Shown piece after piece: positions 1-44,355 of a stretch of 44,355 bases of DNA. Where the stretch lies: the IMG/VR virus record IMGVR_UViG_3300021403_000023, positions 1-44,355 of that record; one strand, written 5' to 3'. This DNA is from a virus. The notes beneath the pieces are model-generated. The model searched no databases, had not been told where the DNA came from, and worked only from the letters and a program-made list of their open reading frames with translations. The translations under genes were made by a program, and so were the position numbers. Numbering within the stretch: the first letter of the stretch is position 1; the number at the start of each line of letters is the position of its first letter.

Positions 1-126
1 TAAGCTCGGCTATACTGCCAATCGATGAAGCCGACGACCGGATGGGGGAACTTGTCCTTCTGGGCTATCGAGCAAACTGCCATTGAGCATGTCTGCGTAT
101 TGCCCACGCCCTTGAGCTTGATGGAA
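1..126. repeat. left copy of the 126-bp terminal direct repeat
   Basis: Positions 1-126 are identical to 44222-44347. After that the two ends diverge (T at 127 against G at 44348, AA at 132-133 against TT at 44353-44354). A leftward reading frame continues through the repeat, so this is the overlap of a circular or circularly permuted molecule rather than a true internal repeat. The length fits a k-mer assembly overlap; a genuine terminal redundancy is also possible. Confidence 0.95.
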
Positions 127-281
127 TTGCGAACGTGGTCCTTGGTGAGGTCGAGAGATACGGGATGCTTCGCAAGAATGATCTTCGCCCACGCCTCGAT
201 GACTTGGGGCTTTCCATCTACGCCCAAGACATGGAACCTGAAACAGTGCCGGTGCTTTCGTGTCGGTTTGCGCTTTCTCAC
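1..281 (-). CDS. 5' part of a 194-aa phage protein that crosses the genome join
   Basis: A GTG codon at 281-279 overlaps the TGA of the preceding leftward gene (GTGA). The frame stays open to position 1 and continues at 44221 down to a stop at 43918 once the duplicated end is removed, giving about 194 aa. The start MRKRKPTRKHRH is very basic. The middle is mixed and soluble (FPHPVVGFIDWQYSRAYVV) and the C-terminus is Lys/Arg-rich. I recognise no domain. The basic termini suggest nucleic-acid binding, which is inference. Its place after an HTH gene and a DUF1064 nuclease-like gene in the leftward early operon suggests a DNA-metabolism or regulatory role. The frame crossing the join is the best internal evidence for circularity. 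Confidence 0.75.
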   Translation of the reverse strand, partial: MRKRKPTRKHRHCFRFHVLGVDGKPQVIEAWAKIILAKHPVSLDLTKDHVRNSIKLKGVGNTQTCSMAVCSIAQKDKFPHPVVGFIDWQYSRA

Positions 282-754
282 GATCTATCCTCCATCTCGT
301 CAGCGAGTTTGATCCATGCTGCCGCAACCTGACGAGCCATCGCGACTATCTCCCTGGTTATTGGACCGGAATACACCGCGAAGCTGCGCGCCTGATCCGC
401 CCTCATCAGGAAAGCGCCGCGGTAATTTTCCGGCTCTACCTCGTCTTCGACATCTGGTTCGTAGTCCCGCACGGGAAGCCGGCGGACCTTGCCATCGAGC
501 CCAATCCGCTCATCAACTGACACAGGTGTGTCAGTTGTCTCGCGGGCTCTACGAACGGTTTCGTAGCTAACGCCCACTTCATCAGCGATCGCTCGATTGG
601 ACTTCTGCGGATTCTCTGCCACGGCCTTTGCCGCGCGCTCGCGCGCAGGCACATACGGCGAGCCGCAGTCGCATGTTGCCTCGGCCGCTGCGCCGCATTT
701 GGTACAAGAGAGCGCGAGGCGCTTATGGGGCCGCTGAATTTGAATGACGGTCAT
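278..754 (-). CDS. HTH DNA-binding phage protein
   Basis: 158 aa. The ATG at 754 overlaps the TGA of the upstream gene (ATGA), which fixes the start; a longer frame reaching 898 only shadows that gene. The N-terminus holds a short cysteine cluster (CTKCGAA...CDCG, about residues 16-30) that looks like a zinc knuckle. It is followed by a helix-turn-helix (NRAIADEVGVSYETVRRAR, about residues 52-70) and a DGKVRRLP motif common in HTH proteins of alphaproteobacterial phages and integrative elements. The C-terminal half is predicted helical and has no motif I know. It lies in the leftward early operon and overlaps genes on both sides. A transcription or replication regulator is the likeliest role. 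The HTH is clear; the target is unknown. Confidence 0.8.
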   Translation of the reverse strand: MTVIQIQRPHKRLALSCTKCGAAAEATCDCGSPYVPARERAAKAVAENPQKSNRAIADEVGVSYETVRRARETTDTPVSVDERIGLDGKVRRLPVRDYEPDVEDEVEPENYRGAFLMRADQARSFAVYSGPITREIVAMARQVAAAWIKLADEMEDRS

Positions 755-1101
755 TTGACCTCCGTTATCTTGGTGCCGGGATAAAGCGCCTCCACGAGCT
801 TCCGCTTGATGCGGTATTCGCGCGTGCGCACGCCCTTGACATCTTCCACGACGCGCCTGGCGCCCTCGAAGTAGCGGAAGTCGGCGATGTATTTGCAAAT
901 CTTGAAGCCGTTGATCTCGATCAGATAAGCGGGCTGCAGTTCGAGTTTGCGGATGTATCCGCCGCGCTCGAGCAGCTTCAATTCTCCGTAGCGCTTGGCT
1001 TCGCGCTTACTCGCGAAAACGATCCCATCGACCGTCGTCTTGACGGCGCGATATTTGGACGGCCGCTTGTCGGGCGGCACGCCAAACGGTCTATCGACCA
1101 T
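751..1101 (-). CDS. DUF1064-family nuclease-like protein (possible Holliday-junction resolvase)
   Basis: 116 aa, the usual size of DUF1064 phage proteins. The N-terminal KYRAVKTTVDGIVFASKREA block and the later ADFRYFEG and VVEDVKGVRT blocks are hallmarks of the family. D74 followed by D87-x-K89 has the layout of a PD-(D/E)XK nuclease core. The family is thought to act on recombination or replication intermediates; resolvase activity is inferred from remote similarity. It is the first substantial gene of the leftward operon after the Cro-like gene, and its stop overlaps the next start. The Shine-Dalgarno before 1101 is weak. Confidence 0.85.
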   Translation of the reverse strand: MVDRPFGVPPDKRPSKYRAVKTTVDGIVFASKREAKRYGELKLLERGGYIRKLELQPAYLIEINGFKICKYIADFRYFEGARRVVEDVKGVRTREYRIKRKLVEALYPGTKITEVK

Positions 1102-1426
1102 TGACGGAATGGACAGGTTCGGCCCCGGTAGCAGTAGATCGCCCCAGCCCCCTGGGGTGTAGGACGCGCCTAGAACAATTGCCCGATAGAATTGCGGGTT
1201 TGACCCGTCTTGATTTCGTTCAGTTATTTCTGACTAACTAACGATCATGTTTAGTGAGTTCCAAGTATTAGCCTTGTGGATTCCAAATCACCGTCGCTTA
1301 TCGACGTGTATTTTTTCCAAATGTGTATCATTTTGGTCTTGTATTCTTTTGGACACACGGCCCAGAATACCTCCGAAAATAAATAACAACTTCGGGGAGT
1401 ATTATGGGAATTGTATTGGAATTTAC
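1102..1426. other. 325-bp AT-rich leader between the Cro-like gene and the DUF1064 gene
   Basis: No convincing gene lies here. A plus-strand frame across 1247-1639 mostly overlaps the Cro-like gene antisense and has no ribosome site. The stretch is clearly richer in A/T than its surroundings. It holds a G/C hairpin at 1142-1157 (CCCCAG/CTGGGG), a smaller one at 1195-1207 (CGGGT/ACCCG), and an imperfect inverted repeat at 1317-1336 (CCAAATG/CATTTTGG). This is the untranslated leader of the leftward operon. It could hold an antitermination site, the Cro-like protein's targets or an origin; I cannot tell which. Confidence 0.5.
1317..1336. promoter_or_regulatory. candidate operator: imperfect CCAAATG/CATTTTGG inverted repeat
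   Basis: CCAAATG at 1317-1323 faces CATTTTGG at 1329-1336 around TGTAT, with one extra T. Similar TTTTGG and TCCAAA words occur nearby (1280-1352). It lies just downstream of the Cro-like gene in an AT-rich leader. It differs from the TGTGCA operators, so if functional it would bind another protein. Confidence 0.3.
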
Positions 1427-1648
1427 TCATTCAGCTGCCTCCGACAGGCCGGTGGCAAAATCGTCGGCAGTGACGCGATTGGCCGTGACGAAGCGGAAAG
1501 CGACTGCCAAATCCTTCGACAGCCACACTTTCCCACGACGCAACCTGGAAACAGTCGTCCTGTCACAGGAAACGCCGGCTTCCCTGAGCTTTGCAGCCAT
1601 TCCTTCGTCGTCGAGCCCTTCGAGAGCCATGAAATCTGAAAGCTTCAT
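1427..1648 (-). CDS. Cro-like HTH regulator
   Basis: 73 aa, starting at the ATG at 1648, which follows a GGGGA ribosome site; the longer frame to 1684 runs through the operator and is not used. The protein starts MKLSDFMALEGLDDEGMAAK. It has an HTH pattern in its first 45 residues (LREAGVSCDRTTVSRLRRGK), where DRTTVSRLRRG is the recognition helix and turn typical of the Cro/XRE fold. It is transcribed leftward, divergently from the larger HTH gene at 1743, with operator palindromes between them. This is the classical Cro position, first gene of the early leftward transcript. It should antagonise the repressor at the TGTGCA operators or bind its own sites in the leader. Family call confident, role inferred. 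Confidence 0.8.
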   Translation of the reverse strand: MKLSDFMALEGLDDEGMAAKLREAGVSCDRTTVSRLRRGKVWLSKDLAVAFRFVTANRVTADDFATGLSEAAE

Positions 1649-1655
1649 AGTCCCC

Positions 1656-1684
1656 AATGTGCATCGGGTGCACAACGAAGTCAA
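1656..1684 (-). promoter_or_regulatory. leftward early promoter with operator O1
   Basis: On the minus strand a TTGACT -35 (1684-1679) is followed after 4 bp by a perfect palindrome TGTGCA-N5-TGCACA (1658-1674). A 17-bp spacer puts a weak -10, CACATT, at 1661-1656, overlapping the outer operator half. The arrangement is the same, including the 4-bp gap, as at the rightward promoter at 2075. A bound repressor would cover the spacer and -10. Operator clear; promoter inferred. Confidence 0.7.
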
Positions 1685-1705
1685 GAGGGATCGTGCATGG
1701 AGCGT

Positions 1706-1711
1706 TATAGA
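1706..1711 (+). promoter_or_regulatory. possible -10 element (TATAGA) for the repressor gene
   Basis: TATAGA lies about 32 bp before the repressor ATG at 1743. No good -35 is seen at the right distance. Transcription would start near 1718, so operator O2 (1727-1743) would sit just inside the transcript, suited to negative autoregulation. Confidence 0.3.
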
Positions 1712-1726
1712 GATTCAGACTGACGA

Positions 1727-1743
1727 CGTGCACAATACGCACA
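1727..1743. promoter_or_regulatory. operator O2
   Basis: CGTGCA-CAATA-CGCACA matches the operator consensus TGTGCA-N5-TGCACA with one change in each half. Its last base is the first base of the repressor ATG, so occupancy should limit repressor expression. Confidence 0.65.
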
Positions 1744-2048
1744 TGGCATCAGCTAAACGAAAAGCGGTTATTGCGCGCGAAGGCGCCCCTTGGGGAAAGA
1801 ATTTCCTGCGAGAATGGCGTGAGCACCGAGAGCTTTCGCTCCAAGAGGCTGGGCGTAAAATGGGATTTTCCCACAGCCAATTATCGAGAGTTGAGCGCGG
1901 CCTTCAGCCCTACAGTCAGGACATTCTAGAGGCGGCATCGCGAGTGTACTCCACATCCGTTTACCAAATTCTATATGCGCCGCCAGACCTAAGCCCCGGC
2001 GATGTCCTCGACACCATCAGCCGCTCCCTTAAGGTGGGCCAAAAATAA
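1743..2048 (+). CDS. XRE-family repressor (CI-like)
   Basis: 101 aa from the ATG at 1743. The HTH lies at about residues 19-66: NFLREWREHRELSLQEAGRK, then MGFSHSQLSRVERGLQPYSQ, the standard XRE arrangement with recognition helix SQLSRVERG. Only a short C-terminal tail follows, with no LexA/S24 autoprotease domain, so induction would not run through classical RecA-stimulated self-cleavage. Operators O1 and O2 lie before the gene and O3 and O4 just after it, so it is framed by its presumed targets. No clear Shine-Dalgarno precedes the ATG; an in-frame GTG at 1728 is an alternative start, and a leaderless or weakly translated message would suit a repressor. Role inferred from fold and position. 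Confidence 0.85.
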   Translation: MASAKRKAVIAREGAPWGKNFLREWREHRELSLQEAGRKMGFSHSQLSRVERGLQPYSQDILEAASRVYSTSVYQILYAPPDLSPGDVLDTISRSLKVGQK

Positions 2049-2049
2049 A

Positions 2050-2066
2050 TGTGCATAGGGCGCACA
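2050..2066. promoter_or_regulatory. operator O3
   Basis: TGTGCA-TAGGG-CGCACA is one base from the consensus and begins two bases after the repressor stop. Its centre is about 35 bp from that of O4, a spacing that could support cooperative binding upstream of the rightward -35 element. Confidence 0.7.
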
Positions 2067-2074
2067 TTTAGCGG

Positions 2075-2103
2075 TTGACATCCATGTGCACCTGATGCAC
2101 AGT
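2075..2103 (+). promoter_or_regulatory. rightward early promoter with operator O4
   Basis: Consensus TTGACA -35 at 2075-2080. A perfect palindrome TGTGCA-CCTGA-TGCACA at 2085-2101 fills the spacer, and a weak -10, CACAGT, follows at 2098-2103. The gap from -35 to operator is 4 bp, as on the leftward side. It drives the gene string that begins at 2133. Confidence 0.75.
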
Positions 2104-2132
2104 GCTCTCCGTCAACTCGGAGGGCATTCCAT

Positions 2133-2231
2133 ATGACCCGCGCAGACATCTTCGGCAGCATTACGCTGCTCGCAGGCGTGGCGATCCTGATCTACGGCTG
2201 GGCCGGCATCATCGCCACGGTGATGCGATGA
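2133..2231 (+). CDS. 32-aa single-pass membrane protein
   Basis: First gene after the rightward early promoter. The ATG at 2133 has a strong GGAGGG ribosome site. The product is MTRADIFGSI, then a hydrophobic helix (TLLAGVAILIYGWAGIIATV, residues 11-30), then MR. The stop overlaps the next start (ATGA). The signal and coupling make it credible despite its size. Function unknown; early tiny membrane proteins in phages can act in superinfection exclusion or host takeover, which is speculation here. Confidence 0.65.
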   Translation: MTRADIFGSITLLAGVAILIYGWAGIIATVMR

Positions 2232-2551
2232 ACACCCAGTCCCCCCCCTCCACGATACCGCCAGGACGCGCTCTAGAGGACGCCTATGCGTGTTTCCTGC
2301 TCGCCGCTTCCGGGCTGCGCCCGCGTGCGCTGAACGTGCTCAATAGCCCCGCAGCGCTGCGAAATCGGGCCTGTGAGATCGACGCCCTGATCCTCTCATT
2401 CCAGGGCTTGATGACGACGCTCCTTGAGGACACGGCCCAGCATTTCGCACTGTCCCGCCGGCTGGATGATATCGCCGTTGACTGCCTGTCCGATATGGCG
2501 AGCGAGCTGCGCGCCTACCTCGTCGAGTCCATTCAGGACACGGCGTCATGA
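2228..2551 (+). CDS. unknown early phage protein (helical)
   Basis: 107 aa. The ATG at 2228 overlaps the previous stop. It is mostly helical, with a Pro/Ser-rich start and regular leucines (ALILSFQGLMTTLLEDTAQH). There are no cysteine clusters and no membrane segment. It is translationally coupled on both sides in the early rightward operon. I do not recognise a family. Confidence 0.7.
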   Translation: MNTQSPPSTIPPGRALEDAYACFLLAASGLRPRALNVLNSPAALRNRACEIDALILSFQGLMTTLLEDTAQHFALSRRLDDIAVDCLSDMASELRAYLVESIQDTAS

Positions 2552-2700
2552 GCCGCCACATCCCTTACCACACCTCGGCAGAACCGCCGATCTACATCCG
2601 CCAACGGCGCGTCCGCAGAGTGCCGAACTGGAACAGCATGGGCATCATGCTGGTGATCATCGCCTTCTGGTGGATCATCGCATTTTTGGTGTTCCGATGA
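2548..2700 (+). CDS. 50-aa basic protein with C-terminal membrane helix
   Basis: The ATG at 2548 overlaps the preceding TGA and the TGA at 2698-2700 overlaps the next ATG. The N-terminal 30 residues are polar and Arg-rich (YIRQRRVRRVPNW). Residues about 31-49 form a hydrophobic tail (MGIMLVIIAFWWIIAFLVF). A basic head with a single C-terminal anchor suggests a cytoplasm-facing, tail-anchored peptide. No family recognised. Confidence 0.65.
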   Translation: MSRHIPYHTSAEPPIYIRQRRVRRVPNWNSMGIMLVIIAFWWIIAFLVFR

Positions 2701-2906
2701 GTGTTCCCATCGACATAGTGCTCCGCGTCCTGCGGCGATACCCCACGGGCGTCACCACGAAGATGCTTGCAGCCGAACTTGGCATGGACCCGCGCGCCCT
2801 CGCCAGCAAGCTGGGCAAAATCTGGATGTGGGGCGGCCCGGTCGATCGCGAGTTCGGCCCGCGTATCAACAACCATATGTCGCAATCGATCTGGAGACCG
2901 CGATGA
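2697..2906 (+). CDS. small HTH-like early protein
   Basis: 69 aa; the ATG at 2697 overlaps the previous stop and the end overlaps the next start. IDIVLRVLRRYPTGVTTKML followed by AAELGMDPRALASKLGKI reads as a winged-helix/HTH: helix, TTKMLAAELGM helix, DPRALASKLGKI recognition helix, then a short aromatic wing (WMWGG). Such MarR-like mini-proteins are common in phage early regions. A DNA-binding role is likely, the target unknown. A longer frame from 2424 is a shadow of the earlier genes. Confidence 0.7.
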   Translation: MSVPIDIVLRVLRRYPTGVTTKMLAAELGMDPRALASKLGKIWMWGGPVDREFGPRINNHMSQSIWRPR

Positions 2907-3937
2907 ACGCCTTAACCCAAGTCAAGGCCGGCGAGATTATTGAGGCAGTAATAGCCCGCGGCGACATCGCCAATCTGACGGCCGAGGAACGCGCTAGATA
3001 TTATACGAAGGTCTGCGAGTCGGTCGGGCTTAATCCGATGACGCGGCCTTTCGAGTACATCACCCTCAACAGCAAGCTTACGCTCTATGCCCGCAAGGAT
3101 GCCACCGACCAACTGCGGCAAATCCATAAGGTGTCGGTTATCGACCTGACCGAGAGCGAGCGCGAAGGCGTCTTTGTCGTGACTGCCAAAGTGCAGAATG
3201 GAGAGGGTCGAACCGACATCGCAAAAGGCGCGGTCAACATCAACGGCCTCAAGGGCGAGGCGCTCGCGAATGCCCTGATGAAGGCTGAAACGAAAGCCAA
3301 GCGCCGCGCGACGCTATCGATATGCGGCCTGGGCTTCCTGGATGAGACTGAGATCGAGGACATTCCCGCAGCAGCCAAGGCAGAGCCCAAGCGCTCGACC
3401 AGCGTGCGCGAGATGATGCGCGATGACATCAAGGAAATGGGCGGCCTGTCAGAGCAGGAGATGCGCGAGCTTTATATGTCGCTCCTGGGCGAGCTCAAGG
3501 AAGCGGCGCCCGATGAACTTGAGCAATGGGCGGCCACCAATGCCGAGCGCATCCGCAAGCTCCCCATGGGCTGGCAGGGCACGCTCAAGCGCAATATCGA
3601 AAAGCGCCGGCCTACGGTCGTCATCGAGCCGCCGCACGACATGGAAACCGGCGAGATAATCAACGATACAGTTCGGGTCGTATGGGAAGAGAACGGCGAG
3701 CGCCCGGCGACCGTGGATGACTTTGGCATCCCGGAAGCACTCAAGCGGTTTACAGCCACCGAAGAGGCTACATGGTTCGAGTTCGTTCAGTCAGCCGTTG
3801 CTTCGACTAAAGACCGAACCTCGCTAGTCAATCTGCGGGTGTCGGCCCTCAATCCTGAAGTGCGCCGCAAGGTGTCAACAAAGGTATGGGGAAATGCGAA
3901 TGCCGCCTTTGAGCAAAGGCTGCAGGCGCTCTCATGA
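2903..3937 (+). CDS. putative single-strand annealing recombinase-like protein
   Basis: 344 aa, starting at the ATG at 2903 after a GGAG site and overlapping the previous stop. The N-terminal 165 residues carry the pattern YYTKVCESVGLNPMTRPFEY, then LNSKLTLYARKDATDQL, and later ALMKAETKAKRRATLSICGL. This layout (substrate loop, basic strand, KAxTKAKRR helix) resembles RecT/Erf/Rad52-type phage annealing proteins. The C-terminal half is charged and helical, with a VIEPPHDMETGEII linker, and looks like an added partner-binding region. Its position ahead of an HNH nuclease in the early operon fits a recombination or replication role. I am fairly sure of the family resemblance but not of the exact superfamily. 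Confidence 0.6.
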   Translation: MNALTQVKAGEIIEAVIARGDIANLTAEERARYYTKVCESVGLNPMTRPFEYITLNSKLTLYARKDATDQLRQIHKVSVIDLTESEREGVFVVTAKVQNGEGRTDIAKGAVNINGLKGEALANALMKAETKAKRRATLSICGLGFLDETEIEDIPAAAKAEPKRSTSVREMMRDDIKEMGGLSEQEMRELYMSLLGELKEAAPDELEQWAATNAERIRKLPMGWQGTLKRNIEKRRPTVVIEPPHDMETGEIINDTVRVVWEENGERPATVDDFGIPEALKRFTATEEATWFEFVQSAVASTKDRTSLVNLRVSALNPEVRRKVSTKVWGNANAAFEQRLQALS

Positions 3938-4248
3938 GCGAGACCTGGGCAGAGCACTTCAGGCTGGTCGCCAAGGATTGGGTCGCGAAGGATGCGGCTG
4001 CAAGCATCCTGGAGGAAACAAAGTCGGCCGTGCTCGCCCAGATGATGATTTCGCAAGGCGACATGCCGGTTTCTCGCGCTGAGATGCAAGTCAAAGCCTC
4101 GCCAGAATGGAAGGACCACATTCTACAGATGGTTCAGGCGCGGGAGGCTGCCAACCTGGCCAAGGTCAAGCTGGAATACATGCGGATGAAGTTTTCTGAA
4201 TGGCAATCGCGTGAGGCAACAGCTCGAGCTGAGCGGAGAGTGGCGTGA
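3934..4248 (+). CDS. unknown early phage protein, alpha-helical
   Basis: 104 aa, with its ATG overlapping the previous TGA. It is rich in Ala, Glu and Lys and predicted all-helical (AAASILEETKSAVLAQMMIS; AREAANLAKVKLEYMRMKFS), probably a long C-terminal coiled coil. It lies between the annealing-like gene and the HNH gene. Similar small helical proteins often accompany phage recombination modules, but I recognise no named family. Confidence 0.7.
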   Translation: MSETWAEHFRLVAKDWVAKDAAASILEETKSAVLAQMMISQGDMPVSRAEMQVKASPEWKDHILQMVQAREAANLAKVKLEYMRMKFSEWQSREATARAERRVA

Positions 4249-4583
4249 GACAGGAATTTCCCAAGCGGGTCAAGCTCGATGCATTCCAACGCGCGAATGG
4301 ACGTTGCGAGAAATGCACCGCTCCGCTGTTTCCCGGTCGCTATCGATACGACCACATCAAGCCAGATGCCTTCGGTGGCGAGCCGACATTGGAGAACTGT
4401 CAGGTCATTTGCTTGAACTGCGATGCACCGAAAACCTATGGCGAGGACATTCCGGCTATCGCAAAGAGTAACCGAGTGCGCAATCGCCATCTCGGAATCA
4501 GACGGACGGCTTCGCGTCCTCTGGCCGGCACCAAAGCCAGCGGATGGAAGCGCAAAATGAATGGAGCGATTGAGCGTCGATGA
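4245..4583 (+). CDS. HNH endonuclease
   Basis: 112 aa; the GTG start at 4245 overlaps the upstream stop (GTGA). C21/C24 and C56/C59 form the zinc ribbon. The HNH core has D36-H37-I38 followed by N51 (YDHIKPDAFGGE, then ENCQVICLNC). This is a complete small HNH domain with a basic C-terminal tail (RKMNGAIERR). The terminase lies 36 kb away, so packaging use is less likely than processing of replication or recombination intermediates or attack on other DNA. Family call strong, role inferred. Confidence 0.85.
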   Translation: MRQEFPKRVKLDAFQRANGRCEKCTAPLFPGRYRYDHIKPDAFGGEPTLENCQVICLNCDAPKTYGEDIPAIAKSNRVRNRHLGIRRTASRPLAGTKASGWKRKMNGAIERR

Positions 4584-4598
4584 AACGGGGAGGCACCC

Positions 4599-4838
4599 AT
4601 GCATTCGACCGATATCAAGCCGGGAGAAATCTACCGGCTGCGTCCAAACTACCGCGGTCCAATCACTCTCATGCGAGTCATTCGTGTAAATCCAGATGCG
4701 CCGTATCGCGGAGGTTCTGTAATGGCTTCGCCCATCCGGGACAACGGCACGCTGAAAGCACCGGAGACATTCTCGGGCTATTACTTTGCGCAGCGTATCA
4801 ATGATGTGATGCGCGGTGATCGATTAATAGCGCGCTGA
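4599..4838 (+). CDS. unknown small phage protein
   Basis: 79 aa; the ATG at 4599 follows a GGGGAGG site. The start IKPGEIYRLRPNYRGPITLM suggests a small beta-barrel (SH3- or KOW-like) fold, with strands at the IYRL, ITLMRVIRV and GSVMASPI segments. No membrane segment or cysteine motif. Similar in style to the gene at 6380 (PGDVVRSSYATIGERHVTGV), which may be a distant relative. Confidence 0.7.
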   Translation: MHSTDIKPGEIYRLRPNYRGPITLMRVIRVNPDAPYRGGSVMASPIRDNGTLKAPETFSGYYFAQRINDVMRGDRLIAR

Positions 4839-4860
4839 CAACAAGGATGCGGCGAATAGC

Positions 4861-5016
4861 ATGAGACATCAACACAAACGCACTGAGAAGCTCTTGAAGG
4901 CGGTTGCTACAACCCGCAAGGGCACGATCAATCGCCGGATTATCATGGTCTTGGTCGACAACGGCAAGGAGTACAAACTTCATGCCACCAAGGGCTATCG
5001 CTGCACGCGAGCCTAA
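4861..5016 (+). CDS. 51-aa basic small protein
   Basis: The ATG at 4861 comes right after a GCGGCGAATAG element (4849-4859), the same kind of signal found before several neighbours. The product starts MRHQHKRTEKLLKAV and continues through NRRIIMVLVDNGKEYKL to GYRCTRA. It is strongly basic with a short beta-like core. I recognise no family. Its spacing and signal match the flanking genes, so I accept it. Confidence 0.6.
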   Translation: MRHQHKRTEKLLKAVATTRKGTINRRIIMVLVDNGKEYKLHATKGYRCTRA

Positions 5017-5057
5017 CGGCAGCATTCGGGAATTCAGCGGCAAATAGGAGAACTGGA

Positions 5058-5285
5058 ATGGTCGACAATCAGCACAAGCAAATCAAGGGCTACCGCGATC
5101 TGACGGAAGTCGAGATCGGCGCGATGAACGACTGCAAGCTAGTCGCCGTCGAGGTCGGAGTCCTCTGCGACAAGATTGCGAGCATGACCGGCGTCGATCA
5201 GCGCTGGGTCGCGATCGGCCGCACCGATCTGCAAAAGGGCTTCATGGCCCTCATCCGAGGCATTGCGCGGCCCGAGACGTTCTAA
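5058..5285 (+). CDS. acb2: Acb2/Tad1-type cyclic-nucleotide sponge (anti-CBASS/anti-Thoeris)
   Basis: 75 aa; the ATG at 5058 follows TAGGAG. Two conserved ends of the Acb2/Tad1 hairpin family are visible: N-terminal HKQIKGYRDLTEVEIGAMND (residues 6-25) and C-terminal RWVAIGRTDLQKGFMALIRG then IARPETF (residues 49-75). Between them lies the variable helical part. Characterised members form oligomers that bind cyclic di- or trinucleotides or glycocyclic-ADP-ribose, depriving CBASS or Thoeris effectors of their signal. It lies in the rightward early operon, so it would be made at once on infection. The length is near that of short members. Family membership is a confident reading; ligand preference cannot be read from the sequence. 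Confidence 0.8.
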   Translation: MVDNQHKQIKGYRDLTEVEIGAMNDCKLVAVEVGVLCDKIASMTGVDQRWVAIGRTDLQKGFMALIRGIARPETF

Positions 5286-5317
5286 CGGCCGCATTCGCGG
5301 ACAGGGCGGCGGAATGA

Positions 5318-5755
5318 ATGGGCCCGCTTTGGTATCTGACAAGGGATGGCGACAAGTCTTGCCTGGAACTCTATGAGCGTCACTACAGCTGCAACCGATA
5401 CGCGGACGGCCGGACGAGAAGTCAGTTCGTCGGCCCCGGACAGGTCATCGCGCTCCGCACTGGAGACGCCGATGCGCTCTTTGTTTGGCGAAAGTACATC
5501 GACGACACTCAGCCAAAGCAGCACGGGGTCGAGTGCGCCGTGTTCCGAAACGAAGCGCCGGCCCGCTACAAAAGTTCCGAGCTTGTCCGGCAGGCTGACG
5601 CAATCGCTGATCACTGCTGGCCTAGTGAGAGGCATTACACCAAGGTCAATCCGTCAGCAGTCCGGAGCGCGAATCCTGGATATTGCTTTCTCCGGGCCGG
5701 CTGGCGGCGCTGTGGATACACCAAGGGCGGATTGCTCATCCTCGAGCGAACTTGA
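5318..5755 (+). CDS. conserved phage protein, possible GNAT-like fold
   Basis: 145 aa from the ATG at 5318; an out-of-frame ATG lies at 5314 beside the GCGGCGG element. Blocks I associate with a widespread phage and prophage family are present: CLELYERHYSCNRY, then VGPGQVIALRTGDADALFVW, CAVFRNEA, and the C-terminal VRSANPGYCFLRAGWRRCGY then GGLLILE. The alternating strands and closing GYCFLRAGWRRCG segment recall GNAT acyltransferases, but the acetyl-CoA loop is not clear. The substrate is unknown. Conserved family confident; enzyme class tentative. Confidence 0.75.
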   Translation: MGPLWYLTRDGDKSCLELYERHYSCNRYADGRTRSQFVGPGQVIALRTGDADALFVWRKYIDDTQPKQHGVECAVFRNEAPARYKSSELVRQADAIADHCWPSERHYTKVNPSAVRSANPGYCFLRAGWRRCGYTKGGLLILERT

Positions 5756-5785
5756 GACCGCCGCATCTGCGGAAGGGGCGGCCGA

Positions 5786-6100
5786 ATGACTGAGCACACA
5801 CCAGGGCCTTGGACCGTTGAAGAGTACGGGGACGACGATTGCCCGGCTCTCGTTATCCATCGGGACAGCGAAAATCGCGTCTGCTTTATGGCAACGCCTG
5901 GAAGCCACGGCGACCCCGCGAAGATCGAGGCCGATGCATACCTGATCGCCGCCGCGCCTGATCTGCTGAGGGCACTCCAAGACATGCTGGCGTGGGCTGG
6001 CACTCCGCAGGAGCAGGCAAGTCCATCCTGGATAATTGGCGCTTGCCAGCGGTCCCGTGACGCCATCGCCAAGGCAAAGGGGCGGCGAAATGAGTACTGA
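5786..6100 (+). CDS. conserved phage protein of the HTPGPW type
   Basis: 104 aa. The ATG at 5786 is part of a GCGGCCGAATG element. The opening HTPGPWTVEEYGDDDCP and the later EADAYLIAAAPDLLRALQDM are hallmarks of a very common phage orphan family with no proven function. The C-terminus is variable and basic (RRNEY). The stop lies inside the next gene, which starts 11 bases earlier. Confidence 0.8.
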   Translation: MTEHTPGPWTVEEYGDDDCPALVIHRDSENRVCFMATPGSHGDPAKIEADAYLIAAAPDLLRALQDMLAWAGTPQEQASPSWIIGACQRSRDAIAKAKGRRNEY

Positions 6101-6383
6101 GCCGCTTCGAAAGGGCATCAACCTCGAAGAGATTGGGGAGGGATGGCTTGCGCTCGGGAGCGATGGCCAAGGGCTCGAGGTCTTCAAGGGCGATTTGATT
6201 GCCAAGCTCAATGCACCTACGCGCAAGGACCGAGTGGATACGGCTCATTTAGCCCGTCTCAACGGTACTGACTTTGTGCAGTGGTACGGACGAAAATCTG
6301 ATGGTCGGTTCTGGCCGATAGGTCGGATTATGAGACTTACCGAAGTCGGAAAGGCCGCACTTTGTAAAGGACCGTCGGAATGA
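6090..6383 (+). CDS. unknown small phage protein
   Basis: 97 aa. The ATG at 6090 lies within a GCGGCGAAATG element and overlaps the end of the preceding gene. The first half (INLEEIGEGWLALGSDGQGL EVF) is acidic and looks like a beta-hairpin; the second half is basic with LARLNGTDFVQWYGRKSDGR. No family recognised. Confidence 0.65.
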   Translation: MSTEPLRKGINLEEIGEGWLALGSDGQGLEVFKGDLIAKLNAPTRKDRVDTAHLARLNGTDFVQWYGRKSDGRFWPIGRIMRLTEVGKAALCKGPSE

Positions 6384-6598
6384 GAGACCCCTTAGTTGAT
6401 CCGCGACCAGGAGATGTCGTGCGATCATCATATGCGACGATCGGAGAGCGTCATGTCACCGGAGTTTGGGACTGCGGAGTTAATTATTGGCGCGTCCTAC
6501 CGACAGGCAAGCGATACCTGGGACATTGCCTCCCTGTGATTTGGCAGAAATGGTGCAGATCGCATCGGGCGACTGTGGTTCAGATCGCTTCTGATTGA
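6380..6598 (+). CDS. unknown small beta-rich phage protein
   Basis: 72 aa, starting ATGA over the previous stop. PRPGDVVRSSYATIGERHVT followed by GVWDCGVNYWRVLPTGKRYL suggests a compact beta fold similar to the 4599 gene. Conserved-looking tryptophans (WRVLP, WQKW). No known family or membrane segment. Confidence 0.65.
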   Translation: MRDPLVDPRPGDVVRSSYATIGERHVTGVWDCGVNYWRVLPTGKRYLGHCLPVIWQKWCRSHRATVVQIASD

Positions 6599-6615
6599 GA
6601 TGCGGCGGATTCACC

Positions 6616-6852
6616 ATGATCATTGACGCGCTCTATAACCCACCTGTTCCGGACTGGAACGAACTTTCAAATGAGGACAAGGCCGCCATCCAAGAGGCAT
6701 GGGAGATTCATTCTTGCCCCCACTCTTGCGGCGGCGAGGTGCTTTATGTCTACGAAGCAATTCGAGATGCGCTAAAGGCTCGCGAGCAGCGCGTGTTCGA
6801 GGCGACGATGGCGGGACCGCCGCCTCCTTCTGCAATGCGGAACTCCGAATGA
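6616..6852 (+). CDS. unknown small phage protein
   Basis: 78 aa from the ATG at 6616, which follows a GCGGCGGATTC element. A longer version from a TTG at 6595 is possible but would read the element as protein. PPVPDWNELSNEDKAAIQEA is acidic and helical. CPHSCGG (about residues 34-40) is a lone cysteine pair. The C-terminus is helical with a Pro-rich break (PPPPS). No family recognised. Confidence 0.65.
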   Translation: MIIDALYNPPVPDWNELSNEDKAAIQEAWEIHSCPHSCGGEVLYVYEAIRDALKAREQRVFEATMAGPPPPSAMRNSE

Positions 6853-7220
6853 CCGATCTTTTAACCATGGATGATGTGGCCAGCCGGCTTCACAAGAGCC
6901 GCCGATGGTTGCAAGCTTGGCTTCGTGACCGGCCGATCGGGAGGCTGGCCGGGCGCACCCGCCTATTCACGCCCATGGATTTGGCCCAGATCATCCAGGA
7001 GCTGCCATGCCCCTTAAGCTCGTCGCGCCGCGCGAAGGCAAGAGCCCGAACTGGACGATCCGCGGCACCTACCTCGGGCGGTACGTTAACCGAAGCTCTG
7101 GCGCTGGCAAGCGAGCGGTCGCCGTCCAAGTCCTCAAGCAGATCGAGCGAGAGATCGAGCGTGGTGAGTTTTCCGAACCGGGCGAGCCGACCTTCGCGAG
7201 CGCAGCCGCGGCCTACATGA
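6849..7220 (+). CDS. excisionase-like HTH protein overlapping the integrase
   Basis: The ATG at 6849 overlaps the previous stop. The first 55 residues are a MerR/Xis-type winged helix: MTDLLTMDDVASRLHKSRRW, then LQAWLRDRPIGRL and a wing RTRLFTPMDLAQIIQEL. That is enough for a full excisionase. The remaining 70 residues are Ser/Arg/Ala-rich low-complexity and coincide out of frame with the start of the integrase gene, so they may be a passive consequence of the overlap. Position directly before the integrase supports an excision role (Xis). It could instead be an AlpA-like regulator. HTH confident, role inferred. Confidence 0.7.
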   Translation: MTDLLTMDDVASRLHKSRRWLQAWLRDRPIGRLAGRTRLFTPMDLAQIIQELPCPLSSSRRAKARARTGRSAAPTSGGTLTEALALASERSPSKSSSRSSERSSVVSFPNRASRPSRAQPRPT

Positions 7221-7993
7221 GGGCCGGCGGCGAGCGCACGTACCTCAAGAAACTATTGGTGCATTTCGGTGAAACGCCACTCAGCAAGATTGATCAGAGT
7301 GCAATCGATTCAGCAGCAGCTTGCCTCTATCCGAGTGCGACTCCTGCCACTCGCAATCGGTCTGTCTATACCCCCATTTGCGCAGTCCTGCGTGGCGCGG
7401 GCATTAGACTCGATCTCCGTCGCCCTAGAGGAGCTGCGGGTAACAAGGCGACTTCTTGGCTATGGCCAGAACAAGCCGAGGCGATCTTCGCGGAAGCGGG
7501 AAAGCTCGACAAGGAGTTCGCCGTCCTCCTGATCGTGCTCTGCTATACGGGCATGAGGCTATCGGAAGCACTCGGACTGACCTGGAACGATGTGAGGTTG
7601 CAAGATGGATTCGCCTACGTACCTGAGACGAAAAACGAGGAGCCTCGCGCTGTGTTTCTTCCGCCAGTGGCCGTGGCTGCGATGGGAAATATCTCGAACG
7701 ATAGAAGCGGGCGAATTTTCCCATTCGCTAAAGGGGGCCATATTTATTCACTTCTCCGTGCTGCGGCGTTCAAAGCAGGTGTCGATCTGCCCGAGCGCAG
7801 TGCCTTCCACATCTTCCGACACACCTACGCCACCTGGATGCGCCGATACGCCGGCCTCGATGAAAAGGGCCTGATGGCAACGGGCGCTTGGAAGGATCGA
7901 AAGTCTGTGGACCGCTACACGCACACGGTCGTTTCGGAAGAGGCGCGGAAGGCCGCGCTGCTGCCGACCCCGCGTGGAAAATCGGTGGCATAG
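7007..7993 (+). CDS. int: tyrosine recombinase (phage integrase)
   Basis: 328 aa. All catalytic positions of the family can be placed: R184 (TGMRLSEAL), K209 in the beta-hairpin (PETKNEE), H268 and R271 (AFHIFRHTYATWM), W295 replacing the second histidine (TGAWKD), and nucleophile Y304 (VDRYTH). The N-terminus (PNWTIRGTYLGRYVNRSSGA) is an arm-binding-like beta region, followed by a SAM-like core-binding domain (about residues 60-140). It lies immediately upstream of a tRNA-derived attP, the usual layout. It catalyses site-specific integration and excision at a tRNA-Thr gene. The start at 7007 (MPLKLVAPREGK) overlaps the upstream HTH gene by 214 bases. Confidence 0.95.
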   Translation: MPLKLVAPREGKSPNWTIRGTYLGRYVNRSSGAGKRAVAVQVLKQIEREIERGEFSEPGEPTFASAAAAYMRAGGERTYLKKLLVHFGETPLSKIDQSAIDSAAACLYPSATPATRNRSVYTPICAVLRGAGIRLDLRRPRGAAGNKATSWLWPEQAEAIFAEAGKLDKEFAVLLIVLCYTGMRLSEALGLTWNDVRLQDGFAYVPETKNEEPRAVFLPPVAVAAMGNISNDRSGRIFPFAKGGHIYSLLRAAAFKAGVDLPERSAFHIFRHTYATWMRRYAGLDEKGLMATGAWKDRKSVDRYTHTVVSEEARKAALLPTPRGKSVA

Positions 7994-8001
7994 GTCGAAA
8001 A

Positions 8002-8028
8002 CAATGGAATTCCATTGCAATTACAATG
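8002..8028. repeat. inverted repeats next to attP
   Basis: A perfect 16-bp palindrome CAATGGAATTCCATTG (8002-8017) is followed by CATTG/CAATG around CAATTA (8013-8028). They sit between the int stop and the tRNA-like core, where Int arm or Xis sites are expected. They could also act as a weak transcription barrier after int. Confidence 0.5.
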
Positions 8029-8030
8029 TC

Positions 8031-8085
8031 GCGCACCCCCTTGGTAAGGGGGAGGTCGTAAGTTCAATCCTTACCGGCAGCACCA
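8031..8085 (+). other. attP: attP: 3' part of tRNA-Thr(GGT)
   Basis: From 8036 the sequence folds as the anticodon arm CCCCC-TTGGTAA-GGGGG with anticodon GGT. A 5-base variable loop follows, then the T arm GTAAG-TTCAATC-CTTAC (8058-8074), the 3' acceptor strand CGGCAGC (8075-8081), discriminator A and CCA at 8083-8085. No D arm or matching 5' acceptor strand (GCTGCCG) lies upstream. It is therefore a partial tRNA that rebuilds the host gene after integration, not a working tRNA. Directly downstream of int, this is the attachment core. Confidence 0.9.
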
Positions 8086-8219
8086 TGAGAGCCCGATTTT
8101 ACGAGGCTTTCTACGCTCTCTATCCAGAAGCATCGCGCAGCTACGCGCGAACGGACACGGAACCGCGCAAGTCCACCGGTGGCAAATCGGTGGACTCTGT
8201 TCACGGGAGGTTCGCGTGA
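8085..8219 (+). CDS. doubtful 44-aa ORF starting at the attP CCA end
   Basis: The ATG at 8085 shares its A with the tRNA CCA end and has no ribosome site. The product starts MRARFYEAFYALYPEAS and ends in a polar tail. The stop overlaps the next gene's GTG start. In a lysogen it would begin at the very end of the rebuilt tRNA. Only the coupling supports it. Confidence 0.3.
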   Translation: MRARFYEAFYALYPEASRSYARTDTEPRKSTGGKSVDSVHGRFA

Positions 8220-8428
8220 CCAACCGAGAAATCCGGCAGGTTCAATGCGAACTGCTCGCGTGGCTCGAACATCAGCCGCGCGCCGTCAGCGGCATCGGCG
8301 GTGTGGTCGCCATCGGGCTCGATAACGCGATGCGGTTCGGGACAACGCCGGCAACGCTTTGGTTGCTTGCCGGTGACGTTGAGCGGCTGGCCAGCGCCGC
8401 CTCTGATGAGGATAAGTCAGGTCATTGA
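8216..8428 (+). CDS. unknown small phage protein
   Basis: 70 aa; the GTG at 8216 follows a strong GGGAGG site. It is helical with a Gly/Val-rich centre (SGIGGVVAIGLDNAMRFG). No transmembrane helix of full length and no known motif. First reliable gene after attP, so it would be the first phage gene behind the host tRNA-Thr in a prophage. Confidence 0.65.
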   Translation: MTNREIRQVQCELLAWLEHQPRAVSGIGGVVAIGLDNAMRFGTTPATLWLLAGDVERLASAASDEDKSGH

Positions 8429-8453
8429 TATCATTGAGATGAGGGCGAATAGG

Positions 8454-8597
8454 ATGGACAGAATAGGCATCATCGTTTTTTACATTCCGTCGTGGAGACT
8501 CAAGGCGTGGATTGCCCGATTGATCGGCAAGCCTGTGCCCGGAGGATGGACAATCGGAACTCGCGTCATGATCTTTGACCCGTTGGTTGACGATTGA
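8454..8597 (+). CDS. 47-aa hydrophobic small protein
   Basis: The ATG at 8454 directly follows a GGGCGAATAGG element. MDRIGIIVFYIPSWRLKAWI is moderately hydrophobic and amphipathic, then ARLIGKPVPGGWTIG leads to an acidic end (FDPLVDD). It may associate with membranes. No family recognised; accepted because its start signal matches its neighbours. Confidence 0.55.
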   Translation: MDRIGIIVFYIPSWRLKAWIARLIGKPVPGGWTIGTRVMIFDPLVDD

Positions 8598-8633
8598 GCG
8601 CCTATCGGTCGGGTGCGGCGAATAGGAAGATCA

Positions 8634-9071
8634 ATGCGCGGGTATGCTGCGATAGGCTTAATCGGCCCGAAGATCGAGGCCAACGTCGGCGGCGCGCTTC
8701 GAGCGGTAGCCTGCTATGGGGCGTCCTTAATCGTTCTGGAAGCCCCTCGCTTTGAGCACCGCTCGACCAATGTCACTAAGACGCAGCGGCACATCCCGAT
8801 GATCGTGGGCGCTATCTGCGAGCACCGCCCCTACGATTGCCCTTTGGTCGTAGTGGAGATTGTCGATGGCGCCAGACCTCTTCCCGGATTCATCCACCCT
8901 GAGCGAGCAATCTACGTGTTCGGCCCGGAAGACGGATCGGTGCCTCGCCGCATATTGCAGCGGGCGCAGCACGTCGTTTCCATCCCGACGCGCTACTGCA
9001 TGAACCTCGCCGCAACAGTCAACGTGGTTCTGTACGACCGACTGTCGAAGCAATCGGCAGCATTTCAGTAG
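8634..9071 (+). CDS. SpoU/TrmH-family RNA 2'-O-methyltransferase
   Basis: 145 aa, about the size of a bare SPOUT catalytic core. Motif 1 is NVGGALRAVACYG (N17, R23), motif 2 IYVFGPEDGSVP (about residues 94-104), motif 3 SIPTRYCMNLAATVNVVLYD (about 117-136), together forming the AdoMet-binding trefoil knot. Family members methylate a ribose 2'-OH in tRNA or rRNA. There is no added RNA-binding domain, as in the TrmL-like short forms. I start at the ATG at 8634, after a GCGGCGAATAGGAAG signal, rather than 8613. It lies beyond attP in the region that would follow host tRNA-Thr in a lysogen. Substrate unknown. Confidence 0.85.
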   Translation: MRGYAAIGLIGPKIEANVGGALRAVACYGASLIVLEAPRFEHRSTNVTKTQRHIPMIVGAICEHRPYDCPLVVVEIVDGARPLPGFIHPERAIYVFGPEDGSVPRRILQRAQHVVSIPTRYCMNLAATVNVVLYDRLSKQSAAFQ

Positions 9072-9101
9072 TCAGCGGCGAATAGAAGTGGGGTCACCAA
9101 G

Positions 9102-9314
9102 ATGTCTGACCAATTTGTAGTGCATCGCCTGCGTTCGAAGCCCATCGAATATACGGTCAAGATCAGGCATTTCGTCGCCGCCGGAGAATGGCAGATTGGT
9201 GTGACTGTGCTCGACATCGCTGATGATGACTCCGAGCAGAGATGTCGGGTGGCGGCCGATCTTCGCTGCGCCGCAGAGATTTTGGAGGGAAATAAATGTG
9301 GCGAGACATGCTGA
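9102..9314 (+). CDS. unknown small phage protein
   Basis: 70 aa; the ATG at 9102 follows GCGGCGAATAG (9075-9085) and a G-rich leader. The sequence VVHRLRSKPIEYTVKIRHFV is beta-rich and basic, then an acidic stretch (IADDDSEQ) and a cysteine-containing helix (RVAADLRCAAEILEGNKCGE). No family recognised. Its 3' end overlaps the next start by 19 bases. Confidence 0.65.
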   Translation: MSDQFVVHRLRSKPIEYTVKIRHFVAAGEWQIGVTVLDIADDDSEQRCRVAADLRCAAEILEGNKCGETC

Positions 9315-9499
9315 ATGATCCACCGCCGATAGGCGAAATGGTCTGGCTCTGGTCCGGGTGTTGGCGTCACGCCTTCCCAGGCTGCCGCGTAGGCGAGATC
9401 GGGGAATGCTGCGTCGACACCTGTGAGCCGGAGGCGAAGGGATGGAAATGTTTTGCATCCCATTGGATGCCGCTTCCAATCCCGCCGGACGCTTTGTAA
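9296..9499 (+). CDS. conserved phage protein with Trp/Cys-rich sequence
   Basis: 67 aa; the ATG at 9296 follows GGAGGG. DMLNDPPPIGEMVWLWSGCW, then EAKGWKCFASHWMPLPIPP, has the spacing of the small phage family usually opening WQPIETAPKDG and closing with a WxPLPxPP motif. That family is widespread and of unknown function. The gene at 9926 is a second, more typical relative of the same family's N-terminus. Confidence 0.7.
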   Translation: MWRDMLNDPPPIGEMVWLWSGCWRHAFPGCRVGEIGECCVDTCEPEAKGWKCFASHWMPLPIPPDAL

Positions 9500-9542
9500 G
9501 CGACGCCTCTCAGTAGATCAGCGGCGAAAACGGAGGCGGTAT

Positions 9543-9893
9543 ATGGAAAGGTTAATCAGGCAGATCGAGGCGACGACCGGCCCGGATCGCTTCTTGGATG
9601 GCCAGATTGCGACAGCGGTTGATTTGCCCGTTCCGCGTGATCCGGTTGGGTGGCCCCCGGCGTTCACCGCGTCCGTAGATGCCGCTGTGACACTTGTCCC
9701 GTCAGATCGGAGTTGGGAGTTGCGCAGCGCTATCCCGGGCTGCGCGGATGACTGCTGCGAAGCCGAATGCAGGTCGTGGGATGACGATCATTCTATATCG
9801 CAGGACTGTTCATCCGGGAGAGGCGCTACGCCAGCGTTGGCGCTGTGTGCTGCCGCCTTAAAAGCGATCGAGTGGGACCGCAGTCAGGGCTGA
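9543..9893 (+). CDS. conserved phage protein of unknown function
   Basis: 116 aa from the ATG at 9543, which follows a GCGGCGAAAACGGAGGCGG signal. MERLIRQIEATTGPDRFLDG, then QIATAVDLPVP, opens it like a common phage orphan family (ATGPDRELDARIA...). The pattern PALALCAAALKAIE at the end is also typical. No catalytic motif seen. Confidence 0.7.
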   Translation: MERLIRQIEATTGPDRFLDGQIATAVDLPVPRDPVGWPPAFTASVDAAVTLVPSDRSWELRSAIPGCADDCCEAECRSWDDDHSISQDCSSGRGATPALALCAAALKAIEWDRSQG

Positions 9894-9925
9894 CGAACCG
9901 CCGCATCCATCACATAGGCAACGGA

Positions 9926-10192
9926 ATGAGCGAATGGCAGCCGATGAAAACCGCCCCCCACGATCGAACGATCTGGGTCTATTCCGCGACGGATTGCAGC
10001 GATTGGGTAAAGCCACGACTTGCTACGTGGCAAACGCCAGTGGGCTATCCGGGGGAATTCTGTGAGGAAGGGAGCGACTGCACCCTGCATGAACCGAAAT
10101 GCTGGTGCGAGGCTATCATCCCAAAGTCGCCAACCGCCGCAGATATCAAAGAACCGGCCGCTCCCGGTGAGAAGGCGGAGAACTCGAAATGA
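9926..10192 (+). CDS. conserved phage protein of the WQPMKTAPHDR type
   Basis: 88 aa from the ATG at 9926. EWQPMKTAPHDRTIWVYSAT matches the small conserved phage family that starts with WQPIETAPKDG. It is probably a small beta-rich domain with conserved tryptophans (PRLATWQTPVGYPG, KCWCEAIIP). Function unknown. The C-terminus is a charged tail; the stop overlaps the next start. Confidence 0.75.
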   Translation: MSEWQPMKTAPHDRTIWVYSATDCSDWVKPRLATWQTPVGYPGEFCEEGSDCTLHEPKCWCEAIIPKSPTAADIKEPAAPGEKAENSK

Positions 10193-10449
10193 CCATGACC
10201 CGCGCGTGCCCAACGCCCCACGAATGCTCAGTAGTTCTTGATCTGCAGGCCGAGCTCGAGCGGCTGCAGGAGCTTCTGCGCGGCGTGGGAGCCAACCGCT
10301 ATTGGGAAGGCCGCTGGCGGGACGAGAAGGCCGATAATGAGCGCCTAGCGGCAGCTCTCGAAGAGATCAGCCGCGAATATCCGTCGCCTAGCCGGTTCAG
10401 AGCCGGCAATATGGCACGCGCCGCCCTTGAGCAGAAGGCGGACAAATAA
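10189..10449 (+). CDS. coiled-coil small phage protein
   Basis: 86 aa, ATGA start over the previous stop; an alternative ATG is at 10195. After CPTPHECS comes a heptad-like helix (VVLDLQAELERLQELLRG) and a second one (DEKADNERLAAALEEISREY). The C-terminal EQKADK is shared with the next gene through a 17-bp repeat. Probably an oligomeric helical protein, function unknown. Confidence 0.7.
   Translation: MTMTRACPTPHECSVVLDLQAELERLQELLRGVGANRYWEGRWRDEKADNERLAAALEEISREYPSPSRFRAGNMARAALEQKADK
10431..10447 (+). repeat. 17-bp direct repeat, copy 1
   Basis: GCAGAAGGCGGACAAAT occurs here and at 10649-10665. Each copy covers the end of one gene and leads into the start of the next, and encodes QKADK in both. 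Confidence 0.8.
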
Positions 10450-10667
10450 TGCACTGGACCAATGGAGAGCACGCCGCAGACCTTCGTCACGCCGTTAAGG
10501 CGGAGCGGGAGCAGTGTGCAGTCAAGATCGAGCGGCTGACCAAACTACTCAAAGATGCGGCCGAATATCTCACATCGTCTTATTGTGACGAAGGCTATTG
10601 GATCGACACTGGCGCAATGGAAATCGTCAAAGCAGTGGATGCTCTTGGGCAGAAGGCGGACAAATGA
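10449..10667 (+). CDS. small helical phage protein
   Basis: 72 aa; the start is TAATG-coupled to the preceding gene. AADLRHAVKAEREQCAVKIE RLTKLLKDAAEY is a long charged helix, then TSSYCDEGYWIDTGAMEIVK. It ends QALGQKADK-like, as the preceding product does, which suggests descent by duplication or cassette reuse. Function unknown. Confidence 0.7.
   Translation: MHWTNGEHAADLRHAVKAEREQCAVKIERLTKLLKDAAEYLTSSYCDEGYWIDTGAMEIVKAVDALGQKADK
10649..10665 (+). repeat. 17-bp direct repeat, copy 2
   Basis: Identical to 10431-10447. A degenerate third version (GGGCAAGATGCGGAGG) precedes the start at 10846. Confidence 0.8.
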
Positions 10668-10849
10668 ACATCGACGATCACCCCCTGCGATATGCGAAGA
10701 TTACCGACGCCATAGAGGCGATCCTATTCAGGAGGTCTCTAGAGAAAAGATTAGGCGGTTATGTTCTCGAAACCGCCATCGAGATTGCCGAGTCCATAGT
10801 TGGGACGCAACGCGACGCCCTTGGGCAAGATGCGGAGGACCGGAAGTGA
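10664..10849 (+). CDS. 61-aa helical phage protein
   Basis: The ATG at 10664 overlaps the previous stop (ATGA). It opens MNIDDHPLRYAKITDAIEAI and then forms helices (LFRRSLEKRLGGYVLETAIE). It ends ALGQDAEDRK, again resembling the ALGQKADK ending of its neighbour. No family recognised. Confidence 0.6.
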   Translation: MNIDDHPLRYAKITDAIEAILFRRSLEKRLGGYVLETAIEIAESIVGTQRDALGQDAEDRK

Positions 10850-11049
10850 TCTACGAACTACGCGCTAAGCCGATACCGACCAGTCCCACGCTGCTTGCCG
10901 CCCTTGAGAGGGCAAAAAACCATGTGATGACGGCAGAGGAAAAGGGCGCCCAGCGAAAGTCATGGGTGATCGGGGAATTTATGCTCGAGCACCCCGAGGC
11001 GACTCGCGAATATGCGGAAGAGATTTACGCGAAGGTCACCGGGGTCTGA
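10846..11049 (+). CDS. small phage protein, GTG start
   Basis: 67 aa; the GTG at 10846 overlaps the TGA of the preceding gene and follows GGAGGACC. The sequence TSPTLLAALERAKNHVMTAE then KSWVIGEFMLEHPEATREYA is helical and matches the general look of small phage proteins that carry a MTPEEQRAQRRSWVIGEM-type motif. Function unknown. Confidence 0.65.
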   Translation: MIYELRAKPIPTSPTLLAALERAKNHVMTAEEKGAQRKSWVIGEFMLEHPEATREYAEEIYAKVTGV

Positions 11050-11079
11050 ATCAGCAGCAGACAAGAGAGAGGCGGCGAA

Positions 11080-11289
11080 ATGATGGAAGTCTACGTTTGC
11101 ACCGACCATGACGGGCACTTCCCGGTCGGGGTTTGCTCCGTGGTGGTCGCCCATTCCGAGGCAGAGGCCCGCGGCTTGCTCAAAGCCGAGCTGCATAAGC
11201 TTGTCCTGGACGAGAACAAGCCATTCACCTTGCGGCGGCTAAGCCTAGAGTCGCCCAAGGCCTTCGTGCTGTTGGACGGGGATTATTGA
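11080..11289 (+). CDS. last rightward gene, conserved small phage protein
   Basis: 69 aa; the ATGATG start at 11080 is fused to a GCGGCGAAATG element. VYVCTDHDGHFPVGVCSVVV followed by AHSEAEARGLLKAELHK is a beta-hairpin plus helix. The product ends LLDGDY. I recognise the layout from other phages (a signal-transfer-like alpha/beta mini-domain) but not a named function. It ends only 15 bases from the stop of the convergent lysis operon, with no hairpin between. Confidence 0.7.
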   Translation: MMEVYVCTDHDGHFPVGVCSVVVAHSEAEARGLLKAELHKLVLDENKPFTLRRLSLESPKAFVLLDGDY

Positions 11290-11304
11290 ATCGGCCGCTG
11301 TTGC

Positions 11305-11595
11305 CTAAGCTGCATCCTTCCGCAGAAGCTCTTTCAAGTCCTTCTGTAGCTCATCGAATCGTCTACCCTGCGCCATCATGCGCTCGTCCATGACGTTCAT
11401 GCGCCCGCTATGATCGGCCAAGGTAATCAGCACCTTCTGCAGTTCCTTGATCTCGTTCGTCTGGCCGGTCATGACATCCTGCATGGCGGTCACCTGGGTC
11501 TTGAGGACTTTGGTATCAGCTTTGATAGCCCATACGAAGCCAATGAAACTGATCAGGGTCACCCCGATGGTGATCCAGTGTCCCATATCTAACAT
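11305..11595 (-). CDS. single-pass membrane protein with coiled coil (spanin- or holin-like)
   Basis: 96 aa; start at 11595 or the in-frame ATG at 11586. The hydrophobic helix WITIGVTLISFIGFVWAI (about residues 7-24) is followed by a continuous charged coiled coil with regular heptads (LKTQVTAMQDVMTGQTNEIK; MMAQGRRFDELQKDLKELLR). It is the last gene of the lysis cassette. This shape fits an inner-membrane spanin subunit or a holin-associated antiholin. No partner lipoprotein with a lipobox is visible; the barrel-bearing gene just upstream could be the outer-membrane counterpart, which is speculation. Confidence 0.75.
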   Translation of the reverse strand: MLDMGHWITIGVTLISFIGFVWAIKADTKVLKTQVTAMQDVMTGQTNEIKELQKVLITLADHSGRMNVMDERMMAQGRRFDELQKDLKELLRKDAA

Positions 11596-11621
11596 CGGGG
11601 TGACCTATCTTGTTCCAGAGA

Positions 11622-12494
11622 TCAAAAGCCAAAGTGCCGGTTGATGCTCAGGCGGAACTCGTTGTCACCGGTCTGTGCGGTCGGAATGCCGGCCACGTTG
11701 CCCGATGTGCCGCCCTGGTTATAGCTGTAGTGCAGGATGTCGGCATTGAGCGTGACGTTTGTCGCCAGCAATGCCTCGACACCAGCGCCAGAGACAAGCG
11801 CCGGCTGGCTATGCCGCCATTCCTCGCCCACCACGATATAGGGGGTCATCAGCGATGCAAGGAACTGCTGCGGCAGGGTCGGCGCAGCACTGCCGGTCGT
11901 GGCAGCACCGAACGCAGAGGCCAGCGAATACCCGAGCCGCGCCTTGACGCCGTAGGTCAGCCGGTCGCGGAAGTTGGTCGGCACGCCTACCGTGGTCTGC
12001 GCATTGAGCGACATATCGGTGTCGAGGTCGGCAAGGATGGCCGCGTACCATTGGCCGTTCCAGAACTCATAGCCGACCTGGCCGCCGATCCCGAGGCCGT
12101 TCTGCGCCAGTCCGGTAAGGCCGGTGCCGACGATATCGAAGTTGCCGCCCGCGTTCGCGATGTTCGCACCGACGAAGAAGCCGGTGCAGCTCGTGACGGT
12201 GCAGGGCGTGGACCGCGTATAGACCGGCGCCTTGACCGCCATGGGCGACACATCAGCCGCCGAGCTCGGGGAGGCTAATCCAAGTAGGATCGCCACCAGA
12301 AACATGCCACCGACCACCTTTGCGGTCTCGGGCACTTTCTTCATGTCCCAATGATTGTATACGGCAAACACGATGCCGACCAATCCGCTCAAGAATGCCG
12401 TCATGTCACCGGCAGAGAAACCATACTTGGCCACGACCGGCGCGAGCATAGCGACAGTCGGGCCGACAAGATTCATCATTTCGTCCTTGTTCAT
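11622..12494 (-). CDS. holin-like membrane segments fused to an outer-membrane beta-barrel
   Basis: 290 aa from the ATG at 12494, which has an AAGGGA site. Residues 8-26 and 31-49 are two hydrophobic helices of the kind found in small phage holins, followed by NHWDMKKVPE. Residues 59-80 form a signal-peptide-like segment ending SPSSAA-D81. The rest is an Omp25/31-type barrel: GFFVGANIANAGGNFDIV, then GGQVGYEFWNGQWYAAILAD, ending in the C-terminal phenylalanine of outer-membrane barrels. An internal ATG at 12344 would give MKKVPETAKVVGG plus the signal peptide and barrel, so one message could make both a fusion and a separately exported barrel. It lies within the lysis cassette. A role in outer-membrane disruption or in masking the receptor is inference. 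Confidence 0.8.
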   Translation of the reverse strand: MNKDEMMNLVGPTVAMLAPVVAKYGFSAGDMTAFLSGLVGIVFAVYNHWDMKKVPETAKVVGGMFLVAILLGLASPSSAADVSPMAVKAPVYTRSTPCTVTSCTGFFVGANIANAGGNFDIVGTGLTGLAQNGLGIGGQVGYEFWNGQWYAAILADLDTDMSLNAQTTVGVPTNFRDRLTYGVKARLGYSLASAFGAATTGSAAPTLPQQFLASLMTPYIVVGEEWRHSQPALVSGAGVEALLATNVTLNADILHYSYNQGGTSGNVAGIPTAQTGDNEFRLSINRHFGF

Positions 12495-12513
12495 AGATCG
12501 TCCCTTTTGTTGA

Positions 12514-12747
12514 TCAGCCGCCAACGCCAAGGTCGCAGCCGAAGTGCCAAAAAAAATGAACCATCAAGCCGCCGAAGAACATTCCCCAAAGGCCGATGCT
12601 CAGCGGCCATTTGGCCCCGGCCGTTGCAATCGTGCGCGATAGTGTCCACTGCCGATCTGGGTGCTTGAGCGCGTAGGTTTCAATCAGTGTGAAGCTACCG
12701 ATTGCGAGCGGAAACCAAACTGCAAGCCACATCCAGGTCAGACTCAT
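12514..12747 (-). CDS. two-helix small membrane protein, candidate holin
   Basis: 77 aa; the ATG at 12747 overlaps the endolysin stop, so the longer frame to 12930 is not used. There are two hydrophobic stretches: WMWLAVWFPLAIGSFTLIET (about residues 5-24) and WPLSIGLWGMFFGGLMVHFF (about 50-69). A basic connector (ALKHPDRQWTLSRTIATA) lies between. Size, topology and coupling to the muramidase gene suit a class II holin. The neighbouring gene at 12494 also carries holin-like helices, so one of the two may be an antiholin. Confidence 0.75.
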   Translation of the reverse strand: MSLTWMWLAVWFPLAIGSFTLIETYALKHPDRQWTLSRTIATAGAKWPLSIGLWGMFFGGLMVHFFWHFGCDLGVGG

Positions 12748-13295
12748 GACGGCACCGCCATCTTGAGTGCTGCAGCCTGAATACGTGCGCTTCTCGCCAG
12801 CCAGTCGCGACCGAAGTATTTGAAGCCATTCAGGCCGCGGTAGACTTCCTCGCGCCGGTTCGTGAATGCGCGGATGACCAGCGGCACGCCGCGGATGGCC
12901 GCTACGGCGGCGGTGGTCGCCGGTCCCCAATCGCCATCGTTCTGTAAGCTAAGGGCGACCTGCAGGATGCGGACTGCCTCAGTTGCGCCTTCGTTCACCG
13001 AAGCATCGAAAAAGCACAGGTCAAGCCCGGTCGGCAGTCTTGGACAGTGAGGCAGCCAATAGTTCGTCTCGTAAATCTCGTGGCCTTCGTCCTGCGTGAG
13101 CTGGCGCACGTCGCGCACCGGATCGCCACAGTAGCGGCGATAGGCGTCATACTCGCGCTGAATGATGCCGCACATGGTCTCCCCGCCAGGGTCGTGCGCG
13201 TCATTGGAAAAGTTCTTCGGATTGCTCCAGTCAGTCGGGCAAGGGCATTCCTCGGCCAGCGTGAACGGCAAGCAGATGTCAAAGCGGTCGGTCAT
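12744..13295 (-). CDS. endolysin, GH108 N-acetylmuramidase
   Basis: 183 aa; the ATG at 13295 overlaps the previous stop. The ZliS/GH108 signature appears as FSNDAHDPGGETMCGIIQRE, with E15 or E16 before it the likely catalytic acid. The second half (DLCFFDASVNEGATEAVRIL, then NDGDWGPATTAAVAA) is the peptidoglycan-binding domain always paired with GH108. It cleaves the glycan backbone of peptidoglycan at host lysis. No signal peptide, so it depends on a holin, and two candidates follow in the operon. C8 and C17 are extra cysteines near the active site. Confidence 0.9.
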   Translation of the reverse strand: MTDRFDICLPFTLAEECPCPTDWSNPKNFSNDAHDPGGETMCGIIQREYDAYRRYCGDPVRDVRQLTQDEGHEIYETNYWLPHCPRLPTGLDLCFFDASVNEGATEAVRILQVALSLQNDGDWGPATTAAVAAIRGVPLVIRAFTNRREEVYRGLNGFKYFGRDWLARSARIQAAALKMAVPS

Positions 13296-13660
13296 GCGCC
13301 CACCTTTGGAATGAGGCAGTAGATGCGGCCACCAGAGCCGATGAACAGGATGTATTTGTCGAGCGGGTTGCCGTACTTGGCCTGCAGCTTGGAGCGCGGC
13401 ACGTCGATTTCTGTGCCGTTCGGAATGATGTCCTTGCCATCGATAATCTTGGTGGCAATCGAGCCATCGGGATTGTCGCCAGTCAGTTCAACCTCAAATG
13501 CGTCGGCCTCGCCGCAGCATGACTGATATGGATTCTCCGGCTGCATGACGGATTGGAACCATTGCCGGATTTCCGCAGGTTCATCCGCCCATTGCGGGCT
13601 GGGGCGCGCAAGCGCCGCCGTGGCGGCAAGCGCCGCTAAAGCGCAAATTATTGATTTCAT
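13292..13660 (-). CDS. secreted small protein with CCGEADAFEVE motif
   Basis: 122 aa. The first 19 residues (MKSIICALAALAATAALARP) are a clear Sec signal peptide. The mature part opens with QWADEPAEIRQWFQSVMQPE and a double cysteine, SCCGEADAFEVE. It continues with a beta-rich domain (GTEIDVPRSKLQAKYGNPLD, then KYILFIGSGGRIYCLIP). Similar secreted proteins occur in Rhizobiales genomes and their phages; function unknown. Placed between the tail fibre and endolysin, it would act in the periplasm, perhaps with the lysis proteins. The start overlaps the fibre gene's stop (TGATG). Confidence 0.75.
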   Translation of the reverse strand: MKSIICALAALAATAALARPSPQWADEPAEIRQWFQSVMQPENPYQSCCGEADAFEVELTGDNPDGSIATKIIDGKDIIPNGTEIDVPRSKLQAKYGNPLDKYILFIGSGGRIYCLIPKVGA

Positions 13661-14607
13661 CAGATTATCCGCAGGATAAATGGGAGCGTCATGGCGGGAG
13701 AAAGTATAGGATAGCTTGAACCTGATCCCGCGGACAGCGTGGAAGTTATACTATTTCCACCTGGGTTTGCGGTTACGTCGTTTACCACCACCGTACCGCC
13801 GGTGGCGCTGATATTGCCTTGAGTCGTTTTATTGATACCGAATGTGTGGGTATGCGAAATCAAGGCGCTTGAAGATTGCGCGCCGCCCGTCCCGCCTCGC
13901 ACTGTTCCATCGAAGTTGCCGCCCGCGCTGGTAATGCGATTGGCGGCCGAGCCGCCCATATTATCAAGGCCAAAAATAGCGCGACCGCGAAGGTCAGGCA
14001 GAAAGAAATTGCCGCCGGTGTCAGTGCCAAATGCGTTATTCCCAACGATGGCGTATAGCACTGAATATGTGGTCGTAGAAATTTGCTGACCATAACACAA
14101 AGCAAATGAACTGTTGGGCGCTGTCGATCCGGTATAAGGCAATATGGTCCCGACAGGAACGGTGGTAGGGCTTATATAAAAGCCTTGCAGATAGAACGCG
14201 CCATCGGAATTGTTGTAGGTCACAACATATGGCGTCCCGGCAACCAGAGTTCCCGAAGGAATTTCAACGCTTGGAGCTGAGCGAATTGGCTTTGCAGTCA
14301 GACTATCGACCGCCAACGTGACCGATGGCGAACCAGCACCGTTCGTGTTGTTCGGGACGAACGCAATCATGGCGTTATTCATGTGCGCCAAAGTGTCGAA
14401 GCCCTGATTTGATGTCAGGGTATAGGCAATCGACGTTCCACCTGTCGTAATGGTGCCGGACACATCATCACGCCATTCGGCCGTGCGAGCCATCATGGCG
14501 CGGGCGCTGTCATTGACGGAGGATGGCGACTGGCCCTCGGCCCAGTTGATGGTGCCGTCTGCCGTCGCATTAGATGCGGGAGTTTTGGACCACGACCAGA
14601 AGGCCAT
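13660..14607 (-). CDS. tail fibre with phage collar domain
   Basis: 315 aa. The N-terminus (MAFWSWSKTPASNATADGTI) includes the short attachment motif of many podovirus fibres (WSPSSVNDSARAMMARTAEW-like). The C-terminal half carries the phage tail collar domain: PVGTILPYTGSTAPNSSFAL, then NFFLPDLRGRAIFGLDNMGG, and a histidine loop SHTHTF. It is likely a short trimeric receptor-binding or collar fibre. It is next to the virion lysozyme and ejection genes in the tail module. The ending SYPILSPAMTLPFILRII is typical of collar-domain fibres. Family call confident; receptor unknown. Confidence 0.85.
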   Translation of the reverse strand: MAFWSWSKTPASNATADGTINWAEGQSPSSVNDSARAMMARTAEWRDDVSGTITTGGTSIAYTLTSNQGFDTLAHMNNAMIAFVPNNTNGAGSPSVTLAVDSLTAKPIRSAPSVEIPSGTLVAGTPYVVTYNNSDGAFYLQGFYISPTTVPVGTILPYTGSTAPNSSFALCYGQQISTTTYSVLYAIVGNNAFGTDTGGNFFLPDLRGRAIFGLDNMGGSAANRITSAGGNFDGTVRGGTGGAQSSSALISHTHTFGINKTTQGNISATGGTVVVNDVTANPGGNSITSTLSAGSGSSYPILSPAMTLPFILRII

Positions 14608-15293
14608 CAGGACACCTGTTGACTTTGAAGGAAGGCATAAAGCTTGGAGAGGTCAGGCGGCGCTGGGCGCGAAGCCATCGGCATAGCGGGTGCCTGGGCA
14701 GGCGGAGCCGACATCTGACCGAAGAAGGAGCCCAGAGAAGCGGCTGGATTCGCCGGGGCTTGCTGGGGGGCACCGGACAGCCCGGCGGCGGAAGGCGTAC
14801 CAGCGGCCATCTGTGCCCCGAATAGTGGCATGCCCTGCGGGGCCTGTGCGGGAGGTATGGCCTGGAATGGTGCCGTAGGCTGGCCGAACCATTGGGCCTC
14901 TTGCTGGCGGCGAGCCATCAGGCCCGGATTTTCCTGCCCTCCAGCCTTGTTATAATTGAGGAATAAGCCTTGAGCCTTGTTCCAGTCGCCGGCCTTGACC
15001 GCCTCTCCGAGACCTGAGTTCATCCAGCCCGGGCCGGCATTGAACGTCAGGGACGTGAGGGCGTTGCGCACCCCTGGCGGCATGTTCTGGACGCCTAGGG
15101 CATCCACCTGACCTTGCGCTTTGCCGAGTTCGGCGTTTAGTCTTGCCTCTGCAGTCGCCGGATCAATCGTTTCGTTCGGGGACTGAGCGCGCGTGCCATA
15201 GCCATTGGTGTACTGCTTGTAGTCCCAACTGGATTTCGGCGCGAAGCCCTCAAAGCCTTTGACGGCTGCGATTAGGCTAGGATCAAGGTCCAT
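14607..15293 (-). CDS. virion-associated GH24 lysozyme with Pro/Ala-rich tail
   Basis: 228 aa. Residues 1-145 form a T4-type lysozyme domain with E15 (GFEGF), D24 (WDY) and T29 (YTNGYGT) in the catalytic E/D/T spacing. The structural block follows: VRNALTSLTFNAGPGWMNSG, then ENPGLMARRQQEAQWF. The last 80 residues are low-complexity Pro/Ala/Gln/Met, like the neighbouring ejection proteins, so this is more likely a virion muramidase that opens the wall at DNA entry than the lytic endolysin (the GH108 gene at 13295). The start codon shares a CCATGG with the plus-strand ORF at 15292. Confidence 0.88.
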   Translation of the reverse strand: MDLDPSLIAAVKGFEGFAPKSSWDYKQYTNGYGTRAQSPNETIDPATAEARLNAELGKAQGQVDALGVQNMPPGVRNALTSLTFNAGPGWMNSGLGEAVKAGDWNKAQGLFLNYNKAGGQENPGLMARRQQEAQWFGQPTAPFQAIPPAQAPQGMPLFGAQMAAGTPSAAGLSGAPQQAPANPAASLGSFFGQMSAPPAQAPAMPMASRPAPPDLSKLYAFLQSQQVS

Positions 15294-15480
15294 GGATCAG
15301 GCTCATCTTGATGGTCAAACCTACCGATTGATCGGCTGGCTTGCTGCGTCAGTGACCGGTTTTTTCGTTTACGGAATTTACTTGTGGCTGGAGCGCCGCC
15401 GCGAAGGAAAGACCCTAGCGGGCGAGGAGCGGCGGCTGATTCTGGAAGCTAGACGACGACAGCAAGAGGGCGCGGAGTAG
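15292..15480 (+). CDS. 62-aa plus-strand membrane protein inside the late operon
   Basis: The ATG at 15292 follows an AAGG site 7 bases upstream. MDQAHLDGQTYRLIGWLAA runs into a membrane helix (about residues 12-33, GWLAASVTGFFVYGIYLWL) and then a highly charged helix (ERRREGKTLAGEERRLILEA). It lies mostly in the 121-bp gap between two leftward genes but overlaps the 3' end of the ejection gene antisense. The protein looks real by composition, though its orientation is opposite to the operon. It may be a moron or an antisense coincidence. Confidence 0.45.
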   Translation: MDQAHLDGQTYRLIGWLAASVTGFFVYGIYLWLERRREGKTLAGEERRLILEARRRQQEGAE

Positions 15481-16860
15481 GGCTGGCGGCAATTGCGTGG
15501 CTTGCGTTGCCTGTGTCGGCAATGCAGCGGACGACGCAGAAGCTTGCCGTTGCGCATAGAGTGGCGATTGCGATCGGATGATATTGCCGAGCTTATCGAC
15601 TTCTGACGCTGTAATACCCTCCCCGATCTTCTTTGCGATGTGCGCGCCGATCGCAAGTGGAATAGTTGCCCCTCCCGTTCCGAGCGCTGCGCCCAAATGG
15701 ATACCCATATTAACGGGGCCGCTTGGCGCAAACCGCCCAAGCTGGCGCGTCACGTTTCCGATAGGACTGCCGGTGACGACCTGGTTAAGCTGGTCGAGCG
15801 CTTCCGGCGAGAAGCCGCTGGCACCGGCGGCATTGTTCTTGAGCAACGGGCGAAATGCCTGACGCGTCGCGTTGTTGATGTTGCCGCCGCCATAGGTCGA
15901 AGCCGCCTGCAATTCGGCATTGGCGGCCTTAGTATCGACTAAGCTGGATTGCTTGTATGCCTTATAGTTGGCCCGCGCCTCTTGCAGGATGGAATTTGCC
16001 TTCGTGGCATCGCCAGCCAAAAGATCAGCCTGATTGAGATTGGGCAGGAACTCATCAATATGCGAAATCGCCCGCTGTGCTGCGGCGGCCTCAGCAGTTG
16101 GCTGGCCTATGGCGTCTTTTTCCTTCGCAAGATTGCCGAGCGCCTGACGAGCCGTATCGATGTCAGCCACCTTGACAGAGTCGACGCCAGGCGGAACGCG
16201 CAAATCGCGGATTTCGCCGAACGTATCTCCCGCGCTCTTGGCCGTCGGCCGGAAGCCACGTTGCAGAAGATCATTCTCTATCCCAGCCGCGAGATTGGTC
16301 ACGGCCGCTGGCTTGATGGCGACTGCAGCAACATCAGGTGATTTGTAACCAGCCTGTGCCGCAGATTTGAGTTCGGCCGCAGTCGGCACTGCGCCGCGCT
16401 CTACTGCATTGGGAGTGCTGCTTCCGAGCCCAGAAGGAAGGCCGCCGGCCAGTCCTCCGATGATGCGGCCAGGCACGCCGCCAAGCTGTCCACCGATTTC
16501 GGAGCCCAGGCCAGACCCGACTATGCCTGCGACTTGCCTCATGCCGGGAGGGCCGATCCAGCTTGCCGGATTTCCAAGCGCTTCGCCGATCGCGCGCCCA
16601 TAGGTGCCATTCTTTGGCAACTCGCCTGTGACGTTCTTTTCGAGCAATTGCGCGGCTTCTTCCGGCTGTGGACCAGTGATTGGCTGACCCATCTCAGTCT
16701 GCGCCGCATCGCCGATACGGCTTGCAGCGGTTGCAAAGCCCTGCACCAAACCCCCGGGAATGGACTTAATCTGATCCATGAAGCTTGGCGATTGTGGCGC
16801 ATAATTCGACCACGGACCTACCGAGCTGGCAGGCGCATAGTTTTCCCAAGGGCCACTCAT
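15415..16860 (-). CDS. internal virion (DNA ejection) protein
   Basis: 481 aa; its start overlaps the preceding stop. It is low in Cys and rich in Ala, Gly, Ser and Pro. Long Gly/Ala hydrophobic segments (IVGSGLGSEIGGQLGGVPGR; NMGIHLGAALGTGGATIPLA) could insert in membranes after ejection. The middle (about residues 170-340) is helical and charged. Position between the stabilisation/tail genes and the virion lysozyme matches the ejection cassette of P22-like phages (gp7/gp20/gp16 equivalents), though sequence identity to those is not visible. The C-terminus is Leu/Ser/Gln-rich. Confidence 0.65.
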   Translation of the reverse strand: MSGPWENYAPASSVGPWSNYAPQSPSFMDQIKSIPGGLVQGFATAASRIGDAAQTEMGQPITGPQPEEAAQLLEKNVTGELPKNGTYGRAIGEALGNPASWIGPPGMRQVAGIVGSGLGSEIGGQLGGVPGRIIGGLAGGLPSGLGSSTPNAVERGAVPTAAELKSAAQAGYKSPDVAAVAIKPAAVTNLAAGIENDLLQRGFRPTAKSAGDTFGEIRDLRVPPGVDSVKVADIDTARQALGNLAKEKDAIGQPTAEAAAAQRAISHIDEFLPNLNQADLLAGDATKANSILQEARANYKAYKQSSLVDTKAANAELQAASTYGGGNINNATRQAFRPLLKNNAAGASGFSPEALDQLNQVVTGSPIGNVTRQLGRFAPSGPVNMGIHLGAALGTGGATIPLAIGAHIAKKIGEGITASEVDKLGNIIRSQSPLYAQRQASASSAALPTQATQATQLPPALLRALLLSSSSFQNQPPLLAR

Positions 16861-18428
16861 TGCACGGATACCCAGCTTTTCGGATTGGATGGATCGCCAC
16901 CAAGGAAACGATGTCCTTGCTCAACTGTACCGACTGCCGGGGCTGGCTTAGTCGCCTGAGTGGGGCTAGAAGTCGAGCCATTAGCTTGTCCGCGCAGTTT
17001 CGCAATATTGGCATCAATCTTATCGAGCGCTGCCTTAGTCTGCGGATCGACAAGCGGATAGATGCCCTCGCCCGACTTGCCATAAACCTGGTCGCGCTGG
17101 TTCTGCAACGAGTTCAGCTTGTCGAGCACCATGGAGCGCGTAGTTTCCAGACCGGAAGCCGAAGCTTCCGGCGGATTGTTCGTGCTGAACCGAGAAGCCG
17201 TCGCTTCACGTTCCCGCTCACCGCCGCCAGTAGCTCCTGAATAGAGCTTGCCGATTTCGCCTGATGCATTCTGTGCAGCGATGTTCACGGCGTTCTTTGC
17301 GCCGCTCATATTGGCGCTGCTGTTCGCCACGGCGTTATAGCCATTGGCGAGATAGCCAGAGCCGGGAATCGAAGAGATCGCGCTGAGATTTGAGTTGTGC
17401 AGGTCGACGAGATGGTCGGAAAGTTCAGCCAGATGTTGCAGTGACGTGTTCAAAAGCTGCTTCTGTCCGCCAGCCGAGTTCGGCGTGGTCTCAGCCATTT
17501 GTGTGGCAAATTTGACGCGCTCAGGAATTTTCGTCTGGTCGAAAGTCGGATCGACCTCCTGGGCCAAGCGGATGGTCAGGTCGCGTGCCGCCCCTCTCAT
17601 GCTGAGATTGGCAGGAACGGCCCTGCCTTGGATCATCGCGGCAACGCCCTCCTGTAGGCTGGGGGGCAGCATTTGGATCAGGTCTTGCTGCGATGCGCCC
17701 TTCTGACGGGCATCAGATATCTGATTAAAGAGCTGATCCGAGGTCGTGCCGCCTCCAGGAGTGCCGCCCGAAGGCGAAATTGCCGTGAGCTCGCCCGTAA
17801 TCGGATTGTATGTCGCCGGGCGCTTCATGCCGGTGAGAGGATCGGTGCCCAGATCCGTGAGTTGCTGCCGCGCATAAAGGCTCGGCGCAACCGCCTTGAG
17901 GACTTCCGGGTTAAGGGCAGCTGCTCGAGCGACCGGCTCGGGCAAGCCAGCACCCTGCAAGGCCTGATAGGTGCCCTGGAGGGCATTCATCTGCATCTGC
18001 CGCTGATAGTCCATCTGGCCGCCTTGGGCCATTCCACCGACGCCGCGCTGCAGGCCACCGGAGGCTATGCCAGCGCCTAACCCAGCAAGAGCGTTCTGAT
18101 GCTGGCCGATGAAGTTGTGCAGGCCATTAAGAAAGCCGCTGCCGTCCGAGTTGCCAAACATGCCAGCAAGCGTGGCAGAGCCGGGAGCCATGGAGGGCAG
18201 CCCAGGCGGCTGACTCATGGGTGGGGCGCTCTGGGGTGCTGGGGCGCCTTGTGGCGGGATCATTCCCTGCGCCATGGCATCAGCCCCAGGAGGGGGCATA
18301 GGCGGCAGGCTGCCACTCATGCCCGTGGGGGTGCTGATCATATTGGCCAAGCGGGCGAGCAGCCCCATTTGCGGGGCGCCCGAGGCCATCGCATTCGGAA
18401 ACATGGAGGGATCGAAGAAACCGGCCAT
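16857..18428 (-). CDS. large internal virion (ejection) protein
   Basis: 523 aa. N-terminal 100 residues are Met/Pro/Ala/Gly-rich low complexity (PPMPPPGADAMAQGMIPPQG). A glycine-rich amphipathic region follows (NALAGLGAGIASGGLQRGVG). The remainder is mostly helical (DQLFNQISDARQKGASQQDL; ELSDHLVDLHNSNLSAISSI) with a C-terminal helix and GHRFLGGDPSNPKSWVSVQ. The last segment resembles the short end motif used by many phage proteins to attach to partners. It is one of three consecutive ejection-type proteins. Family-level call by composition and position only. Confidence 0.65.
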   Translation of the reverse strand: MAGFFDPSMFPNAMASGAPQMGLLARLANMISTPTGMSGSLPPMPPPGADAMAQGMIPPQGAPAPQSAPPMSQPPGLPSMAPGSATLAGMFGNSDGSGFLNGLHNFIGQHQNALAGLGAGIASGGLQRGVGGMAQGGQMDYQRQMQMNALQGTYQALQGAGLPEPVARAAALNPEVLKAVAPSLYARQQLTDLGTDPLTGMKRPATYNPITGELTAISPSGGTPGGGTTSDQLFNQISDARQKGASQQDLIQMLPPSLQEGVAAMIQGRAVPANLSMRGAARDLTIRLAQEVDPTFDQTKIPERVKFATQMAETTPNSAGGQKQLLNTSLQHLAELSDHLVDLHNSNLSAISSIPGSGYLANGYNAVANSSANMSGAKNAVNIAAQNASGEIGKLYSGATGGGEREREATASRFSTNNPPEASASGLETTRSMVLDKLNSLQNQRDQVYGKSGEGIYPLVDPQTKAALDKIDANIAKLRGQANGSTSSPTQATKPAPAVGTVEQGHRFLGGDPSNPKSWVSVQ

Positions 18429-18437
18429 TGTGTTTCC

Positions 18438-19277
18438 TCAGAAGAACAGGCTTGCGCCGGTCAGGCCCAATCCGGCCAATTGCTGCCACATGGGAGTTTG
18501 CGTCTGCTGGGTTGCCGTCCCGGAGTTCTGCCCACCGAGCGCAGCTATGGGCGTCAGCAGGCTTTCCGCCGAGCCCATGTTCGCGAATGGCAAGTTCTGC
18601 TGGAGATTGGCAGCCTGCAATTGCGCCATGCCAGGCGCAGCAGCCAGCCCAGGTATCTGGCCAGCAAGCCCAGCCCCAGCCAGCATGTTCTGATTGCCAA
18701 GCTGATTGAAGCCCGTAAGGCCTTGTGCCGTTCCTGCCCCGGCCCCAAAGAGCGAGTTAGAGGCATTCATCAGGTTGCCGGCGTTGGCGTTGTACTGATT
18801 GGAAATCAACTGCCCTTCGCCCTGCGATAGGCCTTGCGCTAGGGCCTGCGTATTGCCGGGCGAGAGATCGCGCCCAGCTGCGGCGAAGCGGTCGTTAACC
18901 TGGTTGCCGATCTGGTTATTGAGCGCGCCCAGGGCATTCGAAAAGCCCGGCGTATTCATCGGATTGAGATTGGCAGGATTGGTCAGAGGCGAAAGAGAGT
19001 TCTGCAGGTTGCCATAAGCGCCTTGCAAAAGGCCGGCCTGATTGTTGGCGCCCCCGCCGCCGAGCAGATTGCCAGCCGCATTGCCGGCCTGACCACTGAA
19101 GTTCGATAGGCCTTGGAGACTGCCTAACAGGGAATTAGTAGCGCCTGCTTGGTTTGGCGAAACGCTTGTCCCGACGTTACCTATATTGCCCAGCAGGCTT
19201 TGAAGCTGCGGGACAGCAGGTGCCCATGGCGAGGATTGGGCTTGCGTTTGGGTAGTGGTCGTCGGTCCAGAGCCCAT
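18438..19277 (-). CDS. Gly/Asn/Gln-rich internal virion or tail protein
   Basis: 279 aa, low-complexity Gly/Ala/Asn/Gln with the typical opening GSGPTTTTQTQAQSSPWAPA VPQLQ seen in short ejection or tail proteins of podoviruses. A helical stretch NQIGNQVNDRFAAAGRDLSP, then GNTQALAQGLSQGEGQLISN, is the most conserved-looking part. It ends in a hydrophobic tail (WQQLAGLGLTGASLFF). Stands first among the ejection genes in the direction of transcription. Structural role inferred. Confidence 0.65.
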   Translation of the reverse strand: MGSGPTTTTQTQAQSSPWAPAVPQLQSLLGNIGNVGTSVSPNQAGATNSLLGSLQGLSNFSGQAGNAAGNLLGGGGANNQAGLLQGAYGNLQNSLSPLTNPANLNPMNTPGFSNALGALNNQIGNQVNDRFAAAGRDLSPGNTQALAQGLSQGEGQLISNQYNANAGNLMNASNSLFGAGAGTAQGLTGFNQLGNQNMLAGAGLAGQIPGLAAAPGMAQLQAANLQQNLPFANMGSAESLLTPIAALGGQNSGTATQQTQTPMWQQLAGLGLTGASLFF

Positions 19278-19696
19278 TATAAGGCCTTTTCAAGTTTGAC
19301 TTGTACGAGCTTGTAGTCGGGGAACTCGCGGCCCCATCCGCGCCGTCCCCAAATCTGAACGGACGAGCAGCCCTCTTCCTTCGCGAAGTCCTCGATTGAC
19401 TTGATATACGGAAGCCATCGTTTCTTTTCGTGCCCAGCACATGCCCAGATGCAACAGAACTTCCGGCCAAGCTCGATGTGCAGTCCGACAACGGCTGATG
19501 CGAGGATGAGCGTCTTTGAGGTCGGTTCCGGGTCGGCTTCCATCACAATCCAGAGAAGCTTTTCACCGGCTAATGTCGACTTCTCGATATCGACAAAATC
19601 CCCCCCGCCGTTCTGCATTGCAGTTCGCAATTGCCCGGCGACCATCGGCCATATTTTCGAGACATGAGCCGGGTCAACGCAGATGCAGTGCAGCAT
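19277..19696 (-). CDS. GNAT-like phage protein
   Basis: 139 aa, start overlapping the previous stop. The order of elements (VSKIWPMVAGQLRTAMQNGG; LWIVMEADPEPTSKTLILAS AVVGLHI; CIWACAGHEKKRWLPYIKSI; CSSVQIWGRRGWGREFPDYK) resembles the small acetyltransferase-fold proteins found in the tail module of many podoviruses. The helix after SSVQIWGRRGW is typical. A catalytic acetyltransferase role is not certain; in T7-like phages the relatives may be structural. Conserved family likely. Confidence 0.65.
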   Translation of the reverse strand: MLHCICVDPAHVSKIWPMVAGQLRTAMQNGGGDFVDIEKSTLAGEKLLWIVMEADPEPTSKTLILASAVVGLHIELGRKFCCIWACAGHEKKRWLPYIKSIEDFAKEEGCSSVQIWGRRGWGREFPDYKLVQVKLEKAL

Positions 19697-20154
19697 CAGG
19701 CTATCCGAAATGCCGTCAGTGTTGAGTCGGCACTGAGGCCGGATATATTGAATTTGATTTTTCCGTTAGTCGAGGTTTCATCTCTAACGTCTATTCGTAG
19801 TCCTCCTGCAGGAGAAGCTATGAATCCGCTCACGGAAATTGACAATGTGTCGTTTGCCCCCGTCGTGAAGCTCGCAGCACTGTCAATTATGGTAGTGCCA
19901 TCCCATAGCTTGACGAACATTCCGGCCACGCCAGCACTATCGAGAACGCAGACCGTGCCAGATGCAAACCATGTTCCGGCCGTTCCCTGCGAAACTGATG
20001 GGCCGGTAAAATAGTTTCCCGTATTGCTAAGGTTGACATCGGCAGTAATTGAGTTCGCAATCGGGCTTGCTGATATTGTCGTTGGCGCTCCTGTCACGCT
20101 GGCATAATCAACCTGCGCAAACGTCGCGTCGTTGCGAAGAAATGTATTCGTCAT
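19696..20154 (-). CDS. beta-rich structural protein
   Basis: 152 aa, rich in Ser, Thr, Ala and Gly with no cysteines beyond one. The pattern VSQGTAGTWFASGTVCVLDS AGVAGMFVKLWDG then LRIDVRDETSTNGKIKFNIS GLSADSTLTAFRI resembles the jelly-roll carbohydrate-binding or head-fibre domains often seen in phage decoration proteins. It lies between the stabilisation-protein genes and the GNAT-like gene. Probably a small tail or head fibre; receptor unknown. Confidence 0.6.
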   Translation of the reverse strand: MTNTFLRNDATFAQVDYASVTGAPTTISASPIANSITADVNLSNTGNYFTGPSVSQGTAGTWFASGTVCVLDSAGVAGMFVKLWDGTTIIDSAASFTTGANDTLSISVSGFIASPAGGLRIDVRDETSTNGKIKFNISGLSADSTLTAFRIA

Positions 20155-20456
20155 CCCATCACCAGAAAGACGAATGTTCTATCCACGCGCGCGTTGCTGG
20201 CATGCGTAATGACGAATTGCCCATTCCCGGCGACTATCGATGTGGTCGCCATGTCGTTTGCCGCGTGCTGTGTGACAGGATTAGAACCTACCCACGAGGT
20301 CGCCGCACAGGTCGGCGCGATGACGGTCGTACTGGTCGTGCTGGCCGACAACGTGGCCGTCACAGTCGAATTGATGCGGCCAGCCTGCGCATTGCGGATA
20401 GCCTGATTGATGCGGTCCGGCCTTGTCTCGGCTATGGCCAGCGGCGGCGTGCTCAT
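20151..20456 (-). CDS. small phage structural protein
   Basis: 101 aa. After a helical start (AIAETRPDRINQAIRNAQAG) comes a Thr/Ser/Ala-rich beta region (STVTATLSASTTSTTVIAPT) and a closing segment RVDRTFVFLVMG. It overlaps both neighbours by 4 bases. The mix of a short helix and a beta domain suits a head-tail or decoration protein. No family recognised. Confidence 0.55.
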   Translation of the reverse strand: MSTPPLAIAETRPDRINQAIRNAQAGRINSTVTATLSASTTSTTVIAPTCAATSWVGSNPVTQHAANDMATTSIVAGNGQFVITHASNARVDRTFVFLVMG

Positions 20457-22168
20457 TGCTTGCCGTCCCGCACCATTTCAGGCCGCAGACCAGTGGCATA
20501 AGTCCAGCTCGAACCGGCCGGGATAGTCAGCAGTCCCCTTGCCAAGCGGGTTGATACGTTCATCTTGACATTGCCGAGGCTGTCGACGGTTGCCGGTGAG
20601 GTAGCCACCGGAGTATTTTGCAGCCGTTCCCTGATCAGGAGCGATACGCTCGCCGTGCTGGCATCCGTGATGGGACGCACATTCTGCACCCGCATTCGAT
20701 AGGAAGCGTCAAGTTCCTGCTCGCCCGTCTGCAGTGTCGCTTGCAGGTTAGAGCCGGCCAGGAAGCCGATAACATGGCTGCTGTTCGCCACGGCCATAGT
20801 GGCCAGCGGAGAAGTCGAGAAGCTATCGAGTGAGAGCGTCAGTGCATCGATTGCTCCGCCGATTGCCCCGCCACTGATGTAGTTATTTGTGAATGTCGAG
20901 CCCGTCAGGGTGATGTGCGTGGTGTCGTTGATGACGAATGGCCAGTTGCCATTTGCCTCTGTCGTCCCCGTAACACCATACACCTCGACGGAGTTCTCAT
21001 TGTTCAGGTTCGTCAAGCCAGAAGTCACGCCGCTGATGGTGAGCTTGATGGCGCCTCCACTTCCGCTCACGGCCCCGCTGATCGTGATGACGCCCGGTGC
21101 CTGCTTGTCCAAGCTCTCCAGCGTTATGCCTGGCGTCGCCAGCGACGAGATATATTCCCCGCTCAAGCTCGCCAGTGTCGCGCGCTGTAGCTGCCAATCG
21201 TAGAGGATGGCCGAATCAAAGAAGCCCTGCGCGCCAGCCTGCGACTTGAATACCCAGATGATGCGTGGCGATTTCGGGTCTGCAGCGCCTATGCAATATT
21301 GCAGATTTCCAGCGTCGACATTGTTGAAAAAGAATCGGTCAAATTTCTCTTTGCCGATGGGCGTAGGAACGCCACCAGGCGGGATCATCCTGAAACCCTG
21401 CGTCGATATGAAGAAGACCGACCCGCCCGCCTTGATAGCGCTCTGGGGCGCGAAGATGCCTTCCTGCTCCGATATCTTGTAGAAATCGAAAACCTCCGGG
21501 CTGCCCGGATTGAAGATCATGGACCGGCAAGCCGAGTCCTGAAAGACAATCCCATATTGATCGCCACCCGTCACGCCACGGACCAGTCCCCCATCCGCCA
21601 TGTCCTGGAAGTTAGATTGCGCCGTGACGTTATCCCAACTGGTCGACGCATTGACGTTGTTCAAGCCCGACCATTGCACTCGATAGGCTTGGCTCAGCAG
21701 TCCCGAGAGGACCAGGAAGCGGTTGATAACCGACACATAGGAGGCTTGAGGGGGTGACCCCGCAGCATTCGCAAATGCGGTCGGCGAAGTCAGGTCGAAA
21801 ACCTGCAAGACGGCGTTCTGTTGCGTTGCAAAGACCAGATTGTTGAATTGCACGAAGCTCCAATTGAAGCCACTCGACAGAGCCGAATAGGTGCTGGACC
21901 CCAGGCTCACATCGCTCCATGACAAATCCGTATTGTTGAGCTTGTAAAGCTTGGTCGAGGTTCCCGCGATGATGAGGATCGACCCATCAGCATTGCGACA
22001 ATTGATGAAGCCTCGGCAAGTCGCCGGCAATGCCTGCGTCAATGCGGAAATGCCGGGAAATGGTCCATATCCATCACCCTGCGGGAGAGCGTTCGTTATG
22101 ACTTGCGAGCTGGAGCCTTCATAATCGCTAACGTCCGGCTTCCATTCCGGGAATGGGATGATAGGCAT
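20453..22168 (-). CDS. P22 gp10-like packaged-DNA stabilisation (tail hub) protein
   Basis: 571 aa. It opens MPIIPFPEWKPDVSDYEGSS, the typical start of this family (proline-rich, then NALPQGDGYGPFPG). It continues with repeated beta-blades (FINCRNADGSILIIAGTSTK; FVQFNNLVFATQQNAVLQVF; YGIVFQDSACRSMIFNPGS), suggesting a propeller. In P22, gp10 caps the portal/adaptor and holds packaged DNA. An Ig-like insert (about residues 355-430, VEVYGVTGTTEANGNWPFVI) also occurs in the adjacent adaptor gene. Start overlaps the adaptor stop. Function assigned by order and architecture. Confidence 0.75.
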   Translation of the reverse strand: MPIIPFPEWKPDVSDYEGSSSQVITNALPQGDGYGPFPGISALTQALPATCRGFINCRNADGSILIIAGTSTKLYKLNNTDLSWSDVSLGSSTYSALSSGFNWSFVQFNNLVFATQQNAVLQVFDLTSPTAFANAAGSPPQASYVSVINRFLVLSGLLSQAYRVQWSGLNNVNASTSWDNVTAQSNFQDMADGGLVRGVTGGDQYGIVFQDSACRSMIFNPGSPEVFDFYKISEQEGIFAPQSAIKAGGSVFFISTQGFRMIPPGGVPTPIGKEKFDRFFFNNVDAGNLQYCIGAADPKSPRIIWVFKSQAGAQGFFDSAILYDWQLQRATLASLSGEYISSLATPGITLESLDKQAPGVITISGAVSGSGGAIKLTISGVTSGLTNLNNENSVEVYGVTGTTEANGNWPFVINDTTHITLTGSTFTNNYISGGAIGGAIDALTLSLDSFSTSPLATMAVANSSHVIGFLAGSNLQATLQTGEQELDASYRMRVQNVRPITDASTASVSLLIRERLQNTPVATSPATVDSLGNVKMNVSTRLARGLLTIPAGSSWTYATGLRPEMVRDGKQ

Positions 22169-23001
22169 CAGGGCGTCGGCCCTACGATGCGGACTGCAGT
22201 CGGGCCGCGCGCCTTCTTGTCGAGACGGTCGATTTCATCGAACAATTCATCCCGCCGCGTCTTCCAGAGCGGGATATCATCGGGATTGCGGGCATAGGCG
22301 GCAGCTTCCACAAGCGACCCGAACAGGTAAATATCGGGATATGCCGTCATCAGCCAGTTGGTCGTATTCGTGGCCGTGAGCGCAGGGATTTTCTGCCAGT
22401 ATAGCAGCGTCAGCGGCGTCGGGTCTTGCGGCATCACCCGGATAGTCGATGCCTCGATCGAGAAGAAGGTAGGCAGATCAACCGGGCTGCTGGGATATTG
22501 GATGGTCAGCAGCGACGGTTCTTCATACTGCAAATCGCGCGCCGGATTGCCTTCCCAGGTCAGAGTGCGCCATGCGAGGAAATCGCTCGGCAATGGCACG
22601 TTGCCGACATCGGTGACAGTCCCGCCGCTCACATAGGCATTCGTAAAGACCGACGTAATCAGGTCGATATGGCCAGAATCGATAACAGCGATAGGCCAGC
22701 TTCCATTCGCCTCCGTGGTCCCCGTAACGCCAGCAACCACCACTTGGTCGCCATTGGTCATGCCGGCTGAAGGAACTGCCAAGCGGATATAATTCGCTGA
22801 CCCATTGGAAGCCGCACCCGTGATGGTCGCGACTACACTCGGGATGAGGGTAGTAGCAATCTCCATCTGTCGAACACGCAAGCGGCGATTGGCCGTTGTC
22901 TCGAACAGCGTGATGAAGTCCGGGAAGATAGCAGCGATGTCCTGTCGCTGTAGCCAATTCCCCATCGAGACTAAGAGTGACGGCTGGTCAATAAGGCTCA
23001 T
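22168..23001 (-). CDS. P22 gp4-like head-to-tail adaptor with inserted FCCH-type domain
   Basis: 277 aa. The N-terminal helices (VSMGNWLQRQDIAAIFPDFI TLFETTANRRLRVRQME) and C-terminal part (WLMTAYPDIYLFGSLVEAAA YARNPDDIPLWKTRRDELF) are characteristic of phage adaptor proteins that bind below the portal ring. Between about residues 50 and 130 lies an inserted beta domain with VVVAGVTGTTEANGSWPIAV, the motif that databases label as an E1 FCCH domain. The same motif occurs in the next gene. The family identification comes from the two ends; the insert is an addition, probably exposed on the virion. Confidence 0.8.
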   Translation of the reverse strand: MSLIDQPSLLVSMGNWLQRQDIAAIFPDFITLFETTANRRLRVRQMEIATTLIPSVVATITGAASNGSANYIRLAVPSAGMTNGDQVVVAGVTGTTEANGSWPIAVIDSGHIDLITSVFTNAYVSGGTVTDVGNVPLPSDFLAWRTLTWEGNPARDLQYEEPSLLTIQYPSSPVDLPTFFSIEASTIRVMPQDPTPLTLLYWQKIPALTATNTTNWLMTAYPDIYLFGSLVEAAAYARNPDDIPLWKTRRDELFDEIDRLDKKARGPTAVRIVGPTP

Positions 23002-23298
23002 TTATCGGTCAACCCGCAGAAACAGCCAATCATGATCCGCCAGCTTTTTCTTAATGAGCGCATTAAACTGCTCGTCAAAGAGCTTCATGCTCACGTTGCC
23101 TTTAGCCCATTCGTCCTGCAGCCATTGGTTCAGGACGTTATTGGGTATGCTGGCGATGTGACGGCCCCATTTCCCATTTTGCGGCTCGCTGGCGAGCTTC
23201 TTGTTATGCTCGATAATGTCCTCGGCATCCTGATAGGAGCGCACCAGAAGGTCGCGCCCCTCCATCTTCAAGGTGGTGAGGACATCCGTGCCGCTCAT
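23002..23298 (-). CDS. small conserved head protein
   Basis: 98 aa, immediately before the adaptor. MEGRDLLVRSYQDAEDIIEH, then NGKWGRHIASIPNNVLNQWL, then FNALIKKKLADHDWLFLR is a helical charged sequence. It recalls a phage protein found next to adaptors and capsids in alphaproteobacterial podoviruses. No signal or membrane segment. Assembly role inferred only from position. Confidence 0.65.
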   Translation of the reverse strand: MSGTDVLTTLKMEGRDLLVRSYQDAEDIIEHNKKLASEPQNGKWGRHIASIPNNVLNQWLQDEWAKGNVSMKLFDEQFNALIKKKLADHDWLFLRVDR

Positions 23299-23300
23299 GG

Positions 23301-23477
23301 TCAGTCCGTATAGTCGTCGGTTTCGAGGATGGCCGCCTTGTCGCGCTTTGGAAGCTGACGCCGCGAATCCGCACGATGCGAGTTCGCCGTGGGGCCGCCA
23401 TAGACATGATTGCCATCGCGATAGATCGTGCCTTCCTTCTTGGAGCCGGATTTGCCGTAGTCCATATCCTTGGCCAT
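23301..23477 (-). CDS. 58-aa small phage protein
   Basis: The ATG at 23477 begins MAKDMDYGKSGSKKEGTIYR; the stop is two bases before the next ATG. The product is polar and basic (NHVYGGPTANSHRADSRRQL PKRDK) with an acidic end (LETDDYTD). It fills an otherwise unexplained 185-bp gap between two structural genes in the same direction. It looks disordered. Function unknown; the clean reading frame and tight spacing support it. Confidence 0.65.
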   Translation of the reverse strand: MAKDMDYGKSGSKKEGTIYRDGNHVYGGPTANSHRADSRRQLPKRDKAAILETDDYTD

Positions 23478-23483
23478 GGCGGA

Positions 23484-23873
23484 TTACCCCTGCTCGCGGA
23501 TGACGGCGAAGAAGTTGCCCCCGATGGACGAACCAGTCCCGCCCGAGGGCGTAAAGGTGATGGTATCGCCCTCGTTGACGTAGTTATTCGTAGAATTGAT
23601 ATTGAAGCCGGTATCGATGGCCGTAATGGCAGTGCCAGCTGCGAGCGAAAGCGCACCGCTGCCGATATCGCTACCGGCCGAGCCCCCAGCCGGCGTGATG
23701 ATGCAGGAGGCGACAGTGGTCCCGGTCAAGGCGCCATTCGATGCCATGCCGGTGCGGACGATATGCCCCTTGACCGGAGCAACGCATACCGCAGGGACGG
23801 GCGTGCTGCCAATGCTGAGCGTGGCGGCAGAGACCACCCATTCATTATTGGGACGTACATTCGGGTAAGCCAT
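23484..23873 (-). CDS. beta-rich head or decoration protein
   Basis: 129 aa; the start at 23873 has an AAAGGAAA site. Ala/Gly/Thr/Ser-rich beta sequence: SIGSTPVPAVCVAPVKGHIV RTGMASNG, then TAITAIDTGFNINSTNNYVN EGDTITFTPSGGTG. This type of 130-aa all-beta protein, often with the INSTNNYVNEGDTI block, is common near capsid and adaptor genes in phages and probably decorates the head. No membrane segment. Confidence 0.65.
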   Translation of the reverse strand: MAYPNVRPNNEWVVSAATLSIGSTPVPAVCVAPVKGHIVRTGMASNGALTGTTVASCIITPAGGSAGSDIGSGALSLAAGTAITAIDTGFNINSTNNYVNEGDTITFTPSGGTGSSIGGNFFAVIREQG

Positions 23874-23885
23874 GTTCGTTTCCTT

Positions 23886-24275
23886 TCAGGCTGTAATCCA
23901 TTGTTTGACCGTTGCGCGGCTATCGCCTGACAAGGCCTTGTAGCCCCGGCCCCATTTCGTGGTTATCTCCAACCCATGAGCTGACAACTTGCGCCGCAGA
24001 TGGCAGACAACCACTTTGACTGACGTGCCGATGTAATCGCCCTTGCATCGGGCGGCGATATTATCCTCGGAAAGCGTGGCGCCTTCCTGAGCATTGTAGA
24101 GCGCCAACAAGACATCGGCTTCCATTGGCGACAGGTTGACGGGCGCATTGAGGTCAATGCCGGGGCGCAATTGGCCTTCCAGCCACTTCACACGCTCACG
24201 AAGCTCATCGTTAAGTCTCCTGAGCTTCGTTATTTCGTCCTTATAGGTGGGATGCACAACGTAGGTGTAGCTCAT
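23886..24275 (-). CDS. OmpR-type winged-helix protein without receiver domain
   Basis: 129 aa; the ATG at 24275 overlaps the stop of the upstream glycosyltransferase gene. The longer frame to 24452 is not used. An N-terminal coiled coil (DEITKLRRLNDELRERVKWL EGQL) leads to a trans_reg_C winged helix: NLSPMEADVLLALYNAQEGA TLSEDNIA, then TSVKVVVCHLRRKLSAHGLE and the wing ITTKWGRGYKAL. It should bind DNA as a dimer. There is no phosphoacceptor domain. Standing inside the structural operon, coupled to the GT-FkbM gene, it may tune that cistron or a host gene. DNA binding confident, target unknown. Confidence 0.8.
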   Translation of the reverse strand: MSYTYVVHPTYKDEITKLRRLNDELRERVKWLEGQLRPGIDLNAPVNLSPMEADVLLALYNAQEGATLSEDNIAARCKGDYIGTSVKVVVCHLRRKLSAHGLEITTKWGRGYKALSGDSRATVKQWITA

Positions 24276-26461
24276 GCCTGCTGCTCCATCCGGCCGTTGG
24301 CCTTCAGGGATGGAATACCTGATACAGACATGCCCTCGTTGAGAGCATCGACAAGCTTCCGTTCGAGCTTCGTCGTCGGCTTGAACTCGGGATTGACAAC
24401 CGTCTTGTAGCCGTGGACCGGGCGCATATCGGTGCGCGCATCTTCCGGCCAAAGCTCATTGACCGCTGCCTCCGTCGAGAACAACAAATTGATAATGAAG
24501 TTGTTCGGTGCTTTTATTTTCTCGTGTTCCTGCAGCATGTGCGGCTTGGAGCCATCCGCGAAAAGCTGGAACACGTGATATCCATACTGCGCCATCCAGA
24601 CGCGGAATGTCTTTTCCGTGCATCCTAGCTGCTTCAAGCCGAACTCGTGGAACTCGGTAATGATGAAGTCCGGCCGATGCTTGGCGAGCAGCTTTTTCGC
24701 CCCTTCCAAAATACGCTGCTCTGCGCCTTCGGTATCTATCTTGATAAGGCGCGGTTGCAGCTTTCTTTCCTTCACGACCTCCCAATCAAGGGTAGTCGCC
24801 AGCAATGTCCGCTTTTGAGGATCGGCCCGCGTTTTCTCATTGGTGGGATATTTGCCCGGATCCCAGGTCGCATTCCCACCAGAGCCATCGGCGCAGAGAT
24901 AGAAATCAATCGAGCCGGTCTTGGACCATAGAGGTTCGTCTATAATCTCGATTGTCGATATGCCCTCGCAGGACTTGCGCAGTTCCGGCAACGCATTCTC
25001 ACCAGGCTCGAAGGCCAACACCTTTCCGGTATCGCCCACGAGTTCGGCCGCTAGGAGCGTATGCATGCCGATATTGGCGCCCACATCAACGAACGTATCG
25101 CCGGGCCGTAAAATCTTGCGAATAGCGTGCGCTACGTCCGGTTCCTTGTGGTCGGCCAAGGTTGGGTTGGCAACCGTGGGAGACTTCAGCAGCCGCGCAA
25201 CCGCAATCTGGTCGTGCATGTGGTTTACGGCAGCCATTACCCGCTTCATAACGCTCGACCAGTCGCCTACCTTGGTCTGACGGAACAGGCGCGTCTTGGG
25301 GTACCATGGCGTGTCGTCTCGCCCATGCAGCCAGCGCCAATCCGCAAACAGCGGAAGCATGATGAACGTCGGGATGCCCAGCGCGCTGGACAGGTGCGGG
25401 ATGGCCGTACAGGATGAAATCACGAGGTCGAGGTTTTTGATAAGGGCGGCCGTATGCGTCCATTCCCCCTCGATGTCGGGGGACATATCCTTGACGATAC
25501 GCTGTGCCCTGGCCTTCGCTATGTCAGCTGAGGCCGGCCCGACCTGGATGCTGTAGACCGTATTGCGAGGGTCGGAGGCGAGCGGCAGGAACTCACGGAA
25601 CGGAATGGACCGGAGCTTATCGCCAGGGAACTGCTTGTTGCCCTGCCACGCAATGCCGATACGCAGGCCTTCGCCCGGCAACCGGCCTTCGCTATTGGCG
25701 ACCGATAGCAAGCCTGGATCGGGCGGGATTGTCTGTGGCGTCACACCGAAGACCAGAGGCAGGCTTGCAAGGCAAATCTGATGGTCATATTTGGTGTCCG
25801 CACCATAGACCGTGGCGACCTCGCAAATCTGGCTGAAACCCTGGAACAGCAAGAGGAGCTGAGGCGTTACAAAGAATGTCACCTTGTCGGCGCGCTCGAC
25901 TGCCATTTTGACGAAACGCGAGAACATGATGACATCGCCATGTCCCTGGTCGGGCCAGATGGCTAGATGCCCGGTCTTTTCGCCCTTCCACGTCGGCGCA
26001 TTAGGCGGCTCGCCGGTCTTCGGAAGGATTTGCGCGCGATGCTCATAGAACGGAAGTCCGTTGGCAAAGTCGCCTGCCCGAAGATAAGCCGCGGCAAGAT
26101 CAAAGCGACGTTGTCCATCCGTGGGTTGGAGATCATATGCCTTCTTGAAGCATGAGATGGCCTCGTCCATCTTGCCTTGGTTGGTCTTGACGACACCAAG
26201 CAACTGCCATGCGCCAGGAGACCTCTCATTTTCCTTCACAACGGCTGCGCAGATCGACTCGATTTCGTCGTACTCGCCGGCCTCGACCAAGATTGTCGCC
26301 AGATTGAGCGCGCAACCATGGTCCTTCGGATTGAGAGCAACTGCCCGGCGCAACATGGCAATGCCGGCATGGAGCGCATCGCCACTTAAGCTCGCCGCAT
26401 CAATACCAACATTGTTGAGAGTAGCCGCCCTGGCTATGTCGAGGTCACTAATCTGCTTCAT
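24272..26461 (-). CDS. TPR - glycosyltransferase - FkbM methyltransferase fusion
   Basis: 729 aa from the ATG at 26461, which has an AGGGA site; the frame to 26503 would start inside the terminator. Residues about 25-150 are tetratricopeptide repeats (AIAMLRRAVALNPKDHGCAL style). Residues about 170-420 match the bacterial TPR-linked GT41/GT9-like transferase: PDQGHGDVIMFSRF, then GIAWQGNKQFPGDKLRSIPF, NLDLVISSCTAIPHLSSALG, DWRWLHGRDDTPWYPKTRLF. Residues about 450-620 are an FkbM methyltransferase (FVDVGANIGMHTLLAAEL; LIKIDTEGAEQRILEGAKKL). It probably adds and methylates a sugar on protein or surface glycan. It lies behind the capsid terminator and is coupled to the winged-helix gene. Domain calls confident, acceptor unknown. 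Confidence 0.88.
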   Translation of the reverse strand: MKQISDLDIARAATLNNVGIDAASLSGDALHAGIAMLRRAVALNPKDHGCALNLATILVEAGEYDEIESICAAVVKENERSPGAWQLLGVVKTNQGKMDEAISCFKKAYDLQPTDGQRRFDLAAAYLRAGDFANGLPFYEHRAQILPKTGEPPNAPTWKGEKTGHLAIWPDQGHGDVIMFSRFVKMAVERADKVTFFVTPQLLLLFQGFSQICEVATVYGADTKYDHQICLASLPLVFGVTPQTIPPDPGLLSVANSEGRLPGEGLRIGIAWQGNKQFPGDKLRSIPFREFLPLASDPRNTVYSIQVGPASADIAKARAQRIVKDMSPDIEGEWTHTAALIKNLDLVISSCTAIPHLSSALGIPTFIMLPLFADWRWLHGRDDTPWYPKTRLFRQTKVGDWSSVMKRVMAAVNHMHDQIAVARLLKSPTVANPTLADHKEPDVAHAIRKILRPGDTFVDVGANIGMHTLLAAELVGDTGKVLAFEPGENALPELRKSCEGISTIEIIDEPLWSKTGSIDFYLCADGSGGNATWDPGKYPTNEKTRADPQKRTLLATTLDWEVVKERKLQPRLIKIDTEGAEQRILEGAKKLLAKHRPDFIITEFHEFGLKQLGCTEKTFRVWMAQYGYHVFQLFADGSKPHMLQEHEKIKAPNNFIINLLFSTEAAVNELWPEDARTDMRPVHGYKTVVNPEFKPTTKLERKLVDALNEGMSVSGIPSLKANGRMEQQA

Positions 26462-26487
26462 ACGAATCCCTATCGTTGAAGTTTGAA

Positions 26488-26493
26488 TGTCAA
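26488..26493 (-). promoter_or_regulatory. possible -35 (TTGACA) for the GT-FkbM gene
   Basis: On the minus strand, TTGACA lies between the terminator and the ATG at 26461. No good -10 follows at 16-18 bases. If it is a promoter, the glycosyltransferase gene is expressed separately from the capsid operon. Confidence 0.3.
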
Positions 26494-26504
26494 ATGCTGG
26501 CATG

Positions 26505-26532
26505 AAAAAACCGGGCTGCTTTCACAGCCCGG
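26505..26532 (-). terminator. Rho-independent terminator after the capsid genes
   Basis: On the minus strand, an 8-bp perfect G/C-rich stem (CCGGGCTG/CAGCCCGG, 26532-26525 and 26518-26511) with a 6-base loop is followed by six T residues (26510-26505). It lies 38 bases after the stop at 26571. It should end most capsid transcripts and reduce expression of the GT-FkbM gene and genes beyond. Confidence 0.92.
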
Positions 26533-26570
26533 AGTTGGGTCATCGCGATTGCGACAGACCGGGAGGAGAC

Positions 26571-27728
26571 TTAGAAGTCCGCATTCAGGATGATGACGCC
26601 AGAATTTGTCGTCCGACCCTGCAAGAAGGCAGGACCGGCGCTATTGCCCGACGACAAGGTGGCCGCTGCGGTAACAGCCAAGGTCAGAGCGCCCGTGGTC
26701 GCACCGAGCAAGAGCGCTCCGGTGACCCCATGGGCAGTCTGCGCCTGGTCGTAGATGGCAAAGCCGCCCGCGGTGAAGGTCAACGTGGGCGCTTTGCGCA
26801 TCGGGCTCGGCAACGGCACATGCACGATGGCAAGCGACGCTGCCGAGTAGCTCGCCGGGCCAATTGCGATACCCGCAGTCGGCTCGTTGATGACCTGCAG
26901 ATAGCGGGTGGCGATATTGACCGTTTCCGCAATCTCCAAGTGCTCGTAGGGCGTCACGCCGCCGATCTCGAGCTGCGGACCGACAAACTGCAGGCTTTCA
27001 TGAGTGCCCGCAGTCGTGCCGGCCGAAGCCGTATAGGCGAACGCAACGCCGAGCTCGGTCGCACTGGCCGGAACCGCGCCACTGCAAGCAGTGATGCGGG
27101 TCAAGGTCGTGGTCGGCGTGATGACGGCGGAAGCGACCGTGGTCATGCCCGACCAGGCACCCGAGAACATCTTGCCCGAGCTTTCATTGGTGCCCGTTCC
27201 GGCTAGGATATATGCCGTAAGGGTGCCACCGGACGCGCCCGCCACCCAGTTGGCGTCATTCATGATCCAGGTCGACAGATACACCGTCTGACCCTGCGCA
27301 CGAATGGAATCGGGGGTTTCGATGACCTGCCCGATGCTCAAGCCAACCGTATGGGTGTCACCGACAGAACGGCCCCATTGATAGGATGCCGTAAAGCCAG
27401 CCGCCGCCGTATTCGACGCCTGGCCCGCAGTCCATACCAACGAGGTGCCAGAGTTCGCATTCCAACGATCGGCGGTCAGGACCGGAGTCGGGCCGTTGCC
27501 GTTGAATGACGTGCCGAGCTGCCACGGATTGATAGTGAAGTCCGTGCAGTCCAGCAGGTTGCGCGGCAATGCCGGATTGCCGAGGCCGTTGTTCTGCAGA
27601 TATGTGACAAGCTGCGCCATCGTGGCCTTTTTGACGCGGTTGCTAACACCCGCATCAAACATGTCCACTTCGGAAGTCGACGTAACAGCAGCTATTGCGC
27701 CTTCTGCATCAATTTCATATTCGCTCAT
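26571..27728 (-). CDS. capsid-associated fibre or decoration protein
   Basis: 385 aa; the start at 27728 has a GGAGA site. The N-terminus (EIDAEGAIAAVTSTSEVDMF) and the block KKATMAQLVTYLQNNGLGNP are typical of phage fibres that dock on the capsid. The rest is a Ser/Thr/Ala/Gly-rich jelly-roll with YQWGRSVGDTHTVGLSIGQV and the tail-fibre motif VGPQLEIGGVTPYEHLEIAE. The last 100 residues are a second beta domain. Located directly behind the major capsid gene and before the terminator, it is likely a high-copy head fibre and a candidate acceptor for the adjoining glycosyltransferase. Confidence 0.7.
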   Translation of the reverse strand: MSEYEIDAEGAIAAVTSTSEVDMFDAGVSNRVKKATMAQLVTYLQNNGLGNPALPRNLLDCTDFTINPWQLGTSFNGNGPTPVLTADRWNANSGTSLVWTAGQASNTAAAGFTASYQWGRSVGDTHTVGLSIGQVIETPDSIRAQGQTVYLSTWIMNDANWVAGASGGTLTAYILAGTGTNESSGKMFSGAWSGMTTVASAVITPTTTLTRITACSGAVPASATELGVAFAYTASAGTTAGTHESLQFVGPQLEIGGVTPYEHLEIAETVNIATRYLQVINEPTAGIAIGPASYSAASLAIVHVPLPSPMRKAPTLTFTAGGFAIYDQAQTAHGVTGALLLGATTGALTLAVTAAATLSSGNSAGPAFLQGRTTNSGVIILNADF

Positions 27729-27740
27729 GTGGGTGTCTCC

Positions 27741-28697
27741 TTAGCTGGTCGTGTTGTCGAAGACGCCACCAGAGGCCTTCTCGTTGCGAGCCACCAATGT
27801 GTACTCGCTGAGGATTTCCTTGATGTCGGAGTCGCCAGTCTTGGCGATTGGGAAGGACACGAAGCGCCGGCCATTGAGATAGGCCACTGCCCACATGTCC
27901 ATTTGCAGGGTGAACACGTCACGCGAGCGGGAGAAACGGTCAGGAGCAACGCGCAGCGTGCCGAAGTCCGATTCATAGACATCGACGGCCGCAACGATCT
28001 TCTTCTTGTCCGTATTCTCAATCGGGGTGGCTCGGCCGGTGAAGGTCGAGAACACCTGCTTGTTGAAACCGCCGGTCAGGATCACGTCCGGCTTGCCGCC
28101 AGCGTTCCAGATCGATTGCAGGACGGTCTTGAGGTTCGCCTCGGTGAACGCGCGCTGCGTGCCATCCGTGCGGGTGCCGGTGCCATCGGCGGCGGCCGGG
28201 TCGGAGCCCGTTGCGCCCTTGCTGGTATTGCTCTTGATCCATGACAGCAGAGAAGCCGTCTTGCGGGCGGTCGTATCGTTGCCGGAGTTCTTGGCCTGAT
28301 TGACGCCGCAGAGAATGGTTTCCATGTCGCGCTTGAGCTCGAGGCCCTTCAGCATTTCCTGATAGGCCATTTCGTCATCGCGGCCGGCATGCTCGACCGC
28401 ACGCTGAGTGCCGGTGACGCGCGGCGCCTTGCGTGAGATCTGAACGATGTTCCCGAGACGGACGGTCGAGGTCGTCGCATCGGCAATCACGTCATCACCT
28501 TCGAGTACCGCATTCGAGCCGTTGGCAGCGGCCAAAGCCTGGGTCTGCCATTCGTGGTTGACTGCCGATGCCTTCTCCTTCTCGATGCCCGACATGAAGG
28601 GGGTTTCGGTCGGGTCGATGCGGTAGATCACATCGGAGAGGTCTTCGCGGTTGCCAACCGCCTCATAGGTGGCAAACGTATTGGTAGGGAGTGCCAT
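27741..28697 (-). CDS. major capsid protein, SU10/DUF5309 (HK97-fold) family
   Basis: 318 aa; AGGA site before the ATG at 28697. Family blocks: NTFATYEAVGNREDLSDVIY RIDPTETPFMSGI, QISRKAPRVTGTQRAVEHAG, and VDVYESDFGTLRVAPDRFSR near the end, followed by DMWAVAYLNGRRF. These are diagnostic of the SU10-like capsid family (DUF5309). It forms the icosahedral shell. Scaffold gene directly upstream, fibre gene directly downstream. No N-terminal delta domain or fused protease is seen, so the separate scaffold is expected to guide assembly. Confidence 0.92.
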   Translation of the reverse strand: MALPTNTFATYEAVGNREDLSDVIYRIDPTETPFMSGIEKEKASAVNHEWQTQALAAANGSNAVLEGDDVIADATTSTVRLGNIVQISRKAPRVTGTQRAVEHAGRDDEMAYQEMLKGLELKRDMETILCGVNQAKNSGNDTTARKTASLLSWIKSNTSKGATGSDPAAADGTGTRTDGTQRAFTEANLKTVLQSIWNAGGKPDVILTGGFNKQVFSTFTGRATPIENTDKKKIVAAVDVYESDFGTLRVAPDRFSRSRDVFTLQMDMWAVAYLNGRRFVSFPIAKTGDSDIKEILSEYTLVARNEKASGGVFDNTTS

Positions 28698-28705
28698 TGT
28701 GGGTC

Positions 28706-29809
28706 CTATCTGGAAGCGGCGCGGCGGGCCATCAAGGCGCGGGCCGCGTCTTTCACGCTTCCGGTTTGATCGAGACGTTTGAATAGGTTTTGGACATCGG
28801 CGGCAGCCGCAGCCCCCTTGGGCTGAACAGTGCCAGGCCGCTGGACAGGCGGAAGGGTCTTGGCAGGCGCGGTCCTTACGGTCTTCTGCGCATCGCGATA
28901 GCGGACGCCATCCAGGAGCAAGAGTTGCAAGCGATGGTCATGGAGGGATATTTTTTCCTCTCCACGCCAAAGCTTGGCGAGTTCCTGGTCGGCAAATCCG
29001 AGTTCGTGCAGCACATCGACCGCCGCGCCCTGCAGCTTGGTCTTTTTCGCAGGATCGGCCAGCTCAGGAGCCTTATCGAGAAGTGCAGTTGACTCGCGCT
29101 GGACGAAGTCAGAGAGCTTCTGAGCCTCTTCCTGCGCTTGCCGCTGTTTGGCCTGCTCGACCTGTTGGTTTACAGCGGCAATTCGCTTCTGTGCCGCATC
29201 CCACATGACGTAGCGGGGCCAGTCTTCTCGAGCGAGCTTCTGGACATCCTCGATTGAGCGGATATCGGCAAATTCTGCGCTCTGCTGCTGCTGGATTGCC
29301 TGCAAGAGGGCGGGCAATGCCGTCTCGTACTGCTGTTGTGCCTGTTGCACCTTCTGGCGATCGGCCTCGATTGCCTTTCGCAGCTCAGCGGCTTCATTCT
29401 GGGTCCGGCGAACCTCTGCACTGGCCTTTCTGTCATGCTCAAGCAGGAACTCCTGCGTGCCACGGTCGAGTTTGGCCCAATGCTCGGCTCGGTCCTTCGT
29501 CCAAGACCTCGGCAAGTCGAGTGGCGGCTGGTCAGCCGGGTCGCTTGCTTGCGTCTCGCCAGTGGCCTCCGTTTCGGGAGGGGCGGCGTCTGCCTCATCG
29601 GCAGATTCGGTGACAGGTGGCGGTGCTGCCGGCTCAGGGCGCTCCTGCGTGGCCTGTTGTGTCTCTGGGGTCTTCTTATAGCGATAGCTCGCCAGCGTGC
29701 GGGCAGCTTCCCGCGCCGACATGGCGGCATTGTCCTGGGTGTTTTCGATCTGGACAATAGAGATCGGCTCGCCGGCATCGCTGCCAGCGCCAATAGCTTC
29801 ATCAGACAT
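28706..29809 (-). CDS. scaffolding protein
   Basis: 367 aa, AAGGA site before the ATG at 29809. Acidic disordered N-terminus with Pro/Glu/Ala (ERPEPAAPPPVTESADEADA), then DLPRSWTKDRAEHWAKLDRG TQEFLLEHDR. A long Gln/Glu/Ala coiled coil follows (QKVQQAQQQYETALPALLQA IQQQQ) and a basic C-terminal helix (RLDQTGSVKDAARALMARRA), the usual capsid-binding end of P22-type scaffolds. Immediately upstream of the major capsid gene. The core DRAEHWAKLDRGTQEF is a common motif of this phage scaffold group. High confidence from composition and position. Confidence 0.88.
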   Translation of the reverse strand: MSDEAIGAGSDAGEPISIVQIENTQDNAAMSAREAARTLASYRYKKTPETQQATQERPEPAAPPPVTESADEADAAPPETEATGETQASDPADQPPLDLPRSWTKDRAEHWAKLDRGTQEFLLEHDRKASAEVRRTQNEAAELRKAIEADRQKVQQAQQQYETALPALLQAIQQQQSAEFADIRSIEDVQKLAREDWPRYVMWDAAQKRIAAVNQQVEQAKQRQAQEEAQKLSDFVQRESTALLDKAPELADPAKKTKLQGAAVDVLHELGFADQELAKLWRGEEKISLHDHRLQLLLLDGVRYRDAQKTVRTAPAKTLPPVQRPGTVQPKGAAAAADVQNLFKRLDQTGSVKDAARALMARRAASR

Positions 29810-29812
29810 GGA

Positions 29813-29983
29813 TTATCCTTGTTTCGGACGTGCGCGGTAAATCTCAGTCGGCAGATAGGCCAACTGGGTATCGAAAATGAACCAGCGTTCCAGGTTGTGC
29901 AGGTCTATGGCCTTGCGCGGAATGAGCCTGCCTTGCCGACATCTCGCCTTCCATCGGCGCAATGAATCCCGCTTATGCCGCAT
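29813..29983 (-). CDS. 56-aa basic protein upstream of the scaffold gene
   Basis: The ATG at 29983 lies inside the last codons of the preceding gene and the TAA is 4 bases before the scaffold start. The product begins MRHKRDSLRRWKARCRQGRL, then IPRKAIDLHNLERWFIFDTQ, LAYLPTEIYRARPKQG. The first 25 residues are strongly basic; the rest has coding-like composition. It fills a 163-bp gap. Other frames here are interrupted. Function unknown; perhaps RNA- or DNA-binding. Confidence 0.65.
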   Translation of the reverse strand: MRHKRDSLRRWKARCRQGRLIPRKAIDLHNLERWFIFDTQLAYLPTEIYRARPKQG

Positions 29984-30245
29984 TGAGTTTGCCCATCATG
30001 TCGATTTCGCGCTGAGCCAAGCGGCCATCAGCGACGACTTTCTTAAGCTGTGTCTGAACGTTCCTCAGATTGGCCTGCGAGCGCCACAGTTCATCCCGCA
30101 AAGCCTGGTCTTCGCAGTCCTTCCAGGTATCGACATAGACCTTCTCCAGATAGGCGAATGTCTCCTGCAGCAGCTCATTATGGAGAAGCGCCTGCGCCTG
30201 GGCTTGTTTTCCTATGGCGCGGCTTAGCTTGTATTCATCGGACAT
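29973..30245 (-). CDS. small helical protein of the head module
   Basis: 90 aa. Continuous charged helix: MSDEYKLSRAIGKQAQAQAL LHNELLQETFAYLEKVYVDT, then WKDCEDQALRDELWRSQANL RNVQTQLKKVVADGR and REIDMMGKLNAA. I recognise this type from alphaproteobacterial phages, between the tail-fibre or portal genes and scaffold. Helical hairpin likely; an assembly or packaging accessory role is possible. The preceding gene in this direction is separated by the plus-strand methyltransferase. Confidence 0.7.
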   Translation of the reverse strand: MSDEYKLSRAIGKQAQAQALLHNELLQETFAYLEKVYVDTWKDCEDQALRDELWRSQANLRNVQTQLKKVVADGRLAQREIDMMGKLNAA

Positions 30246-30282
30246 CGTGGCTTATTCTTCCTATCCCCTTCCGAAGAGGCAA

Positions 30283-30996
30283 ATGATGACGAACTTTTTC
30301 AGTTTGCACGGCCGCACCACGGCGCAAAGCACCTATGCCGGAATCGATGAAAATGCACTGCCTGGTCAGCACGCCATGATGTTCGAACTGCTCTCATCTC
30401 TAGTCCCTCCCGGCGCACGGGTGCTCGACCTGGCCTCCGGGATGGGAGCTTGGCCGCAACGCTTGTCCGACAATGGCTATGATGTGACTGGATGCGACAT
30501 TCAGCCAAATCTATGTCGTGTTCGCTGTGAGAAGGCAGACCTTAATGAAGCCTTCTCTAATAGATTTGGTGGGCAACAATTCGACGCCATTACAGCAATC
30601 GAAATGTTGGAGCACATCGAGAATCCACGCCACATTTTTCGCGAAAGCAATCGACTGCTAAAGCCTGGGGGCACGCTACTGCTGTCCACACCGAACGCTT
30701 CCGGCTTTCACTCCCGCATCAAGTTTCTAGCGACCGGCAGGTTTTCAATGTTTGATGATGTCCAATATCATGGCATTGGACACATCAGGCCAATCACCTA
30801 TTGGGAGCTTGAGAAGATGCTGATAGAGGCATGTTTTAGCGTCCAACAAGTGAGGTTTCACGACAACTACGACCTCGTGCCTCACAGCGTCGGGGAAATT
30901 GTGAAGCTTCTTTCGTCTGTCCTAAAGCCGCTCCTTCAGGGAGTTGCTGGCGGACAGGTCATTATAGTCTCGGCTACAAAGGCGCGCGACATCTAG
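30283..30996 (+). CDS. class I SAM-dependent methyltransferase on the opposite strand
   Basis: 237 aa from the ATGATG at 30283, after a GAAGAGG site; a longer frame from 30214 lacks one. Motif I is VLDLASGMGAWPQRL (about residues 47-61), motif II VTGCDIQ, then AITAIEMLEHIENPRHIFRE and LLKPGGTLLLSTPNASGFHS, the arrangement of the UbiG/methyltransferase-11 group. Members methylate small molecules or sugars. It runs against the late operon, meeting the glycosidase-like tail gene tail to tail with a 4-base overlap. It is A/T-richer than the neighbours, pointing to recent acquisition. Probably a moron altering lipopolysaccharide or capsule glycan; substrate unknown. Confidence 0.85.
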   Translation: MMTNFFSLHGRTTAQSTYAGIDENALPGQHAMMFELLSSLVPPGARVLDLASGMGAWPQRLSDNGYDVTGCDIQPNLCRVRCEKADLNEAFSNRFGGQQFDAITAIEMLEHIENPRHIFRESNRLLKPGGTLLLSTPNASGFHSRIKFLATGRFSMFDDVQYHGIGHIRPITYWELEKMLIEACFSVQQVRFHDNYDLVPHSVGEIVKLLSSVLKPLLQGVAGGQVIIVSATKARDI

Positions 30997-32990
30997 AAGC
31001 CACCCCTCATGTTCATTCCGCGCCGATGAGGATTTATGTATTGCACGAGACCATCGTATTTTGGTGAGTGTGCAGGAGTAAGCATAGATTCCAGCACACT
31101 CCAAAAGCCCGTTTCTGCCCAATACCCGATATCTGAGAAGTGATTGAACACTGTTCCACCATGGTTAGCCCAATCGTTCAAAAGAATTGTATAAAAATTG
31201 AACATCCTTAAGTCACGATTGGCAGCAGTATACAAATTGTACAAACTTGGATCAGAATAATAGTTATTTCTGAAATCATAATCCACGAACGTTTGACCAC
31301 CTTCGTAAGCCAATACAGGGATTCCATTTAGATTTGAGTCGCCAGTGGCTGCGATGATATTTGGAACCATATAACCAGCCATGACGCCGCCAGTAGACCC
31401 ATTCTGATTGCCGGGCATGATAACCCATGCGGGCGTTACGGCTCCTTGTGATGTGTTTTTCGTCATGCAAGCGAAGTATGTGGTTCCAGCAGCCAGTTGA
31501 TAGTTTGAATTGAGCGCTCCAGCCGCATTGCCGAAAGGATATTGAATCGGGAACGCCGTTCCTCCGTCTACGGCAAGAGTTGGTGATGTGCCGCTATTGG
31601 CGTGCGCCTTGAACTGAATCATTTGCTGATTTGCAGGCGACGAAGGAAGGGACCCATTTCCCCAAGAGGCGTCTGAAGTAAGGGCATATGCCGTGCAGAG
31701 GCCGCCTGTGACGGTTCCTGTCGTAGTATTTGCTCCGGCGCCGGTCGGCACGGTGCCCCCAGCAAATATTTCATAGAACAGCTTGTTCAGTCCTCCATCA
31801 TTATCAGAAGTCCACGCTATGGGCGCGAAGAATGAAACATATGGCGCCACACAGAAAGCATCTCCATTTTGAGCCATCGTGCCTGAAAATGCCGTAGGAT
31901 CACCGCCGTATTGGGAAGCCGTAAACGTCAAAAGAAAATCGTTGGTTCCGGTATTTGAAAATTGACCTCCGAGCACGCGCGTACATCTAGACCCTAGAAC
32001 AGCCTTGGCGGCATTCAGCGTCTTCACCATGCGAAGATAAGTTTGACAATTACCAGCCGTGAAGTCGTTAGGAGCGGCCGGGAAATTCACATAGCCAGAC
32101 GCAACCCAACTTGCAGGCCAATTATTGGTGAACATCATTTCATTTGCAAACTCGACATAGACATGAGCACTCGATGAGAGATTGCTTGCGGCAAGTGTCG
32201 CAGCTTGCGTGGCATAATTATCATCTGCCAGAACCGGAATATTGATCCAACAATCTGCACCCGTAGCATTGCATAGGGCGAAGCATACTTCTAGTGGGAC
32301 GATCCCGGAGCCAGCCGGCCACTTGACTTGATCCCCCCAAAATATCCATCCGGCAGTTGGTCTATTGCTCCACGTCGTCTGGGTGCTTCCGTTCGTCCCC
32401 ATCCAATCCATGAACCGAAGCACTTTGAAGGGCGCGATCCGATTGAGGAAGGCCGGATTAAAGGAAAGAGGGTTGTTAGTTATGGCCGTTTCCGCCGGAT
32501 CGATAATCACATCAGTGGCAGTAGGAGCGTAGACAAAGCGAAAATTCTTGGCGTAGTTTCCGTCTGTGGTTCCAGTCTGGAATATCCGCAATCCGCCTGT
32601 GCTCGGAGTCGTTATGTTGAATATCTGCCGTCCAGCCGTGGATTGCCCTGCATTGAACGCAGGTCCAAGATCACCGTGATATTCAAATGTGCCCGCTCCG
32701 TCATAAAGAAAAACGTACGTTCCAGCCACATACGGAGAAGGCAACGTCTGGTTTACATAAAACCCTAACGCCAACTGCGTCCACGTATGCGCTCCAGGAC
32801 CGGTACCGAACGTCGTCGCATACCCATTGCTATCGAGAAAGTTGGCGTAAAGTGCGGCTTCTTCGCTCGTATCTGGATTTGATGCCGTACGAGTCGTCCA
32901 ACCGCTTCCGTATTTCATCATATTCAGGAATGGATTTTCAGATGTGCCACCTTCCATGCCTGTTAGGTTAATGCCGACCTTAACCGTCAT
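30993..32990 (-). CDS. receptor-binding tail protein with GH-A (cellulase-like) TIM-barrel features
   Basis: 665 aa, start TAATG-coupled to the previous gene. It opens TVKVGINLTGMEGGTSENPF, like secreted cellulase-type glycosidases. A carbohydrate-binding-like region (about residues 75-155) precedes the barrel. Two glutamates sit where clan GH-A has its catalytic pair: N283-E284 in YVEFANEMMF and E563 in PVLAYEGGQ. Between them a beta-domain of about 130 residues (near 400-535) is inserted. No signal peptide, as expected of a virion protein. Likely a depolymerase tail spike degrading host exopolysaccharide. The fold reading is strong but enzymatic activity is inferred. Lower GC than the head genes. 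Confidence 0.7.
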   Translation of the reverse strand: MTVKVGINLTGMEGGTSENPFLNMMKYGSGWTTRTASNPDTSEEAALYANFLDSNGYATTFGTGPGAHTWTQLALGFYVNQTLPSPYVAGTYVFLYDGAGTFEYHGDLGPAFNAGQSTAGRQIFNITTPSTGGLRIFQTGTTDGNYAKNFRFVYAPTATDVIIDPAETAITNNPLSFNPAFLNRIAPFKVLRFMDWMGTNGSTQTTWSNRPTAGWIFWGDQVKWPAGSGIVPLEVCFALCNATGADCWINIPVLADDNYATQAATLAASNLSSSAHVYVEFANEMMFTNNWPASWVASGYVNFPAAPNDFTAGNCQTYLRMVKTLNAAKAVLGSRCTRVLGGQFSNTGTNDFLLTFTASQYGGDPTAFSGTMAQNGDAFCVAPYVSFFAPIAWTSDNDGGLNKLFYEIFAGGTVPTGAGANTTTGTVTGGLCTAYALTSDASWGNGSLPSSPANQQMIQFKAHANSGTSPTLAVDGGTAFPIQYPFGNAAGALNSNYQLAAGTTYFACMTKNTSQGAVTPAWVIMPGNQNGSTGGVMAGYMVPNIIAATGDSNLNGIPVLAYEGGQTFVDYDFRNNYYSDPSLYNLYTAANRDLRMFNFYTILLNDWANHGGTVFNHFSDIGYWAETGFWSVLESMLTPAHSPKYDGLVQYINPHRRGMNMRGGF

Positions 32991-34177
32991 TAGTACACAT
33001 TGGTGCCTAATGAGGTCATATATGCGTTGACCAAGCCTGCCAAAGTATCAGATTGTCCGGTAGTGAGGCCACCGCCCCAGAATACGACAGCAAGCTGATC
33101 GGCGCTAAGCCTGTTCGCAGAACTGACATTTCTAGCTAAAATATAAATCGATCGATCCGGTAGTGCTGTTGAGGCTTGTGTGACTGAATTAGTTTGGGCT
33201 CCGCCGTTCCGCCGGATGTTACCGGCAGATGCTCCGGTCCTGCTTGTAATCACCAAGCCCTGTGCATTAGGACAAGTTAACGCCTCTCCTACAGCATTAC
33301 TTTCATTGATCAGAATGTCCGAGCCAGCCCCATCATAAGCATATTGTTCTATATTCCATGTGCTAGTCGTTCCTTGACAACCCAAATTGTCATAGCTTTG
33401 GTTTATGGTCCTATTCGTCATATTATAAGCGCCAAAATGAGCGCTATTCTGTTGGAAATTTCCGCCTGCAGTCGATGGAACAAATCCGCTATCTAGAAAC
33501 GCCGCTGAAGCATCTCCAGCATATCCGTGGCTTGCAGTGAATGTCGGACTACCATGTATCGTAAACGTGCCAAGATTGGCGATGTCTATTCCAGCCTGGA
33601 AGGTGTTTTCGCTGGCTAATAGCCACATGCGATCCAGGACGGAAAAGAGCGAGTTTGTTTTCAGGCCCTTTATAAGGGTATCAACGAAGCCCTTTTGAGA
33701 CGTTCCGACTGTACCACCAGCCGTCACAACGGCATTTACCCAAGCTGTTGTAGCCGAATCAAAACCGCCCGTTTGAGTCCACGATGACGATGCGTCAACC
33801 GTGGAATTGGCACTATTGGCACCCTTTTGCTGGAAATGAACATAATAAGTCCCTCCAGGCGTCAGTCCGGTCGCAGTGGCATTTTGCGTTCCACTGCCAC
33901 TGACAGCCTGGTTACCAGACGCTGGAGCTGTAGCCCCTGTATTGTCTTGGCCGGCTTGAACCTGCGCCACAGATGGCAATGTCGCACTTGCGGTCACAAC
34001 CCAATATAGCGTCCCATTTCCGGTATCTGTAGAAACCGATAGGGACGCAGTAGGATCAGTAGCCGAGGAACCTGTGGGACTCGTGAGATTTGGTGCAGGA
34101 GGCTGATCAGCCGACCCGGCAAGGGGCGCACCACCCATCTTACCGAAATCAAGATCAGCCCCCATAAATCCAACCAT
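32990..34177 (-). CDS. tail fibre with fibronectin-III-like and lectin-like domains
   Basis: 395 aa from the ATG at 34177, which overlaps the previous stop (TGATG); the GTG at 34186 is an alternative. Residues about 25-135 look like an FN3 module (PNLTSPTGSSATDPTASLSV, then TGLTPGGTYYVHFQQKGANS). The rest has VLDRMWLLASENTFQAGIDI, SPTFTASHGYAGDASAAFLD, FQQNSAHFGAYN and IYILARNVSSANRLSADQLA, a concanavalin-like set common in fibres of Rhizobiales phages. Likely exposed on the tail and host-binding. Coupled to the glycosidase-like gene. Low GC. Confidence 0.7.
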   Translation of the reverse strand: MVGFMGADLDFGKMGGAPLAGSADQPPAPNLTSPTGSSATDPTASLSVSTDTGNGTLYWVVTASATLPSVAQVQAGQDNTGATAPASGNQAVSGSGTQNATATGLTPGGTYYVHFQQKGANSANSTVDASSSWTQTGGFDSATTAWVNAVVTAGGTVGTSQKGFVDTLIKGLKTNSLFSVLDRMWLLASENTFQAGIDIANLGTFTIHGSPTFTASHGYAGDASAAFLDSGFVPSTAGGNFQQNSAHFGAYNMTNRTINQSYDNLGCQGTTSTWNIEQYAYDGAGSDILINESNAVGEALTCPNAQGLVITSRTGASAGNIRRNGGAQTNSVTQASTALPDRSIYILARNVSSANRLSADQLAVVFWGGGLTTGQSDTLAGLVNAYMTSLGTNVY

Positions 34178-34470
34178 CAGGCACACTCAGTAACTTGCAA
34201 CGTGCCACCGGATGAGACTTGGACAGCCGAGACCTTTTGGCCTGGCGTCACGCTCACATATTCAGCCGCACCGGCAGCCATATAGACATCGTTGGCCGTA
34301 GCCGTTGGAGTGCCATCTCCCACTTTCACATAGGCCGCCGTCGTCACGATAATGCGTACCTTGTAGGTCCCTGACCCGAAAGGATTGGTAACGACGCCTG
34401 CAGTTCCCGTATATGAAAAATTCTGCGTGGTGCCCCATCGCGCAGTGCCGATATATTGCTGACCAGCCAT
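34177..34470 (-). CDS. small beta-rich structural protein
   Basis: 97 aa. GTYKVRIIVTTAAYVKVGDG, then TPTATANDVYMAAGAAEYVS and GQKVSAVQVSSGGTLQVTEC are the features of a small beta-sandwich repeatedly found near phage portal and neck genes (often with the phrase VKVGDGTPTAT). It may decorate the head or join the neck. Its stop overlaps the start of the fibre gene. Confidence 0.7.
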   Translation of the reverse strand: MAGQQYIGTARWGTTQNFSYTGTAGVVTNPFGSGTYKVRIIVTTAAYVKVGDGTPTATANDVYMAAGAAEYVSVTPGQKVSAVQVSSGGTLQVTECA

Positions 34471-34479
34471 AGCGTTTCC

Positions 34480-35175
34480 TTAAGTGAAGTTTCCAATCGC
34501 GCGGATATGGACGTTGGCGCCAGTCGTGATCTTCCATGCGCCGTTCTTGGATACACATCCCATCTTGACGTAGATAGGAGCTAGGTCTGAAAGCGTACCC
34601 GTCACGAAAATATTGACTGAGGTGGCGTTATCGAGCAACGCGACAGTCCCAGCGGCAGTCGTCTCCGGGATGACTAGAACGCCATCAAGCCAATCGCCTG
34701 TTGCGCCAGTCGAGCCGAGCACAGTCGCGGTCTGCGAAGCAGCCACATCCTGATAGGTCTGCGATGCCAATACGACAGGAGCGGATGAGCCTGGAACAGC
34801 GCGCCCATTGGCATTGCCACCCGACTTGACATTGATATCCAGCGCATTGCCCGTCGACGTGATGGCGTTTCCAGCACCATCATTTAGATCGACAGACGAA
34901 CCTAGGGCGGCACCCGACTTGATATTTACGTCCAGCGCGCTTCCGGTTGAGGTTATCGAGGTTCCAGAGCCGTCATGCACATTTACTGATGACGATGCGC
35001 CGGATTTGATATTGACATCCAACGCGCTGCCAGTCTGCGTAACTGTGACGCCAGCGCTGTCATTTAGAACAATGCGCTGTAGCTTCTTGGTCTCGGCATC
35101 CTCGCTGATATCGTATGTCGCAACCGGGATGTTCGCGCCGGTAGTGGGGGGGATTTTGACATCGGAAGTCGTCAT
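34480..35175 (-). CDS. beta-repeat structural protein
   Basis: 231 aa. Residues about 42-120 carry three tandem copies of a roughly 30-residue unit with the core TSTGSALDVNIKSGA (QTGSALDVNIKSG, STGSALDVNIKSG, STGNALDINVKSG), spaced by VHDGSG/LNDGAG. That implies a beta-solenoid or stacked hairpin stem. The C-terminal part (SQTYQDVAASQTATVLGSTG; IFVTGTLSDLAPIYVKMGC) is a compact beta domain. It is directly after the portal-linked genes, so a neck or head fibre is likely. Starts overlapping the previous gene by 4 bases. Confidence 0.65.
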   Translation of the reverse strand: MTTSDVKIPPTTGANIPVATYDISEDAETKKLQRIVLNDSAGVTVTQTGSALDVNIKSGASSSVNVHDGSGTSITSTGSALDVNIKSGAALGSSVDLNDGAGNAITSTGNALDINVKSGGNANGRAVPGSSAPVVLASQTYQDVAASQTATVLGSTGATGDWLDGVLVIPETTAAGTVALLDNATSVNIFVTGTLSDLAPIYVKMGCVSKNGAWKITTGANVHIRAIGNFT

Positions 35176-35567
35176 TGCAGCAGCAGAAGCGCAATAGCCT
35201 CTTCCTCGTCATCATCGGCCATCTGGCGCTTAATCTCCGCAATGTGACGCATTACCTTGCCCGTATGCTGCAGGACTTCCGCGGTGTGCTTTGCCTGCGT
35301 GGCAGCCTCCAGGCTTTCATGGATAGCGCTGGCCTGGACTTCATCGGCCTGCTGGGCAGCGACCGCAGCGGCCTTGGCAGCCGTCGCTAATGCCACCCTG
35401 GCCTTGCGCCGTCCTAGTGTGGCAGCCCGTTCCTCGGCTTCCTTGGCAAGCTCGCCAATGAGGGCATGCCAGCGTTTACGGCTGAAATAGCCGCCGCTGA
35501 TGCTTCCGCCACCAGTTGCGCCGGGTGCAGTTCCTCCGCTCCCGCCGAACAGCAGTAACAAGCTCAT
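35172..35567 (-). CDS. Gly-rich then helical protein behind the portal gene
   Basis: 131 aa. A hydrophobic/Gly start (MSLLLLFGGSGGTAPGATGG) is followed by YFSRKRWHALIGELAKEAEE and an Ala-rich helical hairpin (AKAAAVAAQQADEVQASAIH ESLEAATQAKHTAEVLQH), closing in an acidic run. The opening LLLLFG is frequent in a phage family placed between portal and head-tail genes; function unknown. Coupled to both neighbours by 4-base overlaps. Confidence 0.65.
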   Translation of the reverse strand: MSLLLLFGGSGGTAPGATGGGSISGGYFSRKRWHALIGELAKEAEERAATLGRRKARVALATAAKAAAVAAQQADEVQASAIHESLEAATQAKHTAEVLQHTGKVMRHIAEIKRQMADDDEEEAIALLLLQ

Positions 35568-37957
35568 TGGGCGGGAATGGACTCGACATGGGAAACCTTG
35601 CCATCGGGACCGCGTACAATGCGCCGTGGTGCGCTCGCGGCCTTGAGGGCATCCGTGATAGCCTGGGTCTGCGCGGACGCGTGGGCGGTCAAATGCTGCC
35701 CAAGCTGGCCTAGCGCCTGCGTCAACGGCTGCGAATCCTGGCTGACTTGAACTGCTGCCTTGGGCTGCTGTGGCTGGGCGGCCATCTGCATCTTCTGCTG
35801 GCCCTGCGCCAAGGTCATTCCGTGCTGCTCGCGGGCCAGCGCCATCTCGTGATTTGCCTTGGTGACGGTGAGCTCGTGCTCGAGGACCGCCAGTTTGGCT
35901 TCGAGGTCGAACTTCTGTTGCGCCAATGCCGCATCGGCCTGCATCTTGGCCTGCTGATGGGCGGCATCCGTCTGCTGCTTCTTGTCCTGCAATTGACCTT
36001 GCATCTGGATTTCGAGCAGCTTGGGATCTGGGGGCGGCTGAGGTGCCGGAACAGTCGCAGGGTCGGTGAAGAAGTCGTTGAAGTCCTTGCGCCCCGCCAG
36101 CTTGGCGAACTCGACGCCCGAGTTATAGAGGTTCTTGTCCGAGACGATATTTCCCTTGCCGGCCGCCACAGCTTGAGCCTGCAGGTTGATGATGGCCTGC
36201 AATTGCTGCATCTGCTCGGTCTTGCCGCCGGAGCCGAGGCCGACCTGAACAGTCATATCCTCCCGCTTTTTCCAGTCGCGCGGGTCGATCGTGGTCCACT
36301 GATTGCGCAGCTTGACGGTTTGGGCCTGACTGCCATTCTTGCGAATGACAGCATGCAAGAGCAGGAATAGGTCTTTGATGCCCGTCTCCGCGAAGATGCG
36401 GGCAATGAGCTTCATCTTCGCTTGCGAGGCGGAATAGACTTGCGCAGCGGCCGTCGCCGACTGATTCTGGAGGGCTTCTGCATCAATCCCTTGGCTAACG
36501 TGAGATACGCCAGTTCTCCACTCCCGCTGACTATCCATATATTCGATGACCGGAAAGGCCGCAGCAGCGATCGAAGGGACTTCTTGCCAATTAACTCCAC
36601 CTGGCATCTTCGTACGGACAATCCCGCCGGGCCGCGACACCAGCAAGTCGTCAAGCGTGGTATCGGTGGCATGAGTTTCCGAGACCTCGACGCGAGGATT
36701 ATTAGCGAGATAGACATTATCCAGGATGCCCCTCAGAATTGCCGTCTTGACCCGCTGAATGTCCATCACGAGGTCGGCAACAGACCGGCCGAAAAACCGG
36801 TGCGTCACGATGAACGGCGTCATGGCGGCAAACGGAATCACGTCCGTCTGCTCTATGACCTCCTTGCCATCCCGGCGCAGGATTTCGCCCTGATCGCCGC
36901 CAGTTACGACCATGTATAGCGCTGGCTTGTTATTGCCCTCATAGTCCATGCGGACGTAGTGCTCAGTGATCTTGATCTGACGATTGGCTTCGTTGACCCC
37001 CTCGTCACCACCAGCTGCTAAGTGCTCATCAACCGTATCGCGCGACAGCTCCTCGGGATTGGTGAGCATGGCGTAGGTCGGAATGGCCTTGATCTGGTCG
37101 GGGTCATAACCGTCCGCAATCAAGTCCTCTTCGCGCCGAATGACCTCATGGAAGCAATAGCCGCAATCCCGTAGCGAACGGGCAAAGCGGCTGATGCCGA
37201 ACTCTTCCGGCGGTACGCCCTCGACGCAGGCCTTCTGGACCTGGCGCTTGGTGGCGACAGTCACGTCATGAAGCTGTGGGGGCGCAACCGGGCTAGGCGC
37301 GGAAAGACCAGGTTGCGCCCCGCCCCCCATTGCTGGGGTAACTGCCGGGCCACCTGCAGCACTGGGGGGTAACCCTTGCGCAGGCGGCCCTGACATCGCC
37401 GGGGAGGCAGACGCCGGCAACTGCAATTGTGGGGCTGGATGTGCGCTATGGGCTACAATCTCGATATCGGGATTGGCTGCCAGCAGCGCATAGCCATCAT
37501 CGGGAATGTCGTAATAGGTTTCCTCTTCCTGCTCCTCGTGGTCTTCCCACCAGACTTTGACAATGCCGACCTTGGAGAGCAGCGCATCCTTGATGAACGA
37601 ATACAGGACGAGAAACCCAGGATTCTGCTGCATGAACACATGGTTCACATAGTCAGTCTCCTGGACGGCAGCCTGCACATCCTGCGGGCCTACCGGATTG
37701 AACTGCATCACGTCGTCAGAGCCGGCGAATATCTCCATCAGGCTCGGCATGAGCCCTTCGATGGTGTCCGCCACATCGCTCGAGACCGCCTTGGACCGCC
37801 CATCCTGGGGCGGCATATCGCGGTTCATGTCGCCGTTGTAGTAGTCCATTGCCGCGGTGCGCTCGGAAGACAGCTTCGAGGCGCGGACAGCCGCAAGCGC
37901 GTCCATCTTCTCAGCAACCAACATGGTTTTGAGTTCGGACAGCGACTTTTTGGGCAT
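35564..37957 (-). CDS. portal protein, P22-like family
   Basis: 797 aa. Family blocks: RTAAMDYYNGDMNRDMPPQD, SSDVADTIEGLMPSLMEIFA GSDDVMQFNPVGPQD, NVYLANNPRVEVSETHATD, WRTGVSHVSQGIDAEALQNQ SATAA, and a long Gln/Ala/Lys helical C-terminal barrel. It forms the dodecameric DNA gate and binds terminase, scaffold and the adaptor. A proline/alanine-rich segment (about residues 165-235, PPAQGLPPSAAGGPAVTPAM) interrupts the wing domain, unusual for the family, as other blocks are intact. An acidic loop EDHEEQEEETYYDIP precedes it. Start at 37957. Confidence 0.9.
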   Translation of the reverse strand: MPKKSLSELKTMLVAEKMDALAAVRASKLSSERTAAMDYYNGDMNRDMPPQDGRSKAVSSDVADTIEGLMPSLMEIFAGSDDVMQFNPVGPQDVQAAVQETDYVNHVFMQQNPGFLVLYSFIKDALLSKVGIVKVWWEDHEEQEEETYYDIPDDGYALLAANPDIEIVAHSAHPAPQLQLPASASPAMSGPPAQGLPPSAAGGPAVTPAMGGGAQPGLSAPSPVAPPQLHDVTVATKRQVQKACVEGVPPEEFGISRFARSLRDCGYCFHEVIRREEDLIADGYDPDQIKAIPTYAMLTNPEELSRDTVDEHLAAGGDEGVNEANRQIKITEHYVRMDYEGNNKPALYMVVTGGDQGEILRRDGKEVIEQTDVIPFAAMTPFIVTHRFFGRSVADLVMDIQRVKTAILRGILDNVYLANNPRVEVSETHATDTTLDDLLVSRPGGIVRTKMPGGVNWQEVPSIAAAAFPVIEYMDSQREWRTGVSHVSQGIDAEALQNQSATAAAQVYSASQAKMKLIARIFAETGIKDLFLLLHAVIRKNGSQAQTVKLRNQWTTIDPRDWKKREDMTVQVGLGSGGKTEQMQQLQAIINLQAQAVAAGKGNIVSDKNLYNSGVEFAKLAGRKDFNDFFTDPATVPAPQPPPDPKLLEIQMQGQLQDKKQQTDAAHQQAKMQADAALAQQKFDLEAKLAVLEHELTVTKANHEMALAREQHGMTLAQGQQKMQMAAQPQQPKAAVQVSQDSQPLTQALGQLGQHLTAHASAQTQAITDALKAASAPRRIVRGPDGKVSHVESIPAQ

Positions 37958-37963
37958 GGGCTA

Positions 37964-38437
37964 TTACGAACTGGAGCTTCCGTCTAAAGGGCCATTCGAT
38001 AACCGATCAATAACGGCTACCGACTCGTCAATGCCCTTGCCAATCGCATCGTAATAGGCGTGATGCTTCTGCATGGCTGTCTCACGCTTGCGCTCGGCTG
38101 CGACGATCTTCTCGGATAACGCATCGAGGCTATCGCCAGTGGCCTTGGTGAAGTCCTGCGCACGCTCCGTCAATGCGTTCAGCTTGCCAAGCAGGCTCAT
38201 GGGAGCAGGCTTGCCGGTGTGAGCGACAATGAGATCATGGGCCACCTGAATTGCGCGGGTATGCGGGTCGCTGGCGAATGGAGCACTGACGAACGCAAAT
38301 GGCGTACCGTCAGCGTGCCAGCCGGTGAACTTTAGAACTTGCTCGTTGTTATCTACGTAGCTCAGGCCGGCCGTGTGGAGCTTGAGCCTGCCTTGGCCAG
38401 CGGCTTCGAACAGCGTGGAGATGTTATCGATGCCCAC
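37964..38437 (-). CDS. unknown protein between terminase and portal
   Basis: 157 aa. The first 75 residues are alpha/beta (GRLKLHTAGLSYVDNNEQVL KFTGWHADGTPFAFV). The rest is a long charged helix (RAQDFTKATGDSLDALSEKI VAAERKRETAMQKHHAYYDA) with a Ser-rich tail. Position suggests a packaging or head-assembly accessory; I do not recognise the family. Confidence 0.65.
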   Translation of the reverse strand: MGIDNISTLFEAAGQGRLKLHTAGLSYVDNNEQVLKFTGWHADGTPFAFVSAPFASDPHTRAIQVAHDLIVAHTGKPAPMSLLGKLNALTERAQDFTKATGDSLDALSEKIVAAERKRETAMQKHHAYYDAIGKGIDESVAVIDRLSNGPLDGSSSS

Positions 38438-38443
38438 ATTGGA

Positions 38444-39133
38444 TCATCCAGCAACGCGCCCATTCGTAGCACGCTGCTTTGCTTTGTTTATTTCAAGGTT
38501 CTGGAACCTATTCCAGATCTTGCCTAGAGCATCTTTGCCAGATGTGGTACTTCGTCCCGTAAATTCCTTCGCCACATCTTTCAGCTGCGAAACAGGTAAG
38601 TCCTTTATCTGGTCAAAAGCGCTCGGGAATGCCTGTGAATCCTGAAGATGACCCAAAAGAAAGTCGCTGACCTCTTGCGGAGATTTGTTAGTGAAGTCCA
38701 TGGGAGCGACCGCAGGAGCGCCGGCAGTCTGTTGGGGCGTCTGAATATTCTGCTTTGCCAGAAGATAGTCGTTATATGTCTTATTCGCATATTTCTGACT
38801 GCTGAAATTCTCATTCACATGCGCGAGAACATCGGCATCGCTTAAGCCGTTCGTTCTAGCAAACTGCGCTAAGAGCAGAGGGTCGTCCTTTAGAAACAGG
38901 CTCCTCATCGCTTGCTTAATAGCAACAGGGGCCATTGCCGGGGCGCCTGCCGTCTGGCCCCCGATATTGGGCGTATGCTCATATCCCCCAGGATTTGAAT
39001 ACGCAGGCGTCATCGGATTGAACGGCTTGAAGTTAGCAACAGGCTGAGGAGGAAACCATGGCGCTGGTTGAGATGGGATTGGCGTTGCCGATTGTCCATC
39101 ACCTTGCGGGAAAAAGAATGGCAATGGCATCAT
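38444..39133 (-). CDS. Pro-rich protein coupled to the terminase gene
   Basis: 229 aa; its ATGATG overlaps the terminase stop. N-terminal 70 residues are Pro/Gln/Asn-rich and disordered (SQPAPWFPPQPVANFKPFNP). Then come two similar segments, each introduced by TAGAPAMAP/TAGAPAVAP (residues about 60-70 and 135-145), leading to short helical domains: DDPLLLAQFARTNGLSDADV and NKSPQEVSDFLLGHLQDSQA. The internal reuse suggests a duplication. No family recognised; a structural or packaging accessory is possible. Confidence 0.6.
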   Translation of the reverse strand: MMPLPFFFPQGDGQSATPIPSQPAPWFPPQPVANFKPFNPMTPAYSNPGGYEHTPNIGGQTAGAPAMAPVAIKQAMRSLFLKDDPLLLAQFARTNGLSDADVLAHVNENFSSQKYANKTYNDYLLAKQNIQTPQQTAGAPAVAPMDFTNKSPQEVSDFLLGHLQDSQAFPSAFDQIKDLPVSQLKDVAKEFTGRSTTSGKDALGKIWNRFQNLEINKAKQRATNGRVAG

Positions 39134-40407
39134 GCGTTCCCGAGCGCGGGATATTTGATAGTCCGATTAAAGCCAGGCCCGCCGCCGCGCCTGTCCAGCG
39201 TCATCGCGAGGTAACGGAATGAATCAGCCGGATGGCTGGTCCAGTCATGAACCGGAGACGGCCGCAGGACTTGCAGCTTTCCGTCATAATCCGCGCGGTA
39301 TAGTTTGAGGGCGTCAATTCCTCGGGCGCACTTAGCTGCATCAAACCAGCAGCGCGGCAGGAACATCCTAACGGCATTGATGCCATCTTCCACCCGATGC
39401 AATGGCGCGACCGTGATGTTCCTCAGCCCAAGGCTTTCCAGAACTTCCAGGCGGCTTTTGCCCGTTCCCAACTCCTTAGCTTGGGCGTCGTGCGGAACAA
39501 TGTGGCCACCGTAGAGATATGGCCGTGCGTTGATCTCTCTGACGTAATGTCCAAGATCGGCCCCGGTAGCTTCGTAATAGTCGAGTATCCTAACCTCTCG
39601 ACCAATGACTTGCGACCACCAAATGGCAGTGGCGTCTCGGATGCCCAAGTCCCAAGACGTCCAGACGAGAGATGCAGGGTCATAAGCCACTCCAGTAATG
39701 CGGCTGTCACGCTCAGCCTGAGCCATCAGCTTGCCGTAGTAGGCGCCAATAATGGCTGCCTCAAACGAACATTCCATCTCCTGATCGTACTCTTCCGGCG
39801 TCAAATCACGTCGGACGGCTTCAAGCTCGTCGGGCGGAACTAATCCCGTCTCCGATGCTTTTAGAACCAGAGAGTACCAATCAGGATCGGCTAACGCTTT
39901 CTTGTGGATATCATAGAAGGCGTTGCGCCCTTTTGGCGTGCCGATGAATGTGGCCTTGCCTCGACGGTCGCTAAGAGCCGGACGTATGACTTGAGGCCAC
40001 AGGGCTGGATCGTGCTGTGCAGGCTCGTCGAGCACCACGTCATCAAGGTATATGCCACGTAAGGCATCGATATTATCTGCGCCGTGCAGTCTGACCTGGC
40101 CGCCATTATGGTAGTCAACTCGCAGCTCTGCCTCGTTGATCGAGGCTCCAAGCTCGAGCAACGGGCCTGCAGCAGCCTTGAGATAATCCCAAGCGATGGT
40201 TTTAGCCTGGTTGCGCAATGGCGCAATATAGGCGCTCCTGTGCCTCAACTTCGTGGATCGCAGCGCGGAATCCTGCAAATCGTTAATCGTCGCTACTGTC
40301 TTGCCCGCCCTGCGATGGGCGACAATGCAGGCGAAACGCTGTGTGCGGCGGTGATAGGCTTCAAACTGAGGACGGGCGACGTAATCAAGCCGGATTATCC
40401 GATCCAT
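39130..40407 (-). CDS. terL: terminase large subunit
   Basis: 425 aa from MDRIIRL at 40407; ATGs at 40413 and 40434 are alternatives and all overlap the small-subunit gene. The ATPase has Walker A AHRRAGKT (residues 30-37) and Walker B IYLDDVVLDE (D127-E128). A nuclease domain follows, with WTSWDLGIRDATAIWW carrying the first catalytic aspartate and the late VHDWTSHPADSFRYLAM block. It packages DNA through the portal. The P22-type order terS-terL-accessory-portal is preserved. Which packaging mode (headful or cos) it uses cannot be read directly. Confidence 0.93.
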   Translation of the reverse strand: MDRIIRLDYVARPQFEAYHRRTQRFACIVAHRRAGKTVATINDLQDSALRSTKLRHRSAYIAPLRNQAKTIAWDYLKAAAGPLLELGASINEAELRVDYHNGGQVRLHGADNIDALRGIYLDDVVLDEPAQHDPALWPQVIRPALSDRRGKATFIGTPKGRNAFYDIHKKALADPDWYSLVLKASETGLVPPDELEAVRRDLTPEEYDQEMECSFEAAIIGAYYGKLMAQAERDSRITGVAYDPASLVWTSWDLGIRDATAIWWSQVIGREVRILDYYEATGADLGHYVREINARPYLYGGHIVPHDAQAKELGTGKSRLEVLESLGLRNITVAPLHRVEDGINAVRMFLPRCWFDAAKCARGIDALKLYRADYDGKLQVLRPSPVHDWTSHPADSFRYLAMTLDRRGGGPGFNRTIKYPALGNA

Positions 40408-40663
40408 CCCCATCCCGGATAACCCCTGTGACAATCATTCCAACCGGCGGGTGATCGTCATCGCCTACAATCGCCTGCGGGACTTTGCCATCCACCCGAT
40501 CGCCAAATTCCTTCATTGCGCCACCATCCCCGCTAGCGGCAGCAGCGCATAATCTCGCAGCGATTTGGTCGAGCAGATCGGGATGAAGTTCCAATTGACG
40601 TATGATGGCAGCGCGAAATCTCTTATCCTTGTTCTGCGAACCTATAGGGCGTCCACCAGGCAT
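40385..40663 (-). CDS. terS: terminase small subunit-like protein
   Basis: 92 aa. GGRPIGSQNKDKRFRAAIIR, then LELHPDLLDQIAARLCAAAA, and FGDRVDGKVPQAIVGDDDHP form the layout of short phage proteins (GRPxGSxNK start, DRxDGKxxQ end) encoded just before terL and taken to recognise DNA or regulate the large subunit. It overlaps terL by 23 bases. The upstream sequence is A/T-rich with no good ribosome site, so initiation may be weak. Short for a full small terminase, so I rate the role lower than terL. Confidence 0.7.
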   Translation of the reverse strand: MPGGRPIGSQNKDKRFRAAIIRQLELHPDLLDQIAARLCAAAASGDGGAMKEFGDRVDGKVPQAIVGDDDHPPVGMIVTGVIRDGDGSDNPA

Positions 40664-40695
40664 AATTTTTAACTCATAAATATATGAACTAATTC

Positions 40696-40938
40696 CTATT
40701 TCGACGCAGCGTCAGCCAGCTCTTGGGCTGCCTTGCGAGCCGCCACTGTCCACTTCTCTTTCAATTCCGCGGTATTCTTGGATACCTCTGCCTGCTGCTG
40801 CTCAAGCTTGAGTTCCTGCGGCAGCAATTGCGCCATGGCATGGCAGAGATGGCCGAGGGTATGCTGAATCTCGGTGACATTGCCCGATGCATCCAGACCA
40901 TTCAGGTGATGATCTCCGCGGGCTTTCCAGTCAATCAT
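40696..40938 (-). CDS. small helical protein before terS
   Basis: 80 aa; the start has an AGAGGTGA site. IDWKARGDHHLNGLDASGNV leads to a helix with QELKLEQQQAEVSKNTAELK EKWTVAARKAAQELADA, a probable coiled coil. It precedes the terminase genes and may be a packaging accessory. No family recognised. Confidence 0.65.
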   Translation of the reverse strand: MIDWKARGDHHLNGLDASGNVTEIQHTLGHLCHAMAQLLPQELKLEQQQAEVSKNTAELKEKWTVAARKAAQELADAASK

Positions 40939-40941
40939 ATG

Positions 40942-41019
40942 TCACCTCTCGTAGGCGCATATCGCAATAATGAGTGCGATTACTGCAACTACCATTGAGA
41001 ACGCCTCATAACCCGTCAT
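40942..41019 (-). CDS. 25-aa membrane peptide
   Basis: MTGYEAFSMVVAVIALIIAI CAYER: a single membrane helix with an acidic-polar start and charged end. The ATG at 41019 overlaps the previous stop, and the following gene's ribosome site lies inside its last codons. Coupling on both sides supports it in spite of its size. Function unknown. Confidence 0.55.
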   Translation of the reverse strand: MTGYEAFSMVVAVIALIIAICAYER

Positions 41020-41210
41020 TTCATGCCCCTGCGACTGTCGGCGCTGTGAGAGCGCCCAGCGAGCTTGTGGCCTTGACCATGGCGATATCCCTTCTCGCCA
41101 GCTTCCGAATAAGCAATAGCTATGGCTTGGCGCTGAGGCTTGCCAGCTGCCATCTCGGTCTTGATGTTCTGGCTCATTGCTGCCCGGCCGCCACCTTTAA
41201 TCAATGGCAT
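41016..41210 (-). CDS. conserved small phage protein (MPLIKG family)
   Basis: 64 aa from the ATG at 41210, which overlaps the end of the upstream gene. MPLIKGGGRAAMSQNIKTEM, then AAGKPQRQAIAIAYSEAGEK matches a very common phage family (MPLIKG...ISxNIKxEMxAGKPQKQAVAIAL). Its function is unproven. The C-terminus is basic and polar. Longer frame to 41243 not used. Confidence 0.85.
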   Translation of the reverse strand: MPLIKGGGRAAMSQNIKTEMAAGKPQRQAIAIAYSEAGEKGYRHGQGHKLAGRSHSADSRRGMK

Positions 41211-41382
41211 CTTTCCTCCAATCGCAGCCGTAAGCGTCGTCAAGACATTCGCGAACCAGCCGCGCTATTTCCTGCATCTGTTCCTCGGAGACGCGGCCCC
41301 AAGCCAATATCGTCAGTTGACGAACGCCATCGTCCGTTGCCGCGGTCGAAACACGAAAATCGACTTTGGGCCAGCGTGGCAT
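41197..41382 (-). CDS. 61-aa small phage protein
   Basis: The ATG at 41382 is two bases after the upstream stop. PRWPKVDFRVSTAATDDGVR QLTILAWGR is beta-like, followed by an acidic helix (SEEQMQEIARLVRECLDDAY). It resembles a small ferredoxin-like alpha/beta unit. Overlaps the next gene by 14 bases. Function unknown. Confidence 0.65.
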   Translation of the reverse strand: MPRWPKVDFRVSTAATDDGVRQLTILAWGRVSEEQMQEIARLVRECLDDAYGCDWRKDAID

Positions 41383-41384
41383 GG

Positions 41385-41549
41385 CTACTTCTTCGGCAAC
41401 CGCTTGGCATAGTCGCTGTTGCGCTCGATATCGCTATCGGACTGCTCCCGTTTGGCAGCGCGATAGTTGCCCGACTCATCAATGCGCGGATCGGGATTGA
41501 GTTTCACGTCATTGCCAGCATAGGGGCCAACGCCCTTTTCCTTACCCAT
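41385..41549 (-). CDS. 54-aa polar small protein
   Basis: The ATG at 41549 opens MGKEKGVGPYAGNDVKLNPD, then PRIDESGNYRAAKREQSDSD, ending YAKRLPKK. It is highly charged and probably disordered. The reading frame is clean and ends two bases before the next start. Similar KEKGVGP-type peptides are not known to me. Confidence 0.6.
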   Translation of the reverse strand: MGKEKGVGPYAGNDVKLNPDPRIDESGNYRAAKREQSDSDIERNSDYAKRLPKK

Positions 41550-41575
41550 GGCCTAATCCTCTAATTTGGCGCGGG

Positions 41576-41680
41576 CTAACCAGGTCGCTCTGCGCCCCAG
41601 TTTGAGCTCTTGCGGCGCCCCCGCGCAGCGCCACCGTATCCCATCCTTAAGCCGTTGCGCTGATCCTGCGCGTCCCGCAT
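41576..41680 (-). CDS. possible 34-aa basic peptide
   Basis: A short leftward frame (MRDAQDQRNGLRMGYGGAAR, then GRRKSSNWGAERPG) in the 189-bp gap before the 41549 gene. No ribosome site precedes the ATG; a second ATG at 41644 has AAGG just before it. Composition is coding-like but this is weak evidence. Confidence 0.3.
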   Translation of the reverse strand: MRDAQDQRNGLRMGYGGAARGRRKSSNWGAERPG

Positions 41681-41697
41681 TTGGGGACAACGGCAAA

Positions 41698-41721
41698 GCC
41701 GGGTGAATGGGACACCCCGGC
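41698..41721 (-). terminator. weak hairpin after the 41739 gene
   Basis: GCCGGG (41698-41703) pairs with CCCGGC (41716-41721) around 12 bases. In the leftward direction only TTTG follows, so it is at best a partial terminator. Confidence 0.35.
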
Positions 41722-41738
41722 TATTCGCATTCCAAACT

Positions 41739-41963
41739 TTAATCCTTCAAAGGATGCCTGCCGAGGTCGCGGCGACTGTCGGCATGATGAAGCTTGGCCT
41801 CCGACCTGGCGCGAATGTGGGCGCGCTCGCTGGCCGGGGCCTTGTTGATGAGCATCAGGGCAGCGCGAGCACGCGTCTTGTCCTCAACCGGGAAACTGCG
41901 GCCCTTGCCGGCGAAATCCTTGGCTGGGATCTTGGAACGAGCCTTGGCAGTCAGTCGAGCCAT
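41739..41963 (-). CDS. conserved small phage protein (KIPAKDFAGKGRSFP type)
   Basis: 74 aa from the ATG at 41963. MARLTAKARSKIPAKDFAGK, then GRSFPVEDKTRARAALMLIN is a sequence seen in many phage genomes, often as part of larger structural proteins; its function is not established. The rest is helical and basic (SERAHIRARSEAKLHHADSR). The start to 42062 is rejected as it would read through the hairpin at 41984. Confidence 0.75.
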   Translation of the reverse strand: MARLTAKARSKIPAKDFAGKGRSFPVEDKTRARAALMLINKAPASERAHIRARSEAKLHHADSRRDLGRHPLKD

Positions 41964-41983
41964 GGGAAACCCAAAATGCAAAG

Positions 41984-42007
41984 CGCCCAGCAAGCCAGCC
42001 GGGCGCA
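41984..42007 (-). terminator. terminator-like hairpin after the 42013 gene
   Basis: GCGCCC (41984-41989) pairs with GGGCGC (42002-42007) around a 12-base loop. In the leftward direction TTTGCATTTTGGG follows. A moderately T-rich tail makes this a possible attenuating terminator between early and late parts of the leftward operon. Confidence 0.45.
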
Positions 42008-42012
42008 GTGAT

Positions 42013-42561
42013 TCACGACATGATTCGTTTAGGCATTTTCCTGTTTTCATTGTCAAGCCCATAGTGACGAATCAGTGCGTCAAGGCCTGATTTGAGATGT
42101 TCGATATCCCCTCTGGGACAGGCATGACCATGAACAGCCACCTGGGCAACCGCACGAGCTGCGCGCTGGCCTGCGTCGAATACTGCCCCGTAAGCCGCGT
42201 CATAGCGCTGCTTGCGGCGCCGGCATTCACAAGGCTCACAATTGCGCTCGCCCTTGCAGGCGAAGCCCCTGGAGCCCGTAAAGCCTTCCATGGGCACGCC
42301 AATCACTACCCGATATTCAGCCACCGTGATGACATAGCGCTGGCCGGCTTGGTACTGAAGCTCGGATATTATGCCGATGAGGCACAATCCCCCCAACGGC
42401 GTGGCGGCCTTCTCGTTCAGCCGCTTATCCTCCGGTAGCCAGTTGCGGTGCGGCTGACGGGCCATAAGCTCGTCATCCGATATGCGTCGGACGTTCTGCC
42501 TTCCGGGGACGTAACCGCGGAATTTGCGCTTACGCCCCACCCTTGCCATCGTGATTTGCAT
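42013..42561 (-). CDS. cysteine-rich phage protein, possible late regulator
   Basis: 182 aa (start 42561; ATG at 42549 is an alternative). Basic opening ARVGRKRKFRGYVPGRQNVR, then GLCLIGIISELQYQAGQRYV. A cysteine cluster (CKGERNCEPCECRRRKQRYD, about residues 120-139) looks like a metal knuckle. The C-terminal helices (GDIEHLKSGLDALIRHYGLD) resemble the end of small antiterminators and replication accessory proteins. Position before the terminase module would suit a late gene activator (Q-like), which is inference; a hairpin follows its stop. Confidence 0.6.
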   Translation of the reverse strand: MQITMARVGRKRKFRGYVPGRQNVRRISDDELMARQPHRNWLPEDKRLNEKAATPLGGLCLIGIISELQYQAGQRYVITVAEYRVVIGVPMEGFTGSRGFACKGERNCEPCECRRRKQRYDAAYGAVFDAGQRAARAVAQVAVHGHACPRGDIEHLKSGLDALIRHYGLDNENRKMPKRIMS

Positions 42562-42573
42562 TTTTGCCCCTTG

Positions 42574-42807
42574 TCATCCGATGACATCCCACAATGTCTC
42601 GCTCGGTCCGTTCACCCGGCTGTTGCCCACATCACCGACCTGGCGCGAGCGGTTGCCGTGCTCGTCCTTGGTCCATGGCGTCGAGGAGCAATAGGCTTGC
42701 GGCGTGGCTTGGGCGAACCTCTTGAGTGCAAGGCGCTCCCGCTTGCGTTCCGCCTGCTCACGCCATCTCTGACGGCGCTTCTGCAGGCTGTCCCATGTGA
42801 GCGTCAT
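42574..42807 (-). CDS. small basic helical protein
   Basis: 77 aa; the ATG at 42807 overlaps the previous stop. MTLTWDSLQKRRQRWREQAE RKRERLALKRFAQ is a very basic helix, then a polar tail (KDEHGNRSRQVGDVGNSRVN). Possibly nucleic-acid binding. The longer frame to 42912 shadows its neighbour. Confidence 0.65.
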   Translation of the reverse strand: MTLTWDSLQKRRQRWREQAERKRERLALKRFAQATPQAYCSSTPWTKDEHGNRSRQVGDVGNSRVNGPSETLWDVIG

Positions 42808-43007
42808 CCGTTCTCTCCTGGTGCTTCGACCCGCTGGCATCCCACCGCCAGCCCAATGCCGCCGAGCTTCTGCGCGTCCTGATCCATCCAGTCCTTCGCA
42901 GCCGCAAGGCATTCCTCGATGGTCTTGACCTGCCGGCTTGAGGACAAATCCTGTTGGCCTTCCGGGGTGACCAGGACAACCGTGAGCATGATGACCCAGG
43001 CCGTCAT
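42804..43007 (-). CDS. 67-aa protein with N-terminal hydrophobic segment
   Basis: MTAWVIMLTVVLVTPEGQQD: a short hydrophobic start of 13 residues (weak signal or beta-strand) then SSSRQVKTIEECLAAAKDWM, a charged helix, and VGCQRVEAPGENG. The pair of cysteines (about 33 and 57) could form a disulfide if it is exported. The pattern resembles small exported phage proteins with LVLxTxxGQ starts. Coupled on both sides. Confidence 0.65.
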   Translation of the reverse strand: MTAWVIMLTVVLVTPEGQQDLSSSRQVKTIEECLAAAKDWMDQDAQKLGGIGLAVGCQRVEAPGENG

Positions 43008-43087
43008 AGCGGCTCGTCCTGATAGACGAGGACCGCGAAGCAGACGGCCCAGAAGAAGCAGGGACCCCAGAAAAAGATCGGCATCAT
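43004..43087 (-). CDS. 27-aa aromatic membrane peptide
   Basis: MMPIFFWGPCFFWAVCFAVL VYQDEPL: one hydrophobic, Phe/Trp/Cys-rich helix with an acidic end. The ATGATG at 43087 overlaps the previous stop and its TGA overlaps the next ATG. It is the second such tiny coupled membrane peptide in the leftward operon. Function unknown. Confidence 0.55.
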   Translation of the reverse strand: MMPIFFWGPCFFWAVCFAVLVYQDEPL

Positions 43088-43506
43088 GCCACTGCCTCCT
43101 CTACCGGCGGCCATTGCGTCTCGAACCACCAGCCATTCGCTGCTTTGGACCGGGGTGCGCTCAGCCCACGAACGCGCCTCAAATAGGCGTCCCAGGCATC
43201 CATTTCGGGGGTGCCGTCGGCGACAAAAATTTTTGTGGGAACTGAAACCGGCGCAGTATCTTCGGGTTTATCAACTGTGCGGCTCAGGACATCGCCCCAA
43301 CGACCAGCACGAAGCCATCCAGCAGGCAGTTTCACGTACTGCATTTCCTTGCCGATGCACTCGAACGCATATTGCCGAGCTGCGTTGACGATCGTAGCCG
43401 ACGACACGAGCCTGATTGCTTGGCGATATGCCTTCTGCGCATCGATCTTGCCCACATGGCGCGGATAGACTTTCCAGAAATCCTCGAACCCCTCTAGCTC
43501 ATCCAT
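43084..43506 (-). CDS. replication-initiator C-terminal-like protein (DnaT/DUF1376-associated type)
   Basis: 140 aa from the ATG at 43506, which has a GGAGG site 7 bases upstream; the frame is open to 43818 but the added part lacks coding character. EGFEDFWKVYPRHVGKIDAQ, then KAYRQAIRLVSSATIVNAAR QYAFE, and YVKLPAGWLRAGRWGDVL is the module found at the C-terminus of many phage replication initiator or primosome-like proteins (FxxFWxxYPRKxGKxxA...PxxWLxxxRW). The C-terminal 45 residues are extra. Here it stands alone, so an initiator N-domain is missing or encoded elsewhere. It probably recruits the host helicase, by analogy. Confidence 0.75.
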   Translation of the reverse strand: MDELEGFEDFWKVYPRHVGKIDAQKAYRQAIRLVSSATIVNAARQYAFECIGKEMQYVKLPAGWLRAGRWGDVLSRTVDKPEDTAPVSVPTKIFVADGTPEMDAWDAYLRRVRGLSAPRSKAANGWWFETQWPPVEEAVA

Positions 43507-43839
43507 GGTGTGCCTCCAGCCACACTTCGCCTTCCGCAATTCCCGGCCTCTTGGCCATGCGGTGATGGGGAGATTGGATAGCGCGTATACCCGAGATACC
43601 TTTTTACGTCGGTCAGGACGCCCGGCACGCAAAACTACGCCGTTCATGTCTCGGCTGCGGCCATAGCCCCAATCGGCGTTTGGCCCGGCGGAAGTCCTCT
43701 TGCGAGGCGAAGTACCCGCGCGCTTCGTCCCTGGTGCGTCCAGGCCCGGCAATTTTCCCCAACTGGCTCGATCGGCATAAGCCGGGCCACCAAATACTCG
43801 TTGACTTTCAATAGTCATAAGACTATTTTCCTATCAACG

Positions 43840-43872
43840 GACTAGGGTTTTTGGTGTGTTGGACCCCTAGTC
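43840..43872. repeat. 8-bp perfect inverted repeat
   Basis: GACTAGGG (43840-43847) and CCCTAGTC (43865-43872) face each other across 17 bases. It lies in the unassigned stretch ahead of the replication-like gene, where a promoter, operator or origin would be expected. It does not match the TGTGCA operators. Confidence 0.5.
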
Positions 43873-43911
43873 AGGGCCGGGGCGACTGCAATCGCCGCCG
43901 GCCTGTTTTTT
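43872..43911 (+). terminator. plus-strand Rho-independent terminator-like hairpin
   Basis: A long G/C stem with small bulges pairs 43872-43885 with 43892-43905 around CTGCAA, followed by six T residues at 43906-43911. The T tract is on the plus strand, although the genes on both sides run leftward. It may stop stray rightward transcription at the end of the leftward arm, or work as a structure in another process. Confidence 0.6.
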
Positions 43912-43917
43912 CCCCAT

Positions 43918-44355
43918 TCAGACTGGATGAGTGCCCAACTGGGCGACCGCAAATCGCAGCTTCGCGCCGCGAGAAGATGTCGGCTTCGATTGCCGAGAGC
44001 CGTCGCGATTCCCCCGGGGGCCTTTGTTCTTTCGATAGCTCGGTTTTTTTGTTTGGTCGGGCGCCGGCCGAAGGCGAATTTTTCGATCTCCCTTCGATTC
44101 CAACTCTCTCAAGAGCTGAAGCTGGCCACCCTTGGTGTCGTTGAGTTTGGCAATATTGTCGTTGTGCTCGTACTCGAAGCACTCGGAGGGCAATCCGTCC
44201 TTGCCGATCTTGGATACGACGTAAGCTCGGCTATACTGCCAATCGATGAAGCCGACGACCGGATGGGGGAACTTGTCCTTCTGGGCTATCGAGCAAACTG
44301 CCATTGAGCATGTCTGCGTATTGCCCACGCCCTTGAGCTTGATGGAAGTGCGTTC
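43918..44355 (-). CDS. 3' part of the 194-aa protein that crosses the genome join
   Basis: This is the continuation of the gene starting at 281. The frame enters at the right edge of the window and ends with TGA at 43918. The last 8 bases of the window differ from the left-end copy and change two codons (Val to Glu and Asn to Thr) without breaking the frame. This part holds FIDWQYSRAYVVSKIGKDGL and the basic tail KIRLRPAPDQTKKPSYRKNK. Its stop lies 7 bases from the hairpin at 43872-43911. Function unknown, as for the 5' part. Confidence 0.75.
   Translation of the reverse strand, partial: ERTSIKLKGVGNTQTCSMAVCSIAQKDKFPHPVVGFIDWQYSRAYVVSKIGKDGLPSECFEYEHNDNIAKLNDTKGGQLQLLRELESKGDRKIRLRPAPDQTKKPSYRKNKGPRGNRDGSRQSKPTSSRGAKLRFAVAQLGTHPV
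44222..44347. repeat. right copy of the 126-bp terminal direct repeat
   Basis: Identical to positions 1-126; see the left copy. The final 8 bases (44348-44355) carry three mismatches against 127-134, as if the contig end came from a variant read. Confidence 0.95.

Follow-up and report, generated by a model that had tools for sequence, protein, structure and literature searches.

A gene of a phage lysis cassette that joins a predicted holin to an outer-membrane barrel through an internal signal peptide

Main finding

The window analysed here, the whole 44,355 nt of the IMG/VR record IMGVR_UViG_3300021403_000023, contains within its lysis cassette a gene of 290 codons that combines a holin-like two-helix hairpin, an internal signal peptide and an outer-membrane β-barrel of the Omp25/31 type. 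This architecture, which an earlier note on the same DNA had proposed, is confirmed and well supported. The fusion is recurrent, is assembled from known parts and is apparently undescribed as far as we found, since a search of the open-access literature returned no description of a holin-barrel fusion or of a comparable phage polyprotein. The reading that we prefer is that the gene encodes a polyprotein which would be cut by the host signal peptidase I and whose barrel would act at the outer membrane in lysis; the chance that this reading is right in all its parts we put a little short of even.

The window phage and its lysis cassette

The fusion gene is located at the end of the late operon, and the cassette comprises, in this order, a GH108 endolysin, a 77-aa protein with two transmembrane (TM) segments, the fusion protein and a 96-aa coiled-coil protein with one TM segment (Table 1). 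The muramidase and the two-helix protein that had been noticed beside the gene before are therefore both confirmed. The start of the 77-aa gene overlaps the end of the endolysin gene as ATGA, and its product is a candidate for a second holin or an antiholin. The fusion ORF itself starts at an ATG that is preceded by its own Shine-Dalgarno sequence AAAAGGG, and it runs to its end without an internal stop.

Outside of these four genes, the phage has a terminase similar to those of Microcystis, Methylophilales, Rhodoferax and Pelagibacter phages, and its capsid and portal are of the SU10 type. Since a tyrosine integrase is also present (7007-7993), the phage is probably temperate. Some further genes deserve mention. 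There are two different muramidases approximately 1.3 kb apart, as a phage lysozyme (PF00959, 14607-15293) occurs besides the GH108 enzyme. Positions 13292-13660 encode a 122-aa exported protein with paired Cys, which shows 34% identity to one upstream of the lysis genes of contig L007. The structural gene operon includes a 743-aa TPR and FkbM methyltransferase protein (24272-26503) as well as a lone methyltransferase gene on the opposite strand (30214-30996), and a gene with a SpoU-type methylase domain is located at 8613-9071.

Table 1 Features of the fusion gene and its neighbours in the window
Feature	Position	Strand	Basis or remark
Fusion ORF, 290 aa: holin-like hairpin, internal signal peptide and outer-membrane barrel	11622..12494	-	ATG 12494
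Residues 1-58, holin-like two-helix hairpin	12321..12494	-	59% identical to separate 74-aa L007 gene
HWDMKKVPE, holin-family motif, predicted cytoplasmic basic loop	12327..12353	-	family alignment
ATG of M51, internal start of the earlier note, judged unlikely	12342..12344	-	+0.5 kcal/mol
AAAGGTGG, Shine-Dalgarno-like, 8 nt before ATG 12305	12314..12321	-	-8.9 kcal/mol
Residues 59-80, internal signal peptide ending SPSSAA/D	12255..12320	-	hydropathy 2.19
ATG of M64, possible second start for the barrel alone	12303..12305	-	roughly matches L007 barrel start
Residues 81-290, outer-membrane beta-barrel, about 8 strands, C-terminal Phe	11625..12254	-	PF13505; AF2; relatives in 9 contigs
CTVTSC, Cys98 and Cys103	12186..12203	-	alignment of 10 phage barrels; Shinella sequence
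GH108 muramidase (endolysin)	12744..13295	-	PF05838 E=5e-17; phrog_315 endolysin 6e-30
77-aa two-TM protein	12514..12747	-	homologues in L001/L003 and L010; hydropathy
96-aa one-TM coiled-coil protein	11305..11595	-	weak Rz-like PHROG hits; basic residues after TM, not before

The two halves of the fusion protein

Residues 1-58 are predicted to be a holin, which is class-II-like. Hydropathy indicates hydrophobic segments at residues 6-22 and 29-45, and a structure model of low confidence has helices at residues 3-24 and 28-50. MKKVP is invariant in all ten aligned members of the holin family, and the DNA pattern for H...[ND]MKKVP retrieved short phage membrane proteins of the form M-N-x-D-E...HW[ND]MKKVPE from many contigs. 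Three of the ten family members match Phage_holin_10 of Pfam (best 3.8e-6), and relatives of the window hairpin match PHROG holins (phrog_881, 9e-4). The separate profile searches that the earlier note had recommended for both halves gave a mixed outcome. For the hairpin of the window the best PHROG holin match is weak (phrog_33625, E 0.025), so that the designation as a holin rests on the relatives and on the position, which is that of a small TM protein beside an endolysin gene, with GH108 two genes upstream in the same cassette. The 77-aa protein, which has a GGLxVHFxWH-like motif, is kept beside such holins in L001, L010, L014, L025 and L026.

For the barrel the PF13505 (OMP_b-brl) match has an E-value of 2e-5, but with 25.3 bits it stays below the curated cut-off of 28.7 bits; the homologous barrel from contig L021 lies above it (41.8 bits). 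Eight strands are present in both structure models, which are of low confidence (pLDDT 60 and 51), and together with the signal peptide and the C-terminal aromatic residue (Phe290) they give the layout of Omp25/31 proteins. A fold search of the PDB yielded no significant matches, which is what one would anticipate with a model of such low confidence.

Barrel relatives are encoded by nine other phage contigs, and in all ten phage barrels a Cys98/Cys103 pair precedes the first strand. The single cellular relative that we found, on a chromosome-size replicon of Shinella, is 28% identical and lacks this pair. Because the pair is invariant in the phages and absent from the Shinella protein, the barrel seems to form a separate phage lineage, with one cellular sequence compared. 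A recent origin from a host gene was considered and set aside, as there is no close plasmid relative and the distant Shinella match was the single hit. Phage isolate records were also searched, and none encodes a relative of either half.

Recurrence and spread of the fusion

In contig L007, the closest relative, hairpin and barrel (the latter 66% identical to that of the window) are encoded by separate adjacent genes. The barrel gene has its own signal peptide, directly follows the hairpin gene and is itself followed by a coiled-coil gene, as in the window. Therefore the window gene has arisen by the joining of two adjacent genes of the cassette, and its internal signal peptide occupies the place of the N-terminal one in the separate barrel gene of L007. 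The earlier note had also considered that relatives might lack the helices and that the barrel might be a plain host-derived gene. It is true that the parts are separate in L007 and L025, but the helices are present and the barrel appears to belong to the phage lineage described above.

The fusion plan is not a chance occurrence, since it recurs. Four other phage contigs join a holin or holin-like protein in frame to a signal peptide and an exported domain. The 309-aa ORF of L021 consists of an unrelated two-TM N-terminus, a signal peptide and a homologous barrel (42%). It is preceded by the gene of an enzyme with homologues in L007 and L018 and followed by a coiled-coil gene. To judge from the sequences, this fusion arose independently of the one in the window. 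In L005, L009 and L010 the MKKVPE holin type is joined to a signal peptide and a secreted domain of another kind; the L009 domain occurs as an independent gene in L014 (45%), and the domain of L005 and L010 does so in L017 (E=1e-5). Three types of exported protein are thus present in both the fused and the free state, which implies no fewer than three fusion events: two or more joined the barrel to a holin or holin-like protein, and the third fusion lineage comprises the other secreted domains. At least two further families of secreted Cys-containing phage proteins follow the MKKVPE holin or are fused to it; such proteins are found at L005:4390-5268, L009:2161-3048, L010:13116-14021, L017:6143-6556 and L001:5229-5752 and in L014.

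Unfused barrel genes show a similar neighbourhood. In L024 (with an ATGA overlap), L025 and L027 the barrel comes directly after a candidate holin, and in L018 one is encoded nearby. The window, L018, L025 and L027 have a recognised endolysin upstream of the barrel, and L007 and L021 encode a related enzyme. The SU10-type capsid family, whose model is matched by the window's own protein, was detected in none of 18 related records, and only three of the 18 have a terminase match to the window, which is remote. This mismatch indicates that the module moves among otherwise unrelated phages.

Junction, cleavage site and start codons

The internal signal peptide consists of K59, a hydrophobic core and the sequence S-P-S-S-A-A/D, a good predicted signal-peptidase I site (the slash marks the cut). 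An in-frame internal signal peptide with an AXA-type site after membrane helices is common to the window and the four other fusions, and the sites of these four are canonical (PAMA/A, ASA/Q, AFA/A and AFA/A). Since none of these four fusions has a convincing internal start either, the predicted cleavage of a single precursor would explain all five. Alternatively, the chain might remain uncut and bridge the inner membrane and the barrel in the manner of a spanin, although in inverted order. Such a tether would make sense of an inner-membrane domain at one end of the chain and an outer-membrane domain at the other, and partial cleavage would be compatible with the data. However, canonical cleavage sites are found in five of five fusions, the signal peptides of the unfused versions are predicted to be cleavable, and the approximately 25-30 residues from the membrane helix to the first strand are too short for an intact periplasm. 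We therefore regard an uncleaved tether as highly improbable.

The earlier note had assumed that the barrel alone is made from an internal ATG at 12344. This could not be upheld, since the codon has no Shine-Dalgarno sequence, scores weaker than a typical random ATG and encodes the first residue of an MKK that belongs to the invariant MKKVP motif. ATG 12305 is the better candidate for nested starts, by which full-length holin-barrel and barrel alone would be produced from the same gene. Its upstream AAAGGTGG places it among about the best 3% of ATGs, an identical AAAGGTGG precedes the GH108 start, and M64 is roughly at the start of the separate L007 barrel. On the other hand, a signal peptide beginning at M64 would have no basic n-region, whereas K or R is present within the first four residues in eight of eight unfused barrels. 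Moreover, the other fusions have no comparable starts, and a site this good would arise by chance on one of two ATGs with a probability of about 6%. Nested starts thus seem unlikely to us, if by no means far-fetched. They can coexist with cleavage of the precursor, and initiation at ATG 12305 could be an added route to the barrel in the window.

A frameshift error near 12340 that separates two ordinary genes, which the earlier note had itself brought up, is disfavoured by the recurrence of the fusion and by the coding signal. In every 24-codon interval that spans the junction, the codon score of frame 0 is above those of both other frames, so that an indel could lie only in the stretch of about 15-20 nt that separates VPETA from the signal peptide. 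The basic n-region of the signal peptide is gone, as expected of one that relies on K52, K53 and K59 instead, and the same kind of fusion exists in four other contigs. An assembly or sequencing error that joined two overlapping genes would agree with the two genes of L007 and with the window being a single virus record, and after a shift by one base near 12310 the holin frame would reach a stop within about 10-20 codons. Nevertheless, we consider such an error very unlikely.

The sequence AKVVG, which precedes the hydrophobic core in the window and in L005, L009 and L010, was at first read as a sign of a common fusion. We dropped this idea, because ETAKVVG of the window fits an ordinary holin tail ETAxVV as well.

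Spanins and the outer-membrane step

In about 13% of the tailed phages of Gram-negative hosts no spanin can be identified, and how these phages break the outer membrane is an open question (PMC12819732). The absence of a spanin lipoprotein from the window, as had been noted before, was corroborated by a lipobox scan of the entire 44 kb, which revealed no credible lipoprotein while it recovered lambda Rz1, Bor and T7 18.7 as positive controls. The same scan found no credible lipoprotein in the contigs G001, G003, G006 and G009, which may be incomplete, and in G005 it found one possible 60-aa lipoprotein elsewhere in the contig. The coiled-coil neighbour, which the earlier note had also mentioned, does not have the topology of an inner-membrane spanin. 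Despite its weak Rz-like hits, it was rejected as an i-spanin, since its basic residues follow the TM segment, which is the wrong charge pattern according to the positive-inside rule, in the window as well as in most relatives. Consequently, the window has neither the lipobox lipoprotein nor the N-in/C-out partner of a two-component spanin. The fusion protein does not resemble a unimolecular spanin, as it lacks a lipobox and has N-terminal TM segments and a C-terminal barrel, and its exported half of 210 residues is not the short cationic amphipathic peptide of a disruptin.

In L013 a lipoprotein (1189-1602) fills the slot directly after an MKKVPE-type holin. Two lipoproteins (2454-2891 and 2974-3177) are located shortly downstream of such a holin in L012, and the one of 67 aa combines a lipobox with a C-terminal TM segment, which is the layout of a unimolecular spanin. 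Related barrels are also encoded at L023:4980-5639, where the gene follows that of a DNA polymerase, and at L028:4905-5582. Because no recognisable lysis gene lies beside them, the link between barrel and lysis is not a strict one.

This leads to the question whether the fusion might be as described and the barrel nevertheless work outside lysis. As a Lom-like or exclusion-type outer-membrane protein it would block the receptor, limit the re-adsorption of progeny to debris or alter the cell surface. The barrels of L023 and L028 and a phage-borne barrel matched in BFVD (A0A6J5LBY6, E 5e-4) demonstrate that such proteins exist outside lysis cassettes, the integrase makes conversion possible, and lambda Lom is a barrel of this kind that is dispensable for plaques (PMC10695390). 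However, in most carriers the barrel lies in or beside the lysis cassette, it was twice fused to a holin or holin-like protein, and lipoproteins as well as other secreted proteins occur in its slot. Moreover, a gene that is expressed late, with the lysis operon, is poorly suited to exclusion. A Lom-like role is therefore possible, but we rather doubt it; if the fusion is taken as real, a role in lysis has somewhat better than even prospects against it.

Proposed mechanism

According to the polyprotein reading, a single precursor would be made from the fused class-II-like holin and the exported Omp25/31-type barrel. With regard to the topology that we infer from the charges, the first two helices would enter the membrane as a hairpin whose ends are both cytoplasmic, and the basic loop MKKVPETAK (KK...K) would be kept inside. 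The third hydrophobic stretch would act as the internal signal peptide and pass the remainder through Sec. A cut by the host signal peptidase I after SSAA80 would then free the barrel, which could be inserted into the outer membrane with the assistance of Bam, and the part that stays behind in the inner membrane would be a holin with three helices. The sequence speaks well for this predicted route of export. At the outer membrane, as the genomic context suggests, the barrel would most likely act in that step of lysis which concerns this membrane, and take the position of the outer-membrane lipoprotein of other phages. Since they derive from one precursor, holin and barrel would be made 1:1 and timed together in the late operon.

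If this is true, agents for the inner and the outer membrane would be supplied in a fixed ratio and released together, and a polyprotein of a tailed phage would be split by a host signal peptidase. In several unrelated phages in which no spanin lipoprotein was detected, the third position of the lysis cassette is taken by this barrel lineage. One could go further and assume a class of lysis modules in which the outer-membrane step is performed by a β-barrel instead of a spanin or disruptin and in which this barrel is delivered as a holin-barrel polyprotein split by signal peptidase. We put this forward as a tentative generalization that may well not hold.

Comparison with known systems

The hairpin has its counterparts in the holins of the Pam3 gp28 family (Phage_holin_10; PHROG 881 and 33625), which likewise have two helices and fewer than 80 aa and are encoded beside the endolysin. 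Their models match the relatives of the window protein, and the window protein itself weakly. In contrast to these holins, that of the window runs on into the signal peptide and the barrel, by which it would gain a third helix. The exported half shares with the Omp25/31-type barrels of PF13505 the signal peptide, the approximately eight strands, a first strand of the GFYVG type and the C-terminal aromatic residue, but the phage lineage differs by its invariant N-terminal Cys pair.

Like the spanins Rz/Rz1 of lambda and gp11 of T1, the barrel is a third, envelope-facing component of a lysis cassette and occupies a similar place. However, a barrel is found in the window instead of a lipoprotein, and there is neither a lipobox nor an i-spanin-like protein of the right topology. 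The disruptins of phiKT are outer-membrane lysis agents that are not spanins, which is the role proposed here for the barrel, although they are short amphipathic peptides and the exported half in the window is a barrel. Lambda Lom and other phage barrels are phage-encoded outer-membrane barrels too. Lom is a separate gene near the tail genes, whereas the barrel of the window is fused to a holin within the lysis cassette.

The splitting of polyproteins by host signal peptidase is familiar from eukaryotic viruses, and to our knowledge from no described phage lysis system. In bacteria, the FbcH precursor of the cytochrome b-c1 complex from Bradyrhizobium is a polyprotein with an internal signal peptide behind membrane helices, at which it is cut. 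FbcH is a respiratory enzyme and not viral, whereas the arrangement in the window is part of a phage lysis cassette.
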